64,000 nucleotides of DNA from the NCBI RefSeq assembly GCF_000421745.1, contig NZ_ATXP01000005.1:124001-188000 (forward strand), written 5' to 3'. The notes beneath the pieces were generated by a model, which searched no databases, was not told the DNA's origin, and worked only from the letters and a program-made list of their open reading frames with translations. Of this stretch, positions 1 through 64,000 are shown in pieces; within the stretch, counting starts at the first letter, position 1; each line of letters starts with the position of its first letter. The stretch comes from Nesterenkonia alba DSM 19423 (GTDB lineage Bacteria; Actinomycetota; Actinomycetes; Actinomycetales; Micrococcaceae). The translations under genes and the position numbers were made by a program.

Positions 1-607
1 CTTCTCCGGCGACGAGGGCATTCCGGGCGGGTCCGCCGCCGTCGTAGGAGACAATATTGAACTCTGCGCCGGTCTCCTCCTGGAGCCTCAGCAGCGCGAT
101 GTAGTTGGCGTTGGTTAGGTTGGATACGCTCACCCGTAGCTCACCGGGACGCTGTTGAGCCTCCTCGATGAACTCCTCGATCGTCTGCCAGGGCGCACCG
201 TCGGCCACCCACAAGGCGGAGGGTTCGATGGTGAATCCGGCCAGTGGCTCGAAGTCGTCGTAGGTGTATTCCACGGTGCGAGTCAGGTAGGAGAAGATCA
301 CGTCCGGGATAGCGTGGATCATGAACGGTTCACAGTCACCGCCGTTTTGCGCGACATACGTGGTTCCGACGGTGAACTGTCCGCCTTCGCGATACTCCAC
401 TTCCAGTGGTTGCCCCAACTCCTCTTCGACGTAGGGCTGCACTTCGCGGAAGACCGTGTCCAGTGCGCCTCCGGCAGCAGTGGGAATGACGAACTGTACC
501 GGGTCCTCCGGCCAATCGGCGTCATCGGCCCCTCCAGTCCCACAGGCGGCCACCGCGCCCATTGCGGCGATCGAGAGTATGCCTAGAGAAGTCGTGCGTA
601 CGTTCAT
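1..607 (-). CDS. TctC/Bug-family solute-binding lipoprotein (partial, C-terminus outside window)
   Basis: The frame is open from an ATG at 607 to the window edge, giving about 202 residues without a stop. The N-terminus has a hydrophobic signal and a lipobox ending AVAAC, followed by a TctC-like start (PVQFVIPTAAGGALDTVFRE). This matches the extracytoplasmic binding proteins of tripartite tricarboxylate transporters, which capture carboxylates outside the membrane for a TctAB permease. No permease gene is visible because the gene runs out of the window. It diverges from the small controller-type regulator at 797, and a C-box-like site lies 41 bp upstream of its start, so that regulator probably controls it. 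The family call is by motif recognition; the ligand is unknown. Confidence 0.85.
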   Translation of the reverse strand, partial: MNVRTTSLGILSIAAMGAVAACGTGGADDADWPEDPVQFVIPTAAGGALDTVFREVQPYVEEELGQPLEVEYREGGQFTVGTTYVAQNGGDCEPFMIHAIPDVIFSYLTRTVEYTYDDFEPLAGFTIEPSALWVADGAPWQTIEEFIEEAQQRPGELRVSVSNLTNANYIALLRLQEETGAEFNIVSYDGGGPARNALVAGE

Positions 608-647
608 CGTTGTCCCCTTCGACAGATAGTGATTCCGCTCACATGCT

Positions 648-673
648 ACTTATAAGTGTGTAGATTGAAAAGT
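648..673. promoter_or_regulatory. C-box-like operator 1 (tctC-proximal)
   Basis: A 26-bp element with paired half-sites: ACTTATAAGT, then GTGT, then AGATTGAAAAGT. It is enclosed by an 8-bp inverted repeat, TGCTACTT at 644-651 and AAGTAGCA at 670-677. The layout resembles C-boxes bound by restriction-modification controller proteins. It lies in the promoter region of the divergent binding-protein gene. Confidence 0.7.
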
Positions 674-747
674 AGCAACTCAGTGCGTCTCTCAAGGTGC
701 AGAACTTGGGTGAGGGAAGACAGTTAGCGAGATTCACACCCGTTGCT

Positions 748-773
748 ACTTATGAGTGTGTAGATCTTCGAGT
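748..773. promoter_or_regulatory. C-box-like operator 2 (regulator-proximal)
   Basis: A second copy of the element, exactly 100 bp downstream of the first: ACTTATGAGT, GTGT, AGATCTTCGAGT. The flanking arms TGCTACTT (744-751) and AGTAGCA (771-777) are conserved. It lies 23 bp upstream of the regulator's GTG, as expected for autoregulation. Confidence 0.7.
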
Positions 774-796
774 AGCAGACTCTCATTGTTGAATGC

Positions 797-1036
797 GTGG
801 CAAAGGGAGACCTGCAAAGACGAGTGGGGGCAAACCTCCGCCGATATCGTCTGGAGCGTGGGCTCTCTCAGGAAGCCTTCGCAGAGGTCCTCGACGTACA
901 CCGCACCTATATGGGAGGGGTCGAGCGCGGTGAACGTAACCTCACCTTGCAATCCGTGGAATCGATTGCTGAGCGTCTCGGACTTGACCCCCTCGAGTTG
1001 CTCACCCCTGGGTCTCCCCACGAGTACACCCGATAG
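797..1036 (+). CDS. XRE-family regulator resembling R-M controller (C) proteins
   Basis: A 79-residue protein consisting almost entirely of an HTH_3 (Xre/Cro) domain. The HTH runs from about residue 18 to 45 and includes GLSQEAFAEVLDVHRTYMGG, followed by VERGERNLTLQ and a C-terminal LGLDPLELL helix. The HRTYMGGVERGERN signature and the length are typical of C proteins that time restriction-enzyme expression. No restriction or methylase gene lies next to it; the only R-M pair in the window is 50 kb away and lacks this operator. The GTG start is chosen because it follows the second operator and gives the canonical N-terminus. It probably binds the two operators upstream and controls itself and the divergent TctC-type gene. 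Its function as an orphan controller is inferred. Confidence 0.8.
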   Translation: MAKGDLQRRVGANLRRYRLERGLSQEAFAEVLDVHRTYMGGVERGERNLTLQSVESIAERLGLDPLELLTPGSPHEYTR

Positions 1037-1155
1037 TGTTCGAACAGCCCTTCTGCTGACACGCTTGAGGGGCCCACTACCACTGGTTGGCGGTCTTGGG
1101 GCTGAAGCCGTAAGATAGGCGAGTTGTGCGCACTTGAGCGCACGTACGCAGTAGA

Positions 1156-1199
1156 ACCTCCTGTTACGGAAAGCCCGTGACCGCAAGACCAGAGGAGGT
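1156..1199 (+). promoter_or_regulatory. rpsF leader with sequestered ribosome-binding site
   Basis: ACCTCCT at 1156-1162 is a perfect complement of the Shine-Dalgarno AGGAGGT at 1193-1199. Pairing would hide the rpsF ribosome-binding site in a hairpin whose loop contains CCG elements. Such leaders are known for S6:S18 autoregulation. The assignment is by position and pairing only. Confidence 0.55.
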
Positions 1200-1209
1200 G
1201 GGTTCATTC

Positions 1210-1509
1210 ATGCGTCACTACGAACTGATGGTGATCGTCGACCCCGAGGTGGACGAGCGCACCGTTGAGCCGACTCTCGGCAAGTACATGGAGCTGGTGA
1301 AGAAAGAAGGCGGCTCCGTGGACAACATCGACGTCTGGGGACGTCGTCAGCTCGCCTACGAGATCGACAAGAAGTCTGAAGGCATCTACGCCGTCGTCGA
1401 CTTCCACTCCACACCGGACTCCGCCAAGGAGCTGGACCGACTGCTGCGCCTGAACGAGACAATCATGCGCACCAAGATCACCCGTCCCGAAGAAATGCGG
1501 GTGGCCTGA
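1210..1509 (+). CDS. rpsF: 30S ribosomal protein S6
   Basis: A 99-residue S6 protein (starts [20 protein letters not shown]; later [20 protein letters not shown]), the usual bacterial length. It binds 16S rRNA together with S18 in the small-subunit platform. The ATG at 1210 is chosen over upstream GTG codons because the protein then begins with the conserved MRHYE and follows the AGGAGGT ribosome-binding site. It is the first gene of rpsF-ssb-rpsR-rplI. The leader may allow feedback by S6:S18. Confidence 0.97.
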
Positions 1510-1560
1510 TAGGCCCACCACATCTAGGTACACGAACAGAAAGAAACTAGGTACACCACT

Positions 1561-2139
1561 ATGGCCAACGAAACCATCATCACCGTCGTCGGGAACCTCA
1601 CCGCGGACCCGGAGCTGCGCTTCACACCCTCCGGTGCAGCAGTGAGCAACTTCGTCATCGCATCCACCCCACGGTACTTCGACCGTCAGGCCAATGAATT
1701 CAAGGACGGCGAAACGCTGTTCGTGCGCTGCTCGCTGTGGCGGGAAGCCGCGGAGAACGCCGCCGAATCCCTGACCAAGGGCACTCGGGTCATCGCCCAG
1801 GGGCGGTTGAAGGCACGCAGCTTCCAGGACAAAGAAGGCAACAACCGGACCTCCTGGGAACTCGATGTCGACGAGATCGGCCCCTCCCTGCGTTTCGCCA
1901 CGGCCCAGGTCAACCGCCAGGGTCGCAGTGGCGGCGGAGGCGGCGGCTTCGGTGGCGGCCCCCAGCAAGGCGGAGGCTTCGGCGGAGGGGGAGACTCCTT
2001 CGGCGGCGGAGCGCAGCAGGGCGGCGGCTGGGGTAGTAACCCCGGTGGCGGCCAGGGACAGCAGCCCGACCCCTGGGGCGGTCAGCCCTCCTCCGGCGGC
2101 GGCTGGGACACCCCGAACAACGACGAGCCTCCGTTCTAA
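1561..2139 (+). CDS. ssb: Single-stranded DNA-binding protein
   Basis: 192 residues. An N-terminal OB fold (about residues 1-115; [20 protein letters not shown] at the start) is followed by a glycine/glutamine-rich disordered linker and the acidic tip DEPPF, which recruits replication and repair partners. It covers single-stranded DNA during replication, recombination and repair. It lies in the classic position between rpsF and rpsR, which fits the housekeeping SSB rather than a competence-specific paralogue. Confidence 0.97.
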
Positions 2140-2212
2140 GAGACTCACCGACCATTGATCCCCATCCCGCGCACCCGCGTGCGCGGGCTCCAGATGAAAG
2201 AGGAGCACCACG

Positions 2213-2455
2213 ATGGCAAAGCCTGACATCACCAAGAAGCCCAAGCCCAAAGCGAACCCGCTGAAGGCTGCGGACATCACCCACATCGACTACAAGGACA
2301 CGGCGCTGCTGCGGAAGTTCATCTCCGACCGCGGCAAGATCCGCGCCCGCCGGGTCACCGGAGTCTCCGTGCAGGAGCAGCGCAAGATCGCCCAGGCCAT
2401 CAAGAACGCCCGCGAGATGGCCCTGCTGCCCTACTCCGGCGCCGGTCGCGGCTGA
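2213..2455 (+). CDS. rpsR: 30S ribosomal protein S18
   Basis: 80 residues with the S18 core ([19 protein letters not shown], then [20 protein letters not shown]). It partners S6 on the small-subunit platform. The ribosome-binding site AAAGAGGAG lies upstream of the ATG. No zinc-binding cysteine motif is present, so this is a C-minus form if the genome has two copies. It is the third gene of the operon. Confidence 0.97.
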
Positions 2456-2486
2456 TCCACACTGAGGAAGGAAAGGAACCACTGAT

Positions 2487-2942
2487 ATGGCAAAGCTCAT
2501 CCTGACTCAGGAAGTGACCGGTCTCGGTGCCCCCGGCGACGTCGTCGAGGTCAAAGACGGCTACGCGCGCAACTACCTGCTGCCGCGTGGCTACGCGATG
2601 ACCTGGACCAAGGGCGGAGAAAAAGACGTCGAGCGCATCCGCGCGGCCCGCAAAGCCCGCGAGATCGCCACGATCGAAGAAGCCCAGCAGATCGCCGAGA
2701 AGCTACAGTCCAAGCCCGTGACCGTCAGCGTGAAGACCGGCGAGTCCGGCCGCCTCTTCGGCACCGTCGGCCCGGCCCAGATCGCCGAGGCCGTCGAGGC
2801 CGAAGGCCTGGGCTCCATCGACAAGCGCACTGTCGAGATCCCCGAGCGGATCAAGGCCGTGGGTAGCTACACCGCCACGGTGAAGCTGCACAGCGACGTC
2901 ACCGCAAGCCTGGACCTCAACGTGGTGCCGGCCGGCAGCTAA
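2487..2942 (+). CDS. rplI: 50S ribosomal protein L9
   Basis: 151 residues. The N-terminal RNA-binding domain ([20 protein letters not shown], then [16 protein letters not shown]) is joined by a long connecting helix to the C-terminal domain ([19 protein letters not shown]). It binds domain V of 23S rRNA near the L1 stalk. It is the last gene of the ribosomal operon and is followed by a strong hairpin. In many actinobacteria dnaB follows closely; here 16 kb intervene. Confidence 0.97.
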
Positions 2943-2965
2943 GCCCCAGCCCACACTGAGCGCTC

Positions 2966-3003
2966 AAGGGCCCTGAGGAGTACACACTCCTCGGGGCCCT
3001 TTC
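2966..3003 (+). terminator. Rho-independent terminator after rplI
   Basis: A long GC-rich hairpin: left arm AAGGGCCCTGAGGAG, loop about TACACA, right arm CTCCTCGGGGCCCTTT, ending in a short T run. It separates the ribosomal operon from the peptide-transport operon. Confidence 0.85.
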
Positions 3004-3046
3004 GCGTCTTCCGAGGACCCCAAACCCTCCCGCATCCCTGCCACGA

Positions 3047-3062
3047 TGTGACGGGAGTCACT
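3047..3062. promoter_or_regulatory. CRP/GlxR-type site upstream of the peptide operon
   Basis: TGTGACGGGAGTCACT matches the TGTGA-N6-TCACA layout of actinobacterial GlxR/CRP sites except for the last base. It lies about 200 bp upstream of dppD. The same type of dyad recurs at the sugar-binding-protein promoters from 29 kb onward. Confidence 0.5.
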
Positions 3063-3177
3063 TCTAGGGATGAAAAGAGCCTCAGAAAGCATCATCGCCG
3101 GTCAGTGAACCGATCCACCGCCTTCAACGCTGCCTTCAGGCGTGACACGTAACACCCGTGAAACAGTCGCCCGGTAC

Positions 3178-3206
3178 ATTTTGTTGAACAAGATTTTGTT
3201 GAACAA
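3178..3206. promoter_or_regulatory. Tandem inverted-repeat operator upstream of dppD
   Basis: ATTTTGTTGAACAA occurs twice, at 3178-3191 and 3193-3206. Each copy holds the near-palindrome TTGTTGAACAA, with a 15-bp period. Short TTGT-ACAA dyads are typical of GntR-family targets, and a GntR gene ends this operon at 14154. That pairing is inferred. Confidence 0.6.
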
Positions 3207-3264
3207 CTGGCGAGCTCCCCGCGAGCACGTCACGCACCGTGTACACCGCACCGTATGAGGGGAT

Positions 3265-4299
3265 GTGCTGTTGAGCTCATCGAACCAGGCACCCACCGGT
3301 GATCTGCTCGTGGTCGAGAACCTCGAAGTCGCCATCCCGGAGGAGAAACGCGACGTCACCATCGTCAACGGCATCTCCTTCACTGTGCCCGCCGGCCGGA
3401 CCCTGGGCGTGGTCGGCGAATCCGGCTCCGGCAAAAGCCTGACCTCCCTGACCGTCATGGGCCAGTTGCCCAAGAACCTCAAGCTCGCCTCCGGAAGTAT
3501 CCGCCTCAACGGTGAGGAACTGACCACGCTGTCCACAGACCGCCGACGTCGGCTGCGCGGCAAAGAGATGGCCATGATCTTCCAGGAGCCCATGACCTCC
3601 CTGAATCCCTCCTACCGGGTCGGTGCGCAAATCGTGGAGATGGTGCGCAACCACCAAGATGTCTCCCGCGCCGAGGCCCGGAAGCGCGCCATTGAGATGC
3701 TCAAGCTAGTGGGCATCCCCCGGGCTGAGGAGGTCGTTGACGACTATCCCCACCAGCTCTCCGGTGGAATGCGCCAGCGCGTCATGATCGCCCTGGCACT
3801 GGCCAATGAGCCCACTCTGCTCATCGCCGATGAACCCACCACCGCCCTGGACGTCACCATTCAGGCGCAGATCCTCGAACTGATGAAGCGGCTACAAGCC
3901 GAACTGGGGATGTCGATCATCCTCATCACCCATGACCTCGGCGTGGTGGCAGAGACCTGTGACGACGTCGTCGTCATGTACGCCGGGGAAATCGTCGAGC
4001 GCGCCCGCGTCGAAGAGCTCTTCGCCGAACCCAAACACCCCTACACCCGGGGGCTGTTGGAATCCATCCCGGACATCGACACCGAAGTCGACGTGCTGCC
4101 CTCCATTCCGGGCACGGTCCCCACCCCGCAGTCCATGGGCACCGGATGCCGGTTCGCCTCCCGCTGCCCCCAAGCCTTCGACTACTGCCGGGAGAACACA
4201 CCCCCGGAGATCCGCGTCAATGACACATCCGCCGCCAAATGCTGGCTCTACGACCCCGAGGTCGTCGCCCAGCACCACCCCGAGCACACCGCGGCGTGA
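3265..4299 (+). CDS. dppD: Peptide ABC transporter ATP-binding protein (DppD-type)
   Basis: 344 residues. It has the Walker A GESGSGKS, the signature LSGGMRQR, the Walker B LLIADEPT and the C-terminal oligopeptide-transporter extension with the [11 protein letters not shown] cysteine motif, which in the family holds an iron-sulfur cluster. It is one of two ATPases powering dipeptide/oligopeptide import. The GTG at 3265 follows GAGGGGA and is preferred. It is the first gene of a run through 14894, immediately before dppF. The upstream region 2943-3264 holds only the terminator, a CRP-type site and the tandem operator. Confidence 0.93.
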
Positions 4300-4309
4300 G
4301 GAGCCCACG

Positions 4310-5338
4310 ATGACGACCACCACCACTGCTGAGCCGCTGCTGCAAGTGCGCAACCTCCAGAAGCACTTCCCCATCAAGAAGAGCACGCTCTTCGGTGGCC
4401 AGAAGCAGTCCGTCAAAGCCGTGGACGGTGTCTCTTTTGACGTCTATCCGGGCGAATCTCTCGGCATCGTCGGGGAATCCGGCTGCGGGAAATCCACCAC
4501 CGGGCGGATGCTGCTGCGTCTGCTGGAACCCACCGGTGGGGAAGTCATCTACCAGGGCCGGGATATCGCCCAGATCAGCGCCGGGGAGATGCGGATGCTG
4601 CGCAAAGATATCCAGATCGTCTTCCAGGACCCCTTCGCCTCCCTGAACCCCCGCATGCGGGTACGGCAGATCGTCGAAGAGCCCCTGATGAACTTCCGGA
4701 TCTGCGCCAGCCGCAAAGAGGCCCGTCAGCGGGCCCGGGAGATTCTGGAGCAAGTCGGACTCGGGGAGAACCACATGGAGCGTTTCCCCCACGAGTTCAG
4801 CGGTGGGCAGCGCCAGCGGATCGGCATCGCCCGGGCCCTGGCCTCCGAGCCAAAGCTCATCATCGCTGACGAGCCGGTCTCCGCACTGGACGTCTCCATC
4901 CAAGCCCAGGTGCTCAACCTCATGAAGAGCCTGCAGAAGGAGTACGGATTCTCCTTCGTCTTCATCTCCCACGACCTCAGCGTGGTCAAGCACTTCTGCG
5001 ACCGCATTGGAGTGATGTACCTGGGCAAGCTCGTCGAGGTCGCTGAGAAGAAGGACCTCTACGCCAAGCCGATGCACCCCTACGCCCAAGCATTGCTTTC
5101 AGCGATCCCCCGTACCGTCCCCGGCAGCACCAAACAACGGATCGTGCTGCAGGGAGATGTGCCCTCCCCGGCCAACCCCCCGGCGGGCTGCCCCTTCAAC
5201 CCCCGGTGCCCGGCGGCCTTTAGCGACTGCACTGAGATCGTGCCCGAACTCATCAGCCGGGAAGGACGCCAGGTGGCCTGCCACCTCTATCCGGCCGACG
5301 ACCCACAGGCGGGGCAACAGCAACCCACCGCCGTGTGA
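4310..5338 (+). CDS. dppF: Peptide ABC transporter ATP-binding protein (DppF-type)
   Basis: 342 residues. It has the Walker A GESGCGKS, the Q-loop [12 protein letters not shown], the signature [15 protein letters not shown], the Walker [13 protein letters not shown] and the C-terminal [11 protein letters not shown] motif. It is the partner ATPase of DppD. The open frame extends upstream inside dppD, but the ATG at 4310, just after the dppD stop and a GAGGAG site, gives the normal start [20 protein letters not shown]. The open frame on the opposite strand across this gene is a codon-bias shadow. Confidence 0.93.
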
Positions 5339-5386
5339 AAACCCCACCACTCGATCACCTTGAGAACACACCAGAGGAGAAACCCC

Positions 5387-6985
5387 ATGTCGGAGAAACA
5401 CACCCCGCTCTGGCGCCTGCTGGCGCTGGGCATGGCCGGGACCCTGGCCCTGTCCGCTTGCGGAAACGGCGACGACGGCGGCAACGGATCCGCTGACGGC
5501 GGAGAAGACATCGACGAGGCCGAGGCCGAAGTCGACGGTCGTGACAACGACCTGGTCATCGGCGTGCCGCTCGATGTCCAGGACTGGGACCCCATCGCCA
5601 CCTTCGCTCTGGCATGGAGCACTCAGGCGACCTCAGTCTTCGAAGGCCTCGTCCACCGGGACCTCGACCTGGAGCTGCAGCCCGGCCTGGCCGAGGACTG
5701 GGAGTACCACGACGACACCACCCTGGAGTTCCAGCTGCGCGAAGGCGTCGAGTTCCACAACGGTGAGCCGTTCAACGCCGACGCTGTGGCCTACACCTTC
5801 GACCGCCTCCTCGGCGAAGAAGGTGCCCAGGGACCCCAGCAGGAGAACTACACCGCCATTGAGGAAGTCGAAGTCGTCGATGACTACACCGTCATCTTCC
5901 ACCTCAACACCCCCGACCCGGTGCTGCTGACCAACCTCTCCGGATACGGCGGGGTGATCGTGCCCCCGGAGTACATGGAAGAACACGGCCCCGAGCACTT
6001 CAGTGAGAACCCGGTGGGCACCGGCCCCTTCGAAGTCACCGAGTACAGCCGGGATAACCAGACAGTCCTGGAACGCAACGAGAACTACTGGGACGAGGAC
6101 CGCATTCCCGAGCTGGACACGGTCACCTTCCGGATCATCCCCGAGGCCTCCACCCGCCTGGCCGAACTGCAGACCGGTGGCATCGATGTGATGAAGGAAG
6201 TCGAGATCAGCCAGATCGGCACCGTGGAAGACCACGACCTGCTCGAGCTCGACGAAGTCGAAACCCCCACGGTGCGGGCCCTGCGCTTCGATGTGGACCG
6301 TGAACCCGTCGACGACCCGCGGGTGCGCGAAGCAATCAACTACGCCATCGACCGCAACGCCCTCATCGACGACCTCCGCGATGGCTACGGTGTGCCGGTG
6401 GCCAGCTTCCAGTCCGAGCTGTCCTTCGGGTTCAACCCGGATCTGGAACCCTACCCCTACGACCCGGACCGGGCCCGTGAACTCATCGAAGAAGCCGGCG
6501 TCGAAGGCGAAGAACTCGACCTCTACGTCCCCGGTGACGACGGCAACGCCCAGGAAGCCGTACAGGCCATCGCCTACTTCTTAGAAGACGTGGGTCTGAG
6601 TGTGAACATCGAATCCGCCGAGCAGAACACCCTGAACACCGAGCTGGTGCCCGCCGGCGACGCCGGTCACATCCACTGGTTCGGATGGGGCGGCTGGACC
6701 CTGGACTTCCACAACACCGCGTGGCTGCTTTACTCCGAAGGCGAGTTCTACAACCCGAGCTTCGCTGACGACCAGGTCCAGGAACTGCTCGACGCCCAGC
6801 GGGAGTCCGTCTCCGAAGAGGAGCGCGAGGAAATCTTCCACGAGCTCACCGAGGTGCTGCAGGAACTGAACCCGGATGCGCCGCTTTATGCCGACGTCTA
6901 CCTGTACGCCATCAACGAGCGGGTGCAGAACTGGCAGTCCCCGCACGATGACCGCCTGCAGCTCGAAGACGTCACCGTCGACTAA
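5387..6985 (+). CDS. Peptide ABC transporter substrate-binding lipoprotein
   Basis: 532 residues, SBP family 5 (DppA/OppA type). It has a signal peptide with lipobox ALSAC, an acidic linker (GGEDIDEAEAEVDG), then the binding fold (PGLAEDWEYHDDTTLEFQLR; later NPVGTGPFEVTEYSRDNQT). It delivers peptides to the DppBC permease. The ATG at 5387 follows AGAGGAGAAACCCC and is preferred to a codon 27 bp upstream. It lies between dppF and dppB. The acidity is in keeping with the other exported proteins here. The ligand cannot be read from sequence; the neighbours suggest pyroglutamyl or similar peptides. Confidence 0.92.
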   Translation: MSEKHTPLWRLLALGMAGTLALSACGNGDDGGNGSADGGEDIDEAEAEVDGRDNDLVIGVPLDVQDWDPIATFALAWSTQATSVFEGLVHRDLDLELQPGLAEDWEYHDDTTLEFQLREGVEFHNGEPFNADAVAYTFDRLLGEEGAQGPQQENYTAIEEVEVVDDYTVIFHLNTPDPVLLTNLSGYGGVIVPPEYMEEHGPEHFSENPVGTGPFEVTEYSRDNQTVLERNENYWDEDRIPELDTVTFRIIPEASTRLAELQTGGIDVMKEVEISQIGTVEDHDLLELDEVETPTVRALRFDVDREPVDDPRVREAINYAIDRNALIDDLRDGYGVPVASFQSELSFGFNPDLEPYPYDPDRARELIEEAGVEGEELDLYVPGDDGNAQEAVQAIAYFLEDVGLSVNIESAEQNTLNTELVPAGDAGHIHWFGWGGWTLDFHNTAWLLYSEGEFYNPSFADDQVQELLDAQRESVSEEEREEIFHELTEVLQELNPDAPLYADVYLYAINERVQNWQSPHDDRLQLEDVTVD

Positions 6986-7099
6986 AGCCCGCACATCAGG
7001 CACTTTCCAGGCGGGGCACCGGCACACCGGCCTGCCCCGCCTGGAAAGTCCACTCACTGCACCTGACCCGCCAGCCGTTCCCAAGAGGGGGTAGACCCT

Positions 7100-8032
7100 G
7101 TGGCGAAGTTCATCCTTCGGCGCCTCTTCCACGCCGTGATCGTGGTCTTCGTCATCTCCCTGCTGATCTTCTTCTCCATCCGGCTCACCGGTGACCCCGT
7201 CGCCGTGATGTTCGCCGCCGGAGAGCCCAGTCAGCAGGCGATTGACAACCTCACCGCAGAACTCGGACTCGACCAGCCCATCTGGGTCCAGTACGGGATC
7301 TTTCTGCGCGACCTCATCACCTTCGACCTGGGCACCTCCTTCCGCACCGGACAATCAGTGAGCTCCATGGTCGCCGCCACCATCGGCCCCACCACACTGC
7401 TGGCCGCCGCCGGCATGGCGGTAGCGATCCTCATCGCCTTCCCCGTGGGCATCGTCTCCGCGGTCAAACGCGGCACCGTGCTGGACTTCGGCGGCCGGAT
7501 GTTCTCCCTGATCGGGATCTCCTTCCCCAACTTCTGGCTGGGCATCATGCTCATCCTCATCTTCGCGGTCATGCTCGGCTGGTTCCCCGCCTCCGGTTAC
7601 GGCACCCCGCAGCATTTCGTCTTACCGGCGATCACCCTGGGGCTGATCCTCTCCGGGATCCTTTCCCGTCTGGTGCGCTCCTCCATGCTCGAGGTGCTCA
7701 ACCAGCAGTACATCGCCACCGCGCACTCCAAAGGCCTGCGCAGCTGGGTGGTCATCTTCCGGCACGGGCTGCGCAACGCACTCATCCCCACGGTGACCTT
7801 CATGGGTGTGCAGTTCGGCGGACTGCTGGCCGGAACCGTCATCATCGAGCAAGTCTTCTCCTGGCCGGGACTGGGACGGATGATTATTGACGCGATCAAC
7901 GCCCGCGACTACCCAGTGGTCCAGGGCGGGGTCATCGTCCTGGCTCTCATCACCGTGGCGGTCAACCTGCTGGTCGACCTCAGCTACAGCATCCTCAACC
8001 CCCGCATCAAAGCCGGAGGGAGCGACTCATGA
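7100..8032 (+). CDS. dppB: Peptide ABC transporter permease (DppB-type)
   Basis: 310 residues with about six membrane spans. It starts MAKFILRRLFHAVIVVFVIS, typical of DppB. It contains the periplasmic GDP loop region and the EAA-type motif near the end (GLRSWVVIFRHGLRNALIPT) that docks the ATPases. The GTG at 7100 follows AAGAGGGGG. It overlaps dppC by four bases (ATGA), which implies coupled translation. Confidence 0.93.
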   Translation: MAKFILRRLFHAVIVVFVISLLIFFSIRLTGDPVAVMFAAGEPSQQAIDNLTAELGLDQPIWVQYGIFLRDLITFDLGTSFRTGQSVSSMVAATIGPTTLLAAAGMAVAILIAFPVGIVSAVKRGTVLDFGGRMFSLIGISFPNFWLGIMLILIFAVMLGWFPASGYGTPQHFVLPAITLGLILSGILSRLVRSSMLEVLNQQYIATAHSKGLRSWVVIFRHGLRNALIPTVTFMGVQFGGLLAGTVIIEQVFSWPGLGRMIIDAINARDYPVVQGGVIVLALITVAVNLLVDLSYSILNPRIKAGGSDS

Positions 8033-8964
8033 GTCTTCAGCAGACCGTCCCCGGAACCGAGGACCTCAAAGATAGCACCGGCACCGAGGTGCCGGCCCGC
8101 CAACGACTCCGTGCCGGAGGATTCTGGCGGTTCATCCGCAAGAACCCCTCGGGAGTGCTCGGCATGATCCTGGTGGGCACGGTGGTCATCTGCGCGGTCT
8201 TCGCCCCGTGGATCGCTCCCTACAACCCCACCGAAGCCAGCCTCGGCGAACGCCTCGCCGACCCGATCTTCGCCGATGAGACCGGCGAATCCCGCTACCT
8301 GCTCGGCGGTGACCCGCTGGGCCGGGATTTGCTCAGCCGGATCATCTACGGAGCCCGGATCTCCCTGCAGGTCGGGATCTTCGGAGTGCTCATCGCCGCA
8401 GTGCTGGGCACCATCCTCGGGCTCATCGCCGGCTACGTCGGCAAGTGGTTCGATGACTTCATCATGCGGGCCGCCGATGTGCAGTTGGCCTTTCCCTTCA
8501 TCCTCTTCGCCATCATCATCATGAGCGTGCTCGGCGGGGGGATCTGGGTGATCGTCGTCCTGCTGGGCATCACCTATTGGGTCGGCTTCGCCCGCATCGT
8601 CCGCGGACAAGTTGTGGCGCTGAAACAACTCGAATACGTCGAAGCGGCCAAAGCCTCCGGCTCCACCGGGCTGCGCATCGTGCTGCGGCACATCTTCCCC
8701 AACGTGTTCTCTTCCGTGCTGGTGCTGGCCACTCTCTTCACCGCCGAGTTCATCCTGCTGGAGGCATCCCTGACCTTCCTCGGGCTGGGGGTGGACCCCA
8801 CGATCCCCTCCTGGGGCGGGATGCTCTCCGATAGTCGCAACTACATCGACTCCGCCTGGTGGACCGCCGTTTTCCCAGGTGTGGCGATCATGCTGACCGT
8901 ACTGGGGTTCAACCTCCTCGGTGACTGGCTACGCGACCGCCTGGACCCCAACATCAAAGCCTGA
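8029..8964 (+). CDS. dppC: Peptide ABC transporter permease (DppC-type)
   Basis: 311 residues. It has an N-terminal cytoplasmic arm, a first span at RKNPSGVLGMILVGTVVICA, the GGDPLGRDLLSRIIYGARIS motif typical of DppC, and the EAA loop YVEAAKASGSTGLRIVLRHI. It forms the membrane channel with DppB. It overlaps dppB by 4 bp and is followed 27 bp later by pcp, which places the peptidase in the transporter operon. Confidence 0.93.
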   Translation: MSLQQTVPGTEDLKDSTGTEVPARQRLRAGGFWRFIRKNPSGVLGMILVGTVVICAVFAPWIAPYNPTEASLGERLADPIFADETGESRYLLGGDPLGRDLLSRIIYGARISLQVGIFGVLIAAVLGTILGLIAGYVGKWFDDFIMRAADVQLAFPFILFAIIIMSVLGGGIWVIVVLLGITYWVGFARIVRGQVVALKQLEYVEAAKASGSTGLRIVLRHIFPNVFSSVLVLATLFTAEFILLEASLTFLGLGVDPTIPSWGGMLSDSRNYIDSAWWTAVFPGVAIMLTVLGFNLLGDWLRDRLDPNIKA

Positions 8965-8991
8965 GAGAACCACCTGAACGAAAGAAGTCCC

Positions 8992-9642
8992 GTGCCCACT
9001 GTGCTGCTGACCGGCTTCGAGCCGTTCCTCGACTACCCCACCAACCCCACCGCGGTGATCGCTGAAGAACTCGACGGTACGCGCATCGGCGACTACGACG
9101 TCGTCGCGCGCGTGCTGCCGGTGGACTACAGCACCAGCGGCCAGCGGCTGGAAGAACACCTGGAGAACATCCAACCGGAGGCCCTCGTGTCGGTTGGATT
9201 AGCAGCCGGACGGCAGCACATCACCCCCGAACGCATCGCAGTCAACTGCAATGACGGTCCGGCGGACAACACCGGTCGGGTCCCCGCCGGGGAGAAGATC
9301 GACCCCACCGGTCCCGACGGGATCTTCTCCCGCCTGCCGATCGGTGGGATGGTCGCCCGACTGCGGCAAGCCCAGCTGCCCGCGGAGATCTCCAACACCG
9401 CGGGGCTCTACCTGTGCAACCACGTGATGTACCGGGGGCTGCGCAGCTTCCAGCAGACCGGTAACACCGGGCCCTGTGGGTTCATCCACGTGCCGGCCTC
9501 CCACGACCTCGCCGTACGGCACGGCAACCTTCCCAGCTGGAGCCAGGCGGATCTCACCACTGCGATTCGGGTGTGCTTAGAAACCCTCAGCGACCCGGAG
9601 TCCGCCGCCCACCCCGCCTCAGGTTCGGGGGCCGCCTGGTGA
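8992..9642 (+). CDS. pcp: Pyroglutamyl-peptidase I
   Basis: 216 residues, peptidase family C15. It removes N-terminal pyroglutamate (5-oxoproline) from peptides in the cytoplasm. The family start (LLTGFEPFLDYPTNPT) and the catalytic triad can be read: Glu80 in TPERIAVNCND, Cys142 in LYLCNHVMYRG and His166 in GFIHVPAS. The GTG at 8992 is preceded by GAAAGAAG. Directly after the peptide importer and before the oxoprolinase-like genes, it suggests the operon takes up pyroglutamyl peptides and uses the released 5-oxoproline. Confidence 0.95.
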   Translation: MPTVLLTGFEPFLDYPTNPTAVIAEELDGTRIGDYDVVARVLPVDYSTSGQRLEEHLENIQPEALVSVGLAAGRQHITPERIAVNCNDGPADNTGRVPAGEKIDPTGPDGIFSRLPIGGMVARLRQAQLPAEISNTAGLYLCNHVMYRGLRSFQQTGNTGPCGFIHVPASHDLAVRHGNLPSWSQADLTTAIRVCLETLSDPESAAHPASGSGAAW

Positions 9643-10775
9643 GTGCCCAGATCCCTGCCGCTGCCGGCGTCGTCGGCGAAAACCACACAGCAGGTGACCC
9701 CTTCGGTCAGCAGCGCAACCGGCTGCTGAGCCGGCTGATCCCCCCGGTGGAGCACTCCTACCTCCAGCACGACGAACTCGACGCCGGCAGCACGCTCTTT
9801 GACGGCTCCTTCGACTGGCACTCGGCTGTTCACGCCGCCCTGTGCTTGCACATCCTGACCCGACAGACCGGTCAGACGCGGTTCGTTGAGGTCTTTGAGA
9901 CCAAGAACCGTCCCGGTGCGGTGGCCGCCGAGGCTGAGTACATGCGCACCGTGGAACCCCGGGAGAACCCCTACGGTTTCGCCTGGCTGCTCGCCCTGGC
10001 CGCCGAACGGCAGACCACAGCAGGACGTGACGACCTGGCCCCGCTGGCGGCCTTCGCCGAGACCCGGCTGCGGGCACTGATCGACTCACTGGACCGGGAT
10101 GAGGCACGACGCCGGGTGCTCATCGATAGCCACGGAAACCTCACCTGGGCGCTCATTCGCCTGCACCACTGGGCTGGGCACACCGGTGACACTGAGCTGG
10201 CCGGCTGGCTGCGGCAGAGGGCCGCTGAGATCCTCTTCGACCCGGAGACCGACGCGGTGCTCTCGGTGCAGAGCGAGTTGGACTCCCCGCCGCGGGAGTT
10301 CTTCTCCCCGGCGTTGATGCGCCTGGCCGCCATCGCCGAGATCTTCGCACCAGAAGCCCGTGCCGCAGGGCACGGGCATACAGCGGGGGAGATTGCCGAC
10401 TACCTCACGCAGCGTCTGCCCGCGGCACTGCAGGTGGAGCCGGTCCGTGACCCGCAGACGGTCCACGCCTACGGGCTGACCTTCAGCCGCGCCTACGCCC
10501 TGTGGCACCTGGGAGCCAGCACCGGCCGCACTGAGCTGCAGCAGAACTATGTCCGGCTCATTCAGGACCAGGTGCTGGCCCACCCCGACTTCGACCAGCA
10601 CTCCTCCGGCGGTTACGACGTCTCCCACTGGGTACCACAGTTCGGAATCATCGCCATCGATCAGAGTCGGCCTGAGAAGGGCCAGCCGGAGAAGAGCCAA
10701 CCGGAGGACAGCCAGTCCCAGCGGAGTCAGCCCACCCCGCGCCGAGGCGGCCAGACTGCAGCGGAGGTGGGGTGA
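9639..10775 (+). CDS. DUF2891 family protein
   Basis: 378 residues from a GTG that overlaps the pcp stop by 4 bp. The DUF2891 signature LFDGSFDWHSAVHAALCL is near residue 60, and a conserved YDVSHWVPQFG lies near the C-terminus. The family is predicted to be helical and its biochemical role is not established. The last 40 residues form a low-complexity tail with repeated QPEK-like units. The 4-bp overlaps on both sides tie its translation to pcp and to the PxpBC fusion, so it probably acts in the same pathway. Because PxpA is missing, it is a candidate for a missing step, which is a hypothesis. Confidence 0.8.
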   Translation: MSAQIPAAAGVVGENHTAGDPFGQQRNRLLSRLIPPVEHSYLQHDELDAGSTLFDGSFDWHSAVHAALCLHILTRQTGQTRFVEVFETKNRPGAVAAEAEYMRTVEPRENPYGFAWLLALAAERQTTAGRDDLAPLAAFAETRLRALIDSLDRDEARRRVLIDSHGNLTWALIRLHHWAGHTGDTELAGWLRQRAAEILFDPETDAVLSVQSELDSPPREFFSPALMRLAAIAEIFAPEARAAGHGHTAGEIADYLTQRLPAALQVEPVRDPQTVHAYGLTFSRAYALWHLGASTGRTELQQNYVRLIQDQVLAHPDFDQHSSGGYDVSHWVPQFGIIAIDQSRPEKGQPEKSQPEDSQSQRSQPTPRRGGQTAAEVG

Positions 10776-12424
10776 GAACCCGAGAACACCCGGTGGCCAC
10801 CACACTGCTGGAGACCGCAGCTGGGCTGCGTGCGGCGGGAACCCGCGGCATCCTGTTGGAGTTCGGCAGCCTCGAGGAGGTCATGGCCGCCCACCAGCAA
10901 CTCAGCCGTCATCCGCTGACCGGCCAGCAGGACGCTGTTGCTGCGGCCCGCACCGTGCTGCTGCGGTTCGTCTCGCCTGAGGCCCGGGCACAGGCCGCCA
11001 CACAATTGGCCACCACGGCCACGGCCCCCTATGCGCCGACAGAAGCCGATGAGGTGACGATCGAGGTCGTCTACAACGGTGAAGACTTAGTTCCCTTAGC
11101 TGGTGAACTGTCCATGAGCCCCCAAGCGCTCATTGACTGGCACAGTCGGCAGAGCTGGCGGGGCGCCTTCGGTGGCTTCGCCCCGGGATTCACCTACACC
11201 GTGGCTGAGGAAGCACCCCGAAGCATGCCACGGCGCCAGAGCCCCCGTACCGCGGTACCGCCGGGGTCAGTGGCCCTCGGTGGGGAGTTCTCCGCCGTCT
11301 ACCCCCGATCCTCCCCGGGCGGCTGGCAGCTCATCGGCCACACTGCGGCGAGCATGTGGGACATCACGCGGACCAAGCCGGCGCTCGTGGCCCCCGGGGA
11401 CCGGGTCCACTACCGGCCGGTGCGCGAACACCTCACCACACAGCGCCCACCTACCCCGGCACCAGGGACGGGCGGACCAGCCGGTGAACCGACAGCAGCA
11501 CCGGTGCTGCGGGTGCTCGCTTGTGGACTGCAGGCTCTCATCGAGGACTGCGGACGGCCGGGGTACACCGGATGGGGGGTACCCGTCTCCGGGGTGGCCG
11601 ATGCACCCGCCGCTGGACAAGCCAACCGGCTGGTGGGCAACGCCCCGGAGGCGGCCGTGCTGGAAATCATCGGGGGAATCACCCTGCAGGCCGAGGCCAC
11701 CGCGGTGCTCGCGGTGACAGGTGCCCAGACACAGCTGGAGATCACCGACGGCGACGGCGCCACGCGCCATCCGCAGCGATGCACACCGTTCGCTGTGCTC
11801 GCCGGGGAGACGCTGACCCTGGCTCCGCCTCGCCGTGGCCTGCGTTCGGTGCTGGCACTGCGCGGCGGGTTCGCCGCCGAAGAGGTCCTCGGCAGCCGCA
11901 GCACCGACACGCTCTCCGGACTGGGTCCAGCCCCCCTGCGGCCCGGGGACCAGTTGAGTGCCGCCGATGACGCGGTAGCTCCGGTCACGGACCCAGAACC
12001 CAGCACCCTGCCGGAGCCCGCTGAGGAGGGCATCACAGTGCTGCGGTTTACCTACGGCCCGCGGGATGACTGGTTCCCTGCTGCGGAGCAGCAGCGCTTG
12101 GCCCAGCAGCGGTGGACCGTCAGTGCCGCCGCCGACCGGGTGGGATTGCGCCTGAGCCCCGACCCCGGCGATCCGGGAGGCCGGGGTCTGCACCGCACCG
12201 GCCGGGGCGAACTACCCAGTGAGGGCGTGATGCCCGGCTCCTTGCAGGTGCCGCCATCGGGTGAGCCGGTGGTGTTCCTCCGCGATCACCCGGTGACCGG
12301 TGGCTACCCGGTGATCGGCGTCGTCGTCGATGAGGACCTCCCCGCCGCCGCCCAGCTGGCCCCGGGGGACACCATCTGGCTACGCCCCGCGGAGCAGAGT
12401 CCGACCACGAAAGCTGATGTATGA
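10772..12424 (+). CDS. Fused PxpB-PxpC (KipI-KipA) carboxyltransferase/oxoprolinase subunit
   Basis: 550 residues. The N-terminal half (about 1-225) is a KipI/AHS1 domain (FGGFAPGFTYTVAEEAPRSM; then PRTAVPPGSVALGGEFSAVY). The C-terminal half (about 245-545) is a KipA/AHS2 domain (ALIEDCGRPGYTGWGVPVSG). In E. coli PxpA, PxpB and PxpC form an ATP-dependent 5-oxoprolinase. The same AHS1-AHS2 pair is the carboxyltransferase part of urea carboxylase. The gene overlaps its neighbours by 4 bp at both ends, and the next gene is a biotin carboxylase. A biotin-dependent reaction on 5-oxoproline or a related lactam/amide is therefore plausible, though not proven. Confidence 0.88.
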   Translation: MRTREHPVATTLLETAAGLRAAGTRGILLEFGSLEEVMAAHQQLSRHPLTGQQDAVAAARTVLLRFVSPEARAQAATQLATTATAPYAPTEADEVTIEVVYNGEDLVPLAGELSMSPQALIDWHSRQSWRGAFGGFAPGFTYTVAEEAPRSMPRRQSPRTAVPPGSVALGGEFSAVYPRSSPGGWQLIGHTAASMWDITRTKPALVAPGDRVHYRPVREHLTTQRPPTPAPGTGGPAGEPTAAPVLRVLACGLQALIEDCGRPGYTGWGVPVSGVADAPAAGQANRLVGNAPEAAVLEIIGGITLQAEATAVLAVTGAQTQLEITDGDGATRHPQRCTPFAVLAGETLTLAPPRRGLRSVLALRGGFAAEEVLGSRSTDTLSGLGPAPLRPGDQLSAADDAVAPVTDPEPSTLPEPAEEGITVLRFTYGPRDDWFPAAEQQRLAQQRWTVSAAADRVGLRLSPDPGDPGGRGLHRTGRGELPSEGVMPGSLQVPPSGEPVVFLRDHPVTGGYPVIGVVVDEDLPAAAQLAPGDTIWLRPAEQSPTTKADV

Positions 12425-14157
12425 AACGTCTCCTGATCGCCAACCGCGGCGAAATCGCGGTCCGCATTATCCGCAGTGCCCACGTGGCCGGTTACCAGAC
12501 CGTGGCTGTGTACGCCGACCAGGACATCGCTGCTTTGCACACCGAACTCGCCGACACCGCGGTCGCGCTGGAGGGCAGCACACCGGCGGAGACCTACCTC
12601 AACGCGGAGAAACTCATCGCCGCAGCCCGCACCGCCGGCGCCGATGCCGTCCACCCCGGGTACGGGTTCCTCTCCGAGAACGCCGACTTCGCCCGGGCGG
12701 TGATGCAGGCCGGCATGACCTGGATCGGTCCCCCTCCGGAGGTCATCACCCAGCTGGGAAATAAGGTCACCGCCCGGCAGATCGCCGTAGAGGCCGGCGC
12801 TCCCCTGGTGCCGGGCAGTAACGGGCCGGTCGCCGATGCGCAGGCGGTGCGCGCCTTCGCCGCCGAACACGGCCTGCCCGTGGCGATCAAAGCCGCCCAC
12901 GGCGGAGGTGGCCGCGGGATGCGGGTCGCCCGCCGCAGCGAAGACATCGAGGAGGCCTTCACCTCCGCGGTCCGGGAGGCAGAGGCGGCCTTCGGCCGAG
13001 GGGAGTGCTTCGTGGAGCGGTTCCTGGACCGTCCCCGGCACGTCGAAGCCCAGGTGCTCGCCGATACCCACGGCAACGTCGTCGTCGTCGGCACCCGGGA
13101 CTGTTCTCTGCAACGGCGCAACCAGAAACTCATCGAAGAGGCCCCGGCCCCTTTCCTCACCGCCGAGCAGCAGGAGCGGATCTACACCTCCGCGCGGGCG
13201 ATCTTCACCGCCACCGGCTACACCGGCGCCGGCACCGTGGAGTACCTGCTCTCCGGGGACGGGCTGCTCAGCTTCCTGGAGGTCAACACCCGGCTGCAGG
13301 TCGAACACCCCGTTACCGAGGAGACCACTGGGGTGGACCTGGTGGCCGAGCAACTGCGCATCGCCGAAGGCCTCCCGCTGAGCCTCACCACCGATCCTCT
13401 GGCCCGCGGGCACGCCTTCGAGTTCCGGCTCAACGCCGAGGACCCGGCCCTGGGGTTTCTGCCCACACCCGGCCGGATCGAACAGTTCCGGATGCCCACC
13501 GGTCCCGGCGTGCGCATCGACACCGGGGTGCACGCCGGGGATGAGGTCGCCGCAGCCTTCGATTCGATGTTCGCCAAGCTCATCGTCACCGGGGACACCC
13601 GGGATCAGGCCTTGCAGCGGGCCCGCAGTGCCCTGGCCGAACTACGGATCGAGGGCATCCCCACGGTGCTGAGCTTCCACCGGCAAGCGGTCGAGTCGGC
13701 CGCGTTCATCGCCGCCGCAGGAGCCGAGAGCTTCACCGTCCACACCCGGTGGATCGAGACTGACTTCGCCGCCGAATTGGCCGCCTCCGAGCATCTAGCC
13801 AGCGCGGTGCGGCACCGGGACACCGCAATCCGCCGCACCGTGGTGGAGATCGACGGCCGAGTCGTCCAGCTGGGGTTGCCCAGTGCGTTGACCTCCCTGT
13901 TCGGGACCGCCAGTAGCCAGGCACCTGTAGAACCCGCGCCCGACGCCGGGACAGTCACCGCCCCTTTCTCCGGCACCCTCATCAGCTGGCAGACTGAGGA
14001 CGACACCGTCGTGGAGACCGGCACCCCGGTGGCGGTGCTGGAGACGATGAAGATGGAATCCACGGTCACCGCACCACGGGCCGGGACCTTCCACCGGGCA
14101 GAGGTGGAGATCGGAGCTGCCGTGGAGCGCGGAGCCACCCTGGGGCATATCGCATGA
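12421..14157 (+). CDS. Biotin carboxylase with C-terminal biotin carrier domain
   Basis: 578 residues. The biotin carboxylase core starts MKRLLIANRGEIAVRIIRSA and has the ATP-grasp glycine loop HGGGGRGM and the active-site stretch EVNTRLQVEHPVTE. A C-terminal biotinyl domain carries ETMKMEST, with the biotinylated lysine near residue 544. Such subunits load CO2 on biotin for a separate carboxyltransferase. No acyl-CoA carboxyltransferase is nearby. The only candidate partner is the AHS1-AHS2 fusion that overlaps it upstream, which would recreate the domain set of urea carboxylase in two chains. It overlaps the GntR gene downstream by 4 bp. Confidence 0.93.
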   Translation: MKRLLIANRGEIAVRIIRSAHVAGYQTVAVYADQDIAALHTELADTAVALEGSTPAETYLNAEKLIAAARTAGADAVHPGYGFLSENADFARAVMQAGMTWIGPPPEVITQLGNKVTARQIAVEAGAPLVPGSNGPVADAQAVRAFAAEHGLPVAIKAAHGGGGRGMRVARRSEDIEEAFTSAVREAEAAFGRGECFVERFLDRPRHVEAQVLADTHGNVVVVGTRDCSLQRRNQKLIEEAPAPFLTAEQQERIYTSARAIFTATGYTGAGTVEYLLSGDGLLSFLEVNTRLQVEHPVTEETTGVDLVAEQLRIAEGLPLSLTTDPLARGHAFEFRLNAEDPALGFLPTPGRIEQFRMPTGPGVRIDTGVHAGDEVAAAFDSMFAKLIVTGDTRDQALQRARSALAELRIEGIPTVLSFHRQAVESAAFIAAAGAESFTVHTRWIETDFAAELAASEHLASAVRHRDTAIRRTVVEIDGRVVQLGLPSALTSLFGTASSQAPVEPAPDAGTVTAPFSGTLISWQTEDDTVVETGTPVAVLETMKMESTVTAPRAGTFHRAEVEIGAAVERGATLGHIA

Positions 14158-14894
14158 TGACCTCCGCATTCCCGGAGGCGCCCGGGAGGGCTACATTAAG
14201 TCCTGTGCGTGAGAGACCCCACAACCCCTGGGCGGCATTGCGGCCGGTCAGTGAGGCCCAGGACCACGGCCATGCCGCCGAACGCGCTGCCGCGACCCTG
14301 CGGCAGGCGATCGCCGAAGGCCAGATCCTGCCCGGGCAGAAACTACCCGAGGTGCTGATCTGTGAAGGCATCGATGTCTCCCGGCACACCTTGCGCTCGG
14401 CCTTCCAGATCCTGGCCGCTGAAGGACTGGTGGACCGGGTCCCCAACCGGGGAGTGTTCGTGCACCAGCCCACGGTCGAAGACATCCGGGAGCTCTACCG
14501 GGTCCGGCGGATCATCGAAACCGGTGCGGTCCGCGCCGTGGAGCTGACCGATGAGACCCTCGATGAACTGCGCAGCATCGTCACCCGGGCCCGTGCGGCC
14601 CGGGACGCGGGGGAAGTCACCGCCATGGCGCAGGCCAATCAGGAATTCCACCGCACGCTCATCAGTGCCGCCCACAGCCAGCTGCTCTCCGGGCTCATGG
14701 AACAGATCCTGGCCCGGATGCGGCTGACCTTCGCCGGGATGCACTCCGAGCCGCACTTCCATACCGACTACGTCCGTCGCAACGGTGAACTCACCGAGCT
14801 GCTGGCCGCCGGCCGGCGGGACACCGCTCAGGACTACCTCATCGATTACCTCGTCACCGCGGAGAACGAGCTACTCGGCGACGTCGCGCCCTGA
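14154..14894 (+). CDS. GntR-family (FCD) transcriptional regulator
   Basis: 246 residues. It has an N-terminal winged helix (AAATLRQAIAEGQILPGQKL, then GIDVSRHTLRSAFQILAAEG) and a C-terminal FCD ligand domain. It is the last gene of the peptide/oxoproline operon, and by position its likely local regulator. The tandem TTGTTGAACAA operator upstream of dppD is a candidate target. FCD regulators usually sense small carboxylates, so 5-oxoproline or a product would be reasonable, but this is inferred. Its 3' end overlaps the convergent oxidoreductase gene by 24 bp. Confidence 0.9.
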   Translation: MMTSAFPEAPGRATLSPVRERPHNPWAALRPVSEAQDHGHAAERAAATLRQAIAEGQILPGQKLPEVLICEGIDVSRHTLRSAFQILAAEGLVDRVPNRGVFVHQPTVEDIRELYRVRRIIETGAVRAVELTDETLDELRSIVTRARAARDAGEVTAMAQANQEFHRTLISAAHSQLLSGLMEQILARMRLTFAGMHSEPHFHTDYVRRNGELTELLAAGRRDTAQDYLIDYLVTAENELLGDVAP

Positions 14895-16004
14895 CTGCTG
14901 CTTCCCACCCGGGACGGGTTCCTCACCGGCAGCCCGGCGTTCGGTGAGCCACTGGTGGGTCGGTGGGGCCGGGGTACCGGCCGGCTGCCGGGCGGCGACC
15001 TCCTTGCGCAGCACCGGTACGACCTCCTCGCCGAGCATGTCGATCTGCTCCAAGACCGTCTTCAACGGCAGGCCCGCGTGGTCGATGAGGAACAACTGAC
15101 GCTGGTAGTGCCCGGCGTAATCACTGAAGCTTAAGGTTTTGGCGATGACGTCCTCCGGGGTGCCCACTGTCAGCGGGGTCATCTCGGTGAACTCCTCCAG
15201 GGACGGTCCCCCACCGTAGACCGGGGCGCGGTCGAAGTATGGACGGAACTCGCGCACGGCTTCTTCCCGGGTGCGCCGCATGAACGCCTGCCCACCCAGT
15301 CCCACGATCGCCTGCTCGGCGGTGCCGTGGCCGTAGTGTTCGAACCGCTGGCGGTAGAGGTCCACCATCCGGCCGGTGTGTTCCTTGTTCCAGAAGATGT
15401 TGTTGTGGAAGAACCCATCGCCGTAGTAAGCAGCCTGTTCGGCAATTTCCGGGGAGCGGATCGAACCGTGCCAGACGAACGGCGGGGTGCCATCCAGCGG
15501 TCGGGGCGTGGCGGTAAAGCCCTGCAGCGGGGTGCGGTACCGGCCCGACCAGTCGATCTCCTCCTGACGCCATAGCCGGTGCAGCAGGGCGTAATTCTCC
15601 ACGGCCAGGGGGATACCGGCCCGGATGTCCTGACCGAACCACGGGTAGACCGGCCCAGTGTTCCCCCGCCCCAGGGTCAGGTCAATCCGCCCCTGGGCCA
15701 GGTGCTGCACATAGGCGTAATCCTCGGCGATGCGCACCGGATCAGTGGTGGTGATGAGTGTAGTCGCCGTCGAGAGAATGATCCGTTCGGTCTGCGCGGC
15801 GATATGCGCCATGAAGATCGGCGGGTTGGCCGGGGCCACGAATGGCGGGTTGTGGTGCTGGCCCACGGCGAAAACATCCAACCCAACCTCTTCGGCCTTT
15901 TTCGCGATGGCGACCATGGACTGGATGCGCTCGTGCTCAGTGGGCACGCGCCCAGTGGTGGGGTCTTCGGTGACATCACCGATGGAGAAGATGCCGAACT
16001 GCAC
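14871..16004 (-). CDS. LLM-class flavin-dependent oxidoreductase
   Basis: 377 residues, luciferase-like monooxygenase fold, probably using FMNH2. Visible family motifs are FGIFSIGDVTEDPTTGR at the start, VGLDVFAVGQHHNPPFVAPA and GRIDLTLGRGNTGPVYPWFG. The GTG at 16004 is preferred to an upstream codon because a CTCAGGAG site precedes it and the protein then begins at the conserved strand. The substrate is unknown. A near-perfect palindrome 64 bp upstream suggests control by a MarR- or TetR-type repressor not present in the window. Confidence 0.88.
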   Translation of the reverse strand: MQFGIFSIGDVTEDPTTGRVPTEHERIQSMVAIAKKAEEVGLDVFAVGQHHNPPFVAPANPPIFMAHIAAQTERIILSTATTLITTTDPVRIAEDYAYVQHLAQGRIDLTLGRGNTGPVYPWFGQDIRAGIPLAVENYALLHRLWRQEEIDWSGRYRTPLQGFTATPRPLDGTPPFVWHGSIRSPEIAEQAAYYGDGFFHNNIFWNKEHTGRMVDLYRQRFEHYGHGTAEQAIVGLGGQAFMRRTREEAVREFRPYFDRAPVYGGGPSLEEFTEMTPLTVGTPEDVIAKTLSFSDYAGHYQRQLFLIDHAGLPLKTVLEQIDMLGEEVVPVLRKEVAARQPAGTPAPPTHQWLTERRAAGEEPVPGGKQQSGRDVAE

Positions 16005-16067
16005 AGAACGCTCCTGAGAAGGTGAGGGGAGACAGAAAGGGAGAGGACGACGACGTCGCCCCACCAG

Positions 16068-16089
16068 AGTACTTCAAATTTGAAATACT
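16068..16089. promoter_or_regulatory. Palindromic operator upstream of the LLM oxidoreductase
   Basis: A 22-bp dyad with the core TTCAAATTTGAA (16073-16084) and flanks AGTAC/ATACT. Only one base pair breaks the symmetry. A similar core, TTCAATATTGAA, occurs upstream of the pirin gene. Confidence 0.65.
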
Positions 16090-16127
16090 TACCAGCGCGC
16101 CTGAGACGCGACCGCCTCACCCTGGCT

Positions 16128-17540
16128 TTAACTGCCGGGGAAGCCGCTGCGCTCCAGCGGAGCCCGCAACCCGTAGACCAGCCCGGCCAGCCACGTGCGA
16201 ATCGACCGGCGGGCCTGCCGAGTATCCGGGTAGCGGCAGCGCAAATGCAGACCGGAGGCGTTGATGACAAACCAAATCATTACCCCGTCGGTATGTGTCA
16301 CCGCTGAGACGTGCTGGGGCTCGAGGTGCTCATCGACGTTGACCGGCAGTTTGCGGTGATCCAGCCAGGACATGGCGAACATCCCTGGCGACTGCGGCAT
16401 CCCGCCATAGGGCCGCATAATGGGCGCCAGGGGGTAGGATCCCAGCCGGATCGCCTCCTTCACTGCGGCGTATGAGGCGCGGTAGCCGGCGTCGTCGTTC
16501 TCTAAGACCGAATTGGTAATGAACCACCCCACTGAGTCGTACCAGCGGGCATCGTCGCGGGAATGCACCGGGAAAACCGCCCGCAACGGCTGATCGCTCA
16601 GCTCTGCGGCCAACCGGGTCATCACCGAGACCGCCAGGGCGATGAGCCGGACCTGATGTTCAGCCGCGTAGGCCTCCACATGGGCCAGCTCCTCGGCATC
16701 GAAGACATCGCGGATCTCCACCACCTCCGGTGGGGCAGGGGTAAGCGCCCCCAGCTCCAGGGGGAACTGCGGCATGGAGCCTCCCCCGGCATCGAGGATC
16801 TCCCGCCACCGGGTGACCACCTCAACCGGCGGGAAGGGCCGCTGCTGAAGATGGGCCGAATGCGCGGCGAAGGACTCTGCGGCCGGTAGCCCACGCCCGG
16901 GACGCCGGCCGGCGCGTAGATCCTCCACACAGGCGGAGAGATCCCGGGCCAGCACCAACAAGGACCAGGCATCCACATGGGCGTGGTCGGAACCGATGAC
17001 GATCTGCGGGCTGCGTTGTCCGGCCGGATCCAGTACCACGCACAACCGGTGGGAGGGTCGGGCGAAGCAGTCACAGGCGGTGTCGAAGTGCTCCTGCAGC
17101 GTGCGGCGAATCTCATCCGGGGTGAGCGGCTCGTCATCGGCAAGTTCTTCCCAGGCACCACCGAGGACCTCAACCCCGACCAACTGCAGATCGGTCTGCG
17201 GGCCACCGCACTGGGTGCCGGGGTCGTCGTCGTGGGCTTGCGCAGCTGCTGGAGCGCTCGACGCCGAGGCCTCGCCGGGTAAAAACACCGTCCGCAACGT
17301 GCCATGGCGGGAGAGGACATGATGCCAGGCCTCGGCGATCAGCTCGAGGGGGGCGTGAACCGGCAGTTTGAAGGAGACTGCCATCCAGGAGGCATGCCGG
17401 GAGCCGAAGCCCACGTGCCGGGCCTGGTCGAAGGAGACTGGCAGGCGCACTGAGTCGGGTCCCGGGGCCGTGGTGCTGAGCGCGTAGCTGAACAACCTCC
17501 CGGGCTGGACGCGCATCTGGGAGACGTTGGTCAGCCGCAT
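16128..17540 (-). CDS. Stand-alone condensation-domain acyltransferase (PapA-like)
   Basis: 470 residues. It has the condensation-superfamily active-site motif HxxxD-type (DHAHVDAWSLLVLARDL, about residue 190) and an N-terminal stretch typical of the fold (VSFKLPVHAPLELIAEAWHH, then VLSRHGTLRTVF). Relatives catalyse amide or ester bond formation in NRPS and in PapA-type lipid acylation. Here there is no adenylation, carrier or PKS gene alongside. The start is uncertain: ATG 17540 fits a leaderless start behind TACACT, while ATG 17576 adds 12 residues. It is divergent from the hydrolase at 17607. Confidence 0.75.
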   Translation of the reverse strand: MRLTNVSQMRVQPGRLFSYALSTTAPGPDSVRLPVSFDQARHVGFGSRHASWMAVSFKLPVHAPLELIAEAWHHVLSRHGTLRTVFLPGEASASSAPAAAQAHDDDPGTQCGGPQTDLQLVGVEVLGGAWEELADDEPLTPDEIRRTLQEHFDTACDCFARPSHRLCVVLDPAGQRSPQIVIGSDHAHVDAWSLLVLARDLSACVEDLRAGRRPGRGLPAAESFAAHSAHLQQRPFPPVEVVTRWREILDAGGGSMPQFPLELGALTPAPPEVVEIRDVFDAEELAHVEAYAAEHQVRLIALAVSVMTRLAAELSDQPLRAVFPVHSRDDARWYDSVGWFITNSVLENDDAGYRASYAAVKEAIRLGSYPLAPIMRPYGGMPQSPGMFAMSWLDHRKLPVNVDEHLEPQHVSAVTHTDGVMIWFVINASGLHLRCRYPDTRQARRSIRTWLAGLVYGLRAPLERSGFPGS

Positions 17541-17606
17541 GCGGCGTAGTGTAGATGCAGACAACGACGTGAACATGACCGGCGTGCAACGCCGGAGTAA
17601 CACTCT

Positions 17607-18461
17607 GTGGGACGAACCACTGCACCGGAGCTGCCGGTGCGGGTGCTGAAGAAGGTGACACCGACTGTGGGGATGTTCCAGACTGAGGGTGCCCAGCTGG
17701 CCTATGAGCTCGACTCCCGAGGGTTGGGGGACTCTGCGCCGGTCTTTGTGCAGATGCACGGGCTGACCTCCTCGGCCTGGCGGGAACACCGGGCCGGGCT
17801 CGATGTCACCGGGGAGCTGACCGGTTGCCGGGTGTTGCGCTACGACGCCCGTGGCCATGGTTTCTCCACCGGGCGCCCGGTGCCGTATGACTACGTGTGG
17901 CCGCGTCTGGCCAGTGATCTGCTTGCTCTGTTGGACCACGTGGCCCCCGATCAGCGGGTCCATGCTGCCGGGCCCTCGATGGGGACCGCGACTCTGCTGT
18001 ACGCCGCGTTGGCGGACCCGGAGCGCTTTGCCACTGTCACCCTGATGGTCCCGCCCACCGCCTGGGAGACCCGGCTCGCTCAAAGCGAGTCTTACCGGGC
18101 CTCAGCGGATCTGGTGGAGGAGGAAGGGATCGGTGCCTTTGTGCGGGTGAGTCAGAGTGTGCTGCCGCCCCCGGCACTGGCCGACCGGCCCAAGGAGAAA
18201 GTCCCTGCGGTGAGTCAGGAACTGTTGCCTTCGATCTTCCGGGGGGCGGCGATGACCGATCTGCCGCCCAAGGAGCAGGTGGCCGGTCTTCGGATTCCGG
18301 CTCAGATCCTTGCGTGGGTCGATGACCACGCCCACCCGGTTTCCACGGCGGAGGAACTGCACCGGCTGCTGCCGGTGTCCCAGCTGAGCATCGCCGAAAC
18401 CCCAGAGGATCTGCAGACCTGGCCACGGCGGACTGCCCGGTTCGTGGAACAGTACAGCTGA
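17607..18461 (+). CDS. Alpha/beta-fold hydrolase
   Basis: 284 residues from a GTG preceded by GGAG; ATG 17673 is an alternative that starts at MFQTEGAQLAYELD. The fold is recognisable from the oxyanion region QMHGLTSS, the strand VLRYDARGHGFSTGRP and the nucleophile elbow GPSMGTA (Ser). The acid is probably in AWVDDHAHPVS. The usual catalytic histidine before the last helix is not obvious (IAETPEDLQTWP), so activity is uncertain. It is divergent from the condensation-domain gene; a joint role in making and breaking an ester is possible but unsupported. Confidence 0.75.
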   Translation: MGRTTAPELPVRVLKKVTPTVGMFQTEGAQLAYELDSRGLGDSAPVFVQMHGLTSSAWREHRAGLDVTGELTGCRVLRYDARGHGFSTGRPVPYDYVWPRLASDLLALLDHVAPDQRVHAAGPSMGTATLLYAALADPERFATVTLMVPPTAWETRLAQSESYRASADLVEEEGIGAFVRVSQSVLPPPALADRPKEKVPAVSQELLPSIFRGAAMTDLPPKEQVAGLRIPAQILAWVDDHAHPVSTAEELHRLLPVSQLSIAETPEDLQTWPRRTARFVEQYS

Positions 18462-19294
18462 TGCACCAGCGCCTGAGCCGGCACGCCGCACAGGGCTCTG
18501 CAGAGGAATGTGTAGATCGGCTCAGTGCACGGCAGGGGTACGCCGCCGGGGTTCAGAGCCCAGGCTGAGGCGGGCCGGATCGCCGGGCCGCCGAGGCCCG
18601 CGAACAGGTCCGGCGTACCCGGCAGGATCACGACGCCGGTGTGTGGGCGGGGCCGTGATCCCCTTCCCTACGCCGAGTCCCCGGCGATCCGGATCGTGGC
18701 GTCCTCATCGTGGGCGCCACAGCTGCCCTGTCCCTCGAGAGCCGCCATCTGATGGCTCTCAGTCCGGTCATGAGGCTCGACCAGTGGGGCGGATGCGCGC
18801 TGGCAGATGGTGCCAGCCAATACCCGCCCAGTGGAGGGACGCCTCACACTGTAGGTCCACTTCCGGCACTGGAGCAATACCTCATCTCACACGCCCTGTG
18901 GAGAAAATGTGAACTGCGCGGCGTGTCCTGTGAACTACCTGGGGGAACACCTGTGGACCACTATCCACAGATAGGTGATATCTGGCGCTGACCAGCAGTT
19001 TTGCGGGCTCGCGCCTGTGCATTCAACTTTTTTGGCGGTAGATTTCGCCAGGTGTCAGACAGTTGCTCAGCGGGCTTCGGGGGTGTATAGATTCCTCAGG
19101 GACACCACGGCCCGGAAAGTTTTCCACAGGCAATCCACATGCTGGGGAGCGCGCTCTGTCCGCGGGTGTACCAGCAACGCCCCACGTCAGTCCCCCATCA
19201 GTCGCCGACCCGGAGGTGTCTCAGGCTGCGGGGGTACATTGGACAGTCCCTTCAGCTTGAGCCCACCACACTGCTTCGAGGAGGTCACCGCCGC
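18462..19294. other. Long non-coding region upstream of dnaB with DnaA-box-like sites
   Basis: I see no convincing gene in these 833 bp; the short frames lack family motifs and good starts. The right-hand half has clustered TCCACA elements. CTGTGGA-N6-TCCACAG forms an inverted repeat at 18951-18970, TTTTCCACA at 19120-19128 fits the DnaA-box consensus TTWTNCACA, and CTATCCACA (18961) and CAATCCACA (19131) are near matches. DnaA may control dnaB here. The left half (18462-18890) shows nothing I can interpret. Confidence 0.5.
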
Positions 19295-20656
19295 GTGAGC
19301 CTGGACACCTACGATCCCTCCACCGGAGCTGGGGCGGAGTCCCGCACTCCGCCACAGGACATTGTTGCCGAGCAGTCAGTGCTCGGCGGGATGATGCTGT
19401 CCAAGGACGCCATTGCCGACGTCGTGGAGATTCTGCGGGGTCGGGATTTCTACCGTCCGGCCCACGAGATGATCTTCGATTCGATTGTCGACCTCTACGG
19501 GCGGGGGGAACCCGCCGACGTCGTCACCATCTCCGATGATCTGACAAAGAAGCAGCAGCTGCAGCGCATTGGCGGCCCGGCGTACCTGCACAACCTCTCG
19601 CAGACTGTCCCCACGGCCTCGAACGCGGCCTTCTACGCTGAGATCGTCCGGGATCGGGCGATCCTGCGGCGGCTGGTGGAGGCCGGGACCAAGATCGTGC
19701 AGCTGGGGCACACCGCTGATGGTGAGGTCGAGGGGATCGTCAACCAGGCCCAGGCTGAGATCTACAGTGTGGCGGAGAACCGGCAGGCCACTGATTACCT
19801 GCCGCTTTCTGAGGTGTTGGCACCGACCATCGAGGAAATCGAGACCAACGCCGCCTCCGATGGGATGCTCACCGGGATTCCCACCGGGTTCCGGGACCTC
19901 GATGAGCTGACCCACGGTTTCCACGGTGGGCAGCTGGTCGTCATCGCCGCTCGCCCGGCCATGGGTAAATCCGTACTGGCGTTGGACTTCTCCCGCTCGG
20001 CGGCGGTGGCGAATAACCTGCCCACGGCGTTCTTCTCCTTGGAGATGGGGAAAACGGAGATCGTGATGCGGTTGCTCGCCGCCGAATCCCGAGTGCTCTT
20101 TGGAGACCTACGGAAGGGCAACCTCCAGGACGCTGACTGGGAGAAGATCTCCCAGGCGGTGGACAAGCTTGACTCCGTGCCGCTGTACATCGACGACTCC
20201 CCGAATCTCTCGCTCATGGAGATCCGGGCCAAGTGCCGCCGACTCAAACAGCGCAACGGGCTGAAGATGGTGGTGGTCGACTACCTACAGCTGATGGCTT
20301 CCGGCCGGCGGGTGGAGTCCCGCCAGCAGGAAGTCGCGGAGTTCTCCCGAACGCTGAAGCTCTTGGCCAAGGAACTCGACGTCCCGATCATCGCGCTCTC
20401 CCAGCTCAACCGCGGTTCCGAACAGCGTCCGGATAAGAAACCGCAGGTCTCGGATCTGCGTGAATCAGGCTCCATCGAGCAGGACGCCGATATGGTCATG
20501 CTGCTGCACCGCCCGGAGGTCTACGACAAGGAGACCGAGCGGGCCGGGGAGGCCGACATCATCGTGGCGAAGAACCGTAATGGGCCCACCCGTGACGTCG
20601 TCGTCGCCTTCCAGGGTCACTACCAGCGTTTCCAGGACATGGCCCGGGACTTCTGA
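19295..20656 (+). CDS. dnaB: Replicative DNA helicase DnaB
   Basis: 453 residues, normal length with no intein. The N-terminal DnaB domain (PPQDIVAEQSVLGGMMLSKD) is followed by the RecA-like ATPase with Walker A ARPAMGKS, Walker B MVVVDYLQLM and the ALSQLNRGSEQRPDKKPQVS segment. It unwinds DNA ahead of the replisome. The GTG at 19295, behind CGAGGAGG, is chosen; the open frame upstream to 19139 lacks homology. Synteny with rplI is conserved but interrupted by 16 kb. Confidence 0.96.
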   Translation: MSLDTYDPSTGAGAESRTPPQDIVAEQSVLGGMMLSKDAIADVVEILRGRDFYRPAHEMIFDSIVDLYGRGEPADVVTISDDLTKKQQLQRIGGPAYLHNLSQTVPTASNAAFYAEIVRDRAILRRLVEAGTKIVQLGHTADGEVEGIVNQAQAEIYSVAENRQATDYLPLSEVLAPTIEEIETNAASDGMLTGIPTGFRDLDELTHGFHGGQLVVIAARPAMGKSVLALDFSRSAAVANNLPTAFFSLEMGKTEIVMRLLAAESRVLFGDLRKGNLQDADWEKISQAVDKLDSVPLYIDDSPNLSLMEIRAKCRRLKQRNGLKMVVVDYLQLMASGRRVESRQQEVAEFSRTLKLLAKELDVPIIALSQLNRGSEQRPDKKPQVSDLRESGSIEQDADMVMLLHRPEVYDKETERAGEADIIVAKNRNGPTRDVVVAFQGHYQRFQDMARDF

Positions 20657-20744
20657 GCCGACTGATAAGGAGACTGGCTCCTATGCCGGCTTGGATGTCC
20701 CGGACCATTCCCGCTGGGCCTTAAGCCATGCGGCTGGGTGTTGC

Positions 20745-22082
20745 TCAGCTGGCGGCTTCGATCTTGTCCATCTGCTCGCCGATGACGTCCTCGAGCTGCT
20801 CGTCGGTGACATCCACTGCGGTGACCCACACGAGGTTCTCCCCCATGTCCATGGAGAGGCTGACGTATTCCCAGACATCGGCACCGGGCTCGCGTTCGGC
20901 GACACCTCGCACCCCGTCGATCTCGATGAAGCCGATTTCCACATCGAGCTCGTCGACGGAGACATCGCAGTACTCAGCGGCGTCATCCCAGATGGCGTCG
21001 GTCTCCGGTGCCTCGTTGAGGCTGACAATGCCGATGTTGATGTAACTGTCACCCTCGTAGAAGGCGTCGACATCGGCTGCGGCGGACTCGCTGGTGTTCA
21101 TATCACCCAGCGGGACTGTGGTGTCGCTGCAGTCGACGAACTGCTCGGCGTCAGGGTCGCCGAGTTGCTCAGCACCCTCGCGGGCGTCATCGACGGTCTG
21201 CTGGTCGGGCCAGCCCTCAACCCAGTTGAGGAACCACTGTGTGCCGGTGTTGATCTGGTGGCTGGTGACGTCAGAGGGCATCTCGTTCTCCTCCAGCAGC
21301 AGTTCTTCGATCTGCTGCTGGGTCAGCGGTTCATTGGTGTCGATGTCCTCGTCACCGTCGTCTTGGTCCTCGTCTTCATCATCACCGAAGCCGCCTTCAT
21401 CCTCGTCATCCTCGTCGCCGTTGTCATCCTCGTCATCAGGCAGCTCGTCGGTGTCGTCGTCCTCGTCGTCCTCCTCAACGGGTTCGGCGGGACCCTCCTC
21501 CACCGGGGTGCCGTCTTCCTCGTCGTCTCCGCCGAGGAAGGCGAAGAGCGCGATGATGAGCCCGACGACGCCGATGAGGGCGACCACGAGCACGCCGACC
21601 AGGATCCAGACGAGGTTGTTTTTCTTCTTCGGCTCACCGGGTTGACCATCCGGTCCGGTGGGCCCGCCGGGTCCACCCCCTGGCCCGCCCGGGCCGTAGG
21701 GGCCAGGAGGACCCAGCGGAGCGCCAGGGCCGACCGGAGGGGCTCCGTGCGGCTGGCTGCCATACCCGGGCTGACCCGGCTGCGGATACGGCGGCTGCCC
21801 CTGGGGTGGCTGATGCTGCGGTGGTCCCTGAGTCGGCGGGCCGGGTTGCCCACTGTGTGGTTGCCCACTGTGCGCTGGGCCCCCGGGACCCTGAGGCCCG
21901 CTGGGGCCCTGAGGATTCTGTCCCTGGGGGTTCTGGTTCTCAGCTGGGGGGTTTTGTCCGTGACCCTGGGGGGACTGGCCAGGGCCTGGGCGCTGGGCCC
22001 CGAAGGATTGCTCCCCGTTGTGTTGCGGGCCGGAGCCCTGCTGAGGGTTGGCAGATCCGCTGCTTCCGTACTCTTCGGTCAT
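20745..22082 (-). CDS. Membrane-anchored protein with Pro/Gly-rich cytoplasmic and highly acidic extracellular regions
   Basis: 445 residues. About 145 N-terminal residues are rich in Pro, Gly and Gln (repeats such as GQPHSGQPG). A single membrane span follows (NNLVWILVGVLVVALIGVVG), then about 60 residues that are almost all Asp and Glu, then a globular C-terminal domain of about 180 residues (QQIEELLLEENEMPSDVTSH, and later ADVDAFYEGDSYINIGIVSL). The domain layout resembles actinobacterial cell-envelope proteins of the sensor/lipoprotein type, but I do not recognise the C-terminal family. The first of three small membrane genes on this strand. An open frame across it on the plus strand is a shadow of the repetitive sequence. 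Confidence 0.75.
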   Translation of the reverse strand: MTEEYGSSGSANPQQGSGPQHNGEQSFGAQRPGPGQSPQGHGQNPPAENQNPQGQNPQGPSGPQGPGGPAHSGQPHSGQPGPPTQGPPQHQPPQGQPPYPQPGQPGYGSQPHGAPPVGPGAPLGPPGPYGPGGPGGGPGGPTGPDGQPGEPKKKNNLVWILVGVLVVALIGVVGLIIALFAFLGGDDEEDGTPVEEGPAEPVEEDDEDDDTDELPDDEDDNGDEDDEDEGGFGDDEDEDQDDGDEDIDTNEPLTQQQIEELLLEENEMPSDVTSHQINTGTQWFLNWVEGWPDQQTVDDAREGAEQLGDPDAEQFVDCSDTTVPLGDMNTSESAAADVDAFYEGDSYINIGIVSLNEAPETDAIWDDAAEYCDVSVDELDVEIGFIEIDGVRGVAEREPGADVWEYVSLSMDMGENLVWVTAVDVTDEQLEDVIGEQMDKIEAAS

Positions 22083-22187
22083 CTGAAGTACTCCGTTCTA
22101 GGTGCTCGTTACTCACGGGGAGCTATGAGCAACCCTATTAACGGGACTGAACGGTTACTGGATGCGGTCTGGACGGCAGGTAACGAT

Positions 22188-22601
22188 TTACAGGGCGGCG
22201 ATGATCTGGTCAAGAAAAAGAAAACCGAGGGCTCCGTAGAGAAAACCGATCCACAGGGCATGGGTGAGGCTGCGCCAGAACTGCCCAGTGGCGATGAGCA
22301 TCCCAAAGGCGGCCGGCAAGCAGGCCAAGATATAACCGCCGACTAAGAACCACAGCCCGGTCCACTCGAAGTAACTGAGCATGTAGACACCCAGGCCGAT
22401 ACACATAATCATCGTGGCCTCAAAGAGCAGGGCAGCGATGATGAGGGCAGTGACCACCGCCCACAGGTAGCGGGCGTAGGTGAGCTTGCTGCGGCCCTGG
22501 TGCTGAGGGTTGCGTGGGCTGGTATTCCGCGGGTTCGTTGAGCCCGCCGCAGTGCGTTGTCGGCGTGGAGACGCCGTGGGCTTCTTCTTTTTCCTGCTCA
22601 T
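22188..22601 (-). CDS. Small integral membrane protein, unknown function
   Basis: 137 residues. A basic N-terminus (MSRKKKKPTASPRRQRTAAG) is followed by about four hydrophobic segments (YLWAVVTALIIAALLFEATM; LGVYMLSYFEWTGLWFLVGG; ILACLPAAFGMLIAT; GFLYGALGFLFLDQIIAAL). I do not recognise a family. It lies between two other membrane genes on the same strand. Confidence 0.7.
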   Translation of the reverse strand: MSRKKKKPTASPRRQRTAAGSTNPRNTSPRNPQHQGRSKLTYARYLWAVVTALIIAALLFEATMIMCIGLGVYMLSYFEWTGLWFLVGGYILACLPAAFGMLIATGQFWRSLTHALWIGFLYGALGFLFLDQIIAAL

Positions 22602-22643
22602 CGCCGGGCCAGCTTATCGCCCGGCGGTGACACGGTCGGTGCG

Positions 22644-22859
22644 TCAGTACCCGCTGAGATAGGGCAGCATCAGCACCAGCAACATCAGCCCCACGCCGAT
22701 GGCCAGCGTGATGCCTACGGCGCGGTTGGATGCGGACAGGCCAAGGTCCAGATCCTCGGCACCGTCGCGGGACGGGGGATGCTTCGGTTGCCGCTCCCGG
22801 GCTCGCGGCGGGGAGCGGAACTCAAGGCGGGTGTCGTGTTCGGACTCCTGGGACGTCAT
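22644..22859 (-). CDS. Small single-span membrane protein, unknown function
   Basis: 71 residues. A charged N-terminal half (RLEFRSPPRARERQPKHPPS) is followed by one C-terminal span (VGITLAIGVGLMLLVLMLPY). It could be a tail-anchored protein. It is first in the minus-strand run with the genes at 22188 and 20745. The 173 bp between it and galK hold nothing I can identify. Confidence 0.6.
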   Translation of the reverse strand: MTSQESEHDTRLEFRSPPRARERQPKHPPSRDGAEDLDLGLSASNRAVGITLAIGVGLMLLVLMLPYLSGY

Positions 22860-23032
22860 GCGGACCTCCGCTACTGCGGTATAGGGTCGTTCGTCTGCGG
22901 TCTGGTCTGAGTTGACTGTAAGTACCTACGCTGGAAGACACCTTGGCAACAGGTAAAACTTCCCCTCGGCCTTCGATTCAGCCTGGAAACGCTCTGAGAG
23001 CGCTGCCGGAGTGAGCCTGGTGGCAGGCCCGG

Positions 23033-24400
23033 TCAGAGCGCGTGAGCGGGACCGGAGGGGACCACCTCGATGAAGCGGATACCGGCATCAAGGTGAGCAA
23101 GTGTGGTCGTGATCTGTTCCACGGAGGCCTCCGGAGCCAGGACCAGTACGGAGCCGCCGAATCCCCCGCCGATGAGTCGCGCCCCGGTGGCTCCGCGGCG
23201 TAAGGCCGCATCGACAATCCGGTCCGCCAGAGGGAAGCTGACCTCAGCGTCCTCGCGCATGCTGTTGTGCCCGGCGGTCATCGTCTCCCCCAGATCCGCG
23301 GCGGTGTGGTCCACCCCGCGGGCTTCATCGGCGAAGTGCCGGTGCAGCCGTTCGGAGCGGACCATCTCGGTGAGCGCATGCCGTAGCCGACGCCGCACCG
23401 CAAGCGGCTCACGGCCTGCGAAGTCAGCGGTGCCGGCCAGCTCATCGAAACGGGCCAGAACGAGGTCCACGTCATTGAGGGTCGGGCGTGCCGGCAGAGT
23501 GTCCCGCAGCCGGTCGGCCGAGAGAATCCGCATAGCCACCTCAGAGTCGGCTCGGCGAGAACCGAAGGCAGCGGCGGCCAGCTGATGGGGCTGTCCAGTG
23601 TCCACGGCGAACAACCGGTAGCCGCGCAGCAGGAAGGAAATATTCACCCGGGTCAGGGTGAAGTCCCGGCAGTCCAAGGAGATGAGTTTGCCCTCAGCAG
23701 AGCGCAAACTGGTGGTCTGGTCCAGTCCCCCGGTGCCGGCCCCGACGACCTCCACTTCAGCGCGCATGCACGCAGCCGCCAGGGCCGCCCGGCGGGCATC
23801 GGTCAACGCGCGCGTGAGCTCTTCCTCCGGATGGTCGGTGCCCAGGGGAGCGCCGAGAGCCACGCAGGCCAGTGCGGTAGCGCACTCCAAAGCCGCAGAA
23901 GAGGACAGCCCCCCGCCGATGGGCAGGGTGGAACTGATGAGGATATCGGCGCCGAAGCCGGCAGCGATGCGCAGCTGGGGGTCCTCGATCTGACGTAACG
24001 CCCAGAACACTCCGGAGACGTACCGGGTCCAGCTGTGGGCGTCGTCGTGGTCCTCAGCGCGGCTTAAGTGCTGCTGACGGTCAGCGGCAGGTGTGACCGC
24101 ATCCGCGTCGATCTCCACCGGACCGGAGTCCAGGCTGGATTCCAGCGTGCGTAGGCGCAGGACGCCGTCAGTGCGTGGGGCCGCGGCCACATAGGTGCCA
24201 TGGGCCAGAGCCATGGGTAGGCACCGGCCTCCATGGAAATCAATGTGTTCGCCGTTGAGGTTGGCTCGACCCGGGGCGAACCACACCCCGTGGGAGTCCC
24301 TGCCGTATTCAACGCGGAACTGATCGGTCAACATGGTGGCGATCGATGCCGGATCCCCCGCCGAGACCCACCGTGAGCTGCTGATTGACATTGGGCCCAT
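23033..24400 (-). CDS. galK: Galactokinase
   Basis: 455 residues, GHMP kinase superfamily. All three motifs are present: the sugar-binding motif GRANLNGEHIDFHGG, the phosphate loop GGGLSSSAALE and the C-terminal GARLIGGGFGGS. It phosphorylates galactose at C1 with ATP, the first step of the Leloir pathway. Motif 1 has Asn and Phe at positions that are more often Ile and Tyr, so the exact sugar could differ. The ATG at 24400 follows AGGTGG. No galT or galE is adjacent. Confidence 0.85.
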   Translation of the reverse strand: MGPMSISSSRWVSAGDPASIATMLTDQFRVEYGRDSHGVWFAPGRANLNGEHIDFHGGRCLPMALAHGTYVAAAPRTDGVLRLRTLESSLDSGPVEIDADAVTPAADRQQHLSRAEDHDDAHSWTRYVSGVFWALRQIEDPQLRIAAGFGADILISSTLPIGGGLSSSAALECATALACVALGAPLGTDHPEEELTRALTDARRAALAAACMRAEVEVVGAGTGGLDQTTSLRSAEGKLISLDCRDFTLTRVNISFLLRGYRLFAVDTGQPHQLAAAAFGSRRADSEVAMRILSADRLRDTLPARPTLNDVDLVLARFDELAGTADFAGREPLAVRRRLRHALTEMVRSERLHRHFADEARGVDHTAADLGETMTAGHNSMREDAEVSFPLADRIVDAALRRGATGARLIGGGFGGSVLVLAPEASVEQITTTLAHLDAGIRFIEVVPSGPAHAL

Positions 24401-24563
24401 TCTGCCACCTGAACACAGGAGAGAAGACCAGCAACGGGTGGGCCGGAACCCTGGAAACTCTCAGCTGCATGTGGTGTCCTAAACACTGGCACCGGACAGT
24501 GGGATCACTGACGAGTGGTATCAGAACAGTGGCAGTAAGGTCCCGATCGAGAGGAGCACGATC

Positions 24564-24989
24564 ATGGCAGTTGACGTGAAGTACACCGCAGAGGCATTGG
24601 CCACCGGCGGCGGCCGCGAGGGTCAGGCCAAGACAAAGGACGGCGCCCTCGATGTCACCCTGGCCCCGCCCCAGGAGATGGGCGGCTCCGGGGAAGGGGT
24701 CAACCCTGAGCAGCTCTTCGCCACTGGCTGGGCCGCCTGCTTCCTGGGTGCGTTGAAGAAGGTTGCTGGGGATGACTACGACACCACAGACGCCTCCATC
24801 GGCGTGCAAGTGGGCATTGGAGCCGACGACGCCGGCGGATTCGGTTTGGCAGCCACGATTGAGGTGATCCTGCCGAACCTGGAGAAGGCTGCGGCCGAGG
24901 AGCTGGCCGCCAAGGCCCACGACTTCTGCCCTTACTCCAAGGCCACCCGCGGCAATATCGACGTCGAGGTCATCGTCGCCGAGGACTGA
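24564..24989 (+). CDS. ohr: Organic hydroperoxide resistance protein (Ohr/OsmC)
   Basis: 141 residues, Ohr subfamily. The two redox cysteines are in GWAACFLGALKK and HDFCPYSKATRGN. It reduces organic hydroperoxides in the cytoplasm with thiols. The ribosome-binding site GAGAGGAG precedes the ATG. No OhrR-type regulator is adjacent. Upstream there is an inverted repeat CACTG-N8-CAGTG near 24485-24502, which could be an operator. Confidence 0.92.
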   Translation: MAVDVKYTAEALATGGGREGQAKTKDGALDVTLAPPQEMGGSGEGVNPEQLFATGWAACFLGALKKVAGDDYDTTDASIGVQVGIGADDAGGFGLAATIEVILPNLEKAAAEELAAKAHDFCPYSKATRGNIDVEVIVAED

Positions 24990-25057
24990 GCTGTCAGGCA
25001 GTGAAGGGCCAGTCCGGTCAGCGGGCGCTCGGTGAGCACGGGCCCTGTACGGAATCG

Positions 25058-25069
25058 TTCAATATTGAA
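25058..25069. promoter_or_regulatory. Palindromic operator upstream of pirin gene
   Basis: TTCAATATTGAA is a perfect 12-bp palindrome 44 bp upstream of the pirin start. Its layout matches MarR/HxlR-type operators and is close to the core of the palindrome at 16073-16084. Confidence 0.5.
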
Positions 25070-25112
25070 AGACTAGGGCGAGTCACCGTTCCCCACGCCG
25101 GATGGAGGGCTG

Positions 25113-26345
25113 ATGAGCAGCACCGAGACCCAGCCCGAAGAGCAGGTGTGCATCAACGGGCCCTACACGCCGGATAATCTGCCCGGCCCTGCCCGCGCCA
25201 GACGGGTGCCCGCCTCCGGGGAATTGAGTCCCGGCATCACCCACACTGATGCCGGGGTGCAACTGTTGGAACCCCGTGAGGTGCCATTGGGTGGCCCCCG
25301 GGCCATGACTGTGCGCCGCACCCTGCCTCAACGGGCCCGCTCACTGGTGGGGGCCTGGTGCTTCCTGGACTTCTACGGTCCCGACGACCTCACCGAGTCA
25401 ACCCCCATGCGGGTGCCGCGTCACCCGCACACCGGATTGGCCACCTGCTCCTGGCTGTTCTCCGGACGGATCGACCACCTCGACTCCGCGGGGAACTGGG
25501 CTACCGTCCGTCCCGGAGAGGTCGCTCTGATGAACGCCGGCCGGGGCATCAGCCACTCCGAATACTCCACTGCGGATACGCGCACGCTGCATGGTGCCCA
25601 GCTCTGGTACGCCTTCCCCGAGGCTCACCGCTTCAGCCCGCCCAGCCTGGAGACCCACACCCCCGAACCGGTCACCGGTCCTGGCTGGCAGGCCACCGTG
25701 TTCCTCGGTGAACTACTGGGCTCGCGTTCCCCGGTGCACACCTACATTCCCCTGACCGGGGTGGAGCTGCGGCTAGAGCCCGGTACTTCCCTGGATATCG
25801 AGGTCCCCGCCGAGCACGAACACGGTCTGCTCCACGTGAACGGCGCGGTCAGTCTCAACGGGTGTGATGTCCCTGCTGACCACCTAGCCGTCGTCGACCC
25901 CGGAGCCACCAGCCTGCGCATTACCGCCGGTGGTGAACCCGTCCTCGCCCTGCTCATCGGTGGCGAGCCTCTCGGCGAGCAGATCGTGATGTGGTGGAAC
26001 TTCGTGGGCCGCAGCCATGAAGAGATTGCCGCCTACCGTGCCGCCTACCAGTCGGAGATGGGATTCGAAGCGCCCGACGACGCCTCTCCGCTGAAGGGTC
26101 AGATCCCGGCAGAGACCACCTCACTTCAGGAAAGAGCTGCTCACGCCGATGGCACCCAGCACCAGGTCGACGTCGAACCCGGCGCCCTCGGTGAACCGCT
26201 CAGCGGCCAGCTGCGCGATCAGTTACGTGGCGCCCAGTACAGCGACGGGCGGCCCTTCCCGCAGTTCGGCGACTTCCCGCCCGGTCAGCACCCCCCGCTG
26301 CCGGCGCCTGCGCTGCCGAATACCCGGATGAAGCCCCGCGGCTGA
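25113..26345 (+). CDS. Pirin family protein
   Basis: 410 residues, a bicupin. The N-terminal metal-binding cupin has the HPH motif in VPRHPHTGLATCSWLFSG and the GRGISHSEYS segment. The C-terminal cupin includes the PLGEQIVMWWNFVGRSHEEI stretch typical of bacterial pirins. Some relatives are quercetin dioxygenases; the function of most is unknown. It is longer than usual (about 300) owing to an N-terminal extension and an 80-residue, Pro-rich C-terminal tail. It ends before a strong terminator. Confidence 0.88.
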   Translation: MSSTETQPEEQVCINGPYTPDNLPGPARARRVPASGELSPGITHTDAGVQLLEPREVPLGGPRAMTVRRTLPQRARSLVGAWCFLDFYGPDDLTESTPMRVPRHPHTGLATCSWLFSGRIDHLDSAGNWATVRPGEVALMNAGRGISHSEYSTADTRTLHGAQLWYAFPEAHRFSPPSLETHTPEPVTGPGWQATVFLGELLGSRSPVHTYIPLTGVELRLEPGTSLDIEVPAEHEHGLLHVNGAVSLNGCDVPADHLAVVDPGATSLRITAGGEPVLALLIGGEPLGEQIVMWWNFVGRSHEEIAAYRAAYQSEMGFEAPDDASPLKGQIPAETTSLQERAAHADGTQHQVDVEPGALGEPLSGQLRDQLRGAQYSDGRPFPQFGDFPPGQHPPLPAPALPNTRMKPRG

Positions 26346-26382
26346 GCGGCTGGCCACCTGCCGTCTGCCACGTATCCTGGGC

Positions 26383-26428
26383 ACGCAAAGAGCCCGCCCC
26401 ACTGATGTGGACGGCGGGCTCTTTGCGT
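26383..26428. terminator. Bidirectional terminator hairpin
   Basis: A perfect 16-bp inverted repeat, ACGCAAAGAGCCCGCC and GGCGGGCTCTTTGCGT, with a 14-nt loop. It serves the converging pirin and DUF4190 genes. Confidence 0.88.
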
Positions 26429-26437
26429 GTGACGGAT

Positions 26438-26749
26438 TCAGACCAGCGGCAGGGCCAGCCCGGCCTCAGCCACGACAGCCACGCAGGCAGCCAAAATGAT
26501 GAACAGAATACCGACCACCGACAGAATCAGACCGATCCACCCCAGGACCAGACCGGCGGTCACCATTCCATTGTTCACCCCGGCGTTCTTCGCCTTGTTG
26601 GCCTGCCAAATAGCCAGCGGGCCGAAGATCAGACCGAACACCACAATGGCAAGGATTCCGAAGACCAGCGCCAGTGTCGGTGCGCTACCGGCGGCGTCCT
26701 CGGGCTGTCCTCCCTGATGGTAGGGGTCGGAGGATGGATACTGCGTCAT
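26438..26749 (-). CDS. DUF4190 domain membrane protein
   Basis: 103 residues. A short polar N-terminus (MTQYPSSDPYHQGGQPEDAA) precedes two hydrophobic segments with the DUF4190 pattern (LALVFGILAIVVFGLIFGPL, then AIWQANKAKNAGVNNGMVTA, then a second span). The function is unknown. It diverges from the gamma-carbonic anhydrase, and a paralogue lies on the other side of that gene. Confidence 0.8.
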   Translation of the reverse strand: MTQYPSSDPYHQGGQPEDAAGSAPTLALVFGILAIVVFGLIFGPLAIWQANKAKNAGVNNGMVTAGLVLGWIGLILSVVGILFIILAACVAVVAEAGLALPLV

Positions 26750-26844
26750 GGCGGTTTTCCCCGTTCTCTCTATGTTCCGTCACGATGGACGGTGATTACC
26801 TTATCGCGTGGCACGGGAGACTACCAGTGATGGAGGTTGATGGC

Positions 26845-27396
26845 ATGGCGTACGTTTTAAGCGTCAATGGTGCGGTTCCCCAGGTGGGTCAGCGCGTCTT
26901 TCTGGCGCCGAGCGCCTCGATCACCGCAGAGGTCTCCCTCGGTGATGACGTCAGTGTGTTCTACGGGGCCTCCGTGCGGGGAGACACCAACCGGGTCGTC
27001 ATCGGGGAGCGCACCAATCTGCAAGACAATGTGGTGGTTCATGTAGACGCCGCCAACCCCTGTCACATCGGCAGCGGGGTTTCTGTGGGACACGGGGCAG
27101 TGGTTCACGGCTGCACCATTGGGGATCGAACCCTGGTGGGCATGAACGCCACAGTGCTCAGCGGTGCCGTCGTCGGGTCGCAGTGCCTCATCGCGGCCGG
27201 CACTGTGGTCCCCGAAGGCGCACAGATCCCCGACCGATCCCTGGTGATGGGTGTGCCGGGGAAGGTCAAGCGCGAACTCAGTCACGAGGAAATCGAGTCT
27301 TTGCACGCCAACGCCGAGCGCTACCTCAGGCTCAAAGAGGCCCACCGGCAGGCACTCAACGAGCACAACCAGACCTCAGGGCCAGATCACGGCTAG
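26845..27396 (+). CDS. Gamma-carbonic anhydrase family protein
   Basis: 183 residues, a left-handed beta-helix built from hexapeptide repeats (SVFYGASVRGDTNRVVIGER, then TNLQDNVVVHVD). Zinc-type histidines are visible in VVVHVD, VGHGAVVHGC. The family hydrates CO2 or serves as a related acyl-carrier enzyme; activity varies. The ATG at 26845 is chosen because GGAGG lies 8 bp upstream; upstream in-frame codons lack such a site. The gene is flanked by DUF4190 paralogues and overlaps the second at its stop by 4 bp. Confidence 0.88.
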   Translation: MAYVLSVNGAVPQVGQRVFLAPSASITAEVSLGDDVSVFYGASVRGDTNRVVIGERTNLQDNVVVHVDAANPCHIGSGVSVGHGAVVHGCTIGDRTLVGMNATVLSGAVVGSQCLIAAGTVVPEGAQIPDRSLVMGVPGKVKRELSHEEIESLHANAERYLRLKEAHRQALNEHNQTSGPDHG

Positions 27397-27953
27397 AAGC
27401 CCTGGTGGGTGGTGGCCTCGGAGAAAATCCACACAAAGAAAATGAGGAACCCGAGCAACCCCAGCAGCCACAGGCCGCCCAGCGCGATGGAGATCCACCC
27501 CATGACCTGACCGGCCATCCCATTGGCACCTAACCGGGAGGCCTTATTGCCCTGATGCACGGCGATCCAGCCCAACACAATGGACAGCGGCCCGGTGATC
27601 CACAGGAACAGAGAGATGAATACCGCATTGACCAGGCCGATGATCCCCAACACCATTCCAGTGGTCGCATTGCCCTGACCGGGCGGACTGTAGCTGTACA
27701 CCGGATAGGGCTGCTGGTGCTGACCCTGGGGCGGATACTGCCCGGCCCCTGGATGCTGCGGCGGGTAGCCCTGCTGTTGGCCGGCCTGGTTGTAGCCGGA
27801 AGGGTTTTGGCTGGGATAGCTGCCCGGTCCGGCGTGGTCGGGGGAGGGCGCCTGGTCGGGCGAGTGTGGGGCGCTGGGGTACGACGACGCCGACTCGCCG
27901 GGGTTGGCTGCCCGGTCGCGGTCCTCGGGTCGCTGGGAGGGGTATTCGCTCAC
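27393..27953 (-). CDS. DUF4190 domain membrane protein
   Basis: 186 residues. A Pro/Gln/Tyr-rich cytoplasmic N-terminus of about 95 residues (for example QQGYPPQHPGAGQYPPQGQ) is followed by the two-span DUF4190 domain (TTGMVLGIIGLVNAVFISLF, then LGWIAVHQGNKASRLGANGM). The function is unknown. It is a longer paralogue of the gene at 26438. Confidence 0.8.
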   Translation of the reverse strand: MSEYPSQRPEDRDRAANPGESASSYPSAPHSPDQAPSPDHAGPGSYPSQNPSGYNQAGQQQGYPPQHPGAGQYPPQGQHQQPYPVYSYSPPGQGNATTGMVLGIIGLVNAVFISLFLWITGPLSIVLGWIAVHQGNKASRLGANGMAGQVMGWISIALGGLWLLGLLGFLIFFVWIFSEATTHQGF

Positions 27954-27989
27954 GGCCTCACCCTACCGTGGGTACTGACCGGTTGGATA

Positions 27990-29147
27990 TCACCCCAGGG
28001 TGACGCTGCGGACCAGGTGGTCGCTGAGTACCTGCTCATCCGGGGTGAAGCCCAGCCCGGGGGTTTCATCCAGGGTGATCTGGGGTCCTGCCCCATGCAG
28101 TGCGTGTAACTGCTGTGGCCACTGCAGGAAGGGGACCTCCAGCCGAGCCCCGGGAATCGCGGCACACAGGTGGGCGGAGGCGTTCAGTGCCGGTCCATAG
28201 TAGAAGCAGTGTGGCACCACGGTGACCGCGTGTGCTTTCCCCGCAGCGACGACGTCGAGCATCCCGGAGATCCCGCCGATTTTGCCCACACTGGGCTGGG
28301 CGAATGCCAAGGCACCGGCCCGCATCTGTTCGATGAGCCCATAGACCCCGGAGGCGTTCTCCCCGGCGGAGATCTTCCCGTATTCGCTGTTGAGACGTGC
28401 CAGCGCGGCGGTGTCATCGGGCGGGAACACCGGTTCCTCCAGCCACAGCAGATCCGCAGCGGCGAAGTCCCGCAGGGCCTGGGCGGCACCGGCTTCATCC
28501 CAGGCGCAGTTGACGTCGGTCATCAGATCGGCCTGTGGCCCGGCCTGCTCACGGGCCGCGGCGATGGCCGCCGGTGTGGACTCGTGCAGCTTGAACGCCC
28601 GGTAGCCGGCATCCTGGGCCCGGCTGATGTGGTGGGCCACCTCCACCGGATCTTCCCCGTAGTGCACCAAGGAGGCGTAGCAGTCGATGGTGTCGGCCGC
28701 CTCGGGGCTGATGAGCTTGCGCAGCGGCACCCCGGCCCGCTGTGCGGCGAGGTCCCAGAGGGCGGTGTCCACTGCGGAGAGCGCAAAGTGCACCGGCCCG
28801 GTCCGGCCGAAGGCATGGAAGGCGTACTCGGCCTCAGCCCGCACGGCGGCTGGTTCAGCGGGTTTGCCTAGAAAGAACGGGCCGACGATCTCTTCGGCGG
28901 CCGCCCAACTGGCAGGATTGGTTTTGTGGCCGAAGGCCTCCCCCCAGCCGACGACGCCGTCAGCGTCAGTGATCTTGACCATGAGCGCCTGCATCTGGGT
29001 GAAGGTATGGGAGGAGGCGTTGTACTCATCGATGCTCTCCTCGCCGATGACCCGCCGGGCGGCGGAGAACGGCATCGTCGTCAGCAGCAGCTCGATACGA
29101 GCGATCGAGGGGACAGGGGAGGGCGAGGAAACAGGCGGCGTCGTCAC
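27990..29147 (-). CDS. Enolase-superfamily enzyme (mandelate racemase/muconate lactonizing type)
   Basis: 385 residues. The N-terminal capping domain (ALMVKITDADGVVGWGEAFG) is followed by the barrel with metal ligands in LMTDVNCAWDE, LLWLEEPVFP and KISAGENASG. The base positions appear as FKLHE on strand 2 and VVPHCFYYGP at strand 7. This suggests a racemase or acid-sugar dehydratase, not the classic muconate enzyme; the substrate is unknown. The start is a GTG behind GGGGAGC. It stands alone at the left edge of the sugar island, divergent from the permeases. Confidence 0.82.
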   Translation of the reverse strand: MTTPPVSSPSPVPSIARIELLLTTMPFSAARRVIGEESIDEYNASSHTFTQMQALMVKITDADGVVGWGEAFGHKTNPASWAAAEEIVGPFFLGKPAEPAAVRAEAEYAFHAFGRTGPVHFALSAVDTALWDLAAQRAGVPLRKLISPEAADTIDCYASLVHYGEDPVEVAHHISRAQDAGYRAFKLHESTPAAIAAAREQAGPQADLMTDVNCAWDEAGAAQALRDFAAADLLWLEEPVFPPDDTAALARLNSEYGKISAGENASGVYGLIEQMRAGALAFAQPSVGKIGGISGMLDVVAAGKAHAVTVVPHCFYYGPALNASAHLCAAIPGARLEVPFLQWPQQLHALHGAGPQITLDETPGLGFTPDEQVLSDHLVRSVTLG

Positions 29148-29353
29148 GCTCCCCGACCCTATGTGAGCCGAGTCATACCGTCCACGCGAAAAGTCGCATT
29201 CAGTGATGCATAACAGGTATCACTGGCTGTGGCCGGGGTGTAGTCTAGGCCCGGAAGGCGCGCCAAATGGCGGATCGAGCGCCTTGTCCATTGAATCGTT
29301 TTACCCGCGCCACGCCGCCGAACCGCGGGCATTCGACCCAAACCGGTGTGTCT

Positions 29354-29369
29354 TGTGCTTGACGTCACA
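29354..29369. promoter_or_regulatory. CRP/GlxR-type site upstream of permease pair 1
   Basis: TGTGCTTGACGTCACA, one mismatch in the left arm from TGTGA-N6-TCACA. It overlaps a possible -35 hexamer, TTGACG at 29359. The rest of 29148-29434 shows no gene. Confidence 0.5.
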
Positions 29370-29434
29370 ATGTGACCCTACTTACTGTTGACGCATCGCG
29401 CTGGAAAGTGTTTTCCCACCTTGAGGAGGCAGTA

Positions 29435-29503
29435 ATGCCCCAGATGAGCACGCCCGACCGCTCGCTGCCCAGCGGCGTTGAGGGCAGAAAGGCGGCCCCA
29501 TGA
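29435..29503 (+). CDS. Short leader ORF coupled to the permease gene
   Basis: A 22-codon frame beginning MPQMSTPDRS and ending KAAP. It has the only strong ribosome-binding site here (GAGGAGG, 29423-29429). Its stop overlaps the permease ATG in ATGA. Ribosomes finishing it could restart on the permease. It has no recognisable domain. It could be a true leader peptide or the remnant of a gene that once preceded the permease. Confidence 0.4.
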   Translation: MPQMSTPDRSLPSGVEGRKAAP

Positions 29504-30435
29504 GCGCCGTAGCAGAGCTGGGCAAGCTCAGGAAGCAGGCCAAGAGCCAAAAGGGTAAGCGCCGGTACAAGGACAACCTGGCCGGCCACCTCTTCCTGCT
29601 GCCCTGGACTGTCGGGTTCTTCGCGATCACGCTGATCCCGATGACGGCCACGCTGTACTTGGCCTTCACCAACTACAACTTGCTGCAGTCGCCCGAATGG
29701 ATCGGGATGGACAACCTCTCCCGCATGGTGAGCGACTCGCGGCTGCATAACTCGCTTGAGGTGACGTTCACCTACGTCTTCGTCGGTGTGCCGCTGCAGC
29801 TGGTCGTCTCCCTGGCGGTGGCGATGCTGCTCGACCGCGGTATGCGGGGTCTGGCCTTCTACCGGTCAGTCTTCTACCTGCCCTCGATGCTCGGTTCATC
29901 GGTGGCCATCGCCGTGCTGTGGCGCCAGATCTTCGGCCACAGCGGACTGATTAACCAGTTGCTGGCCATGGTGGGAATTGAAGGCCGCGGCTGGGTCTCC
30001 AGTCCAGACACCGCGTTGAGCACGCTGATTATCCTCCACGTGTGGACCTTCGGTGCCCCGATGGTGATCTTCCTGGCCGGTCTGCGGCAGATCCCGGATA
30101 TGTACTACGAGGCTGCCTCCATTGACGGTGCCGGCAAGATCAAGCAGTTCGCGACGATCACCATCCCGCTGCTGACCCCGATCATCTTCTTCAACCTCAT
30201 CATGCAGCTGATCGGTGCGTTCCAGAACTTCACGCAGGCATATATCGTCTCCGGCGGGTCAGGAGGGCCGGCAGATTCCACGTTGTTCTACACCCTGTAT
30301 CTCTATCAACAGGGCTTCGGGCGCTTCGACATGGGCTACGCCGCGGCTATGGCCTGGCTGCTTGTGATCATCATCGCCGCGCTGACCGCCATTAACTTCT
30401 TCCTCGCAAAGTATTGGGTTCACTACGATGACTGA
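29500..30435 (+). CDS. Sugar ABC transporter permease (MalF-type)
   Basis: 311 residues with six spans. The N-terminal span is HLFLLPWTVGFFAITLIPMT, and the EAA motif is YEAASIDGAGKIKQFATITI, which contacts the ATPase. It imports oligosaccharides with its partner at 30428, which overlaps by 8 bp. No binding protein or ATPase accompanies the pair. The six related orphan binding proteins at 37-62 kb are the obvious donors, and the ATPase is probably a shared MsiK-type protein elsewhere. The ATG is reached from the upstream leader frame. Confidence 0.92.
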   Translation: MSAVAELGKLRKQAKSQKGKRRYKDNLAGHLFLLPWTVGFFAITLIPMTATLYLAFTNYNLLQSPEWIGMDNLSRMVSDSRLHNSLEVTFTYVFVGVPLQLVVSLAVAMLLDRGMRGLAFYRSVFYLPSMLGSSVAIAVLWRQIFGHSGLINQLLAMVGIEGRGWVSSPDTALSTLIILHVWTFGAPMVIFLAGLRQIPDMYYEAASIDGAGKIKQFATITIPLLTPIIFFNLIMQLIGAFQNFTQAYIVSGGSGGPADSTLFYTLYLYQQGFGRFDMGYAAAMAWLLVIIIAALTAINFFLAKYWVHYDD

Positions 30436-31414
30436 TTCCCCCAAGACGCAGACCCCCACTGACGGCCAGACCGTCGGCATGGCTCAGGGCATCAACAAGG
30501 AGAAGCGCGACGCCGCCGCCGCGCTGGCGAACGAAGAGGTCCTCATCTCCACCAAACCGGAGGAGATGAAGGTCGAGACGCCGGCCAAGAAGGCGGTCAA
30601 GTCGACCATTAAGCACCTGCTGCTGATTATCGCCTCGTTGGTGATGATCTACCCGCTGCTGTGGATGGTCGTCTCCTCGCTACGACCCAACGAGCTGATC
30701 TTCCGCGAAGCAGGCATCCTGCTGACCACGTTCCACTTCGATAACTACATCTCCGGCTGGAACGCGCTGAGCCACCCGTTCCACCACTTCTTGTTGAACT
30801 CGTTCATCGTGGTCTTCGGCTCCATTCTGGCGAACCTGGTCTCTTGTTCGATGGCGGCCTACGCCTTCGCCCGGTTGGACTTCAGGTTCAAGATCCCCGC
30901 GTTCGCACTGATGCTGATGTCGATCATGCTGCCGGTGCACGTGGTGATCATTCCCCAGTACATCCTGTTCTCGAACTTCGGCTGGGTGAACACCTTCCTG
31001 CCACTGATCGTGCCGAAGATCCTGGCTACCGACGCCTTCTTCATCTTCTTGATGGTCCAGTTCATCCGCGGTATCCCCAAGGACCTGGACGAGGCGGCCC
31101 GCGTGGACGGGGCCGGGCATATCCGCATCTTCGTGCAGATCATCCTGCCGTTGATGACCCCGGCGCTGGCGACGACGACGATCTTCACGTTCATGTGGAC
31201 GTGGAACGACTTCTTCAGCCAGCTCATCTACCTGACCAGCCCGGACAACTACACCGTTCCGCTGGCGCTGGCAGCCTTCATTGACTCCACCGGTGAATCG
31301 AACTGGGGTGGGATGTTCGCGATGTCGATCATCTCGATCCTGCCGCTGTTCATTATCTTCCTGGTGGGTCAGCGATTCCTCATCAAGGGAATGGTGACCA
31401 CCGGTATCAAGTAG
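30428..31414 (+). CDS. Sugar ABC transporter permease (MalG-type)
   Basis: 328 residues. A long cytoplasmic N-terminus of about 60 residues precedes six spans (LLLIIASLVMIYPLLWMVVS first). The EAA motif is LDEAARVDGAGHIRIFVQII. It is the second half of the permease, and its ATG lies inside the end of the MalF-type gene. It is followed by a hairpin and then by the Gfo/Idh oxidoreductase. Confidence 0.92.
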   Translation: MTDSPKTQTPTDGQTVGMAQGINKEKRDAAAALANEEVLISTKPEEMKVETPAKKAVKSTIKHLLLIIASLVMIYPLLWMVVSSLRPNELIFREAGILLTTFHFDNYISGWNALSHPFHHFLLNSFIVVFGSILANLVSCSMAAYAFARLDFRFKIPAFALMLMSIMLPVHVVIIPQYILFSNFGWVNTFLPLIVPKILATDAFFIFLMVQFIRGIPKDLDEAARVDGAGHIRIFVQIILPLMTPALATTTIFTFMWTWNDFFSQLIYLTSPDNYTVPLALAAFIDSTGESNWGGMFAMSIISILPLFIIFLVGQRFLIKGMVTTGIK

Positions 31415-31432
31415 TCCTTGGTGCCACAGCTG

Positions 31433-31475
31433 GAAGCGGCTGTCCGCGGGTAACTCCCGGCGGGCAGCCGCTTTC
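31433..31475 (+). terminator. Probable hairpin terminator after the permease pair
   Basis: GAAGCGGCTGTCC pairs imperfectly with GGCAGCCGCTTTC across a 17-nt loop. The T run is short, so it may only lower transcription into the next gene. Confidence 0.55.
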
Positions 31476-31573
31476 GGCGCGCTCGGGGCCTATGCCCCGA
31501 CCACATCACGCAATACCGACGCGCCGCCCGCACCCGGTGGGAGGCACTGGATCCTCAAGAGGAGTGACTCACT

Positions 31574-32929
31574 GTGAGCACGGAGAACGCACGCACCCGA
31601 TACGTCGTCATTGGCACCGGTGGCCGCTGCACCATGTACATCACCGCCCTGTGCACCACCCACGCTGACGCCGGGGAACTGGTCGCCCTGGCGGATATCA
31701 ACCCTGGGCGGCTGGAGTACTACGTCAACCAGGCCAAAACTGACTACGACGTCGACGTCGACACCTTCGACCCCGCCGCACTCACCGAATACATCCAGAC
31801 GAAGAACATCGACCGGGTCATCATCACCACTCCGGACTTCACCCACGCCGACTACATCGTCGAATCGCTGAAGGCTGGCGCCGATGTCGTGGTGGAAAAG
31901 CCCCTGACGGTCAATGCCGAGTCCTCGGCCCGTATTGCTGAGACCGTCAAGGAGACCGGCAAGGAAGTTGTTGTCACCTTCAACTACCGCTACTCCCCCC
32001 GGAACACCGCGCTGAAGGCCGCCATCCAAGAGGGCAAGATCGGGGAGGTCACCTCCATTGACTTCTCCTGGGTGCTGGACACCGTCCACGGCGCGGACTA
32101 CTTCCGCCGCTGGCACCGCCAGAAGGAGAACTCCGGCGGACTGCTCATCCACAAAGCCAGCCACCACTTTGACCTGGTCAACTGGTGGCTGGCCGATGCC
32201 CCCGAACGGATCTACGCCTCCGGTGGGCTGAAGTTCTACGGCGCGGAGAACGCCGCCAAGCGCGGCATCACCCCGCACCTGCGCGGCACCCGCGATGACG
32301 CGGAGAAGGACCCCTTCGCCCTGGACATGCGCACCGACGAGAAGATCAAGAAGCTCTACCTCGACAACGAGCACCACGACGGTTACCTCCGTGACCAGGA
32401 CGTCTTCGGCCCCGGAATCACCATGGAGGACAACCTGGCGATCATCGCCGATTACTCCCGCGGTGCAGTGCTGAACTACTCGCTCAACGCCCACGCCCCC
32501 TGGGAGGGCTACCAGGTGGCCGTCAACGGCACCGAAGGTCGTCTGGAACTTGAGGTCGTCGAGCGAGCCGCCGTGCAGCCGCTGACCACCGGCGGCGTGC
32601 CGGTGGACCCCTCCATCACCGATGACGCACGCTCCAACCAGGTGCGCGCCAAGGGTGAGCGCCTGGTGCTGCAGCGCCACTGGCAGGAGGCTGAGGAGAT
32701 TGAGATCGTCGAAGGCGAAGGCTCCCACGGCGGCGGTGACAAACTGCTGCTCGATGACATCTTCTACGGCCCCGGCAACGACCCGTACAAGCGACCCGCC
32801 GGGCTGGTTGACGGTATTCACGCCATCGCCGTGGGTATCTGCGGGAACAAGTCACTCATCTCCCGCGGACCGGTGGAGGTCAAGAACGTCGACCTCGGTC
32901 TGAGTGCTGCCGCCGAGGCTGCGGAGTAG
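31574..32929 (+). CDS. Gfo/Idh/MocA family oxidoreductase
   Basis: 451 residues. The N-terminal Rossmann fold (YVVIGTGGRCTMYI) is followed by the family motif VVVEKPLT and the C-terminal substrate segment GGLLIHKASHHFDLVNWWL. Such enzymes oxidise or reduce sugars, inositols or sugar acids with NAD(P). The GTG at 31574 is used. It follows the permease pair and precedes the epimerase by 3 bp, so the two probably act in series on the imported sugar. A long minus-strand open frame across it is a shadow. Confidence 0.9.
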   Translation: MSTENARTRYVVIGTGGRCTMYITALCTTHADAGELVALADINPGRLEYYVNQAKTDYDVDVDTFDPAALTEYIQTKNIDRVIITTPDFTHADYIVESLKAGADVVVEKPLTVNAESSARIAETVKETGKEVVVTFNYRYSPRNTALKAAIQEGKIGEVTSIDFSWVLDTVHGADYFRRWHRQKENSGGLLIHKASHHFDLVNWWLADAPERIYASGGLKFYGAENAAKRGITPHLRGTRDDAEKDPFALDMRTDEKIKKLYLDNEHHDGYLRDQDVFGPGITMEDNLAIIADYSRGAVLNYSLNAHAPWEGYQVAVNGTEGRLELEVVERAAVQPLTTGGVPVDPSITDDARSNQVRAKGERLVLQRHWQEAEEIEIVEGEGSHGGGDKLLLDDIFYGPGNDPYKRPAGLVDGIHAIAVGICGNKSLISRGPVEVKNVDLGLSAAAEAAE

Positions 32930-32932
32930 CGC

Positions 32933-33826
32933 ATGGCTGAGCGCGTCATCATCACCGGAGGCTCCGGTCGGCTGGGTCGCAGCGTGGTCGCCGGCTTCGC
33001 TGAGACCGAGCACGAGGTCATCAGCATCGACCGGGAGCTTCCTGAACACCCCACTGAAGTGGTCGACTACCGCAGCATCGACTTACTCGATGCCGAGGCG
33101 ACGTCGTCGTTGTTTCAGCAGCTGCAACCCACCGCAGTGGTCTCCCTGGCGGCGATCGCAGTGCCGTTCAGCGCCCCGGAGGACGTCATCCTGAAAACCA
33201 ATGCGGCGATTGCGCACAACGTCACCGCCGCGGCCGTCGAATCGGGGGCTAAGAAGGTCATCATTGCCTCCTCACCGTCGATCATGGGGTATGGCTCCCC
33301 GGCCGGGTGGGTACCGCCCCGACTGCCGCTGGACGAGGAGGTCACTCCCACACCGTGGCACGCCTACGGGCTGAGCAAGTACGTCGCCGAACAGGTGGCG
33401 AGCATGTTCGCCCAGCAGACCTCCGAGGTGACGTTCATCAGTTTTCGGCCCTGCTACGTCATCGCCCCCGAAGAGTGGGACGGTGCTCCGACCCAGCAGG
33501 GGCATACCGTCCGGGAGCGGCTCGACGACCCGGCGCTGTCCGCGGTGGCGTTGTTCAACTACGTCGACGCCCGGGATGTCACCGACTTCCTGCTCACCGC
33601 CCTGGCGAATATCCACCGGGTGGAGAACGGGGCGGTGTTCTTCGTTGGCGCCAAGGATGCTCTGGCACGTCGGCCCTTGGCCGAACTGGTGCCTGAGCAC
33701 TTCCCGGAGCTGGCTCATCTGGCCGAAGGGCTCACCGGGGATGCGCCGGCGTTCTCCATCCAGAAGGCCAAAGAGGTGCTCGGATGGGAGCCGAAACGTT
33801 CCTGGAGGACTGAGCTGAACCACTGA
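32933..33826 (+). CDS. NAD-dependent epimerase/dehydratase (extended SDR)
   Basis: 297 residues. The nucleotide-binding motif is TGGSGRLG, and the catalytic YxxxK is in WHAYGLSKYVAEQ. It is the same family as UDP-sugar epimerases and uronate dehydrogenases. It lies 3 bp after the Gfo/Idh gene. In a pathway with sugar-acid dehydratase and aldolase, uronate dehydrogenase activity would fit, but the substrate cannot be read. Confidence 0.87.
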   Translation: MAERVIITGGSGRLGRSVVAGFAETEHEVISIDRELPEHPTEVVDYRSIDLLDAEATSSLFQQLQPTAVVSLAAIAVPFSAPEDVILKTNAAIAHNVTAAAVESGAKKVIIASSPSIMGYGSPAGWVPPRLPLDEEVTPTPWHAYGLSKYVAEQVASMFAQQTSEVTFISFRPCYVIAPEEWDGAPTQQGHTVRERLDDPALSAVALFNYVDARDVTDFLLTALANIHRVENGAVFFVGAKDALARRPLAELVPEHFPELAHLAEGLTGDAPAFSIQKAKEVLGWEPKRSWRTELNH

Positions 33827-33893
33827 CGGTGCTGGCATGGGCCCATGGGCACCAACCTCGGATCGCGGAAGCCGCGCACTGGGCCTGTGAGGG

Positions 33894-35423
33894 TCAGTGC
33901 GCGTGCAGCGGCCGACCCTCGGCGATCGCTTCCTTCTCCGTGGTGACCAGGTGCTTGACATCCTCACGTAACTGGACGGCGTCGTACACCACCCCGTCGC
34001 GCAGCACGTGGCTGACCCCGCCGACCCGCTGCAGACCCTCGGGGGTCAGCCGCAGGTGCCCATGGCCGTAGAGAACCTTGAGATTGGCCAGCGGGTCCTC
34101 GTCGATGATCTGCAGATCAGCCCGTTTGCCCTTCTCGATGGAACCGACCTCGGCGTCGATCCCCATCAGAGCGGCACTGTCCAAGGTGGCGGCCCGGATG
34201 ACCTCCAGCGGGTGGAAGCCGGCCTCGCGTAGTAGCTCGAGTTCCTCGATGAACCCGAACCCGTAGGTCTTGTAGATGAACCCGGAGTCCGAGCCAGCGG
34301 TGACCCGCCCGCCGAGGTTCTTGTAGTCGTTCACGAAGCTCATCCACTTCTGGTACGCGTGGCGCCAGGCGATCTCCTGCTCGGTACCCCAGTCGCCCAT
34401 ATACGAGCCGTGGTTCACCGCCGAGGGCTGGAAGAACTCCCACAGCTGCGGGGCGGTGTACTCCTGGTGCCATTCGGAGGTGCGCACCCGGGCGGCGTCG
34501 CGGGAGCCAATGTAGATGTTCAGGGTGGGGCTCAGCGTGGTGCCCAAGGACAGGAACTCCTCAAGGGTTTCCTCCCAGGCGGCAGAGCCTCGGTCAGCGG
34601 TCTGCAGCCACAGATGGGCACCCTGCTCGAAGCGCTGCGGTTCGTCGTTGTGGTTGTAGCCCGGACCCACGTGCTGAACGGTCCGGTCGCGGAACATGGC
34701 CTCCGGCATGCCGTACCAGTGCTCGATGCTGGCCAGACCCCACCGGGCCGACTGCAGCGCGTGCACCTGTGAAGCGCGACGTTGGTCGTGGTGGCAGGCG
34801 CTGCCCAGCCCCAGGGAATTGATCTCCGAGAGTCCGGCGCGGAAGGCCTCCGGTGTGGGGGCAAAGAACTTCACTCCCTTGGCACCCCGCTCAGCGACGT
34901 TATTGACCCATGCGACGGCGTCGTCGGCGGTGAGAATCGGGTCCTCACCGGCTGGGCCCGGTTGGAAGGCGGGGTAGGGGTGGATCCGCGGGGCGGTGAT
35001 CTCCCCGCGTTCGGCTCGGCGTGCCTCCTGCACTGTCCAGTCGAGCCCGTTGAAGCAACCCAGCTCGCGGACAGTGGTTACCCCGTGGCCCAGCCAGAGC
35101 TTGTAGACGTACTCGGCATTGGGGGCCTGGTACCAGTTGCCGATATGGGCGTGCGAATCACAGAAACCCGGCAGCAGATACTTCCCCGTCAGGTCCATCT
35201 CCACCGCACCCTCACCGGAGGGCGGTTCCAGCAGAGTGCGGGAGTGGCTGGCCTCCCAGATGCCAGTGATCTCGCCGTGTTCGATGACGATGTCGGCGGG
35301 TCCGTAGGCAGCGGCACCGGTACCGTCGATCACCGTGGCGCCACGGAGAATGAGCCGCTCGTGGGGTCCTTCTCCGGCCGTGCGATCCGGCGCGGCGATT
35401 TGAGGTTTGGATGCGAAGGGCAT
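33894..35423 (-). CDS. Amidohydrolase-family metal-dependent hydrolase
   Basis: 509 residues. The metal-binding HxH is in LPGFCDSHAHIG, and the C-terminal return strand is IEKGKRADLQIIDEDP. It is related to imidazolonepropionase-like and D-aminoacylase-type amidohydrolases that cut cyclic or acyl amides. The ATG at 35423, behind AAAGGA, is preferred to the open frame's upstream start. It diverges from the SSS symporter at 35516; the 92 bp between contain CTCAGG-CCTGAG repeats that could be a shared operator. A role in handling the symporter's substrate is likely by context. Confidence 0.85.
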   Translation of the reverse strand: MPFASKPQIAAPDRTAGEGPHERLILRGATVIDGTGAAAYGPADIVIEHGEITGIWEASHSRTLLEPPSGEGAVEMDLTGKYLLPGFCDSHAHIGNWYQAPNAEYVYKLWLGHGVTTVRELGCFNGLDWTVQEARRAERGEITAPRIHPYPAFQPGPAGEDPILTADDAVAWVNNVAERGAKGVKFFAPTPEAFRAGLSEINSLGLGSACHHDQRRASQVHALQSARWGLASIEHWYGMPEAMFRDRTVQHVGPGYNHNDEPQRFEQGAHLWLQTADRGSAAWEETLEEFLSLGTTLSPTLNIYIGSRDAARVRTSEWHQEYTAPQLWEFFQPSAVNHGSYMGDWGTEQEIAWRHAYQKWMSFVNDYKNLGGRVTAGSDSGFIYKTYGFGFIEELELLREAGFHPLEVIRAATLDSAALMGIDAEVGSIEKGKRADLQIIDEDPLANLKVLYGHGHLRLTPEGLQRVGGVSHVLRDGVVYDAVQLREDVKHLVTTEKEAIAEGRPLHAH

Positions 35424-35515
35424 GATTGATTCCTTTCGCGCAACACAGGCGACATCGCTCAGGCGTACTATGTCACACACTACCTGAGTGACGCCGACCA
35501 CCTTGGAGGGCCCCA

Positions 35516-36976
35516 GTGGAAACCACGCACGTCGTCATCCTCGTTCTCTACTTACTCGGTCTGGTGGCTACCGGCATCTGGTTCAGCCGCTCGAAAAAGG
35601 TCGCTACCGGTGACGACTTCGTCTTCGCCGGGCGGCGGTTGCCGGTCATCGTCATGGTCGGAACACTCATCGCCACATGGGTGGGCTCAGGCACCATCAT
35701 CGGTGGAGCCAGCTTCGTCTACGCCTACGGTCCGGTGGCCGGGCTGATCTACTTCGCCTCCGCGCCGGTGGGCATGATCGTGCTGTACTTCCTGGCCCAG
35801 CGGATCCGCAACGCGGAGTCTTACACCGTGCCGCAGATCCTCGAAGCGCGCTTCGGGGTCTCGGTGCGCATGCTCGCCGCGGTGGTGACGATCCTGGCCT
35901 ACGTGGGGATCACCGCCTACCAGTTCACCGGCGGTGGGAACATCATCGGGATGGTCACCGGGCTCGACGCCGGCACCGGGGCGATCATCGCCGCGGTCAT
36001 CATCACCTTCCTCGCCTTAGGCGGTGGACTGAAGTCGGTGGCCTGGTCAGACTTCTTCTCCGCGGGGGTCATCATTGCCGGACTGCTGATCGCCATCCCC
36101 TTGGTGCTGGGGCAGACCGATGGGTTTACCGGCTGGTGGGACGGTCTGGCTCCGGATCAGACCACCGCCACCGGTGGGTTGGGTTGGCTGGCGATGCTGG
36201 GGTACCTGTTGCCGACCTTCCTGCTCATCCTGGCCGATCAGAACATGTACCAGCGTCTGGGTGCTTCCCGTGACGCCGCTGCAGCCCGGAAATCCATGGC
36301 CGGGATGTTCTTCGCCTCCTGGCTGATTTACCTGCCAGTGGTGGTTCTGGCGACCGCCTCGATCAGCATCCTGCCGGATTTGGAGACCGCCGACGACGCC
36401 GTCCTCGGCCTGGCTGGCCACGGGATCCTCCCGGTGGTGCTGGGTGGAATCATCCTGGCCAGCGCCCTGGCGTTCATCATCACCACCGGATCGTCGTTCC
36501 TGCTGTCGGTCGGTGGCAACATCGTCTACGACGGGTTCAACCGATTCGGCAAGGAGCTGGGAGACAAGGCCCGGGTGACCATTCACCGGATCACGATCCT
36601 GGTCATCGCGGTGATCGCGTATGTGTTGGGCACGTTCTTCCCCACCGTGCTGGAGCTGCAGATGTACTCCTACACCGTCTACGGGGTGGCGCTGGTGCCC
36701 GCCCTGTTCTCCGCGTTCTTCTGGCGCCGGGCGACGACCCCGGGGGTGCTGGCCTCGATGGCCCTGGGTGTCATTGTCACCATCGTGTGGGAGCAGGCTG
36801 CCGACAGTGATCTCAACGCCGTAGTGGTCTCCTTGCCAGTGGCGCTGGTGGCTTTGGTGGTGGTGAGCCTGGTGACCAAGCCGGCCACCACGGTGCTGCC
36901 GGACGAGCTGGCAACCGACGACGCCGACTCCGCGGCTGAAGCCTCCGCCGCTGAGGGTGAGACCCGCTCGGGCTAG
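35516..36976 (+). CDS. Sodium:solute symporter (SSS family)
   Basis: 486 residues with about 13 spans. The first is VVILVLYLLGLVATGIWFSR, followed by the family stretch DDFVFAGRRLPVIVMVGTLI and a membrane segment with GGGNIIGM. A hydrophilic, acidic C-terminus follows (TDDADSAAEASAAEGE). It imports a small solute by sodium gradient, which suits a halophile. The GTG at 35516 follows TGGAGGG. It is divergent from the amidohydrolase, which probably acts on the same compound. Confidence 0.88.
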   Translation: METTHVVILVLYLLGLVATGIWFSRSKKVATGDDFVFAGRRLPVIVMVGTLIATWVGSGTIIGGASFVYAYGPVAGLIYFASAPVGMIVLYFLAQRIRNAESYTVPQILEARFGVSVRMLAAVVTILAYVGITAYQFTGGGNIIGMVTGLDAGTGAIIAAVIITFLALGGGLKSVAWSDFFSAGVIIAGLLIAIPLVLGQTDGFTGWWDGLAPDQTTATGGLGWLAMLGYLLPTFLLILADQNMYQRLGASRDAAAARKSMAGMFFASWLIYLPVVVLATASISILPDLETADDAVLGLAGHGILPVVLGGIILASALAFIITTGSSFLLSVGGNIVYDGFNRFGKELGDKARVTIHRITILVIAVIAYVLGTFFPTVLELQMYSYTVYGVALVPALFSAFFWRRATTPGVLASMALGVIVTIVWEQAADSDLNAVVVSLPVALVALVVVSLVTKPATTVLPDELATDDADSAAEASAAEGETRSG

Positions 36977-37025
36977 AGGTTCCCCGCCCGGTGAGGTGGC
37001 GCCGTCGTACCCCACCCCACCCCCA

Positions 37026-37116
37026 CGTGTTTCCCACCGAAATTACCGTTTCCCACGGGAATTCCAGTGGGAAGGAGCAACTTCGGTGGGAAACACGCGT
37101 CCATTCCGTGGGAAAC
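37026..37116. repeat. Nested inverted-repeat element built on GTGGGAAAC
   Basis: CGTGTTTCCCACCGAA (37026-37041) is exactly complementary to TTCGGTGGGAAACACG (37082-37097). GTTTCCCAC recurs at 37048-37056, a partial GTGGGAA lies at 37067-37073, and GTGGGAAAC recurs at 37086-37094 and 37108-37116. The element lies between the converging symporter and binding-protein genes and may form a large hairpin, a terminator or a REP-like unit. Confidence 0.75.
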
Positions 37117-37150
37117 ACGCGTCGAGAGGGGCCGGAAACCCGCTGGGGCT

Positions 37151-38443
37151 TCAGTTCACGGAGCTGTCGATCTCACCGTGCATCCCCTCGGCGGCTTCCT
37201 CCGCGGAGAGTCGGCCGAAGAGGAACTCCTCCTCGTAGCGCCAGATGATCTCCTGCACCGCCCCGAAGCCTTCCGGGGGCAGCGGCGGGGAGTCACCGAC
37301 GACCTCTTCCAGGGATTCGGAGAACTCCAGGATTCGGGTTTGGACATCGTCGAGGTCGTCGCGGATGAGTTCACGGACGCTCTCGTTGCCCGGGATGCCG
37401 CGCTCCAGGGACTGCAGCTGGCCGGCTTCCTCATTGTTGACCAGGAAGTCAACGAACAGCTGGGCCTCCTCCGGGTGTTCGGTTCCGGCGTAGACGGAGT
37501 AGAACATGGAGGCCTTGTAGTACATGCCGGCGTCAGCGGCGTTGCCGGTCTCGCTGGGCAGCATCAGCGGGTGCAGGTCCACCCCCTCATTGGAGGACAG
37601 GGCCACCAGGGTGGTATCCCAGGCCTCACTGAGTGCCGCCCCGCCGGTGGCGATGAGGGTCTGTTCGCGGGTGATGCCGCGTTCCTCTGAGATCTCAGCG
37701 GCGGAGGGGATCGCCCCGGCTTCCTGGAACTGTTCGAGCAGTTCGAAGTACGGCACGGCGTCCTCTGGTTCCCAAGCGAGTTGGCCGTCTTCGTCGAGGT
37801 TGCTCACGCCGTAGGTTTGGCGCAGCCAGATTTCGAAGCCGGCGTCACCGAAGGACCCGGCTTGACCGTAGGCGTCGGTGTTTTCTGAGACCTCGGTGGC
37901 GGCCTCGAGCAGATCGTCCCAGGTCCAGGATTCGTCGTCGGGCCGCTCGAGGCCGGCTTCTTCGAAGAGGTCTAAGTTGGCCGCGAAGGTCAGAGCGGTC
38001 TGACCCACTGGCATGGCGTAGAGGGCGCCGTCGAGCCGGCCGGTGTCGAGCAGTTCCTCGGTGAATTCGCCGGTGTCGATGGCGTCGAGTTCCAGCAGAA
38101 TGCCGTTTTCGATGTACTCGCGTAAGTACATCAGGTCCATCTGGACGATATCCGGGGTGTCCTGGGCTGCGGTTTGGGTGGCCAGCTGGTCCCAATAACC
38201 GTCCCATTCGCCGTAGAGCGGTTCGACGGAGATGTGCGGGTATTCGGCTTCGAACATCTCGATGATCTCTTGGGTGTATTCGTGGCGGGTGTCCCCGCCC
38301 CACCAGGTGAAGGAGAGGCTGACGTCTTCCTCTCCGTTGCCGTTGGTTTCGCCGTCGGCGTCGCCTCCGCAGGCGGTCAGGGTCAGTGCGGCGATGCCGA
38401 CGACGCCGACAGTGCGCAGATGCGGTGCAGTGATTCGTGACAT
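37151..38443 (-). CDS. Family-1 sugar-binding lipoprotein (orphan, group A)
   Basis: 430 residues. The signal peptide has the lipobox ALTLTAC, followed by a disordered acidic linker and the binding fold (LSFTWWGGDTRHEYTQEIIE, then YGEWDGYWDQLATQTAAQDT). It binds an oligosaccharide outside the cell for an ABC permease. The FTWWGG-RH start resembles proteins for oligouronides and plant oligosaccharides. It is a close paralogue of the genes at 49659 and 52979. No permease adjoins it. A CRP-type dyad lies 53 bp upstream of its ATG, which follows TGAGGAG. Confidence 0.92.
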   Translation of the reverse strand: MSRITAPHLRTVGVVGIAALTLTACGGDADGETNGNGEEDVSLSFTWWGGDTRHEYTQEIIEMFEAEYPHISVEPLYGEWDGYWDQLATQTAAQDTPDIVQMDLMYLREYIENGILLELDAIDTGEFTEELLDTGRLDGALYAMPVGQTALTFAANLDLFEEAGLERPDDESWTWDDLLEAATEVSENTDAYGQAGSFGDAGFEIWLRQTYGVSNLDEDGQLAWEPEDAVPYFELLEQFQEAGAIPSAAEISEERGITREQTLIATGGAALSEAWDTTLVALSSNEGVDLHPLMLPSETGNAADAGMYYKASMFYSVYAGTEHPEEAQLFVDFLVNNEEAGQLQSLERGIPGNESVRELIRDDLDDVQTRILEFSESLEEVVGDSPPLPPEGFGAVQEIIWRYEEEFLFGRLSAEEAAEGMHGEIDSSVN

Positions 38444-38472
38444 GCGATCTCCTCAAGTGGTGACACGTCTTT

Positions 38473-38511
38473 GTGGTGCATGACACAACATAATGCGTGA
38501 TCTACGTCACG
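38473..38511. promoter_or_regulatory. Two CRP/GlxR-type dyads upstream of SBP 37151
   Basis: CGTGATCTACGTCACG at 38496-38511 is a strong match with perfect arms CGTGA/TCACG and central TA. TGTGGTGCATGACACA at 38473-38488 is a weaker dyad, closer to the gene. The rest of 38444-38643 shows no gene. Confidence 0.65.
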
Positions 38512-38643
38512 GCTACTGTTTCAGTGAACCGTTATGGGAGTGTTATCGAGCGATGCGGTGAAGGACTGGTCCCCGGTCAGCGCTGCATGGGTGAGGTGCT
38601 GGCCGATTGCGGGCGTATCGGGTGGCTCAGCGGGTCCTGGGAG

Positions 38644-39228
38644 TCAGATCGCTGTGGCGAGCACGATGCCGGCAGAGGGTGACGGGGGTTTGCCGTGGAG
38701 TTGGGCATGGAGAGCCGACCATGCCCCCGCCGCAAGGGTAGTGGGGTCCGCTGCAGGTGACTGGTGCGAGTTGGGGATGACTGCCACGGCGGGGGTTGCC
38801 GCCTCCAGGGTGCCCTGCAGGGTGGGCTCATCCATGGCCGGGCGCACCAGGATGAGTCCGTCGCAGCGGGTGCGGGCCTGCAGGCTGTGTTGGGCTTCAC
38901 CGGTGGGGGGTCGGCCGGTGATGGAAATCAGCAGGTGGTAACCATCGGTCTCGGCGGCGGAGTTCAACCGGGTGAGCAACTGGCGGATCCAGGGGTCTTC
39001 CAGGTCGGGGACGGAGACGGCGATGCTGCCGGTGGTGCCTAACGACAGGCTGCGCGCCAGCGTGCTGGGTCGGTAGTGGAGTTTCTCTGCGGCGGCGCGA
39101 ACTCGTTCGGCGATGGCGGGATCCACACTGGAGGCGCCGTTCATCACCCGGGAAACGGTGGCACGCGAGACCCCGGCCTCGGTGGCGACATCACCGATAG
39201 TGGTGCCGTTTTTCCTCGCTCGTGCCAT
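38644..39228 (-). CDS. Truncated LacI-family regulator
   Basis: 194 residues, against about 330-345 for the family. The HTH is complete (TTIGDVATEAGVSRATVSRV, then MNGASSVDPAIAERVRAAAE), and so is the hinge (LHYRPSTLARSL). The ligand domain stops after about the first lobe (ILVRPAMDEPTLQGTLEAAT). The sequence beyond the stop has no recognisable continuation. It is divergent from SBP 39416, and a perfect LacI-type operator lies between them, so DNA binding may be kept while sugar sensing is altered or lost. Confidence 0.8.
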   Translation of the reverse strand: MARARKNGTTIGDVATEAGVSRATVSRVMNGASSVDPAIAERVRAAAEKLHYRPSTLARSLSLGTTGSIAVSVPDLEDPWIRQLLTRLNSAAETDGYHLLISITGRPPTGEAQHSLQARTRCDGLILVRPAMDEPTLQGTLEAATPAVAVIPNSHQSPAADPTTLAAGAWSALHAQLHGKPPSPSAGIVLATAI

Positions 39229-39317
39229 GTCTCAGCGCCCTTTCATCCCTCATCCAAGCCCAGAGACTACCTGGGCTACTGGAGCCATGGCACCAAACTC
39301 GCCTCCACAACCCCCTT

Positions 39318-39333
39318 GAGAAACCGGTTTCTC
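39318..39333. promoter_or_regulatory. LacI-type operator
   Basis: GAGAAACCGGTTTCTC is a perfect 16-bp palindrome with the central CG pair typical of LacI-family sites. It lies between the lacI-like gene and SBP 39416. Confidence 0.8.
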
Positions 39334-39343
39334 GCGATTAGTC

Positions 39344-39359
39344 TGTGAGCTACGACACT
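39344..39359. promoter_or_regulatory. Weak CRP/GlxR-type site
   Basis: TGTGAGCTACGACACT has the left arm TGTGA and central TA but a degenerate right arm. It is 10 bp from the LacI operator, upstream of SBP 39416. Confidence 0.3.
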
Positions 39360-39415
39360 ACGAGGGGACTCGCATAGGTCGTGCTACCAGCACCACTCGG
39401 ACCAAGGAGAATTTC

Positions 39416-40720
39416 ATGGCTTACCGGCTCAAGGCCACCCCCATAGCAGCGGCAGCAACTGCCGCGCTTCTGGCCCTTACAGCGTGTAGTGGCAATGACG
39501 AAGCCGATGCCGACACCAATGGCAACGGGGAAGAAGCCCAGGAAGAGGTGGAACTGCGCTTCGCCTACTGGGGTGGCGGCCTCCGTGTCGAGCAGACGGA
39601 CGCGATCATCGAAGCTTTTGAAGAGGAATATCCGCACATTTCGATCTCCAGTGAGTACTCTGATTTCGGCGCCCACTGGGACCAGTTGGCTACCCAAACG
39701 GCCGGAGGTGATACTCCGGACATCATCCAGATGGACGACAAGTACCTCCGTGAGTACGCCGATCGTGGGACATTGCTCGACCTTTCCGATGTCGATGTCT
39801 CCCAGTTCGATGAAGACTCTATTAATAACGGCCGCACCGAAGATGGACTCTTCGGCATCACAACGGGAATCAACTCTCTGGCACTCGGTTTGAACCCAGA
39901 CCTGTTCGAAGAAGCTGGGGTGGAGATCCCGGATGACACCACGTGGACCTGGGACGATTTCGCTGAGATCACCACGGAACTAAGTGAAAACCTCGACGAC
40001 GCCTACGGCACGAACGAAACCAACGAGCCGGGTGGGTTTCAGGTGTGGCTGCGCCAAGATGGCAAGCACTTAACCACGGACGAAGGTGAGCTCGGATTCG
40101 ATGAAGAAGACCTCGTCGAATACTACGAGTACTGGCTCGATCTGATGCATGCCGGCGGTATGCCCCCGGCCGATGTGATGTCGGAGAACCGAGGCGCTGA
40201 CCCGGAGCAGCAGCTGATCCACACCGGACGCGTGGCCCTGGCCCCTATGTGGACCAGTTCGCTGGCCGGCATTTCTGAGTCTGCCGGCGTGGAAATGGAG
40301 CTGCTGCGGTTCCCGTCCAAGACCGGCCAGGCGGAGGACAACGGCCTCTGGTATAAATCCTCGATGTTCGTCTCCGCAGCAGCTGAGACAGACCACCCGG
40401 AGGAGGTTAAGCTCTTCATCGATTTCATGGTCAACGATGTCGATGCTGGGCTGCTGGGTATGACCGACCGTGGGCTCCCCTCCAACCAGGAAGTCCGGGA
40501 TGCTGTGCTTGAAGAGATCGAAGGACAGGACCTGAAGTCGGCCGAGTTCATCGCTGAAATCGAAGACGAACTCGCTGGTCCGGAGCCGGTGCCCGCACTG
40601 GGATTCTCCGCACTGCAGGACATTATGTTCCGGTACGAGGATCAGCTCTACTTCGAGCAGTTGACCCCTGAGGAAGCCGCTAGCCAGGTCAAGGCAGAGA
40701 TGGAAGCGGCTATCGAATAG
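39416..40720 (+). CDS. Family-1 sugar-binding lipoprotein (orphan, group B)
   Basis: 434 residues. The lipobox is ALTAC, with an acidic linker and the binding fold LRFAYWGGGLRVEQTDAIIE, then DIIQMDDKYLREYADRGTLL. It is paralogous to the genes at 54596 and 61055. No permease adjoins it. It is the first gene of a probable operon with the glycosidase at 40818 and the GH43 enzyme at 42562, which suggests the imported oligosaccharide is cut inside the cell. A LacI operator and a weak CRP-type site lie upstream. The ATG follows AAGGAGA. Confidence 0.92.
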   Translation: MAYRLKATPIAAAATAALLALTACSGNDEADADTNGNGEEAQEEVELRFAYWGGGLRVEQTDAIIEAFEEEYPHISISSEYSDFGAHWDQLATQTAGGDTPDIIQMDDKYLREYADRGTLLDLSDVDVSQFDEDSINNGRTEDGLFGITTGINSLALGLNPDLFEEAGVEIPDDTTWTWDDFAEITTELSENLDDAYGTNETNEPGGFQVWLRQDGKHLTTDEGELGFDEEDLVEYYEYWLDLMHAGGMPPADVMSENRGADPEQQLIHTGRVALAPMWTSSLAGISESAGVEMELLRFPSKTGQAEDNGLWYKSSMFVSAAAETDHPEEVKLFIDFMVNDVDAGLLGMTDRGLPSNQEVRDAVLEEIEGQDLKSAEFIAEIEDELAGPEPVPALGFSALQDIMFRYEDQLYFEQLTPEEAASQVKAEMEAAIE

Positions 40721-40742
40721 AAACGCTTAACCCTGCAAGGAT

Positions 40743-40772
40743 GGTGGGACGGAGCCACAGCTCCGTCCCACC
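40743..40772 (+). terminator. Hairpin between SBP 39416 and the glycosidase
   Basis: GGTGGGACGGAGC and GCTCCGTCCCACC form a perfect 13-bp stem with a 4-nt loop. There is no T run. It probably lowers expression of downstream genes relative to the binding protein or protects its 3' end. Confidence 0.7.
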
Positions 40773-40817
40773 GCTGTGTCGCCAATACGTATAGACAAAA
40801 GAGCAGAGGACGAATCG

Positions 40818-42513
40818 ATGGGGAACATCCCGGCGGTCCTGGACCGCCTCAGGAACGCTGGGTCGGCGGCTGGCCGTGCTGGCTTGGGCAAGACGCTGGC
40901 AGCAGAGTTTGCATCCTCGGGAGTGAACTTCGCTGCGCTGGGCAGCACGTACGAGCAGCGATGGCTACAAGCGCTCAAGGAATTGCAGGAGTGCGTCAAG
41001 CCTCTGGGTCAGGGCGAGGGGGCGACGTCGTCTGTCCCAGTGCTCAATGAAGGCGGCCCCTTACGGGACGTGGTTAGAATCCACGGGCACGGTCAGTACT
41101 GAGGTGTTGGCTCGATTTGCCCCTGGGGTTGCTTCGGCTACGTTGTCACTCTTTGCCGAACATCAGCGCAGCGACGGGATGATTCCATACAAACTGGCGG
41201 ACACGGGACCGGCTTTCAGCCAGATCCAGCTGGTCAGCCCTTTAGCCCGCGCCGTGTGGAATCACTATCAGCTCAATCAGCCCGGTCGGGAATGGTTGGA
41301 AACGATGTACCTGGCCATGGCGCGTTACGACGATTGGCTGATGGAGTATCGGAACACGCGGGGTACAGGAGCGGTTGAGGCGTTCTGCACCTTTGATACC
41401 GGACATGACCTTTCTCCCCGCTTCTGGTTTGCGCCTGACCGGTGTCGGGATAACGAGGCGACGAAGTACGATCCGGAATCTCCGACGATTCCGTACCTGG
41501 CCCCTGATCTCACCGCCAATATTGCCTGCCAGCGGGAGTACCTGGGTCGGATCACCGAAGAGCTTGGAGGCGATCCATCCCCGTGGAAAACCAAATGGGA
41601 GACGTCGATTGACGCGCTCTTCGAGTATTGCTTCGATCCGGACCACGACTTCTTCTATGACAGAGATGCCGCTGGGCACCTCGTGAGGGTTCAGTCCGAT
41701 GTTCTCTTGCGAGTCGTCGCCAGCGAAGTGGGTGATGAGGAGCTTTTCGAAACAGTGCTGCGGAAGTACTTGATGAATACCTCGAAGTTCCTCGCTCACT
41801 ATGGGTTTACGTCGATCGCCATGGACGATCCTCGGTTCGACGCCGACCACACCCGGAATTCGTGGGGCGGCCCAGTCAATGCGCTGAGCTTAATCCGTGC
41901 TCCCCACGCCTTTGAACATCGGGGGCGCACAGCGGAGTTGGCTGCGGCGAGCAGACCCGTCCTTGCTGCCTTCGCCCATGCAGAGACTTTTCCGCAGTGC
42001 CTGGACCCGTGGAGTGGAACAGACGGTTATACCTCTGTCTACTCACCGGCGATTCTGTGGTATCTCGACGCCATTGAGCGGTATTGCGGCATTCTGCCCG
42101 TGACCGGGGTTGCTAGGAGCTGGACCGATGAAGATGGTGAGAATGGTATTTGGTTCACTGGGCTGCCTCCCACTCGTCCAACGGATGGTCATGCTGATGC
42201 CGCGGAGGCGGTGGCGTATGCGCGCACGGTGGGGGAGCACCACTTCGAGCTCGCAGCTGATGATGAGCACACTCTTACCTTCCGTGACGGCGTCGAGCAT
42301 CTGAGCTTCCCGCGTGGGTGGCGAGTGGAAACCGACCGGCTGGGTGAGCCGACTGCCGTCGTCGGGCTGACTCCCCGCCCGGTCAGCGGCGAGCTGACAT
42401 ACGCGGGGCAGCGCATCGGTCTCACCCTGGGTCCCAACGACCGTGTCGAGCTGGAGGGCATGCGGGAGACTTCCCGGCGCAGCATCGGCTTCGTACCCCC
42501 GCAGACCGGCTGA
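40818..42513 (+). pseudogene. MGH1-like (alpha/alpha)6 glycoside hydrolase, frameshifted
   Basis: Two frames make one protein. The first (40818-41102, ATG behind AGAGGACG) reads normally to VPVLNEGG and then leaves frame. The second continues from 41055 with PYGTWLEST. Removing one C from the CCCC run at 41057-41060 restores NEGGPYGTWLEST and an intact protein of about 564 residues. The long part has family stretches (AFCTFDTGHDLSPRFWFAPD, then NSWGGPVNALSLIRAP). It would trim oligosaccharides in the cytoplasm. It could be an assembly error, a phase-variable gene or a real loss. It lies in the SBP 39416 operon. Confidence 0.82.
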
Positions 42514-42561
42514 GCGGTCAACTACGCCTCCTACTTCAGCTACTTCAGAGCAAAGGACACC

Positions 42562-43470
42562 ATGACCAACACCGTCACCACTGAGCGTGTCGACACTGAG
42601 CAGATCCAGGTCCGCGACCCCTATGTACTCACCCACGACGGCGAGTACTACCTCTACGGGTCCACCGATCCGAACATCTGGCGAGGGCAGGCCACCGGGT
42701 TCAACGTCTATCGGGGAACTGACCTGCGTACGTGGACCGGGCCGTATCCGGCGTTCCGCCCCCCGGAGGGGTTCTGGTCGCAGACGAACTACTGGGCCCC
42801 GGAGGTGCACCCCTACCGGGATCGGTTCTACATGTTCGCCACCTTCGGCCCTGGCAGAAGTGTGCCCCGCCGCGGCACCGCCATCCTGGCGTCGGACTCC
42901 GCGGTGGGTCCGTTCGTTCCCCACAGTGATGGTCCGGTGACCCCCCGGGAGTGGGAGTGTCTGGATGGAACGCTACATATCGACGACGACGGCGCCCCTT
43001 GGATGGTCTTTTGCCATGAGTGGAAACAGATCACCGATGGCGAAGTCTGCGCTGTGCGGTTAACCGACGACCTCCGCGCTGCCCACGGGGACCCGGTCAC
43101 GCTCTTTGCAGCCTCTTCCGCTCCCTGGGTGGAGAAGCTCACCACCAGTAAAGGGGAGCAAGCGTGGGTGACCGACGGGCCGTACTTGCATCGGACCACG
43201 CAGGGCACGTTATTGATGCTGTGGGCCAGTTTCCGTGGCGGACGCTACGCTCAAGGGATCGCTGTCTCCGACAGTGGACAAATCACCGGCCCCTGGCGGC
43301 ACGAGCCGGAACCGCTCTATGCCTCCGACGGTGGCCACGGCATGCTCTTCCGGACGCTGCAGGGCGAGTTAATGCTGACCCTCCACACCCCTAACCGCAC
43401 CCCCGAGGAACGCGCGATCTTCATCCCTGTGGAAGAGCACCAGGGCTCCCTTCGGGTCACGCCTGCCTAA
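42562..43470 (+). CDS. Glycoside hydrolase family 43-type enzyme
   Basis: 302 residues, a five-bladed beta-propeller without signal peptide. The first blade carries IQVRDPYVLTHDGEYYLYGS, with the catalytic-base Asp in RDP. Later blades show NYWAPEVHPYRDRFYMFATF, ECLDGTLHIDDDGAPWMVFC and TDGPYLHRTTQGTLLMLWAS. GH43 enzymes release arabinose, xylose or galactose from plant oligosaccharides. It lies 48 bp after the frameshifted glycosidase in the SBP 39416 operon and is intracellular, fitting a role after uptake. Confidence 0.87.
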   Translation: MTNTVTTERVDTEQIQVRDPYVLTHDGEYYLYGSTDPNIWRGQATGFNVYRGTDLRTWTGPYPAFRPPEGFWSQTNYWAPEVHPYRDRFYMFATFGPGRSVPRRGTAILASDSAVGPFVPHSDGPVTPREWECLDGTLHIDDDGAPWMVFCHEWKQITDGEVCAVRLTDDLRAAHGDPVTLFAASSAPWVEKLTTSKGEQAWVTDGPYLHRTTQGTLLMLWASFRGGRYAQGIAVSDSGQITGPWRHEPEPLYASDGGHGMLFRTLQGELMLTLHTPNRTPEERAIFIPVEEHQGSLRVTPA

Positions 43471-43480
43471 AGGAGGGGAC

Positions 43481-44167
43481 CTAGACCGTCTCGGACTCCC
43501 GCAGCGCAAGCACTGCTCTTTCGAGGAAATCCTCGATGTGCTGCTTGACGAGATGGGCTGTTTCTTCGGCCTCTCCGCGCATCGCGGCATCGAGCATTCG
43601 CTGGTGCTCGCTCCATTCCTTCCCCCACGTGGGTTTTTGCTCCCAGGCGGCAAGGCTGATGAGGGCGGATCTGTCACGGAGATTATCAAGAAGGTCGACA
43701 AGGAGTTCGTTGCCGCACGCGGAGTACAAGGTGGCGTGGAACTTCCGGTTCAGGATACTCATCTGGCCGTAGTTCCCCGATTCACCTGCCCGCCGAGCGT
43801 CTTCGAGAAGCACCGCGGCTGCATCCAAATCAGCTTGAGAGGCATTCGACACCGACCGCCGCACGGCTTCTGGTTCAAGGGAGAGCCGGACTTCGTAGAC
43901 ATCTCGGGCAAATCCCTCGTTAACAGAACGTACCTTGGCGCCCTTATAAGGTTCGAATGTCACGAGCCCGGATGAGGCGAGGATTTTCAACGCCTCGCGC
44001 ACTGGGGTCTTTGATACTCCGAGGTTCTTGGCAAGCTCAGCCTCGACCAGCGGTTGGCCGGGCTCGAAATGCCGGGTCAATATGGACTTTCGGATTTCGT
44101 CGAGAACGATGTCAATTCGTGAGCTTGGCAGCGTGATACGAGGGACTGCAGATTCGCCAAGAGCCAT
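43481..44167 (-). CDS. GntR-family (FCD) transcriptional regulator
   Basis: 228 residues. The winged helix (VLDEIRKSILTRHFEPGQPL, then NLGVSKTPVREALKILASSG) is followed by the all-helical FCD domain (EVRLSLEPEAVRRSVS). Such regulators often sense sugar acids. It is divergent from the transporter-dehydratase-aldolase operon starting at 44435, its likely target. The dyad at 44384-44402 is a candidate operator. It converges with the GH43 gene, whose stop is 10 bp away. Confidence 0.9.
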   Translation of the reverse strand: MALGESAVPRITLPSSRIDIVLDEIRKSILTRHFEPGQPLVEAELAKNLGVSKTPVREALKILASSGLVTFEPYKGAKVRSVNEGFARDVYEVRLSLEPEAVRRSVSNASQADLDAAAVLLEDARRAGESGNYGQMSILNRKFHATLYSACGNELLVDLLDNLRDRSALISLAAWEQKPTWGKEWSEHQRMLDAAMRGEAEETAHLVKQHIEDFLERAVLALRESETV

Positions 44168-44354
44168 AAACTTGCTCCTTCTGTGCTGGGTCCAACGCCG
44201 CTCCAGTCACGGTAGCACCCGGGTCGAAACTCTTATCTCATACATGATACGCAGCTTCATCCTTAGCTCTCTTGTGGACGCCTCGTTGCTCGCCTCGAAA
44301 GTGCGGAAAGCCTCCCGGCGCCTTCCCCTCAGGTAGTTGACGCACATCACATGC

Positions 44355-44370
44355 CGTGACAGACTTCACA
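44355..44370. promoter_or_regulatory. CRP/GlxR-type site upstream of SBP 44435
   Basis: CGTGACAGACTTCACA fits the TGTGA-N6-TCACA dyad with one mismatch in the left arm. It lies about 65 bp upstream of the start. Confidence 0.5.
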
Positions 44371-44383
44371 CCATGCGTGGTAT

Positions 44384-44402
44384 ATCAGATATGAAATCTG
44401 AT
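44384..44402. promoter_or_regulatory. Dyad operator, candidate GntR target
   Basis: ATCAGAT, five bases, ATCTGAT: a perfect 7-bp inverted repeat 32 bp upstream of the SBP 44435 start. It lies between that gene and the divergent GntR gene. Confidence 0.55.
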
Positions 44403-44434
44403 CTTTCGGCCACGCCGGACTGAAGGAGGCAAAC

Positions 44435-45703
44435 GTGAAATACAACCGGCCAGCCAAGCTCGTTGCTTTAGGTCTCGCCAGTGGACTGCTCTTGAGTGGG
44501 TGTGGGGCCCAGGCGGACGAAGGTCCCGTTGTTCTGCGAGTGATGACTACTGCCACAGTGCAGAATCCCGAGGCAGGGGTGATGGAGGAGATTGCCGAGG
44601 GGTTTATGGAAGAGCACCCGGACATCGAGATTGAGTTCCTCGGCACCCCCATGAATGAGCTGTACTCCGAACTCACAACGATGGCAACCGGCGGCAATGT
44701 GCCCGATGTGTTCACCAATACGCCAGAGTTCTTTGCGCAGGCAGCAGATATGGGCATTGTGGAGCCGCTTGATGACCTGTTGGACGATGACTTCATCGAG
44801 GCGCTTGATCCCAATCTCGTTGAACAGGCGCGCTTGGACGGCAGTCTCCAGCTTGTCCCACACTTCAGTATTCCTTTGGCCCTGCTGTACCGGGCAGACC
44901 TCTTCGAAGAAGCCGGGCTCGAACCCCCGGAGACCTGGGACGAGTTCAAGGAGGTCGCAGAAGAGCTGACTACTGATGAGCGCTACGGCTTCGCCCTGGT
45001 TGGCAGTAACGATGGGTCCGGCGGATCGCGCTTCCTTCCCATCATGCGAACCTTCGGGGCTGCAGAACTTCGTCAAGACGGTGACACCTGGGTCACCGAG
45101 TTCGACACGGACGAAGCCGCCAAGGCGTTCCAGTTGTACAAGGATCTCGTTGACTCAGGCGTGGTGCCGCCTGGCCCCCTGCAGACCTCGTACTCCGAGT
45201 CGATGAACTACATGGCCAACGACACCACCGCCATGACTGTCACAGGTTCGCACTCCATGGGCGCCATTGTGGATCAGAACCCAGACTTAGAAGGCACCCT
45301 TGCGGCTGTTCCGCTTCCCATCGACGGAGACAACGAGCCGGTATCAGCGTCTGGAATGCTGGGTATGTCTGTGTCCTCCAGTAGCGAGTATCAAGAGGAG
45401 GCGGCGCTGTGGATCGAGTACGTCCTGAACTACGAGAGCCAAGTCGCGTGGAATGAAGCCACCGGACGCCTTCCTGCACGAACAGACGCCGCGGAAGACG
45501 TGGTGTCCGATAACCCGGAATTCGAAGGGTTCCTCGAAGCACAGCAGTATGTCTTCACCATGCCCACTGTGTCTTATTACGAGCGTCTCCAGACCATCGC
45601 TGCAGAGAACTACCAAGCAGTGATCGATGGCCAGAAGACGGCAGAGGAGGCAGCCCAGGATGCCGCCGATGCGACCCAACAACTGATTGATAGTAACGAG
45701 TGA
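44435..45703 (+). CDS. Family-1 sugar-binding lipoprotein with its own permease
   Basis: 422 residues. The lipobox is LLLSGC. The binding fold has VMEEIAEGFMEEHPDIEIEF and later TPEFFAQAADMGIVEPLDDL. It differs clearly from the six orphan paralogues and lacks the WWGG start, matching the usual MalE-like type. It is the first gene of SBP-permease-permease-DapA-dehydratase, so the ligand is probably a sugar acid or its oligomer. The GTG at 44435 follows GAAGGAGG. Confidence 0.92.
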   Translation: MKYNRPAKLVALGLASGLLLSGCGAQADEGPVVLRVMTTATVQNPEAGVMEEIAEGFMEEHPDIEIEFLGTPMNELYSELTTMATGGNVPDVFTNTPEFFAQAADMGIVEPLDDLLDDDFIEALDPNLVEQARLDGSLQLVPHFSIPLALLYRADLFEEAGLEPPETWDEFKEVAEELTTDERYGFALVGSNDGSGGSRFLPIMRTFGAAELRQDGDTWVTEFDTDEAAKAFQLYKDLVDSGVVPPGPLQTSYSESMNYMANDTTAMTVTGSHSMGAIVDQNPDLEGTLAAVPLPIDGDNEPVSASGMLGMSVSSSSEYQEEAALWIEYVLNYESQVAWNEATGRLPARTDAAEDVVSDNPEFEGFLEAQQYVFTMPTVSYYERLQTIAAENYQAVIDGQKTAEEAAQDAADATQQLIDSNE

Positions 45704-46656
45704 TGACGGTCGCGGCAGATCAGAAGAAGAAGACGACGACGCAACCCCCCATCAGCCGGCGCATGAGGCTCACCACGCGGCGAACCAGGAAAAGTGCACG
45801 TGACCGCCGAGCCGGGATGGCGTTCGTGGCCCCGGGCGCAATCTTTATGGGCCTTCTCATTGCCTACCCGTTGGGCTATGGCCTGTACATCTCGTTCTTC
45901 AATACCAACCTCATCAATCGTTGGGATTTCATCGGGCTCGCCAACTATGAGGCGGCGGTTACCTCAGGGGCCTTCCTGCGCAGCATCGGAATCACCGCGA
46001 TCTATACAGGGCTGGTGGTGCTCGGAACACATGTGGTGGGGCTTGGCCTCGCCTTACTTCTCAACAGACAAGGGAGAGCATTCTCGGTCTTCAGAGTGCT
46101 GCTGATCCTGCCGTGGCTTTTCCCGGAGGTCGTGGTCGCACTGCTGTGGTCCTGGATCCTGAACCCGGTGTACGGGATCCTTAACCACATTCTCATGTCC
46201 CTGAATATCGTGAGTCAGCCGCTGGTGTGGTTGGAAGAGTCGCGTCTGGCCCTCATGGGGGTTGTTGGAGCATCGGTCTGGACGAGTTTCCCTCTGGTCA
46301 TGGTGCTGCTGCTGGCAGGGTTGCAGTCCATTCCAGCAGAGCTCTATGAGGCCGCGAGTATTGACGGAGCCGGACGGATCACATCATTCATTCACATCAC
46401 GCTCCCGGGTCTGGCGCCTGTGCTTGTTGTGACCTTGATTTTGCAGACAGTGTGGTCTTTCAAGCACTTCACTATCGTCTGGCTGATGACAGCCGGCGGT
46501 CCTGTGAATGCAACGAACGTTGTATCGATATCTATTTATCGAGAAGCGTTCCAATACTTCAACTTCGGCCAATCCGCAGCATACGCCACCATTGTATTCA
46601 TATTGTGCATAATTTTTGCGGGTTTCTATTGGAGGTTCGTTCGAGATGGCAAGTAA
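45700..46656 (+). CDS. Sugar ABC transporter permease (MalF-type)
   Basis: 318 residues with six spans. A basic N-terminal arm precedes MAFVAPGAIFMGLLIAYPLG. The EAA motif is YEAASIDGAGRITSFIHITL. The GTG at 45700 overlaps the upstream stop (ATG 45703 is an alternative). Towards its end the sequence is distinctly richer in A and T than other parts of the window, which hints at recent transfer of this operon. Confidence 0.92.
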   Translation: MMTVAADQKKKTTTQPPISRRMRLTTRRTRKSARDRRAGMAFVAPGAIFMGLLIAYPLGYGLYISFFNTNLINRWDFIGLANYEAAVTSGAFLRSIGITAIYTGLVVLGTHVVGLGLALLLNRQGRAFSVFRVLLILPWLFPEVVVALLWSWILNPVYGILNHILMSLNIVSQPLVWLEESRLALMGVVGASVWTSFPLVMVLLLAGLQSIPAELYEAASIDGAGRITSFIHITLPGLAPVLVVTLILQTVWSFKHFTIVWLMTAGGPVNATNVVSISIYREAFQYFNFGQSAAYATIVFILCIIFAGFYWRFVRDGK

Positions 46657-47485
46657 CGTTGGCGGAGTTGCCTTCCGCTACTTCTCGTATGCTGTGCTGA
46701 GTGCTGCTCTGGTCGTCGTCTTACTTCCCTTGATGTGGCTCATCTCGACGGCTTTCAAAGATGACACTGACTTGTTCTCTACGCCGCCATCGGTGTTCCC
46801 CGAGCAGTTCACCTTCGAGTCCTTTCTGCGGATTTGGACCGAGTACCCGTTCCTGCAGTATTTTCAGAACTCCATCATTGTGGTGCTCAGTGCAACCATC
46901 ATTGCGGTGGGGTTTGCATCCTTTGCCGGTTACGGGATTGCTCGGTTCACGTTTCCAGGCCGTGGCGCGTTTCTCCTGTTCCTGCTCATGACCCAGATGT
47001 TCCCCTCGATTCTGCTCCTGATTCCTTACTACAGCATCATGCAGTCCCTGGGGCTCATCAATACGCTCCTGGCTCTTATCGTCACCTACAGCACGTTCAC
47101 TATCCCGCTGTGTACATGGATGATGTGGGGTTTCTTTAAGGGAATCCCGGTGGAGCTCGATGAAGCCGCTTCGATTGATGGTTTGGGGCGCCTGGGTGCC
47201 TTTGTGCGCATTATTCTCCCGCTTGGACTCCCGGGTCTCGCAGCTACAGCTATTTACGCCTTCATTCAAGGCTGGAACGAGTATGTCTTCGCTCTCGTGC
47301 TGACGCAGACCGACGACGTTCGTCCAGTGTCAGTCGGGATCGGGAACTTGGTCGGTGAGGACCGTATTTTCTGGAACGACCTCATGGCGGCATCCCTGGT
47401 GGCGTTGATTCCGATGCTCCTCATCTTTGGTTTCTTGCAGCGGCATCTGATCGCTGGCCTGACAGGGGGTTCAGTGAAGGGGTAG
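46646..47485 (+). CDS. Sugar ABC transporter permease (MalG-type)
   Basis: 279 residues with six spans. The first span is VLSAALVVVLLPLMWLISTA, and the EAA motif is LDEAASIDGLGRLGAFVRII. The ATG at 46646, 8 bp after GGAGG, is used; it lies within the end of the MalF-type gene (11-bp overlap). It forms the channel with 45700. No ATPase gene follows. Confidence 0.92.
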   Translation: MASNVGGVAFRYFSYAVLSAALVVVLLPLMWLISTAFKDDTDLFSTPPSVFPEQFTFESFLRIWTEYPFLQYFQNSIIVVLSATIIAVGFASFAGYGIARFTFPGRGAFLLFLLMTQMFPSILLLIPYYSIMQSLGLINTLLALIVTYSTFTIPLCTWMMWGFFKGIPVELDEAASIDGLGRLGAFVRIILPLGLPGLAATAIYAFIQGWNEYVFALVLTQTDDVRPVSVGIGNLVGEDRIFWNDLMAASLVALIPMLLIFGFLQRHLIAGLTGGSVKG

Positions 47486-47594
47486 ATCGTCTCGAGCAGA
47501 GCGAACGACTGCACCCCAGGAGGGGGAATGTCATCAACTGATGGTGTCCTCGTAGCTGAGGGACAAAGCATAGAGAATGGTGAGGAAATAGATC

Positions 47595-48509
47595 ATGGAC
47601 TTTAGCTGGGCTCGCAGCATGATTTCTGGTGTCGTCGGGATTCCCGTGGTCCCCTTCGATGAGCGCGGGGAAATCGACCACAGTCTCTTGTCATCTCTCG
47701 TGCGGCGATTGTGCGAGTCCGGTATCAGGACTCTGACGATCAACGGCAATACAGGTGAGTTCTACACTTTGACCCCTGAAGAGCGCGAGAAAGTCGTTGT
47801 CTCAGCACGAGCGGGTATGAGTACGGATGGCTTCCTGGTCTCCGGTGTGGGTCTAGACATCGGAACGGCCCGCAGGGAGGCCCAGAGAGCCAGAGATCTC
47901 GGTGTTGATGCCGTGATGATCCACCAACCGGTTAATCCGTACCTTTCGGGCCGTGGATGGGTGGAATACAACGTCGCCGTGAGTGAGGTGGTACCGGAGA
48001 CTCCAGTCCTTCCTTACCTCACCTCGCCGCTTATCACCTCGGCTGAGGTCGACGAACTGGTCGACCGCGCACCGAATGTCGTCGGTGTGAAGTGTTCGTT
48101 GCCGGATCTTCCCCAGTTCGGTGCGCTGCAGGTCAACGTCCGGGCTGACATTGTGTGGATAGCCGGTTTGGCCGAGTCGTACGCGCCCGGGTACTGGCAG
48201 TTAGGGGCCCGCGGGTTCACTTCGGGACTGGTCAATGTAGCCCCTGGCATGTCCTTGGCGATGCTCGATGCGTTGAAGGCTGGGGATGCGCAGAACATTG
48301 AACGTGCGTGGGCGTTGATTCGTCAGTTTGAAGAGTTGCGTGCACGTCACCGCTCGGCAGCCAATGTCGCTGTGGTGAAGGAAGCTATGGCGCACCATGG
48401 GTTGTGCTCGCGCCGGGTCCGTCCGCCCGCGAGCACCTTGTCTGACGCAGAGCGAGAAGAGGTTCTCGAGGCCATGCGGGGCTGGAAAAAGGAGGCACTG
48501 CTGGTATGA
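47595..48509 (+). CDS. DapA-family lyase/aldolase (sugar-acid type)
   Basis: 304 residues, a TIM barrel. The Schiff-base lysine is Lys166 in VVGVKCSLP, the catalytic tyrosine is Tyr141 in LPYLTSP and the carboxylate-binding motif is NGNTGEF (50-56). The family includes dihydrodipicolinate synthase, 2-keto-3-deoxygluconate aldolase and 5-dehydro-4-deoxyglucarate dehydratase. The overlap with a sugar-acid dehydratase (4 bp, ATGA) favours cleavage of a 2-keto-3-deoxy sugar acid to pyruvate and an aldehyde. The exact substrate is unknown. Confidence 0.87.
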   Translation: MDFSWARSMISGVVGIPVVPFDERGEIDHSLLSSLVRRLCESGIRTLTINGNTGEFYTLTPEEREKVVVSARAGMSTDGFLVSGVGLDIGTARREAQRARDLGVDAVMIHQPVNPYLSGRGWVEYNVAVSEVVPETPVLPYLTSPLITSAEVDELVDRAPNVVGVKCSLPDLPQFGALQVNVRADIVWIAGLAESYAPGYWQLGARGFTSGLVNVAPGMSLAMLDALKAGDAQNIERAWALIRQFEELRARHRSAANVAVVKEAMAHHGLCSRRVRPPASTLSDAEREEVLEAMRGWKKEALLV

Positions 48510-49639
48510 AAATCGAGCGTCTTGACACGTACCTGCAACGAGTCGGAGACAGGCCTCGCGTTCTGGTTCGGATCACCGCCGATGACGGAATCCAGGGGTG
48601 GTCTGAGGTATACAACCACGGGCCGGACTTAGCTTACCCTCCCTTACTCGAGTACCTCTTTGAGCAGATTCGTGGCATGTCGGCGACGAGCCCGGGATAT
48701 GTGAACCAGTACCTCCATCAGGCGCTGAGATTTCCCCCTGGGTCGCTCGGGCTTGCAGCGATCGCGGCCATTGACCACGCGCTCTGGGATATTGCCGCCA
48801 AAGCCCTGGGGGTCCCGGTGTACCGGCTGCTGGGTGGTGCGATGCGTGACCGGGTCAAAGTGTATGCCGGCCTTTATAGTGCACCGGATATTGAAGACCT
48901 CGGAGAACGTATCGCAGCTCTCCAGGAGGCCTCAGGCTACAGTGCGTTTAAGCTCAGCCCCTACCGGAAGGACCTTCATACCGTCCGTTTCGGTGTCTTG
49001 CTGCGTGAGCTCGAAGAGTGGTTCGGAACAATCCGACAGCTCTGGCCCGACCTGGAATTCGGGTTCGATGCACATGCCTGTCTGTGGTCTCCGCATCAAG
49101 CGACTCAGATGGGTCAGGCCCTTGCCCCGTACGACCCGATGTTCCTTGAGGAGCCTTTACGGCCGGAACATAAACAAGCCTGGGGTGCCCTTCGTCAGAC
49201 ATTGACCGTTCCACTGGCGACGGGGGAATCCCTGTACTCTCCTCACGAGTTCCTCGACTTATTGAACGCAGGCGGGACGGACATTGCCCAACCGGATATC
49301 TGCGTTGTCGGCGGCCTGACGCAGATGATGAGAATCGCCCATCTGGCTGAACTGCATCAAGTGGATATCGCCCCACATAACCCCATGGGTCCATTGGCCA
49401 CGGCGGCGAATGTTCACTTTGCAGCCGCCATCCACAACTTCATGATCCTGGAGTACAAACCGGAGGAAGTCTCCTGGTGCAAGGACCCCTATCGCCCCGT
49501 TGACGGGTACCTTGAACTGCGTCCGGATCGTCCCGGATGGGGAGTCGAGATCGATATGGACGCGCTCGCAGCAGACGATTGGATTCACTGGCAACGCCAG
49601 GTCCCCGTGCGCCCGGACGGCTCCACGGCGTGGATGTAA
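48506..49639 (+). CDS. Enolase-superfamily sugar-acid dehydratase (galactonate-dehydratase-like)
   Basis: 377 residues. Metal ligands are in EFGFDAHACLWS (Asp), MFLEEPLRPE (Glu) and LATGESLYS (Glu), and a catalytic histidine is in DIAPHNPMGPLATAAN. These features resemble D-galactonate and mannonate dehydratases, which turn an acid sugar into a 2-keto-3-deoxy acid. It overlaps the DapA-family gene by 4 bp, so the two should form consecutive steps of an Entner-Doudoroff-like route for the substrate imported by 44435-47485. It converges with SBP 49659. Confidence 0.87.
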   Translation: MKIERLDTYLQRVGDRPRVLVRITADDGIQGWSEVYNHGPDLAYPPLLEYLFEQIRGMSATSPGYVNQYLHQALRFPPGSLGLAAIAAIDHALWDIAAKALGVPVYRLLGGAMRDRVKVYAGLYSAPDIEDLGERIAALQEASGYSAFKLSPYRKDLHTVRFGVLLRELEEWFGTIRQLWPDLEFGFDAHACLWSPHQATQMGQALAPYDPMFLEEPLRPEHKQAWGALRQTLTVPLATGESLYSPHEFLDLLNAGGTDIAQPDICVVGGLTQMMRIAHLAELHQVDIAPHNPMGPLATAANVHFAAAIHNFMILEYKPEEVSWCKDPYRPVDGYLELRPDRPGWGVEIDMDALAADDWIHWQRQVPVRPDGSTAWM

Positions 49640-49658
49640 GGCTCGAAGGCACAACCCC

Positions 49659-50954
49659 TTAGCCGATGGCCTCTTCGATTTCGCGGTGCATGCCTTCGGC
49701 AGCCTCCTCGGCGTCCATGTTGCCGTGGAAGAACTCGTCTTCGTAGCGAATCACGATGTCTTGGACCGCGCCGAAGCCCTCGGGCTGCAGTGGCGGAGCG
49801 TCACCGACGAACTCCTCCACCCGTTCGGAGTAGTCAAGGATCCGGGTCTCGACTTCGTCGAGGTCATCACGAATTGCCTCACGGAAGGACTCATTGCCCG
49901 GAATACCGCGTTCAATCTGCTGTAGCTCACCGGCTTCGGGGTCGTTGACCAGGAAGTCGACGAACAACTGGGCCTCCTCCGGGTGTTCAGTGCCGGCGTA
50001 CACCGAGTAGAACATGGAGGCTTTGTAGAACAGCTCCGCATCCTCGGCATTGCCGGTGTTGCTCGGCGGCATCAGTGGTTCGAGGTCCACACCGTCATTA
50101 CTGGACAGGGCCACCAGCATCGTGTCCCACGAGGGCAGCATCGCCGCACCGCCGGTGGCCAGCAGGGTCTGCTCGCGGGCAATTCCGCGTTCCTCGGAGA
50201 TTTCCGCGGCTGAGGGGTACGCGCCGGCGTCGCGGAACTCGCCCAGGTGGTCGAAATAATCGGCTGCGTCCTCAGGGCTCCAGGGCAGTTCGCCGTCCTC
50301 GGTGACGATGTCCACTCCGGCGTTCTGGCGCAGCCAGATCTCAAACTCAGTGGAGGGGAAGGTCCCGCCCAGTCCGTAGGCGTCTGTGTTCTCCGAGACC
50401 TCTGCGGAGATCTGAAGCAGATCGTCCCACGTCCACGATTCGTCGTCGGGCACCTCCACGCCGGCTTCTTCGAGCAACGCGGGATTCGTTCCATAGGCCA
50501 GCACTGTGGAGCCGACCGGCATGGCGTAGAGCGCGTCCTCGTAGACACCGGTATCGATGAGTTCATCGGGGAACTCGCTGGTGTCGATGATGTCAGTGTC
50601 TAGTTCCAGCAGAATGCCGTTCTGGATGTACTCCGCTAAGTAGACGAGGTCTTTTTGGATGATGTCGGGAGTGTCTTGGGCTGCGGTTTGGGTGGCCAGC
50701 TGGTCCCAGTAGCCGTCCCACTCGCCGTACTGCGGTTCCACCGTGATGTGCGGGTATTCGGCTTCGAAGAGCTCGATGATTTCCTGGGTGTACTGGTGAC
50801 GCACGTCGCCGCCCCACCAGGTGAAGGTCAGCGTCACCTCCTCTTCACCGTCGGCGCCGCCATTGCCGCCGTTGCCGTTGTCGCCACAGGCGGTCAATGC
50901 CAGTGCTGCCGCGGAAATGCCTGCCGTCCATGCCAGGCCGGGTCGTGTACGCAT
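49659..50954 (-). CDS. Family-1 sugar-binding lipoprotein (orphan, group A)
   Basis: 431 residues. The lipobox is ALALTAC, with a Gly/Asn/Glu linker and the fold LTFTWWGGDVRHQYTQEIIE, then GEWDGYWDQLATQTAAQDTP. It is very close to 37151 and 52979, including the C-terminal GFGAVQDIVIRYEDEFF. No permease adjoins it. Two tandem CRP-type dyads lie 50-82 bp upstream of the ATG. It probably shares a permease with the other orphans. Confidence 0.92.
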   Translation of the reverse strand: MRTRPGLAWTAGISAAALALTACGDNGNGGNGGADGEEEVTLTFTWWGGDVRHQYTQEIIELFEAEYPHITVEPQYGEWDGYWDQLATQTAAQDTPDIIQKDLVYLAEYIQNGILLELDTDIIDTSEFPDELIDTGVYEDALYAMPVGSTVLAYGTNPALLEEAGVEVPDDESWTWDDLLQISAEVSENTDAYGLGGTFPSTEFEIWLRQNAGVDIVTEDGELPWSPEDAADYFDHLGEFRDAGAYPSAAEISEERGIAREQTLLATGGAAMLPSWDTMLVALSSNDGVDLEPLMPPSNTGNAEDAELFYKASMFYSVYAGTEHPEEAQLFVDFLVNDPEAGELQQIERGIPGNESFREAIRDDLDEVETRILDYSERVEEFVGDAPPLQPEGFGAVQDIVIRYEDEFFHGNMDAEEAAEGMHREIEEAIG

Positions 50955-51003
50955 GGTCGTGTCCCCTTCACAGTGGAATTTGTCCTGCCGGAAGACATAC
51001 TAA

Positions 51004-51036
51004 CGTGATCTGCCTCACAGGGTGAACTGTGTCACA
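51004..51036. promoter_or_regulatory. Tandem CRP/GlxR-type dyads upstream of SBP 49659
   Basis: CGTGATCTGCCTCACA at 51004-51019 and GGTGAACTGTGTCACA at 51021-51036. Both fit NGTGA-N6-TCACA, with starts 17 bp apart. Confidence 0.68.
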
Positions 51037-51157
51037 CAAAAGCCGGGGTGACCTGGAGTGATTACGACGACGGGGCGGGGCGAGTGGTGGCGGCTTGGCT
51101 TTTCCATTCCTCCACGAGACGGGGGATCTCGGTGTAGACCTCTCGGCCGATGAGGAT

Positions 51158-51982
51158 CTAGTCGACCCCTTCGCGCTGATGGAGCAGGTCCACAATCCGG
51201 CAGAGGTAGGACTTCCCGTCATTCCACCAGGTGTTGTACGCGTCAATGGCCAGATACAGCTTCACCGCCATCGAGGTCTCCGTACTGAACTTTGCCAGTT
51301 CGAAGCCGTCGAGCTGAGTGATGTAGACGGCGTCGCTGATCTTGGAGCCGAAGGTCGTGGTGTAGTAGTACTCCTTGATCTCCCACATGGCGATCGGGTT
51401 GATGGAACTGGGGTAGGCCCCATCCATCCGCCGTGACATGGCCGCGTGCAGGGCGCCGTCGTAGTCCAATACCGGCAGCTGGCGCGGGTCCGGGTCAAAG
51501 GTCTGCCCACCCAGGCAGTGCGAGACCATAATGTTGATGATTCCGGTGAAGAACGCCGGAGCCCGCTTATCTCCGGTCTGTTTGTTCATCGGAACAGGCA
51601 CCGGCACTCCACCGCGGACTTCGTAGAGCCGGCCGTTCTCGCGCCCCTTGGTGTTGAACAGTGGCGTGCTTCCGGTGGTGTAGTCCCGGACCACCTGCTC
51701 GAACAGTTCGGCCGCTTGGGCAGCATCCATGAACTGGGACCGGGCATAGGTGTTCAGCAGATCCGCACGGTAGGAGAAGTACGCCTCCAGATCTGCGCCG
51801 AGCGGACCATCAAGGGCCTCGGTGGGGCGGCCCAACCGTTGGAGTGCGCCACGGATCTCATCCTGGGTGGCGGTGCGGACCTCATCAGCCCCGCGGCGGG
51901 CATATTTGAGTTCCTCGGAGACGATGCGTACATACGCCCAGAAGGCATTGTCCCGTCCGTACCACTGGCTGTTTGGCCGCAT
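51158..51982 (-). CDS. Type II restriction endonuclease, probably truncated by an amber codon
   Basis: 274 residues to a TAG at 51158-51160. A PD-(D/E)xK-type core is suggested by MWEIKEYYYTTTFGSKISDA (Glu201-x-Lys203). It is divergent from a D12 adenine methylase, the normal arrangement of a type II pair. Beyond the TAG the same frame continues for 33 codons to TAA at 51062 and reads like coding sequence (ILIGREVYTEIPRLVEEW). A single base change of TAC/TAT to TAG would explain this, giving a 306-residue original. The nuclease may be inactive while the methylase is kept. The recognition site is unknown. Confidence 0.75.
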   Translation of the reverse strand: MRPNSQWYGRDNAFWAYVRIVSEELKYARRGADEVRTATQDEIRGALQRLGRPTEALDGPLGADLEAYFSYRADLLNTYARSQFMDAAQAAELFEQVVRDYTTGSTPLFNTKGRENGRLYEVRGGVPVPVPMNKQTGDKRAPAFFTGIINIMVSHCLGGQTFDPDPRQLPVLDYDGALHAAMSRRMDGAYPSSINPIAMWEIKEYYYTTTFGSKISDAVYITQLDGFELAKFSTETSMAVKLYLAIDAYNTWWNDGKSYLCRIVDLLHQREGVD

Positions 51983-52089
51983 CTATCTCCTCCTGAACTC
52001 GTGCGGTGACACCCGGTGGGACAACGCAGGTGTCAGCGGTGCCCCATACGCTGTCTGGTATGTCGATACTGTACGGTCAGGGGGTGACA

Positions 52090-52971
52090 ATGACCGACGC
52101 CGGTGAGCTGGATCCGCCGCGTACCTCCGGTCCGCGCTTCACCACTCAGTTGCTGAAATGGGTGGGCAATAAGCAGCGCATGGCACCGGAGATCATTTCC
52201 TTCTTCCCCGATCACTGGGAGACTTACCACGAGCCCTTCCTCGGTGCTGGAGGAGTACTGGGCACCTTGGCTCCGCAGCGGGCCATCGCCGCCGACGCGC
52301 TCGCCCCGCTGATCGACATCTGGACCATGCTGGCCCGGGATCCCGGCCGGCTCATTGCCGCCTACGCCCACTACCGCGACCAGTTCGAGGACCACGAGGG
52401 CAAACGCGCCGTCTACGCGGCAGCTTTGGCTGACTACAACCGGGCCCCCTCCGGAGAGAGCCTGGTGTTCATTGCTCGGGCCTGTTATGGGGGAGTCATC
52501 CGGTTCCGGAAAAATGACGGTTCCATGTCCACCCCGTGTGGGGCACATATGCCGATTACGACGACGTCGTTCGCCTCCCGCGTGCACATGTGGCACCAGC
52601 GGGTCACCGGTACCGCTTTCTACGCTCGGGATTTCCGCCAGTCTCTGGCTGAGGCGCGCGCCGGCGACGTCGTCTACTGTGACCCGCCATACTCGGACTC
52701 CCAGAAAATTCTCTACGGCGCCCAGGGATTCTCACTACAGGAGCTCGTAGCGGAGATCGACCGCGCCAAGGAGCGGGGTGTGAAGGTCCTGCTCTCCATT
52801 GACGGCACCAAAAAATCTGGGCTGAAGGAAGTGCTCCACGACTTCCCTCCCACGCTCTTCGAACGGGAGGCCGCCGTCACCGTCGGCCGGGCGATGCTCC
52901 GGCGCTTCCAGCGCGGCGGGGCCTCCCTCGAAGATGAAGTGGTGCGGGACCGTTTACTGCTGACCTACTAG
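52090..52971 (+). CDS. D12-class DNA adenine methyltransferase
   Basis: 293 residues. It has the N-terminal LLKWVGNKQRMAPEI, the SAM-binding motif EPFLGAGGV (50-55) and the catalytic DPPY (198-201). It methylates adenine at N6, protecting DNA from the divergent nuclease. The ATG at 52090 follows GGGGTG; ATG 52060 is an alternative. The intergenic space carries the inverted repeat TGACACC/GGTGTCA (52007-52035), a possible control site, but no C-box. It is intact, unlike the nuclease gene. Confidence 0.9.
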   Translation: MTDAGELDPPRTSGPRFTTQLLKWVGNKQRMAPEIISFFPDHWETYHEPFLGAGGVLGTLAPQRAIAADALAPLIDIWTMLARDPGRLIAAYAHYRDQFEDHEGKRAVYAAALADYNRAPSGESLVFIARACYGGVIRFRKNDGSMSTPCGAHMPITTTSFASRVHMWHQRVTGTAFYARDFRQSLAEARAGDVVYCDPPYSDSQKILYGAQGFSLQELVAEIDRAKERGVKVLLSIDGTKKSGLKEVLHDFPPTLFEREAAVTVGRAMLRRFQRGGASLEDEVVRDRLLLTY

Positions 52972-52978
52972 AGGAGCT

Positions 52979-54247
52979 TTAGTTCAGGGCCTCTTCGATC
53001 TCCTGATGCATGCCCTCGGCGGCCTCAGCAGCACTGAGGTTGCCGAAGAGGAACTCTTCCTCATACCGGAAGACAATGTCCTGCACCGCACCGAAGCCCT
53101 CCGGCGGCAGCGGCGGCGGGTCGGCCACCACGTCCTCTAAGCCCTCGTTGTACTCCAGGATGGAGGTCTCGATCTCGTCGAGGTCGTCGCGGATCGCATC
53201 ACGGACTGACTCATTGCCCGGAATGCCGCGCTCGATTTCCTGCAGTTCCAAGGCCTGCTCATTGTTCACCATGAAGTCGATGAACAGTTCGGCCTCCTCC
53301 GGGTGGTCACTGCCGGCGTAGACCGAGTACATCATCGAGGCCTTGTAGTACATCTGGGCCTCGGCGGCGTTGCCGGTCTCCGAGGGCATCATCACCGGAG
53401 TCAGCTCCACGCCCTCATTGGCTGAGAGCGCAATGAGGTTGGTGTCCCACCAGCCATCAAGCGCTGCCTGTCCGGTGGCGATGTAGGTCTGCTCCAGGGT
53501 GGCACCCCGGTCCTCGGAGATCTCTGCCGTGGAGGGGAAGGAACCGGCCTCTTGCATCTGGCCGAGTAGCTCGAAGTAGCCCTCGGCTTGGGCTGGCTCC
53601 CATTCGAGGTTGCCCTCGGCGTCGACGTTATCCACCCCGTAGTGCTGGCGCAGCCAGATCTCGAAGCCGCCGTCGCCAAAGGGTTGGGCCATCCCGTAGC
53701 CGTCAGTGTTCTCTGAGATCTCCGCGGTGATCTCCACGTAGTCGTCCCAGGTCCAGGTGGTGTCGTCGGGAATCTCCACCCCGGCTTCTTCGAAGAACTC
53801 CTCGTTCATGGCCAGCACAGAGGCCGTGGAGCCCACCGGCATACCGTAGAGCTCGCCGTCGTGTTCCCCGCTGGCCAGAAGCTCCTCCGGGAACTCGCTG
53901 GTGTCAACGGTTTCGATGGGGTTCAGTACACCGTTTTGTACGTACTCACCCAAGTACATCTGGTCCATCTGCACCACATCGGGCAGATCCTGGGCCGCGG
54001 CCTGGGTGGCCAGCTGGTCCCAGTAGCCATCCCACTCCCCATACTGGGGCTCAATCGTGATGCCGGGGTTCTCTTCTTCGAAGAGTTCGATCATCTCTTC
54101 GGTGTAAGCGTGACGGGTATCCCCGCCCCACCAGGTAAAGGTCAGGGTGACCTCGTCGTCGTCTCCGTTGCCACCGTTTCCGCAGGCCGTCAAGGCTAGA
54201 GCTAAAGCCCCAGTGGTCGCTGTCAATTGTGCTGTTCTTCTGCGCAT
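52979..54247 (-). CDS. Family-1 sugar-binding lipoprotein (orphan, group A)
   Basis: 422 residues. The lipobox is ALALTAC and the fold is LTFTWWGGDTRHAYTEEMIE, then YGEWDGYWDQLATQAAAQDL. It is a close paralogue of 37151 and 49659. The ATG at 54247, behind GGAAGGG, gives a normal signal peptide and is preferred to an upstream ATG at 54289. Only the R-M pair separates it from 49659, so the two may have been neighbouring duplicates. A CRP-type dyad lies 56 bp upstream. Confidence 0.92.
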   Translation of the reverse strand: MRRRTAQLTATTGALALALTACGNGGNGDDDEVTLTFTWWGGDTRHAYTEEMIELFEEENPGITIEPQYGEWDGYWDQLATQAAAQDLPDVVQMDQMYLGEYVQNGVLNPIETVDTSEFPEELLASGEHDGELYGMPVGSTASVLAMNEEFFEEAGVEIPDDTTWTWDDYVEITAEISENTDGYGMAQPFGDGGFEIWLRQHYGVDNVDAEGNLEWEPAQAEGYFELLGQMQEAGSFPSTAEISEDRGATLEQTYIATGQAALDGWWDTNLIALSANEGVELTPVMMPSETGNAAEAQMYYKASMMYSVYAGSDHPEEAELFIDFMVNNEQALELQEIERGIPGNESVRDAIRDDLDEIETSILEYNEGLEDVVADPPPLPPEGFGAVQDIVFRYEEEFLFGNLSAAEAAEGMHQEIEEALN

Positions 54248-54302
54248 CTTCTGTACCCTTCCTCGGCGAAGAGGATTTTGCCTTGCCATGAGACATATTA
54301 CG

Positions 54303-54318
54303 GGTGATCCGGCTCACA
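54303..54318. promoter_or_regulatory. CRP/GlxR-type site upstream of SBP 52979
   Basis: GGTGATCCGGCTCACA, with arms GGTGA/TCACA. It lies in the 348-bp divergent region 54248-54595, which holds no gene that I can see. Confidence 0.58.
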
Positions 54319-54509
54319 CATGAAATCAGGTACGCCTCAGCCCCTGGTCAGCAAGGGTTCAGGTGATGTTCAGTGGGATGGCAAGAGGTGGTCACCGGCC
54401 CCGCGCGTGAGTCTTTGAGTGTTTCGCAATATACCCAGAGTGCACCGCCTGCATGGTCAATTTTTCTTGAGTGCGAGCTCGTTGCGCCGGTACAGTCACT
54501 CCACAACTT

Positions 54510-54525
54510 AGTGATTCAGATCACA
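54510..54525. promoter_or_regulatory. CRP/GlxR-type site upstream of SBP 54596
   Basis: AGTGATTCAGATCACA, 70 bp upstream of the start, with arms AGTGA/TCACA. Each divergent binding-protein gene therefore has its own site. Confidence 0.6.
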
Positions 54526-54595
54526 TACATAACGAAAATGGGTGAGGCGAACGACGTCGCCCATAAATTCAATGGTGAAAAGAGTGGAGAAGAGT

Positions 54596-55876
54596 ATGCA
54601 ACGCAGAAGGTTCTTTCCGCAGGCACTGGCCGCCGGCGTCGTCGGAGGACTGGCCATCACAGCCTGCGGAGGAGGCGGGGACGGGTCTGATGACGACCAG
54701 GTCGCCCTCCGCTACGAATGGTGGGGCTCGGACACCCGATACCAGCTCACCGAAGAACTCGTTGAACTCTTCGAAGAAGAACACCCCAACATCACCATCG
54801 ACCACGGGTACACCGAATTCGACGACTATTGGGACCAGCTGGCTGTGCGCACCGCAGGCGGTGACGCCCCCGACGTGATGATGCAGGAAGAGCGGTTTCT
54901 GCGCGAATACGCCGAACGCGACACCCTGGCCGATCTCAACGACTACGACATCGACACCTCCCAGATTGAAGACTCGCTATTGGAATCCGGGGAATTCAAC
55001 GACGGACTCTGGGGCATCCCCACCGGGGCGAATATTTACTCGATCATGGTGGACCCGCAGATTTTCGACGACGCCGGGGTGGAAATCCCCGATGATCGCA
55101 CCTGGACCTGGGAGGACTACCGGGAGACGATGCTCGCCGTGGCCGAAAACACCCCCGACGGTGTCTACGGCACCGGAGAATTCGGGTTCATCGAAGGCCC
55201 GCTGAATGTCTGGCTCCGTCAGAACGGACAGAATATGTGGACCGAGGATGGCGAGATTGGCTTCGATGAGGAGCTGCTTGCCGAGCTGTGGGAGCACCAC
55301 CTGGAACTCATCGAAACGGGTGCGGCCCCACCGGCGGGAGTAGCCAATGAGCGCATGGGCCCCGAAGAATCATTACTGGCCACAAATGAGGCGGCCATCG
55401 ACACGTTCTGGAGTAACCAGTTGCACACGCTGTCCAATGCCTCTGGACGTGACATCGAACTGCTGCGCTTCCCCGGTGAGCAGGAGTTCGAACGCACCGG
55501 TATCTATCTCAAGCCCGCTATGGCCATCTCCATGTCAGCCGAGACTGACCATCCAGAAGAAGCGGCGATCTTCATCGACTGGATGCTCAACAGTCCCGAA
55601 GCCGGGGAGATTATCCTCAGTGACCGCGGACTCGCGGCCAACACTGAAGTCCGTGACCACGTCGAAGAGCACTTCGACGAAGCCGACCAGATCACCGCCG
55701 AGTTCCTCGACGAGGTCGAAGACGAGATCCTCGACGCCCCGCCCACCCCACCCATCGGCGCCGGCGCTGTCACCGATCTGCTCGAACGGCTCAACGATGA
55801 GGTGCTCTTCGGTCGGATGACCCCGCAGGAGGCCGCAGCCCAATTCATGGATGAGGTCGAAGAGATCATCGGCTGA
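54596..55876 (+). CDS. Family-1 sugar-binding lipoprotein (orphan, group B)
   Basis: 426 residues. The signal (MQRRRFFPQALAAGVVGG) has a twin-arginine-like start and the lipobox AITAC. The fold is LRYEWWGSDTRYQLTEELVE, then GYTEFDDYWDQLAVRTAGGD. It is paralogous to 39416 and 61055. The ATG at 54596, behind GTGGAG, is preferred to upstream codons. No permease adjoins it; it is followed by the helicase leader. Confidence 0.9.
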   Translation: MQRRRFFPQALAAGVVGGLAITACGGGGDGSDDDQVALRYEWWGSDTRYQLTEELVELFEEEHPNITIDHGYTEFDDYWDQLAVRTAGGDAPDVMMQEERFLREYAERDTLADLNDYDIDTSQIEDSLLESGEFNDGLWGIPTGANIYSIMVDPQIFDDAGVEIPDDRTWTWEDYRETMLAVAENTPDGVYGTGEFGFIEGPLNVWLRQNGQNMWTEDGEIGFDEELLAELWEHHLELIETGAAPPAGVANERMGPEESLLATNEAAIDTFWSNQLHTLSNASGRDIELLRFPGEQEFERTGIYLKPAMAISMSAETDHPEEAAIFIDWMLNSPEAGEIILSDRGLAANTEVRDHVEEHFDEADQITAEFLDEVEDEILDAPPTPPIGAGAVTDLLERLNDEVLFGRMTPQEAAAQFMDEVEEIIG

Positions 55877-56066
55877 GTTCTCTGCGCTGTGGTCCGGTGC
55901 GGTAGAGTGAGGGCTTCGGTCTGATGAAGACCGTTGCGTCGTAGGAAGGTTTTCAGCAATTCTCGCGGCGATTCGAGTGCACTATCCGGTGCAATCGCCC
56001 CTGCCACTCCCTGGCGCAGAATTCTGCTGCTCCTTGCTGTCTGGCGCATTTCGAAAGGTAAGTCCC
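55877..56066 (+). promoter_or_regulatory. Structured 5' leader of the DEAD-box helicase gene
   Basis: 190 bp without a gene. It includes the hairpin CGGTCT-GATGA-AGACCG (55917-55933), a possible -10 (TAGAGT near 55903) and repeated GCGGCGATTCGAG/GCACT elements. Long structured leaders are known for cold-inducible RNA helicase genes. No ATG, GTG or TTG lies at the expected start; AAAGG is followed by ATC. Confidence 0.4.
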
Positions 56067-57392
56067 ATCTCTGATACCCCCAGCACTTTTGTTGACCTCG
56101 GCGTGCCCGCTCCCCTGGTGCGGTCCCTTGCAGCCGAGGGCAAGTTCACCGCTTTCCCCATCCAACAGCAGACCCTGCCGGATACTCTGCAGGGACGGGA
56201 CGTACTAGGTCGGGGCAAGACCGGCTCCGGTAAGACCCTGGCTTTCTCCCTGCCGCTGATCGCACGCCTGGCCGAGACCCCAACCGGCTCGGCCCCCCGC
56301 CGACCGCGCGGTCTGGTGCTGGCCCCCACCCGGGAACTCGCCACGCAGATCAACACCGTGCTTGCCCCTTTGGCGGACACTGTGGGACTGAGCACCACCA
56401 CTGTCTTCGGTGGGGTCAGTCAGAAGCGGCAGGTGGCTGCTCTTCGCCAAGGCGTGGACATTGTGGTGGCCTGCCCCGGCCGACTCGAGGATCTGCTCCG
56501 CCAGGGTGAACTGACCCTGGACCGGGTGCAGATCACTGTGCTGGACGAGGCTGACCATATGGCGGACTTGGGCTTCCTGCCCGGTGTCACCCGAATCCTG
56601 GCTGATACCCCCTCGGAGGGTCAGCGCATGTTCTTCTCCGCGACCCTGGACAACGGGGTAGACAAGCTGGTCACACGGTTCCTGCACAACCAACTGCTGC
56701 ACTCGGTGGATGAGCCCACCTCACATGTCTCGGCGATGACCCACCACATTTTTGAGGTCTCCGCCGAGCAGAAGAAACCCTTGGTGAAAGCGCTGGCCTC
56801 CGGAACCGGTAAGCGCATCCTGTTCACCCGCACCAAACACCAGGCCAAGAAGCTGGCCAAGCAGCTGACGTCCGCCGGCACCCCGGCCGTGGATCTGCAC
56901 GGGAACCTCTCGCAGAACGCGCGGGATAGAAACCTGGCCAGATTCAGTGGTGAGGATGTCCGAGTGTTGGTGGCTACCGATGTGGCAGCCCGCGGTGTGC
57001 ATGTCGACAACGTGGAGTTGGTGGTCCATGTGGACCCCCCGGCTGAGCACAAGGCCTACCTGCACCGTTCGGGCCGCACTGCCCGGGCCGGATCCAGCGG
57101 TGATGTGGTGACCGTGATGCTGCCTGAGCAGCGCCGCGACACCCAGACCCTGCTGCGCAAGGCGGCCATCAAGGCGCAGCCCTTGGCGGTGACCAGCGAT
57201 TCCACTGAGGTGACTGACCTGGTGGGTGAACCGGCTCCCTACGTGCAACCGGCAGCGCCGGCTCAGCCGTCATCCCACTCCGGGGGACGCCCCTCTGGCC
57301 GTTCGGGTGCTCGGGGTGCCGGGCGCCATGGTTCCCCTCGCCGCAGTGGTGGTGGGCGTCGTCGGACCGGTCAACGCCACCCGGCTCGCTGA
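56067..57392 (+). CDS. DEAD-box RNA helicase
   Basis: About 441 residues. All core motifs are visible: the Q motif FTAFPIQQQTL, Walker A GRGKTGSGKT, PTRELA, the DEAD box LDEADHMADLGF, SAT, and HRSGRTARAG. The C-terminus is a Gly/Arg/Ser-rich RNA-binding tail. It remodels RNA structure in the cytoplasm, for example during cold or ribosome assembly. The start is uncertain. Homology begins at ISDTPSTFVDLGVP, where AAAGG sits 8 bp before ATC (56067), a rare start codon; the frame remains open to a GTG at 55977 but with no ribosome-binding site. It sits inside the sugar island. Confidence 0.9.
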   Translation: MSDTPSTFVDLGVPAPLVRSLAAEGKFTAFPIQQQTLPDTLQGRDVLGRGKTGSGKTLAFSLPLIARLAETPTGSAPRRPRGLVLAPTRELATQINTVLAPLADTVGLSTTTVFGGVSQKRQVAALRQGVDIVVACPGRLEDLLRQGELTLDRVQITVLDEADHMADLGFLPGVTRILADTPSEGQRMFFSATLDNGVDKLVTRFLHNQLLHSVDEPTSHVSAMTHHIFEVSAEQKKPLVKALASGTGKRILFTRTKHQAKKLAKQLTSAGTPAVDLHGNLSQNARDRNLARFSGEDVRVLVATDVAARGVHVDNVELVVHVDPPAEHKAYLHRSGRTARAGSSGDVVTVMLPEQRRDTQTLLRKAAIKAQPLAVTSDSTEVTDLVGEPAPYVQPAAPAQPSSHSGGRPSGRSGARGAGRHGSPRRSGGGRRRTGQRHPAR

Positions 57393-57413
57393 ACCTGCCT
57401 GCCTGAGCGGCAC

Positions 57414-58565
57414 TTACCGGCGCAGAACGGCGGGACGACGCCGCCCCGCCACCTCCACTGTGGGCCACCGCTCATCGACGGAGAGCACATCGATCCACCG
57501 GCTGCCGGGTTCGCTGCCCTCGCGCAACACCACGGTGTCCTCCACCTTGGCGGCGACGCCGAGCTCCTCGCTGTACCCGGTGGGATTCCACGCGAATGAC
57601 TGGTTCGGGTGGATGAGGTCGGGCACTCCGGGCGAAACCCGAGGGTCACGTCCCTGATAACCGGCTGCCCCACCCTGGTGGTGCTTGGTCCACTCATCGG
57701 TGGTGAACCCACGGTTCGGGTAGGACTCCTTCAGGGTCTCCAAGACCGTCTCCAGCCGGCGACCCGGCACCAGGGCGGCAAAAGCATCGGCCTCCACCAG
57801 ACCGATCGCGGTGTCCAGTTCCTCTTCCCCCGGCAGTGGGTCACCGAAGCCCACCCACCGGGTGACATTAGCGATGAGACCCTGCCGGCGCGCACACACC
57901 ACGGCCATCGCACGGCGGCCCAGCGGCGCATCTGTGGGCAGGGGGTGCCGGTGTGCCGCCCGGGACTCCCCGTTGGCCAGCATCACCACCGGGTCAGCAC
58001 CGGCGGCGATGATCCGCGGCGCGAGGCCGGCTACCAGTTCACGTTCGGTGGTCTCCGGGGTGACCTCAGAGAGCACATCGGTCAACGCGGTCGCCGCATC
58101 GGTGCACAGCGCGCGGTACCGCTCAATCTCTACCTCGAGCAGACTGGCCCGCGCGGTGCGCAGCGGCAGAGCGGCCGCGGATTCGTCAGTGAGTTTCCAC
58201 CCGGCGCTCTGCGGTAGCCAGGAGCCGACGTCGTCGACGTCGTCATACCAGTCGAGTTCATGGACCCCCAGCTTCACCGCCGAGGAGTCCAACAGCCCGG
58301 TGAGCTCCTCGGTGCGGATGCGCTCAGCCTCATTGGAGAACACCCCCACCTCCACTCCGTCACGGTGGGCCACCGCCCGCAGGATCGGCGGACCCGCCAG
58401 GGAGATATGCACCCGAGCCCCGGCCAACAACCAGGCCAGCGCCCCCGCAGAGGAGAGCACGACGGCGTCGGCTCCGGTCTCATCAAGGACCGTCAGCAGG
58501 CGTGCGTGTTTGGCGTGTAGTTCCTCAGCCGGTGATCCGGCCGCACCGGTGGTGTCAGTGGTCAT
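57414..58565 (-). CDS. M24-family peptidase-like protein with degenerate metal site
   Basis: 383 residues. The N-terminal creatinase-type domain (about 1-150) is followed by the pita-bread fold (EVEIERYRALCTDAATALTD, then HHQGGAAGYQGRDP). In Xaa-Pro peptidases two metal-binding Asp sit in the D-G-G-x10-D strand; the matching segment here is VVCARRQGLIANVTRWVGFG, with neither aspartate. Hydrolysis of Xaa-Pro bonds is therefore doubtful. The ATG follows GGAGAGC. It lies 30 bp downstream of the Gfo/Idh-PmoA fusion, on the same strand, so they are probably co-transcribed. Confidence 0.82.
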   Translation of the reverse strand: MTTDTTGAAGSPAEELHAKHARLLTVLDETGADAVVLSSAGALAWLLAGARVHISLAGPPILRAVAHRDGVEVGVFSNEAERIRTEELTGLLDSSAVKLGVHELDWYDDVDDVGSWLPQSAGWKLTDESAAALPLRTARASLLEVEIERYRALCTDAATALTDVLSEVTPETTERELVAGLAPRIIAAGADPVVMLANGESRAAHRHPLPTDAPLGRRAMAVVCARRQGLIANVTRWVGFGDPLPGEEELDTAIGLVEADAFAALVPGRRLETVLETLKESYPNRGFTTDEWTKHHQGGAAGYQGRDPRVSPGVPDLIHPNQSFAWNPTGYSEELGVAAKVEDTVVLREGSEPGSRWIDVLSVDERWPTVEVAGRRRPAVLRR

Positions 58566-58595
58566 GAGCTCTCCTGATCGGGTTGTGCGCTGCGG

Positions 58596-60785
58596 CTATC
58601 TCACGGTGCCGCGGCGGGGATTGTCCAATATCGGCCGGGTATCCGTCTGCCGGGCCGCCTGGGCCCAGGCGGTGATCTGCTCAGCGCTCATCCGCCCGTC
58701 GGCCACCAGGACACGGACGCTGCGTTGCACTGTCTCGCCAGGCTGGGTCACCACGGCGGTGTCCCAGGCCAGGGACATCCCAATCCCGGGGTAGCCGGAA
58801 TAACGGACAAACCACGGGTCTGGGTTGCCGGAGGCCGCATCGGTCCCGGCGGCCAGTTCATCGGTGGTGCGGCGGGCGGTGCCGAGTCCCAACCCGTCAC
58901 CGCGCAGGAACAGCAGCGTGGCTGGTCCGCCGGCTCCGTGACGGCTGGGCAGTGGGGTGAACTCGCCACTGATGGCCAGCCAGTCGGTGAGGCTGCCATG
59001 GACTGCCTCTTCCCCTTCAGCATCAGCGGTGAGGATCAGCGCGTCTTCTACTGCCGGTAACCGCCAGAAGAACCCGCCGTATCCGCCGCGGACACGCCCA
59101 TTGGACCCGGGGCTGCCTAGTGAGACCGGCTCGTCCCGGGCCGGGGTGAGCGCGAAGGAGAAATCCAACGCCCAGGCCTGCTGTGGGGTGGCTCGATCAC
59201 CGCTGGTGTCGGAGGGTGAGGTGGCCACAGTGCGTTCTTCCCGCAGGATCGGCTGGCCGGTGGCATCGATCCACTCCAGCTGTTGCACCAGGGTCTCGCC
59301 CGCCTCAGTGGGTTCGAGGTTCTCGGTGACGGTGGTGATCCGCCCGTGATCGGCCCGCCAGATATAGCGTCCGGCGTCGCGCGTATAGGTGCGCCCGCCC
59401 CAGAAGTTGTTGCCGTTGACGTCCTGCAGGGCTACACCGACTCCCAGGTGCCAGGTGTGGTCCAGCGGCTGCTGGTCGGAGACGATCACACCACCCAGGG
59501 TCCGGACCTCGTCGAGGAAGGGACGGGGGGAATCCGTGGGGGAGATGTCCTCGCCGGTGCGCAGCGCCGCCACCACGCGGCGGGCGCTGTCTGTGCTGAC
59601 CGCCAACTCACCGGAGGTGGCAGGCTCCTTGGCCCACGGTGCACCCAGGGAGGAGTACGACGACGGCGCCCGCACCGCCCGAGCGATAAAGGTTTCGATA
59701 TGCGGGATGATCGGGTGACGCTGGTCCCCCTCATCGGCATACAGCAGGTGCTGCTCCTCGATCTGCTGAGGGTCCTCCCCGGTGCGTACCGCCTCCAGAA
59801 CCCGCATATAGGCTCCGTGGTCGGCCAACGGGGAGAGCAACTGTTCGGCAGCCCCGGTGCGGACCTCGATGAGGTTTTCCAGCAGGTTGGTGCGCCCGAA
59901 GTGCAGGACTTCTGGTTCGCTCTGGGCCGGGTTATCCCGGGGTGTTTCCCGATTCGGTCGGATGTGCAGCTCATCGCGGGTGTAATAGAGGATTGCTTCC
60001 CCTTCGGTCCCGGCGATCGTGATCCACGGGTCTTGCTCTTCGGGAGCACAGAGGGTCAAGGCGGCGGTGACCGGAATCCCAGCGGTGGTGCGCAGCTGCA
60101 CCACCGAGGTGTCATCGGCCTCGATCCGGTGTGCGTGGTAGAGCTCGCAGCTGAGCTCGGCGACGTCGTCGAGCTCTTTGGCGCCGGCGATGTGCAGGGC
60201 GGTCTTCACCGCGTGGGCCAAGGGATTGGTGACCACCCCGTCGACCACCTGAACCCCGTTGAGTACGCGTTTACCGGCCCACGGAGCACGCTGATAGTAC
60301 GCCTCGCGGCGCAACCACAGCCCCGAGGCCGCCACTGCGCGCAACTGTCCGATCCGGCCTGAGGCCAGCAGCTTCTCGATAGCCGGTAAGGCGTGCGAGC
60401 CGATGGACTGGAAGCCCACCTGCACCCGGCGGCCGGAGCGCTCCGCTTCGGCCAGCAGGTCGGTGAACTGCTGCAGGGTCGCCGTTGGTGGTTTCTCTAC
60501 GAGGACGTCGGCGCCCATGGCCAGTGCCTGGGAGGCCAGTTCATAGTGGGTATTGATGGGGGTGGAGACGATGACGATGTCCGGGCGGTGCCCGGCCTCC
60601 CGCGCCTCGGCCAGTGTCTGGTAGACGGGGATGTCGCCGCGGACCTCCGGGCCCGGGTCGGAGAGGCTGACCCCGGCAATGAGTTCGGCCGCGCCGGTTT
60701 CAGCGAGCCGGTGCAGGTTGCGCAGGTGGTTACGGCCAAAGCCGTCGAGGCCGATCAGCAGCACGGTCTGTGTCTCAGCAGGCAT
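58596..60785 (-). CDS. Gfo/Idh/MocA oxidoreductase fused to a PmoA-like (DUF6807) domain
   Basis: 729 residues. The N-terminal half is a complete Gfo/Idh enzyme (VLLIGLDGFGRNHLRNLHRL, then DVLVEKPPTATLQQFTDLLA). The C-terminal half, from about residue 410, is a DUF6807/PmoA-type beta-sandwich (DQQPLDHTWHLGVGVALQDV, then GGYGGFFWRLP). These two domains are more often separate neighbouring genes. It probably acts on a sugar or sugar-derived acid in the cytoplasm. The ATG at 60785 follows AGGGGAG. It is divergent from SBP 61055 and shares a CRP-type site with it. Confidence 0.85.
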   Translation of the reverse strand: MPAETQTVLLIGLDGFGRNHLRNLHRLAETGAAELIAGVSLSDPGPEVRGDIPVYQTLAEAREAGHRPDIVIVSTPINTHYELASQALAMGADVLVEKPPTATLQQFTDLLAEAERSGRRVQVGFQSIGSHALPAIEKLLASGRIGQLRAVAASGLWLRREAYYQRAPWAGKRVLNGVQVVDGVVTNPLAHAVKTALHIAGAKELDDVAELSCELYHAHRIEADDTSVVQLRTTAGIPVTAALTLCAPEEQDPWITIAGTEGEAILYYTRDELHIRPNRETPRDNPAQSEPEVLHFGRTNLLENLIEVRTGAAEQLLSPLADHGAYMRVLEAVRTGEDPQQIEEQHLLYADEGDQRHPIIPHIETFIARAVRAPSSYSSLGAPWAKEPATSGELAVSTDSARRVVAALRTGEDISPTDSPRPFLDEVRTLGGVIVSDQQPLDHTWHLGVGVALQDVNGNNFWGGRTYTRDAGRYIWRADHGRITTVTENLEPTEAGETLVQQLEWIDATGQPILREERTVATSPSDTSGDRATPQQAWALDFSFALTPARDEPVSLGSPGSNGRVRGGYGGFFWRLPAVEDALILTADAEGEEAVHGSLTDWLAISGEFTPLPSRHGAGGPATLLFLRGDGLGLGTARRTTDELAAGTDAASGNPDPWFVRYSGYPGIGMSLAWDTAVVTQPGETVQRSVRVLVADGRMSAEQITAWAQAARQTDTRPILDNPRRGTVR

Positions 60786-60910
60786 ATCTCCCCTGGGGTT
60801 ATTCACGCGCCGGAAGGATGCGGCGCCGGTCACATCACAGTGTCACCTTATCGCCGTCGTCGCACCTCAGGCTTCAGGCGGTGGAAAACCCTTGCCCGGC
60901 TAAACTCTAG

Positions 60911-60926
60911 GGTGATATAAATCACA
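60911..60926. promoter_or_regulatory. CRP/GlxR-type site in the divergent region of 60785/61055
   Basis: GGTGATATAAATCACA has the central TA and arms GGTGA/TCACA. It lies in the 269-bp divergent region and could act on both genes. Confidence 0.65.
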
Positions 60927-61054
60927 TATCGGGTGCGGGCATGCCAGCGCGGACCCGGCAGCGGTCAGCGGACCGCACGCACCCACGTCGTCTTCACCGA
61001 GTTCTCACCACAGGCCGCCTCAAGGATGAAGGCGTGCCGGAAAGGCTCAGGGCC

Positions 61055-62338
61055 ATGGCCACACCTACGCGCCGACGCGCAGTCGAGTTCACCGCCGGAA
61101 TCATGACCGCAGGGCTACTGCTGACTGCCTGCGGCGGCAATGGGGGAGGAGGTGACGACGACGACGTCACCCTCCGCTTCGCGTGGTGGGGTTCTGATGC
61201 TCGGCACCAGAACACTCAAGAGATCATTGACGCCTTCGAGGAGGAGAACCCGCACATCACCATCGAGGCTGACTACGGCGAGTGGGACGGATACTGGGAC
61301 AGCCTGGCCACCCAAACCGCCGCCGACGACGCCCCCGACATCATCCAGATGGATGAGCTCTACCTCCGCGAGTACGCCGATCGTGGTTCCCTGCTGGACC
61401 TCTCCGATGTCGACGTCTCCCAGTTCGACGAGACTGTCGTCGACTCCGGGCGGACCGAAGGTGGGCTCTACGGCATCACCATCGGTATCAACGCCTTCAC
61501 CATGCTGGCCAACCCGGATCTCTTCGACGAAGCCGGCGTGGACTTACCCGATGACAGCACCTGGACCTGGGACGACTACGCCGAGATCGCCGCGGAGATC
61601 AGTGAGAATGTCGAGGGCGCCTGGGGCTCGGGGAACTTCGATGAGACCGGTGGCTTCCAGACCTGGACCCGCCAGCAGGGTGGGCACCTCTCCAACGCCG
61701 AGGGGGAACTCGGTTTCAGTGTCGAGGACGCTGAAAGCTACTTCCAGTTCATGCTTGACCTCATGGAAGATGGCGCCAGCCCGCCAGCCTCTGCCCAGAG
61801 TGAGGACCAGGCCGTCAGCCCCGATGAGTCGATGACCACTACCGGTGAGGTGGCCATGCGGCCCTGGTGGTCCAACCAGGCGGTGGCACTGACGGAGTCC
61901 TCCGGCGCCGAGCTCGAACTGCTGAGGTTCCCCAGCCCCACTGGCAACGCCGCCGACGCCGCACCCTGGTACAAATCCTCGATGTTCCTCTCCGGCTATG
62001 CCGGTACGGACCATCCCGATGAGGTCCAGGAGTTCATCGACTTCTTCGTCAACTCGGAAGAGGCCGCACTGATCGATATGGCCGAACGTGGTATCCCGCC
62101 GAACACCGAAATCCGCGAGCTCATCACCGAGGAGCTCGACGGCGCCGAACTACGGGTGGCCGAGTTCATCGAGGACCTCGAGCCCGACCTCGGCGAAGCC
62201 GAGCCGGTTCCAGCCATGGGCGGCTCCGCGTTCCCGGACATCCTCTACCGGTACCACGATGAAGTGCTCCACGGGCGGATGAGCCCCGCCGAGGCCGCCG
62301 AGGCGATGCACGCGGAGATGGAGTCCGAGATCCAGTAG
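61055..62338 (+). CDS. Family-1 sugar-binding lipoprotein (orphan, group B)
   Basis: 427 residues. The lipobox is LLLTAC and the fold is LRFAWWGSDARHQNTQEIID, then YGEWDGYWDSLATQTAADDA. Its ISEN and DGYWD stretches link it to group A, while LLDLSDVDVSQFDE links it to 39416, so it looks intermediate between the two groups. The ATG at 61055 lies 9 bp after AAAGG; the frame is open upstream to 60941. No permease adjoins it. Confidence 0.92.
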   Translation: MATPTRRRAVEFTAGIMTAGLLLTACGGNGGGGDDDDVTLRFAWWGSDARHQNTQEIIDAFEEENPHITIEADYGEWDGYWDSLATQTAADDAPDIIQMDELYLREYADRGSLLDLSDVDVSQFDETVVDSGRTEGGLYGITIGINAFTMLANPDLFDEAGVDLPDDSTWTWDDYAEIAAEISENVEGAWGSGNFDETGGFQTWTRQQGGHLSNAEGELGFSVEDAESYFQFMLDLMEDGASPPASAQSEDQAVSPDESMTTTGEVAMRPWWSNQAVALTESSGAELELLRFPSPTGNAADAAPWYKSSMFLSGYAGTDHPDEVQEFIDFFVNSEEAALIDMAERGIPPNTEIRELITEELDGAELRVAEFIEDLEPDLGEAEPVPAMGGSAFPDILYRYHDEVLHGRMSPAEAAEAMHAEMESEIQ

Positions 62339-62428
62339 GGCTGCTGTGCCGCCCCGGTGAGGGTCTGGGTGCGGTCATGCCTCGGGTGCATCGCGGCATA
62401 GAGGATCGGTGCCACAGGACTCTTGAGG

Positions 62429-62444
62429 TGTGATCTGTATCACG
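62429..62444. promoter_or_regulatory. CRP/GlxR-type site upstream of the secreted protein
   Basis: TGTGATCTGTATCACG, with strong arms TGTGA/TCACG. It lies 53 bp upstream of the start. A longer dyad, CGTGA-N8-TCACA, follows at 62450-62467. Confidence 0.65.
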
Positions 62445-62496
62445 CATAGCGTGAGGAGCGGATCACATCACTCGCATCTCAATGAGGAGAGTTCTG

Positions 62497-64000
62497 ATGC
62501 ACCGAGCCCCTTCTGCCCGCGTGCCGGTGAGCCTGGTGGCAGCCGCTTCCCTGCTGCTCATCAGCACAGCCCCTGCCGCCGGGGATACGGCAGGCGCCCT
62601 GCGCGCCGATGACCTCCCCCTGGGGGACCACACCGAGGACCTCACCGCTGGGGACTTCACCATCCGGGCTAGCGACACCGCCGAGGTCACGGTCAGTGAG
62701 CACAGCCGGTCCTCTGAGACCGGCGAGACCTTCACCCAACGGCTGCAGCTCAACGGCGCCGGTGACGCCGAAGGCCGCTCGGTCCAGTTCGACGCCGAAG
62801 CCGGGGAGACCGTCACCGTTTACGCCCAATCCGGCGGCGGGGATGCCGACCGCGCACTGGGGCTCTACGACGCCGAGTGGACCGAACTAGACACCGTGCC
62901 CGCCTACCGTGGCAACGCCGGGGAGATCCTGCCCGCTGAGCGATTCACCATCGAGGAGGATGGCACCTACTGGATCGCCTCCCCCGACTCCGGGGTGAAC
63001 ATCTACGCCATGGAGATCGGCGACCCCGGTACTCTGCCCGAGACCACGCCCTGGGACGAAGTCCAGGCCCCGATCATTGAAAACCTCACGGTGGCAGAGG
63101 ACAACCCTGCCCAGATCCAGGTCAGCTACGCCGGCGTCGTCGGCCCCCAAGGAGGGGACCTGGCTCGGGCATTCCTCCTCGATGAGACCGGTGAGGTGGT
63201 TGACGAGCAGATCTCCGTCTCCCCGTCAGAGGCCGACACCATCGCCCTGACCCCGGATGCCTCCGGAGACTACGAGGTCGAAGTCCAGCTCGAACGGCAC
63301 AGCGAAGACGCCCCGATCCTCTCCGCCCCGGAGCGCTACGAAGGGTTCATCCTGCCATTGGGCACCCCGGAGATCACCTCGGTACTCACCACTGAGGTCG
63401 ACGGGGACACTGCTGTGGCCACCGTGCAGTGGAATGAGGTGGACGAGGCCGACAGCTACACCGTGGCGGTGCGCGCCGCCGGAGACGAAGAGTACGACGA
63501 CGCCGCCGAGGTCACCGAGACCGAAGCTCAGATCGCTGATCTCACCGTCGCAGAGAGCTACGAGGTCACCGTGACCGCTGTCCGCGGGGACGACACCGCC
63601 ACCTCCGAGCCGAGTGAGTTCACTGTGGCCGGCGAAGTCCAGCGGTGGGACACTGCCCACGCCGGCGTGGGCTCCGGTGGTGAGGTCACCGAGCATGAGG
63701 ACGGGACCATCGAGTTCGACCTCATCGGCAATAACGGCAAGATCGCCGACTCCGAGGACGGCTTCTGGTACCACTACACCGAAATCGACCCCGAGACTGA
63801 GAACTTCACCCTCACCGCTGAATTCTTTGTTGACGACGCCGAAGGCAAGGACAACCAGTCCGGCTTCGGGATTATCGCCGTGGACGACTTCATCCCCAAC
63901 GAACCCGCCGCCCGATACTTCAATTCCGCGGGCACGATGACCGCCAAATACGAATTCGGTGCCGGTGGAGAGGAAGGCGTACGCTACGGCACCCCCGGTG
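62497..64000 (+). CDS. Secreted multidomain protein with Fn3-type domain (partial)
   Basis: The ATG at 62497 follows GAGGAGAG; the frame stays open to the window edge (501 codons). The signal peptide is MHRAPSARVPVSLVAAASLL, ending near ALRA. A beta-rich region follows, then an Fn3-type domain at about residues 285-370 (ATVQWNEVDEADSYTVAVRA), then a beta-sandwich (NQSGFGIIAVDDFIPNEPAA). This order resembles secreted polysaccharide lyases and hydrolases, but the catalytic part lies outside the window. With the adjacent binding protein and a shared type of operator, it is probably the enzyme that releases the oligosaccharides. Confidence 0.75.
   Translation, partial: MHRAPSARVPVSLVAAASLLLISTAPAAGDTAGALRADDLPLGDHTEDLTAGDFTIRASDTAEVTVSEHSRSSETGETFTQRLQLNGAGDAEGRSVQFDAEAGETVTVYAQSGGGDADRALGLYDAEWTELDTVPAYRGNAGEILPAERFTIEEDGTYWIASPDSGVNIYAMEIGDPGTLPETTPWDEVQAPIIENLTVAEDNPAQIQVSYAGVVGPQGGDLARAFLLDETGEVVDEQISVSPSEADTIALTPDASGDYEVEVQLERHSEDAPILSAPERYEGFILPLGTPEITSVLTTEVDGDTAVATVQWNEVDEADSYTVAVRAAGDEEYDDAAEVTETEAQIADLTVAESYEVTVTAVRGDDTATSEPSEFTVAGEVQRWDTAHAGVGSGGEVTEHEDGTIEFDLIGNNGKIADSEDGFWYHYTEIDPETENFTLTAEFFVDDAEGKDNQSGFGIIAVDDFIPNEPAARYFNSAGTMTAKYEFGAGGEEGVRYGTPG

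Follow-up and report, generated by a model that had tools for sequence, protein, structure and literature searches.

Controller (C) proteins act as timers of restriction enzymes, with threshold-type and in some cases bistable kinetics. C-type genes located away from restriction genes were reportedly described by Sorokin, Severinov and Gelfand in 2009; orphan C-proteins as such are already known, and that study is not known to describe transporter wiring with a second C-box. The box of the C.PvuII class is described as two GACT-TAT-AGTC operators around a GT centre (PMC4824078). The same source places boxes of distinct affinities at both the C gene and the methylase gene of Esp1396I, and the title of a PDB entry names OM as the highest-affinity site of that system. 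C-like proteins that affect other genes include C.Csp231I, which acts on the Rac prophage, adventitiously in a foreign host (PMC11014345), BswR of Pseudomonas, which controls motility and biofilm (PMC3985676), and NHTF of Neisseria (PDB 3vk0), all acting outside restriction genes. A C-box pair common to a transporter was not seen for C.Csp231I or BswR in the accessible parts of PMC11014345 and PMC3985676, nor for any transporter operon in the literature searched (titles and abstracts, with few subscription papers), which makes this a weak absence. For Deinococcus, the accessible text refers to transporters solely among the genes with altered expression or sequence status in R and M knock-outs (PMC10855626).

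The window analyzed here is the whole stretch of 64,000 nucleotides (C5:124001-188000) of the Nesterenkonia alba genome (G000; 2.59 Mb, 98.5% complete). Near its left end, a small regulatory gene is transcribed divergently from a tripartite tricarboxylate transporter operon (Table 1), in which tctC is followed, just beyond the window, by tctB (PF07331, 1.7e-10) and tctA (PF01970, 2.6e-128). The regulator matches Pfam HTH_3 (4e-13), and its top PDB sequence matches are C.AhdI (6.6e-11) and C.BclI (7.8e-11). C.BclI and C.AhdI are also the best PDB structure matches of its model (mean pLDDT 91.4, from 43 aligned homologues), and the ten best rows include NHTF, BldD and C.Esp1396I as well. The C-protein signature recognized in the initial annotation was thus confirmed: this is an HTH protein of approximately 80 residues whose nearest known relatives, in sequence and predicted fold, are C-proteins, and a predicted C-box lies directly 5′ of its gene. 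It resembles C.AhdI, C.BclI, C.Esp1396I and the C.PvuII class in size, HTH fold, sequence and the box before its own gene. In contrast to restriction C-proteins, it has no restriction or methylase neighbours, and a second box lies at a transporter operon. No sensor domain is present within its 79 residues.

Table 1. Features of the regulator-tctC region (positions in the window).
Feature	Position	Strand	Basis
tctC, 5′ part; solute-binding lipoprotein of a tripartite tricarboxylate transporter (TTT)	1-607	-	PF03401, 1.5e-17; ATG at 607
Box 1, distal predicted C-box	644-677	+	Matrix score 55.2 (+ orientation), 32.0 (- orientation)
Box 2, proximal predicted C-box	744-777	+	Matrix score 50.2; family-typical position
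C-protein-type HTH regulator, 79 aa	797-1036	+	GTG start; Pfam, PDB sequence matches, structure model

The neighbours of the locus are tctCBA and rpsF-ssb-rpsR-rplI; adjacent restriction endonuclease and methylase genes, as expected of a type II system, are absent among them. Profile searches for two DNA methylase families, PF01555 and PF00145, with positive controls in well-known genomes for both, gave no match anywhere in the source genome, so the idea of a restriction system just outside the window was discarded. The genome of Nesterenkonia muleiensis (G013), which carries a close homologue of the regulator, has two PF01555 matches, both on contigs other than that of the regulator. A methylase motif was found within three ORFs of the regulator in five of 52 loci, with positive Pfam results in both of those tested (L067 and L109), and a DNA methylase is the next gene in L067, L109 (Pfam) and L111 (motif). 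The initial annotation had called the regulator an orphan. This description holds genome-wide for these two families in G000 and for the neighbourhood in G013; it does not extend to L067, L109 and L111.

The two predicted boxes are 34 bp each and 82% identical, a similarity for which 0.00 occurrences are expected by chance (100 shuffles). A fuller box pattern matched the source genome at these two places alone (control 0), and a looser, arm-only pattern recovered both at 0-1 mismatches; approximately 20 unrelated rows at three mismatches are meaningless, because the control counts were 120 and 118. Scores were obtained with a matrix of 50 boxes (37 distinct; L062-L111 without L087, plus L125), none of them from Nesterenkonia; after boxes 1 and 2, the best independent site of the window reaches just -4.4. 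Chance similarity was ruled out by the shuffles, the genome pattern search and the matrix scores. The elements lie, as initially proposed, exactly 100 bp apart (start-to-start) and 5′ of both the regulator (19 bp from the end of box 2 to the GTG) and the divergent TctC-type gene (36 bp from box 1 to the ATG). The conserved outer arms of that proposal, TGCTACTT/AAGTAGCA, are exact in box 1, while the right arm of box 2 reads GAGTAGCA instead of AAGTAGCA. The box consensus, TGCTACTcATaAGTCTGTAGACCgacAAGTAGCA, contains ACT-N4-AGT with a degenerate right half and outer TGCT/AGCA arms, and is a variant relative to the GACT-TAT-AGTC pair of the C.PvuII class.

Box 2 occupies a position that is shared by relatives of the regulator. 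Among 51 loci in named genomes (L061-L111, among the best 80 loci; L068 is a Saccharibacteria bin and the others are actinobacteria by title or taken as such), the box core was found directly 5′ of the regulator in 50, with 1-5 mismatches in 17 positions, the exception being L087. Box 2 corresponds to the box conserved upstream of the gene throughout this C-protein family, the members of which are mainly actinobacterial. A pattern search matched 20 of 22 genomes, with one or two sites per genome (control 0), and missed G013 and G002; G297 and G407 in this sample look like one genome by their coordinates. Across 394 genomes of the class, matches occurred in 11, and those of the backward control in two. 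The 19-bp spacing between box and start codon is the most frequent one among family members (18 of 45 distinct), and a tetramer resembling a ribosome-binding site is present in just 9 of 45 upstream stretches; together, these features fit leaderless transcripts, which are described as common in C.PvuII- and C.EcoRV-type operons (PMC4824078).

More distant homologues in G002, G017, G020 and G027 (61-65% identical) have no such box within 19-kb regions (best scores -7.3 to 1.0). Their genes (L045-L048, in G002, G017, G027 and G020, respectively) are divergent from one encoding a 517-residue lipoprotein without a Pfam family, and integrase- and plasmid-like genes lie near the box-less regulators of L045 and L047. 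Seven plasmid records encode homologues with 45-49% identity. Distant second sites found by the matrix scan in L061-L125, where examined, precede regulator paralogues, except in L076, whose second C-box precedes a gene pair encoding a GNAT protein and a membrane protein; a weak distant second site (21.4) is present in L075. Several other genes recur within three ORFs of the regulator: a GNAT acetyltransferase in 8 of 52 loci (L062, L066, L068, L071, L072, L075, L076, L078), a membrane protein of approximately 380 residues without a Pfam family in 6 of 52, and, by motif, a small DUF6907-type protein (CPxWC motif) in 17 of 52 (L061-L111 and L125), e.g. L074:6244-6678 and L084:6279-6677, with positive Pfam results in both tested. 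In Actinomyces timonensis, the C-type regulator adjoins a Gabija-like pair (L070:6305-9955) that consists of a UvrD-type helicase and an AAA/TOPRIM protein resembling OLD.

A distal box such as box 1 is unusual: a census of the 380 bp upstream of C-type genes (99 distinct regions, score ≥5) revealed no box in 31, one box in 65 and two boxes in three. All three two-box regions face divergent solute-binding-protein operons, with Pfam-confirmed TctC, DctP and SBP_bac_5 proteins, of the TTT (G000), TRAP (G013) and ABC-Opp (G1068, a Brevibacterium-group genome) types, respectively. The Fisher value for two boxes versus transporter (2e-5) is descriptive only, as the boxes were already known when the transporter label was assigned, and close relatives are among the 65 one-box regions. 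In G013 the regulator is 88% identical to that of G000 and divergent from dctPQM, an unrelated transporter operon; the boxes are 56 bp apart and score 29.8 (box 1) and 13.0 (box 2), versus -15.1 for the best independent site elsewhere in 17.5 kb. In G1068 the regulator is 69% identical and divergent from an oppA-led ABC operon ending in a RidA-like gene; its boxes, 72 bp apart, score 19.0 and 20.1, versus -12.9 in 16 kb, with a matrix that is not fully independent in this case (Brevibacterium boxes in the training set). The autoregulatory boxes of G013 and G1068 are weak, and box 1 scores above box 2 in G000 and G013, but not in G1068. A tree of 91 regulator segments joined G000 and G013 (support 0.94) and placed G1068 elsewhere with weak support, which suggests that the two-box wiring to transporters may have arisen more than once.

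Further binding-protein partners were sought by a lipoprotein scan of 117 C-type ORFs (88 distinct), the motif of which missed G1068; among the 65 one-box regions it covered divergent transporters bearing a lipobox. Beyond G000 and G013 it flagged L005-L008, L093, L276, L079, L091, L106 and L117. L005-L008 encode a 517-aa lipoprotein, the counterpart of which in L047 has no Pfam family, the candidate of L093 has no Pfam family either, and L079, L091, L106 and L117 were judged to be chance.

At the sequence level, the evidence comprises the predicted family and fold of the regulator, its own C-box, a second strong C-box and two further two-box transporter loci. We favour, with somewhat better than even confidence, the reading that this C-protein-type regulator is autoregulated and has the divergent tctCBA operon as a second target, the proximal box serving autoregulation and the distal one transporter control. 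By binding box 2, the regulator would adjust its own level, its transcript probably being leaderless, and it would also bind box 1 next to the tctC promoter, a layout similar to that of Esp1396I, with one box at the C gene and one at the methylase gene (PMC4824078). Because just 36 bp, including a likely ribosome-binding site (GAAGGGGA), separate box 1 from the tctC start, a leadered tctC mRNA would require a promoter with its -35 region inside box 1, an argument that applies to G000 only. Given this overlap, the effect on the transporter through the distal box is probably repression, for which the methylase promoters of Esp1396I and Kpn2I provide precedents: the bound regulator would exclude sigma at the tctC promoter, as proposed for C.Kpn2I (PMC6237814). 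In the absence of a sensor domain, expression of the transporter would depend on how much regulator is present and not on a ligand. The suggestion in the initial annotation that the circuit appears co-opted for transport control gains from the recurrence of the transporter link with TTT, TRAP and ABC-Opp operons, although there are only three such two-box cases.

In G000 and G1068, box 1 gives a higher score in the direction of the regulator (55.2 and 19.0, respectively) than in that of the transporter (32.0 and -1.2); in G013 it is nearly symmetric (29.8 versus 27.1). Box 1 may therefore serve the regulator. This orientation is the best argument for the alternative that both boxes serve the regulator's own promoter, with box 1 as an auxiliary upstream operator and the transporter as a divergent bystander; the other 65 boxed regions, in which one box before the regulator suffices, may also be cited for it. 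However, the spacing between the boxes varies (100, 56 and 72 bp), the three regions with a second box are those that face a divergent operon for a binding protein, and box 1 of G000 lies 36 bp from the tctC start; we consider this explanation unlikely. Slightly less likely still is activation of the transporter via box 1, as in C-R operons, the C-boxes of which activate at low protein levels (PMC4824078); uptake would then be delayed or bistable. A sigma-70-type scan, which found no promoter at 560-1240, would agree with activation, but carries little weight as shuffles give only 0.3. Against it, box 1 of G000 and G1068 does not point to the transporter, and the transporter start codon lies at varying distances from box 1 (36, 70 and 207 bp in G000, G013 and G1068, respectively).

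The distance between the boxes had been equated in the initial annotation with about ten helical turns and taken to favour looping or co-operative binding. At 10.5 bp per turn, 100 bp corresponds to 9.52 turns, and the spacings in G013 and G1068 to 5.33 and 6.86 turns. There is no conserved in-phase spacing, and neither this claim nor a model of two-operator repression by phased looping is supported.

Since C-proteins can give bistable switches (PMC3695507), a bolder interpretation of transporter control may be put forward, although tentatively: C-type switches, detached from restriction systems, might on several occasions have been connected to uptake operons of unrelated types (TTT, TRAP, ABC-Opp), with a sensorless 79-residue protein exerting ligand-independent, threshold or bistable (all-or-none) control of uptake. 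Such a portable regulator would travel with transporter operons or capture them. If a C-type circuit does control uptake operons, a regulator of selfish elements would have been domesticated, providing a natural test of a minimal activator-repressor loop whose output is non-toxic. As three transporter families are involved, a comparison of the three intergenic regions offers a way to test the idea.

The locus is situated between genes encoding an M18 peptidase and RpsF. Of 30 genomes of the genus, 29 yielded an RpsF match, and 25 of the 28 besides G000 were examined at this junction, which is closed (≤425 bp) in 22 of the 25 Nesterenkonia regions. Insertions are present in G000 (5.2 kb, comprising the regulator, tctABC and a gene of the AAA/DUF4143 type), G013 (24 kb), and G010 and G004 (approximately 5 kb each, with other metabolic genes). 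With 4 of 26 genomes affected, including G000 (L249, L251, L044/L247 and L002), metabolic and transport genes seem to insert preferentially at this junction in Nesterenkonia. No tRNA was found at the insertion in L002. Across 30 Nesterenkonia genomes, no other TctC protein exceeds 34% identity; the tct transporter therefore looks acquired, and its vertical descent within the genus was rejected.

These insertions, together with the methylases adjoining some family members, would be in line with the locus being what is left of an island acquired horizontally at this junction, its regulator functionless. The ORF and both boxes are intact, though, and the 88% identity of the regulator between G000 and G013 is similar to that of RpsF (86.7%) and higher than that of the M18 peptidase (75.4%), although these genomes are not sisters in a two-gene (M18 and RpsF) tree; this explanation is very improbable.

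An Rfam search of window positions 1-3000 gave two sub-threshold matches, both away from the locus, and none at the rpsF leader (1120-1210). This leader (CCTCCTGT...ACGGAA...AAGACC...AGGAGG) is nearly identical in five Nesterenkonia junctions and is perhaps a ribosomal-protein leader.
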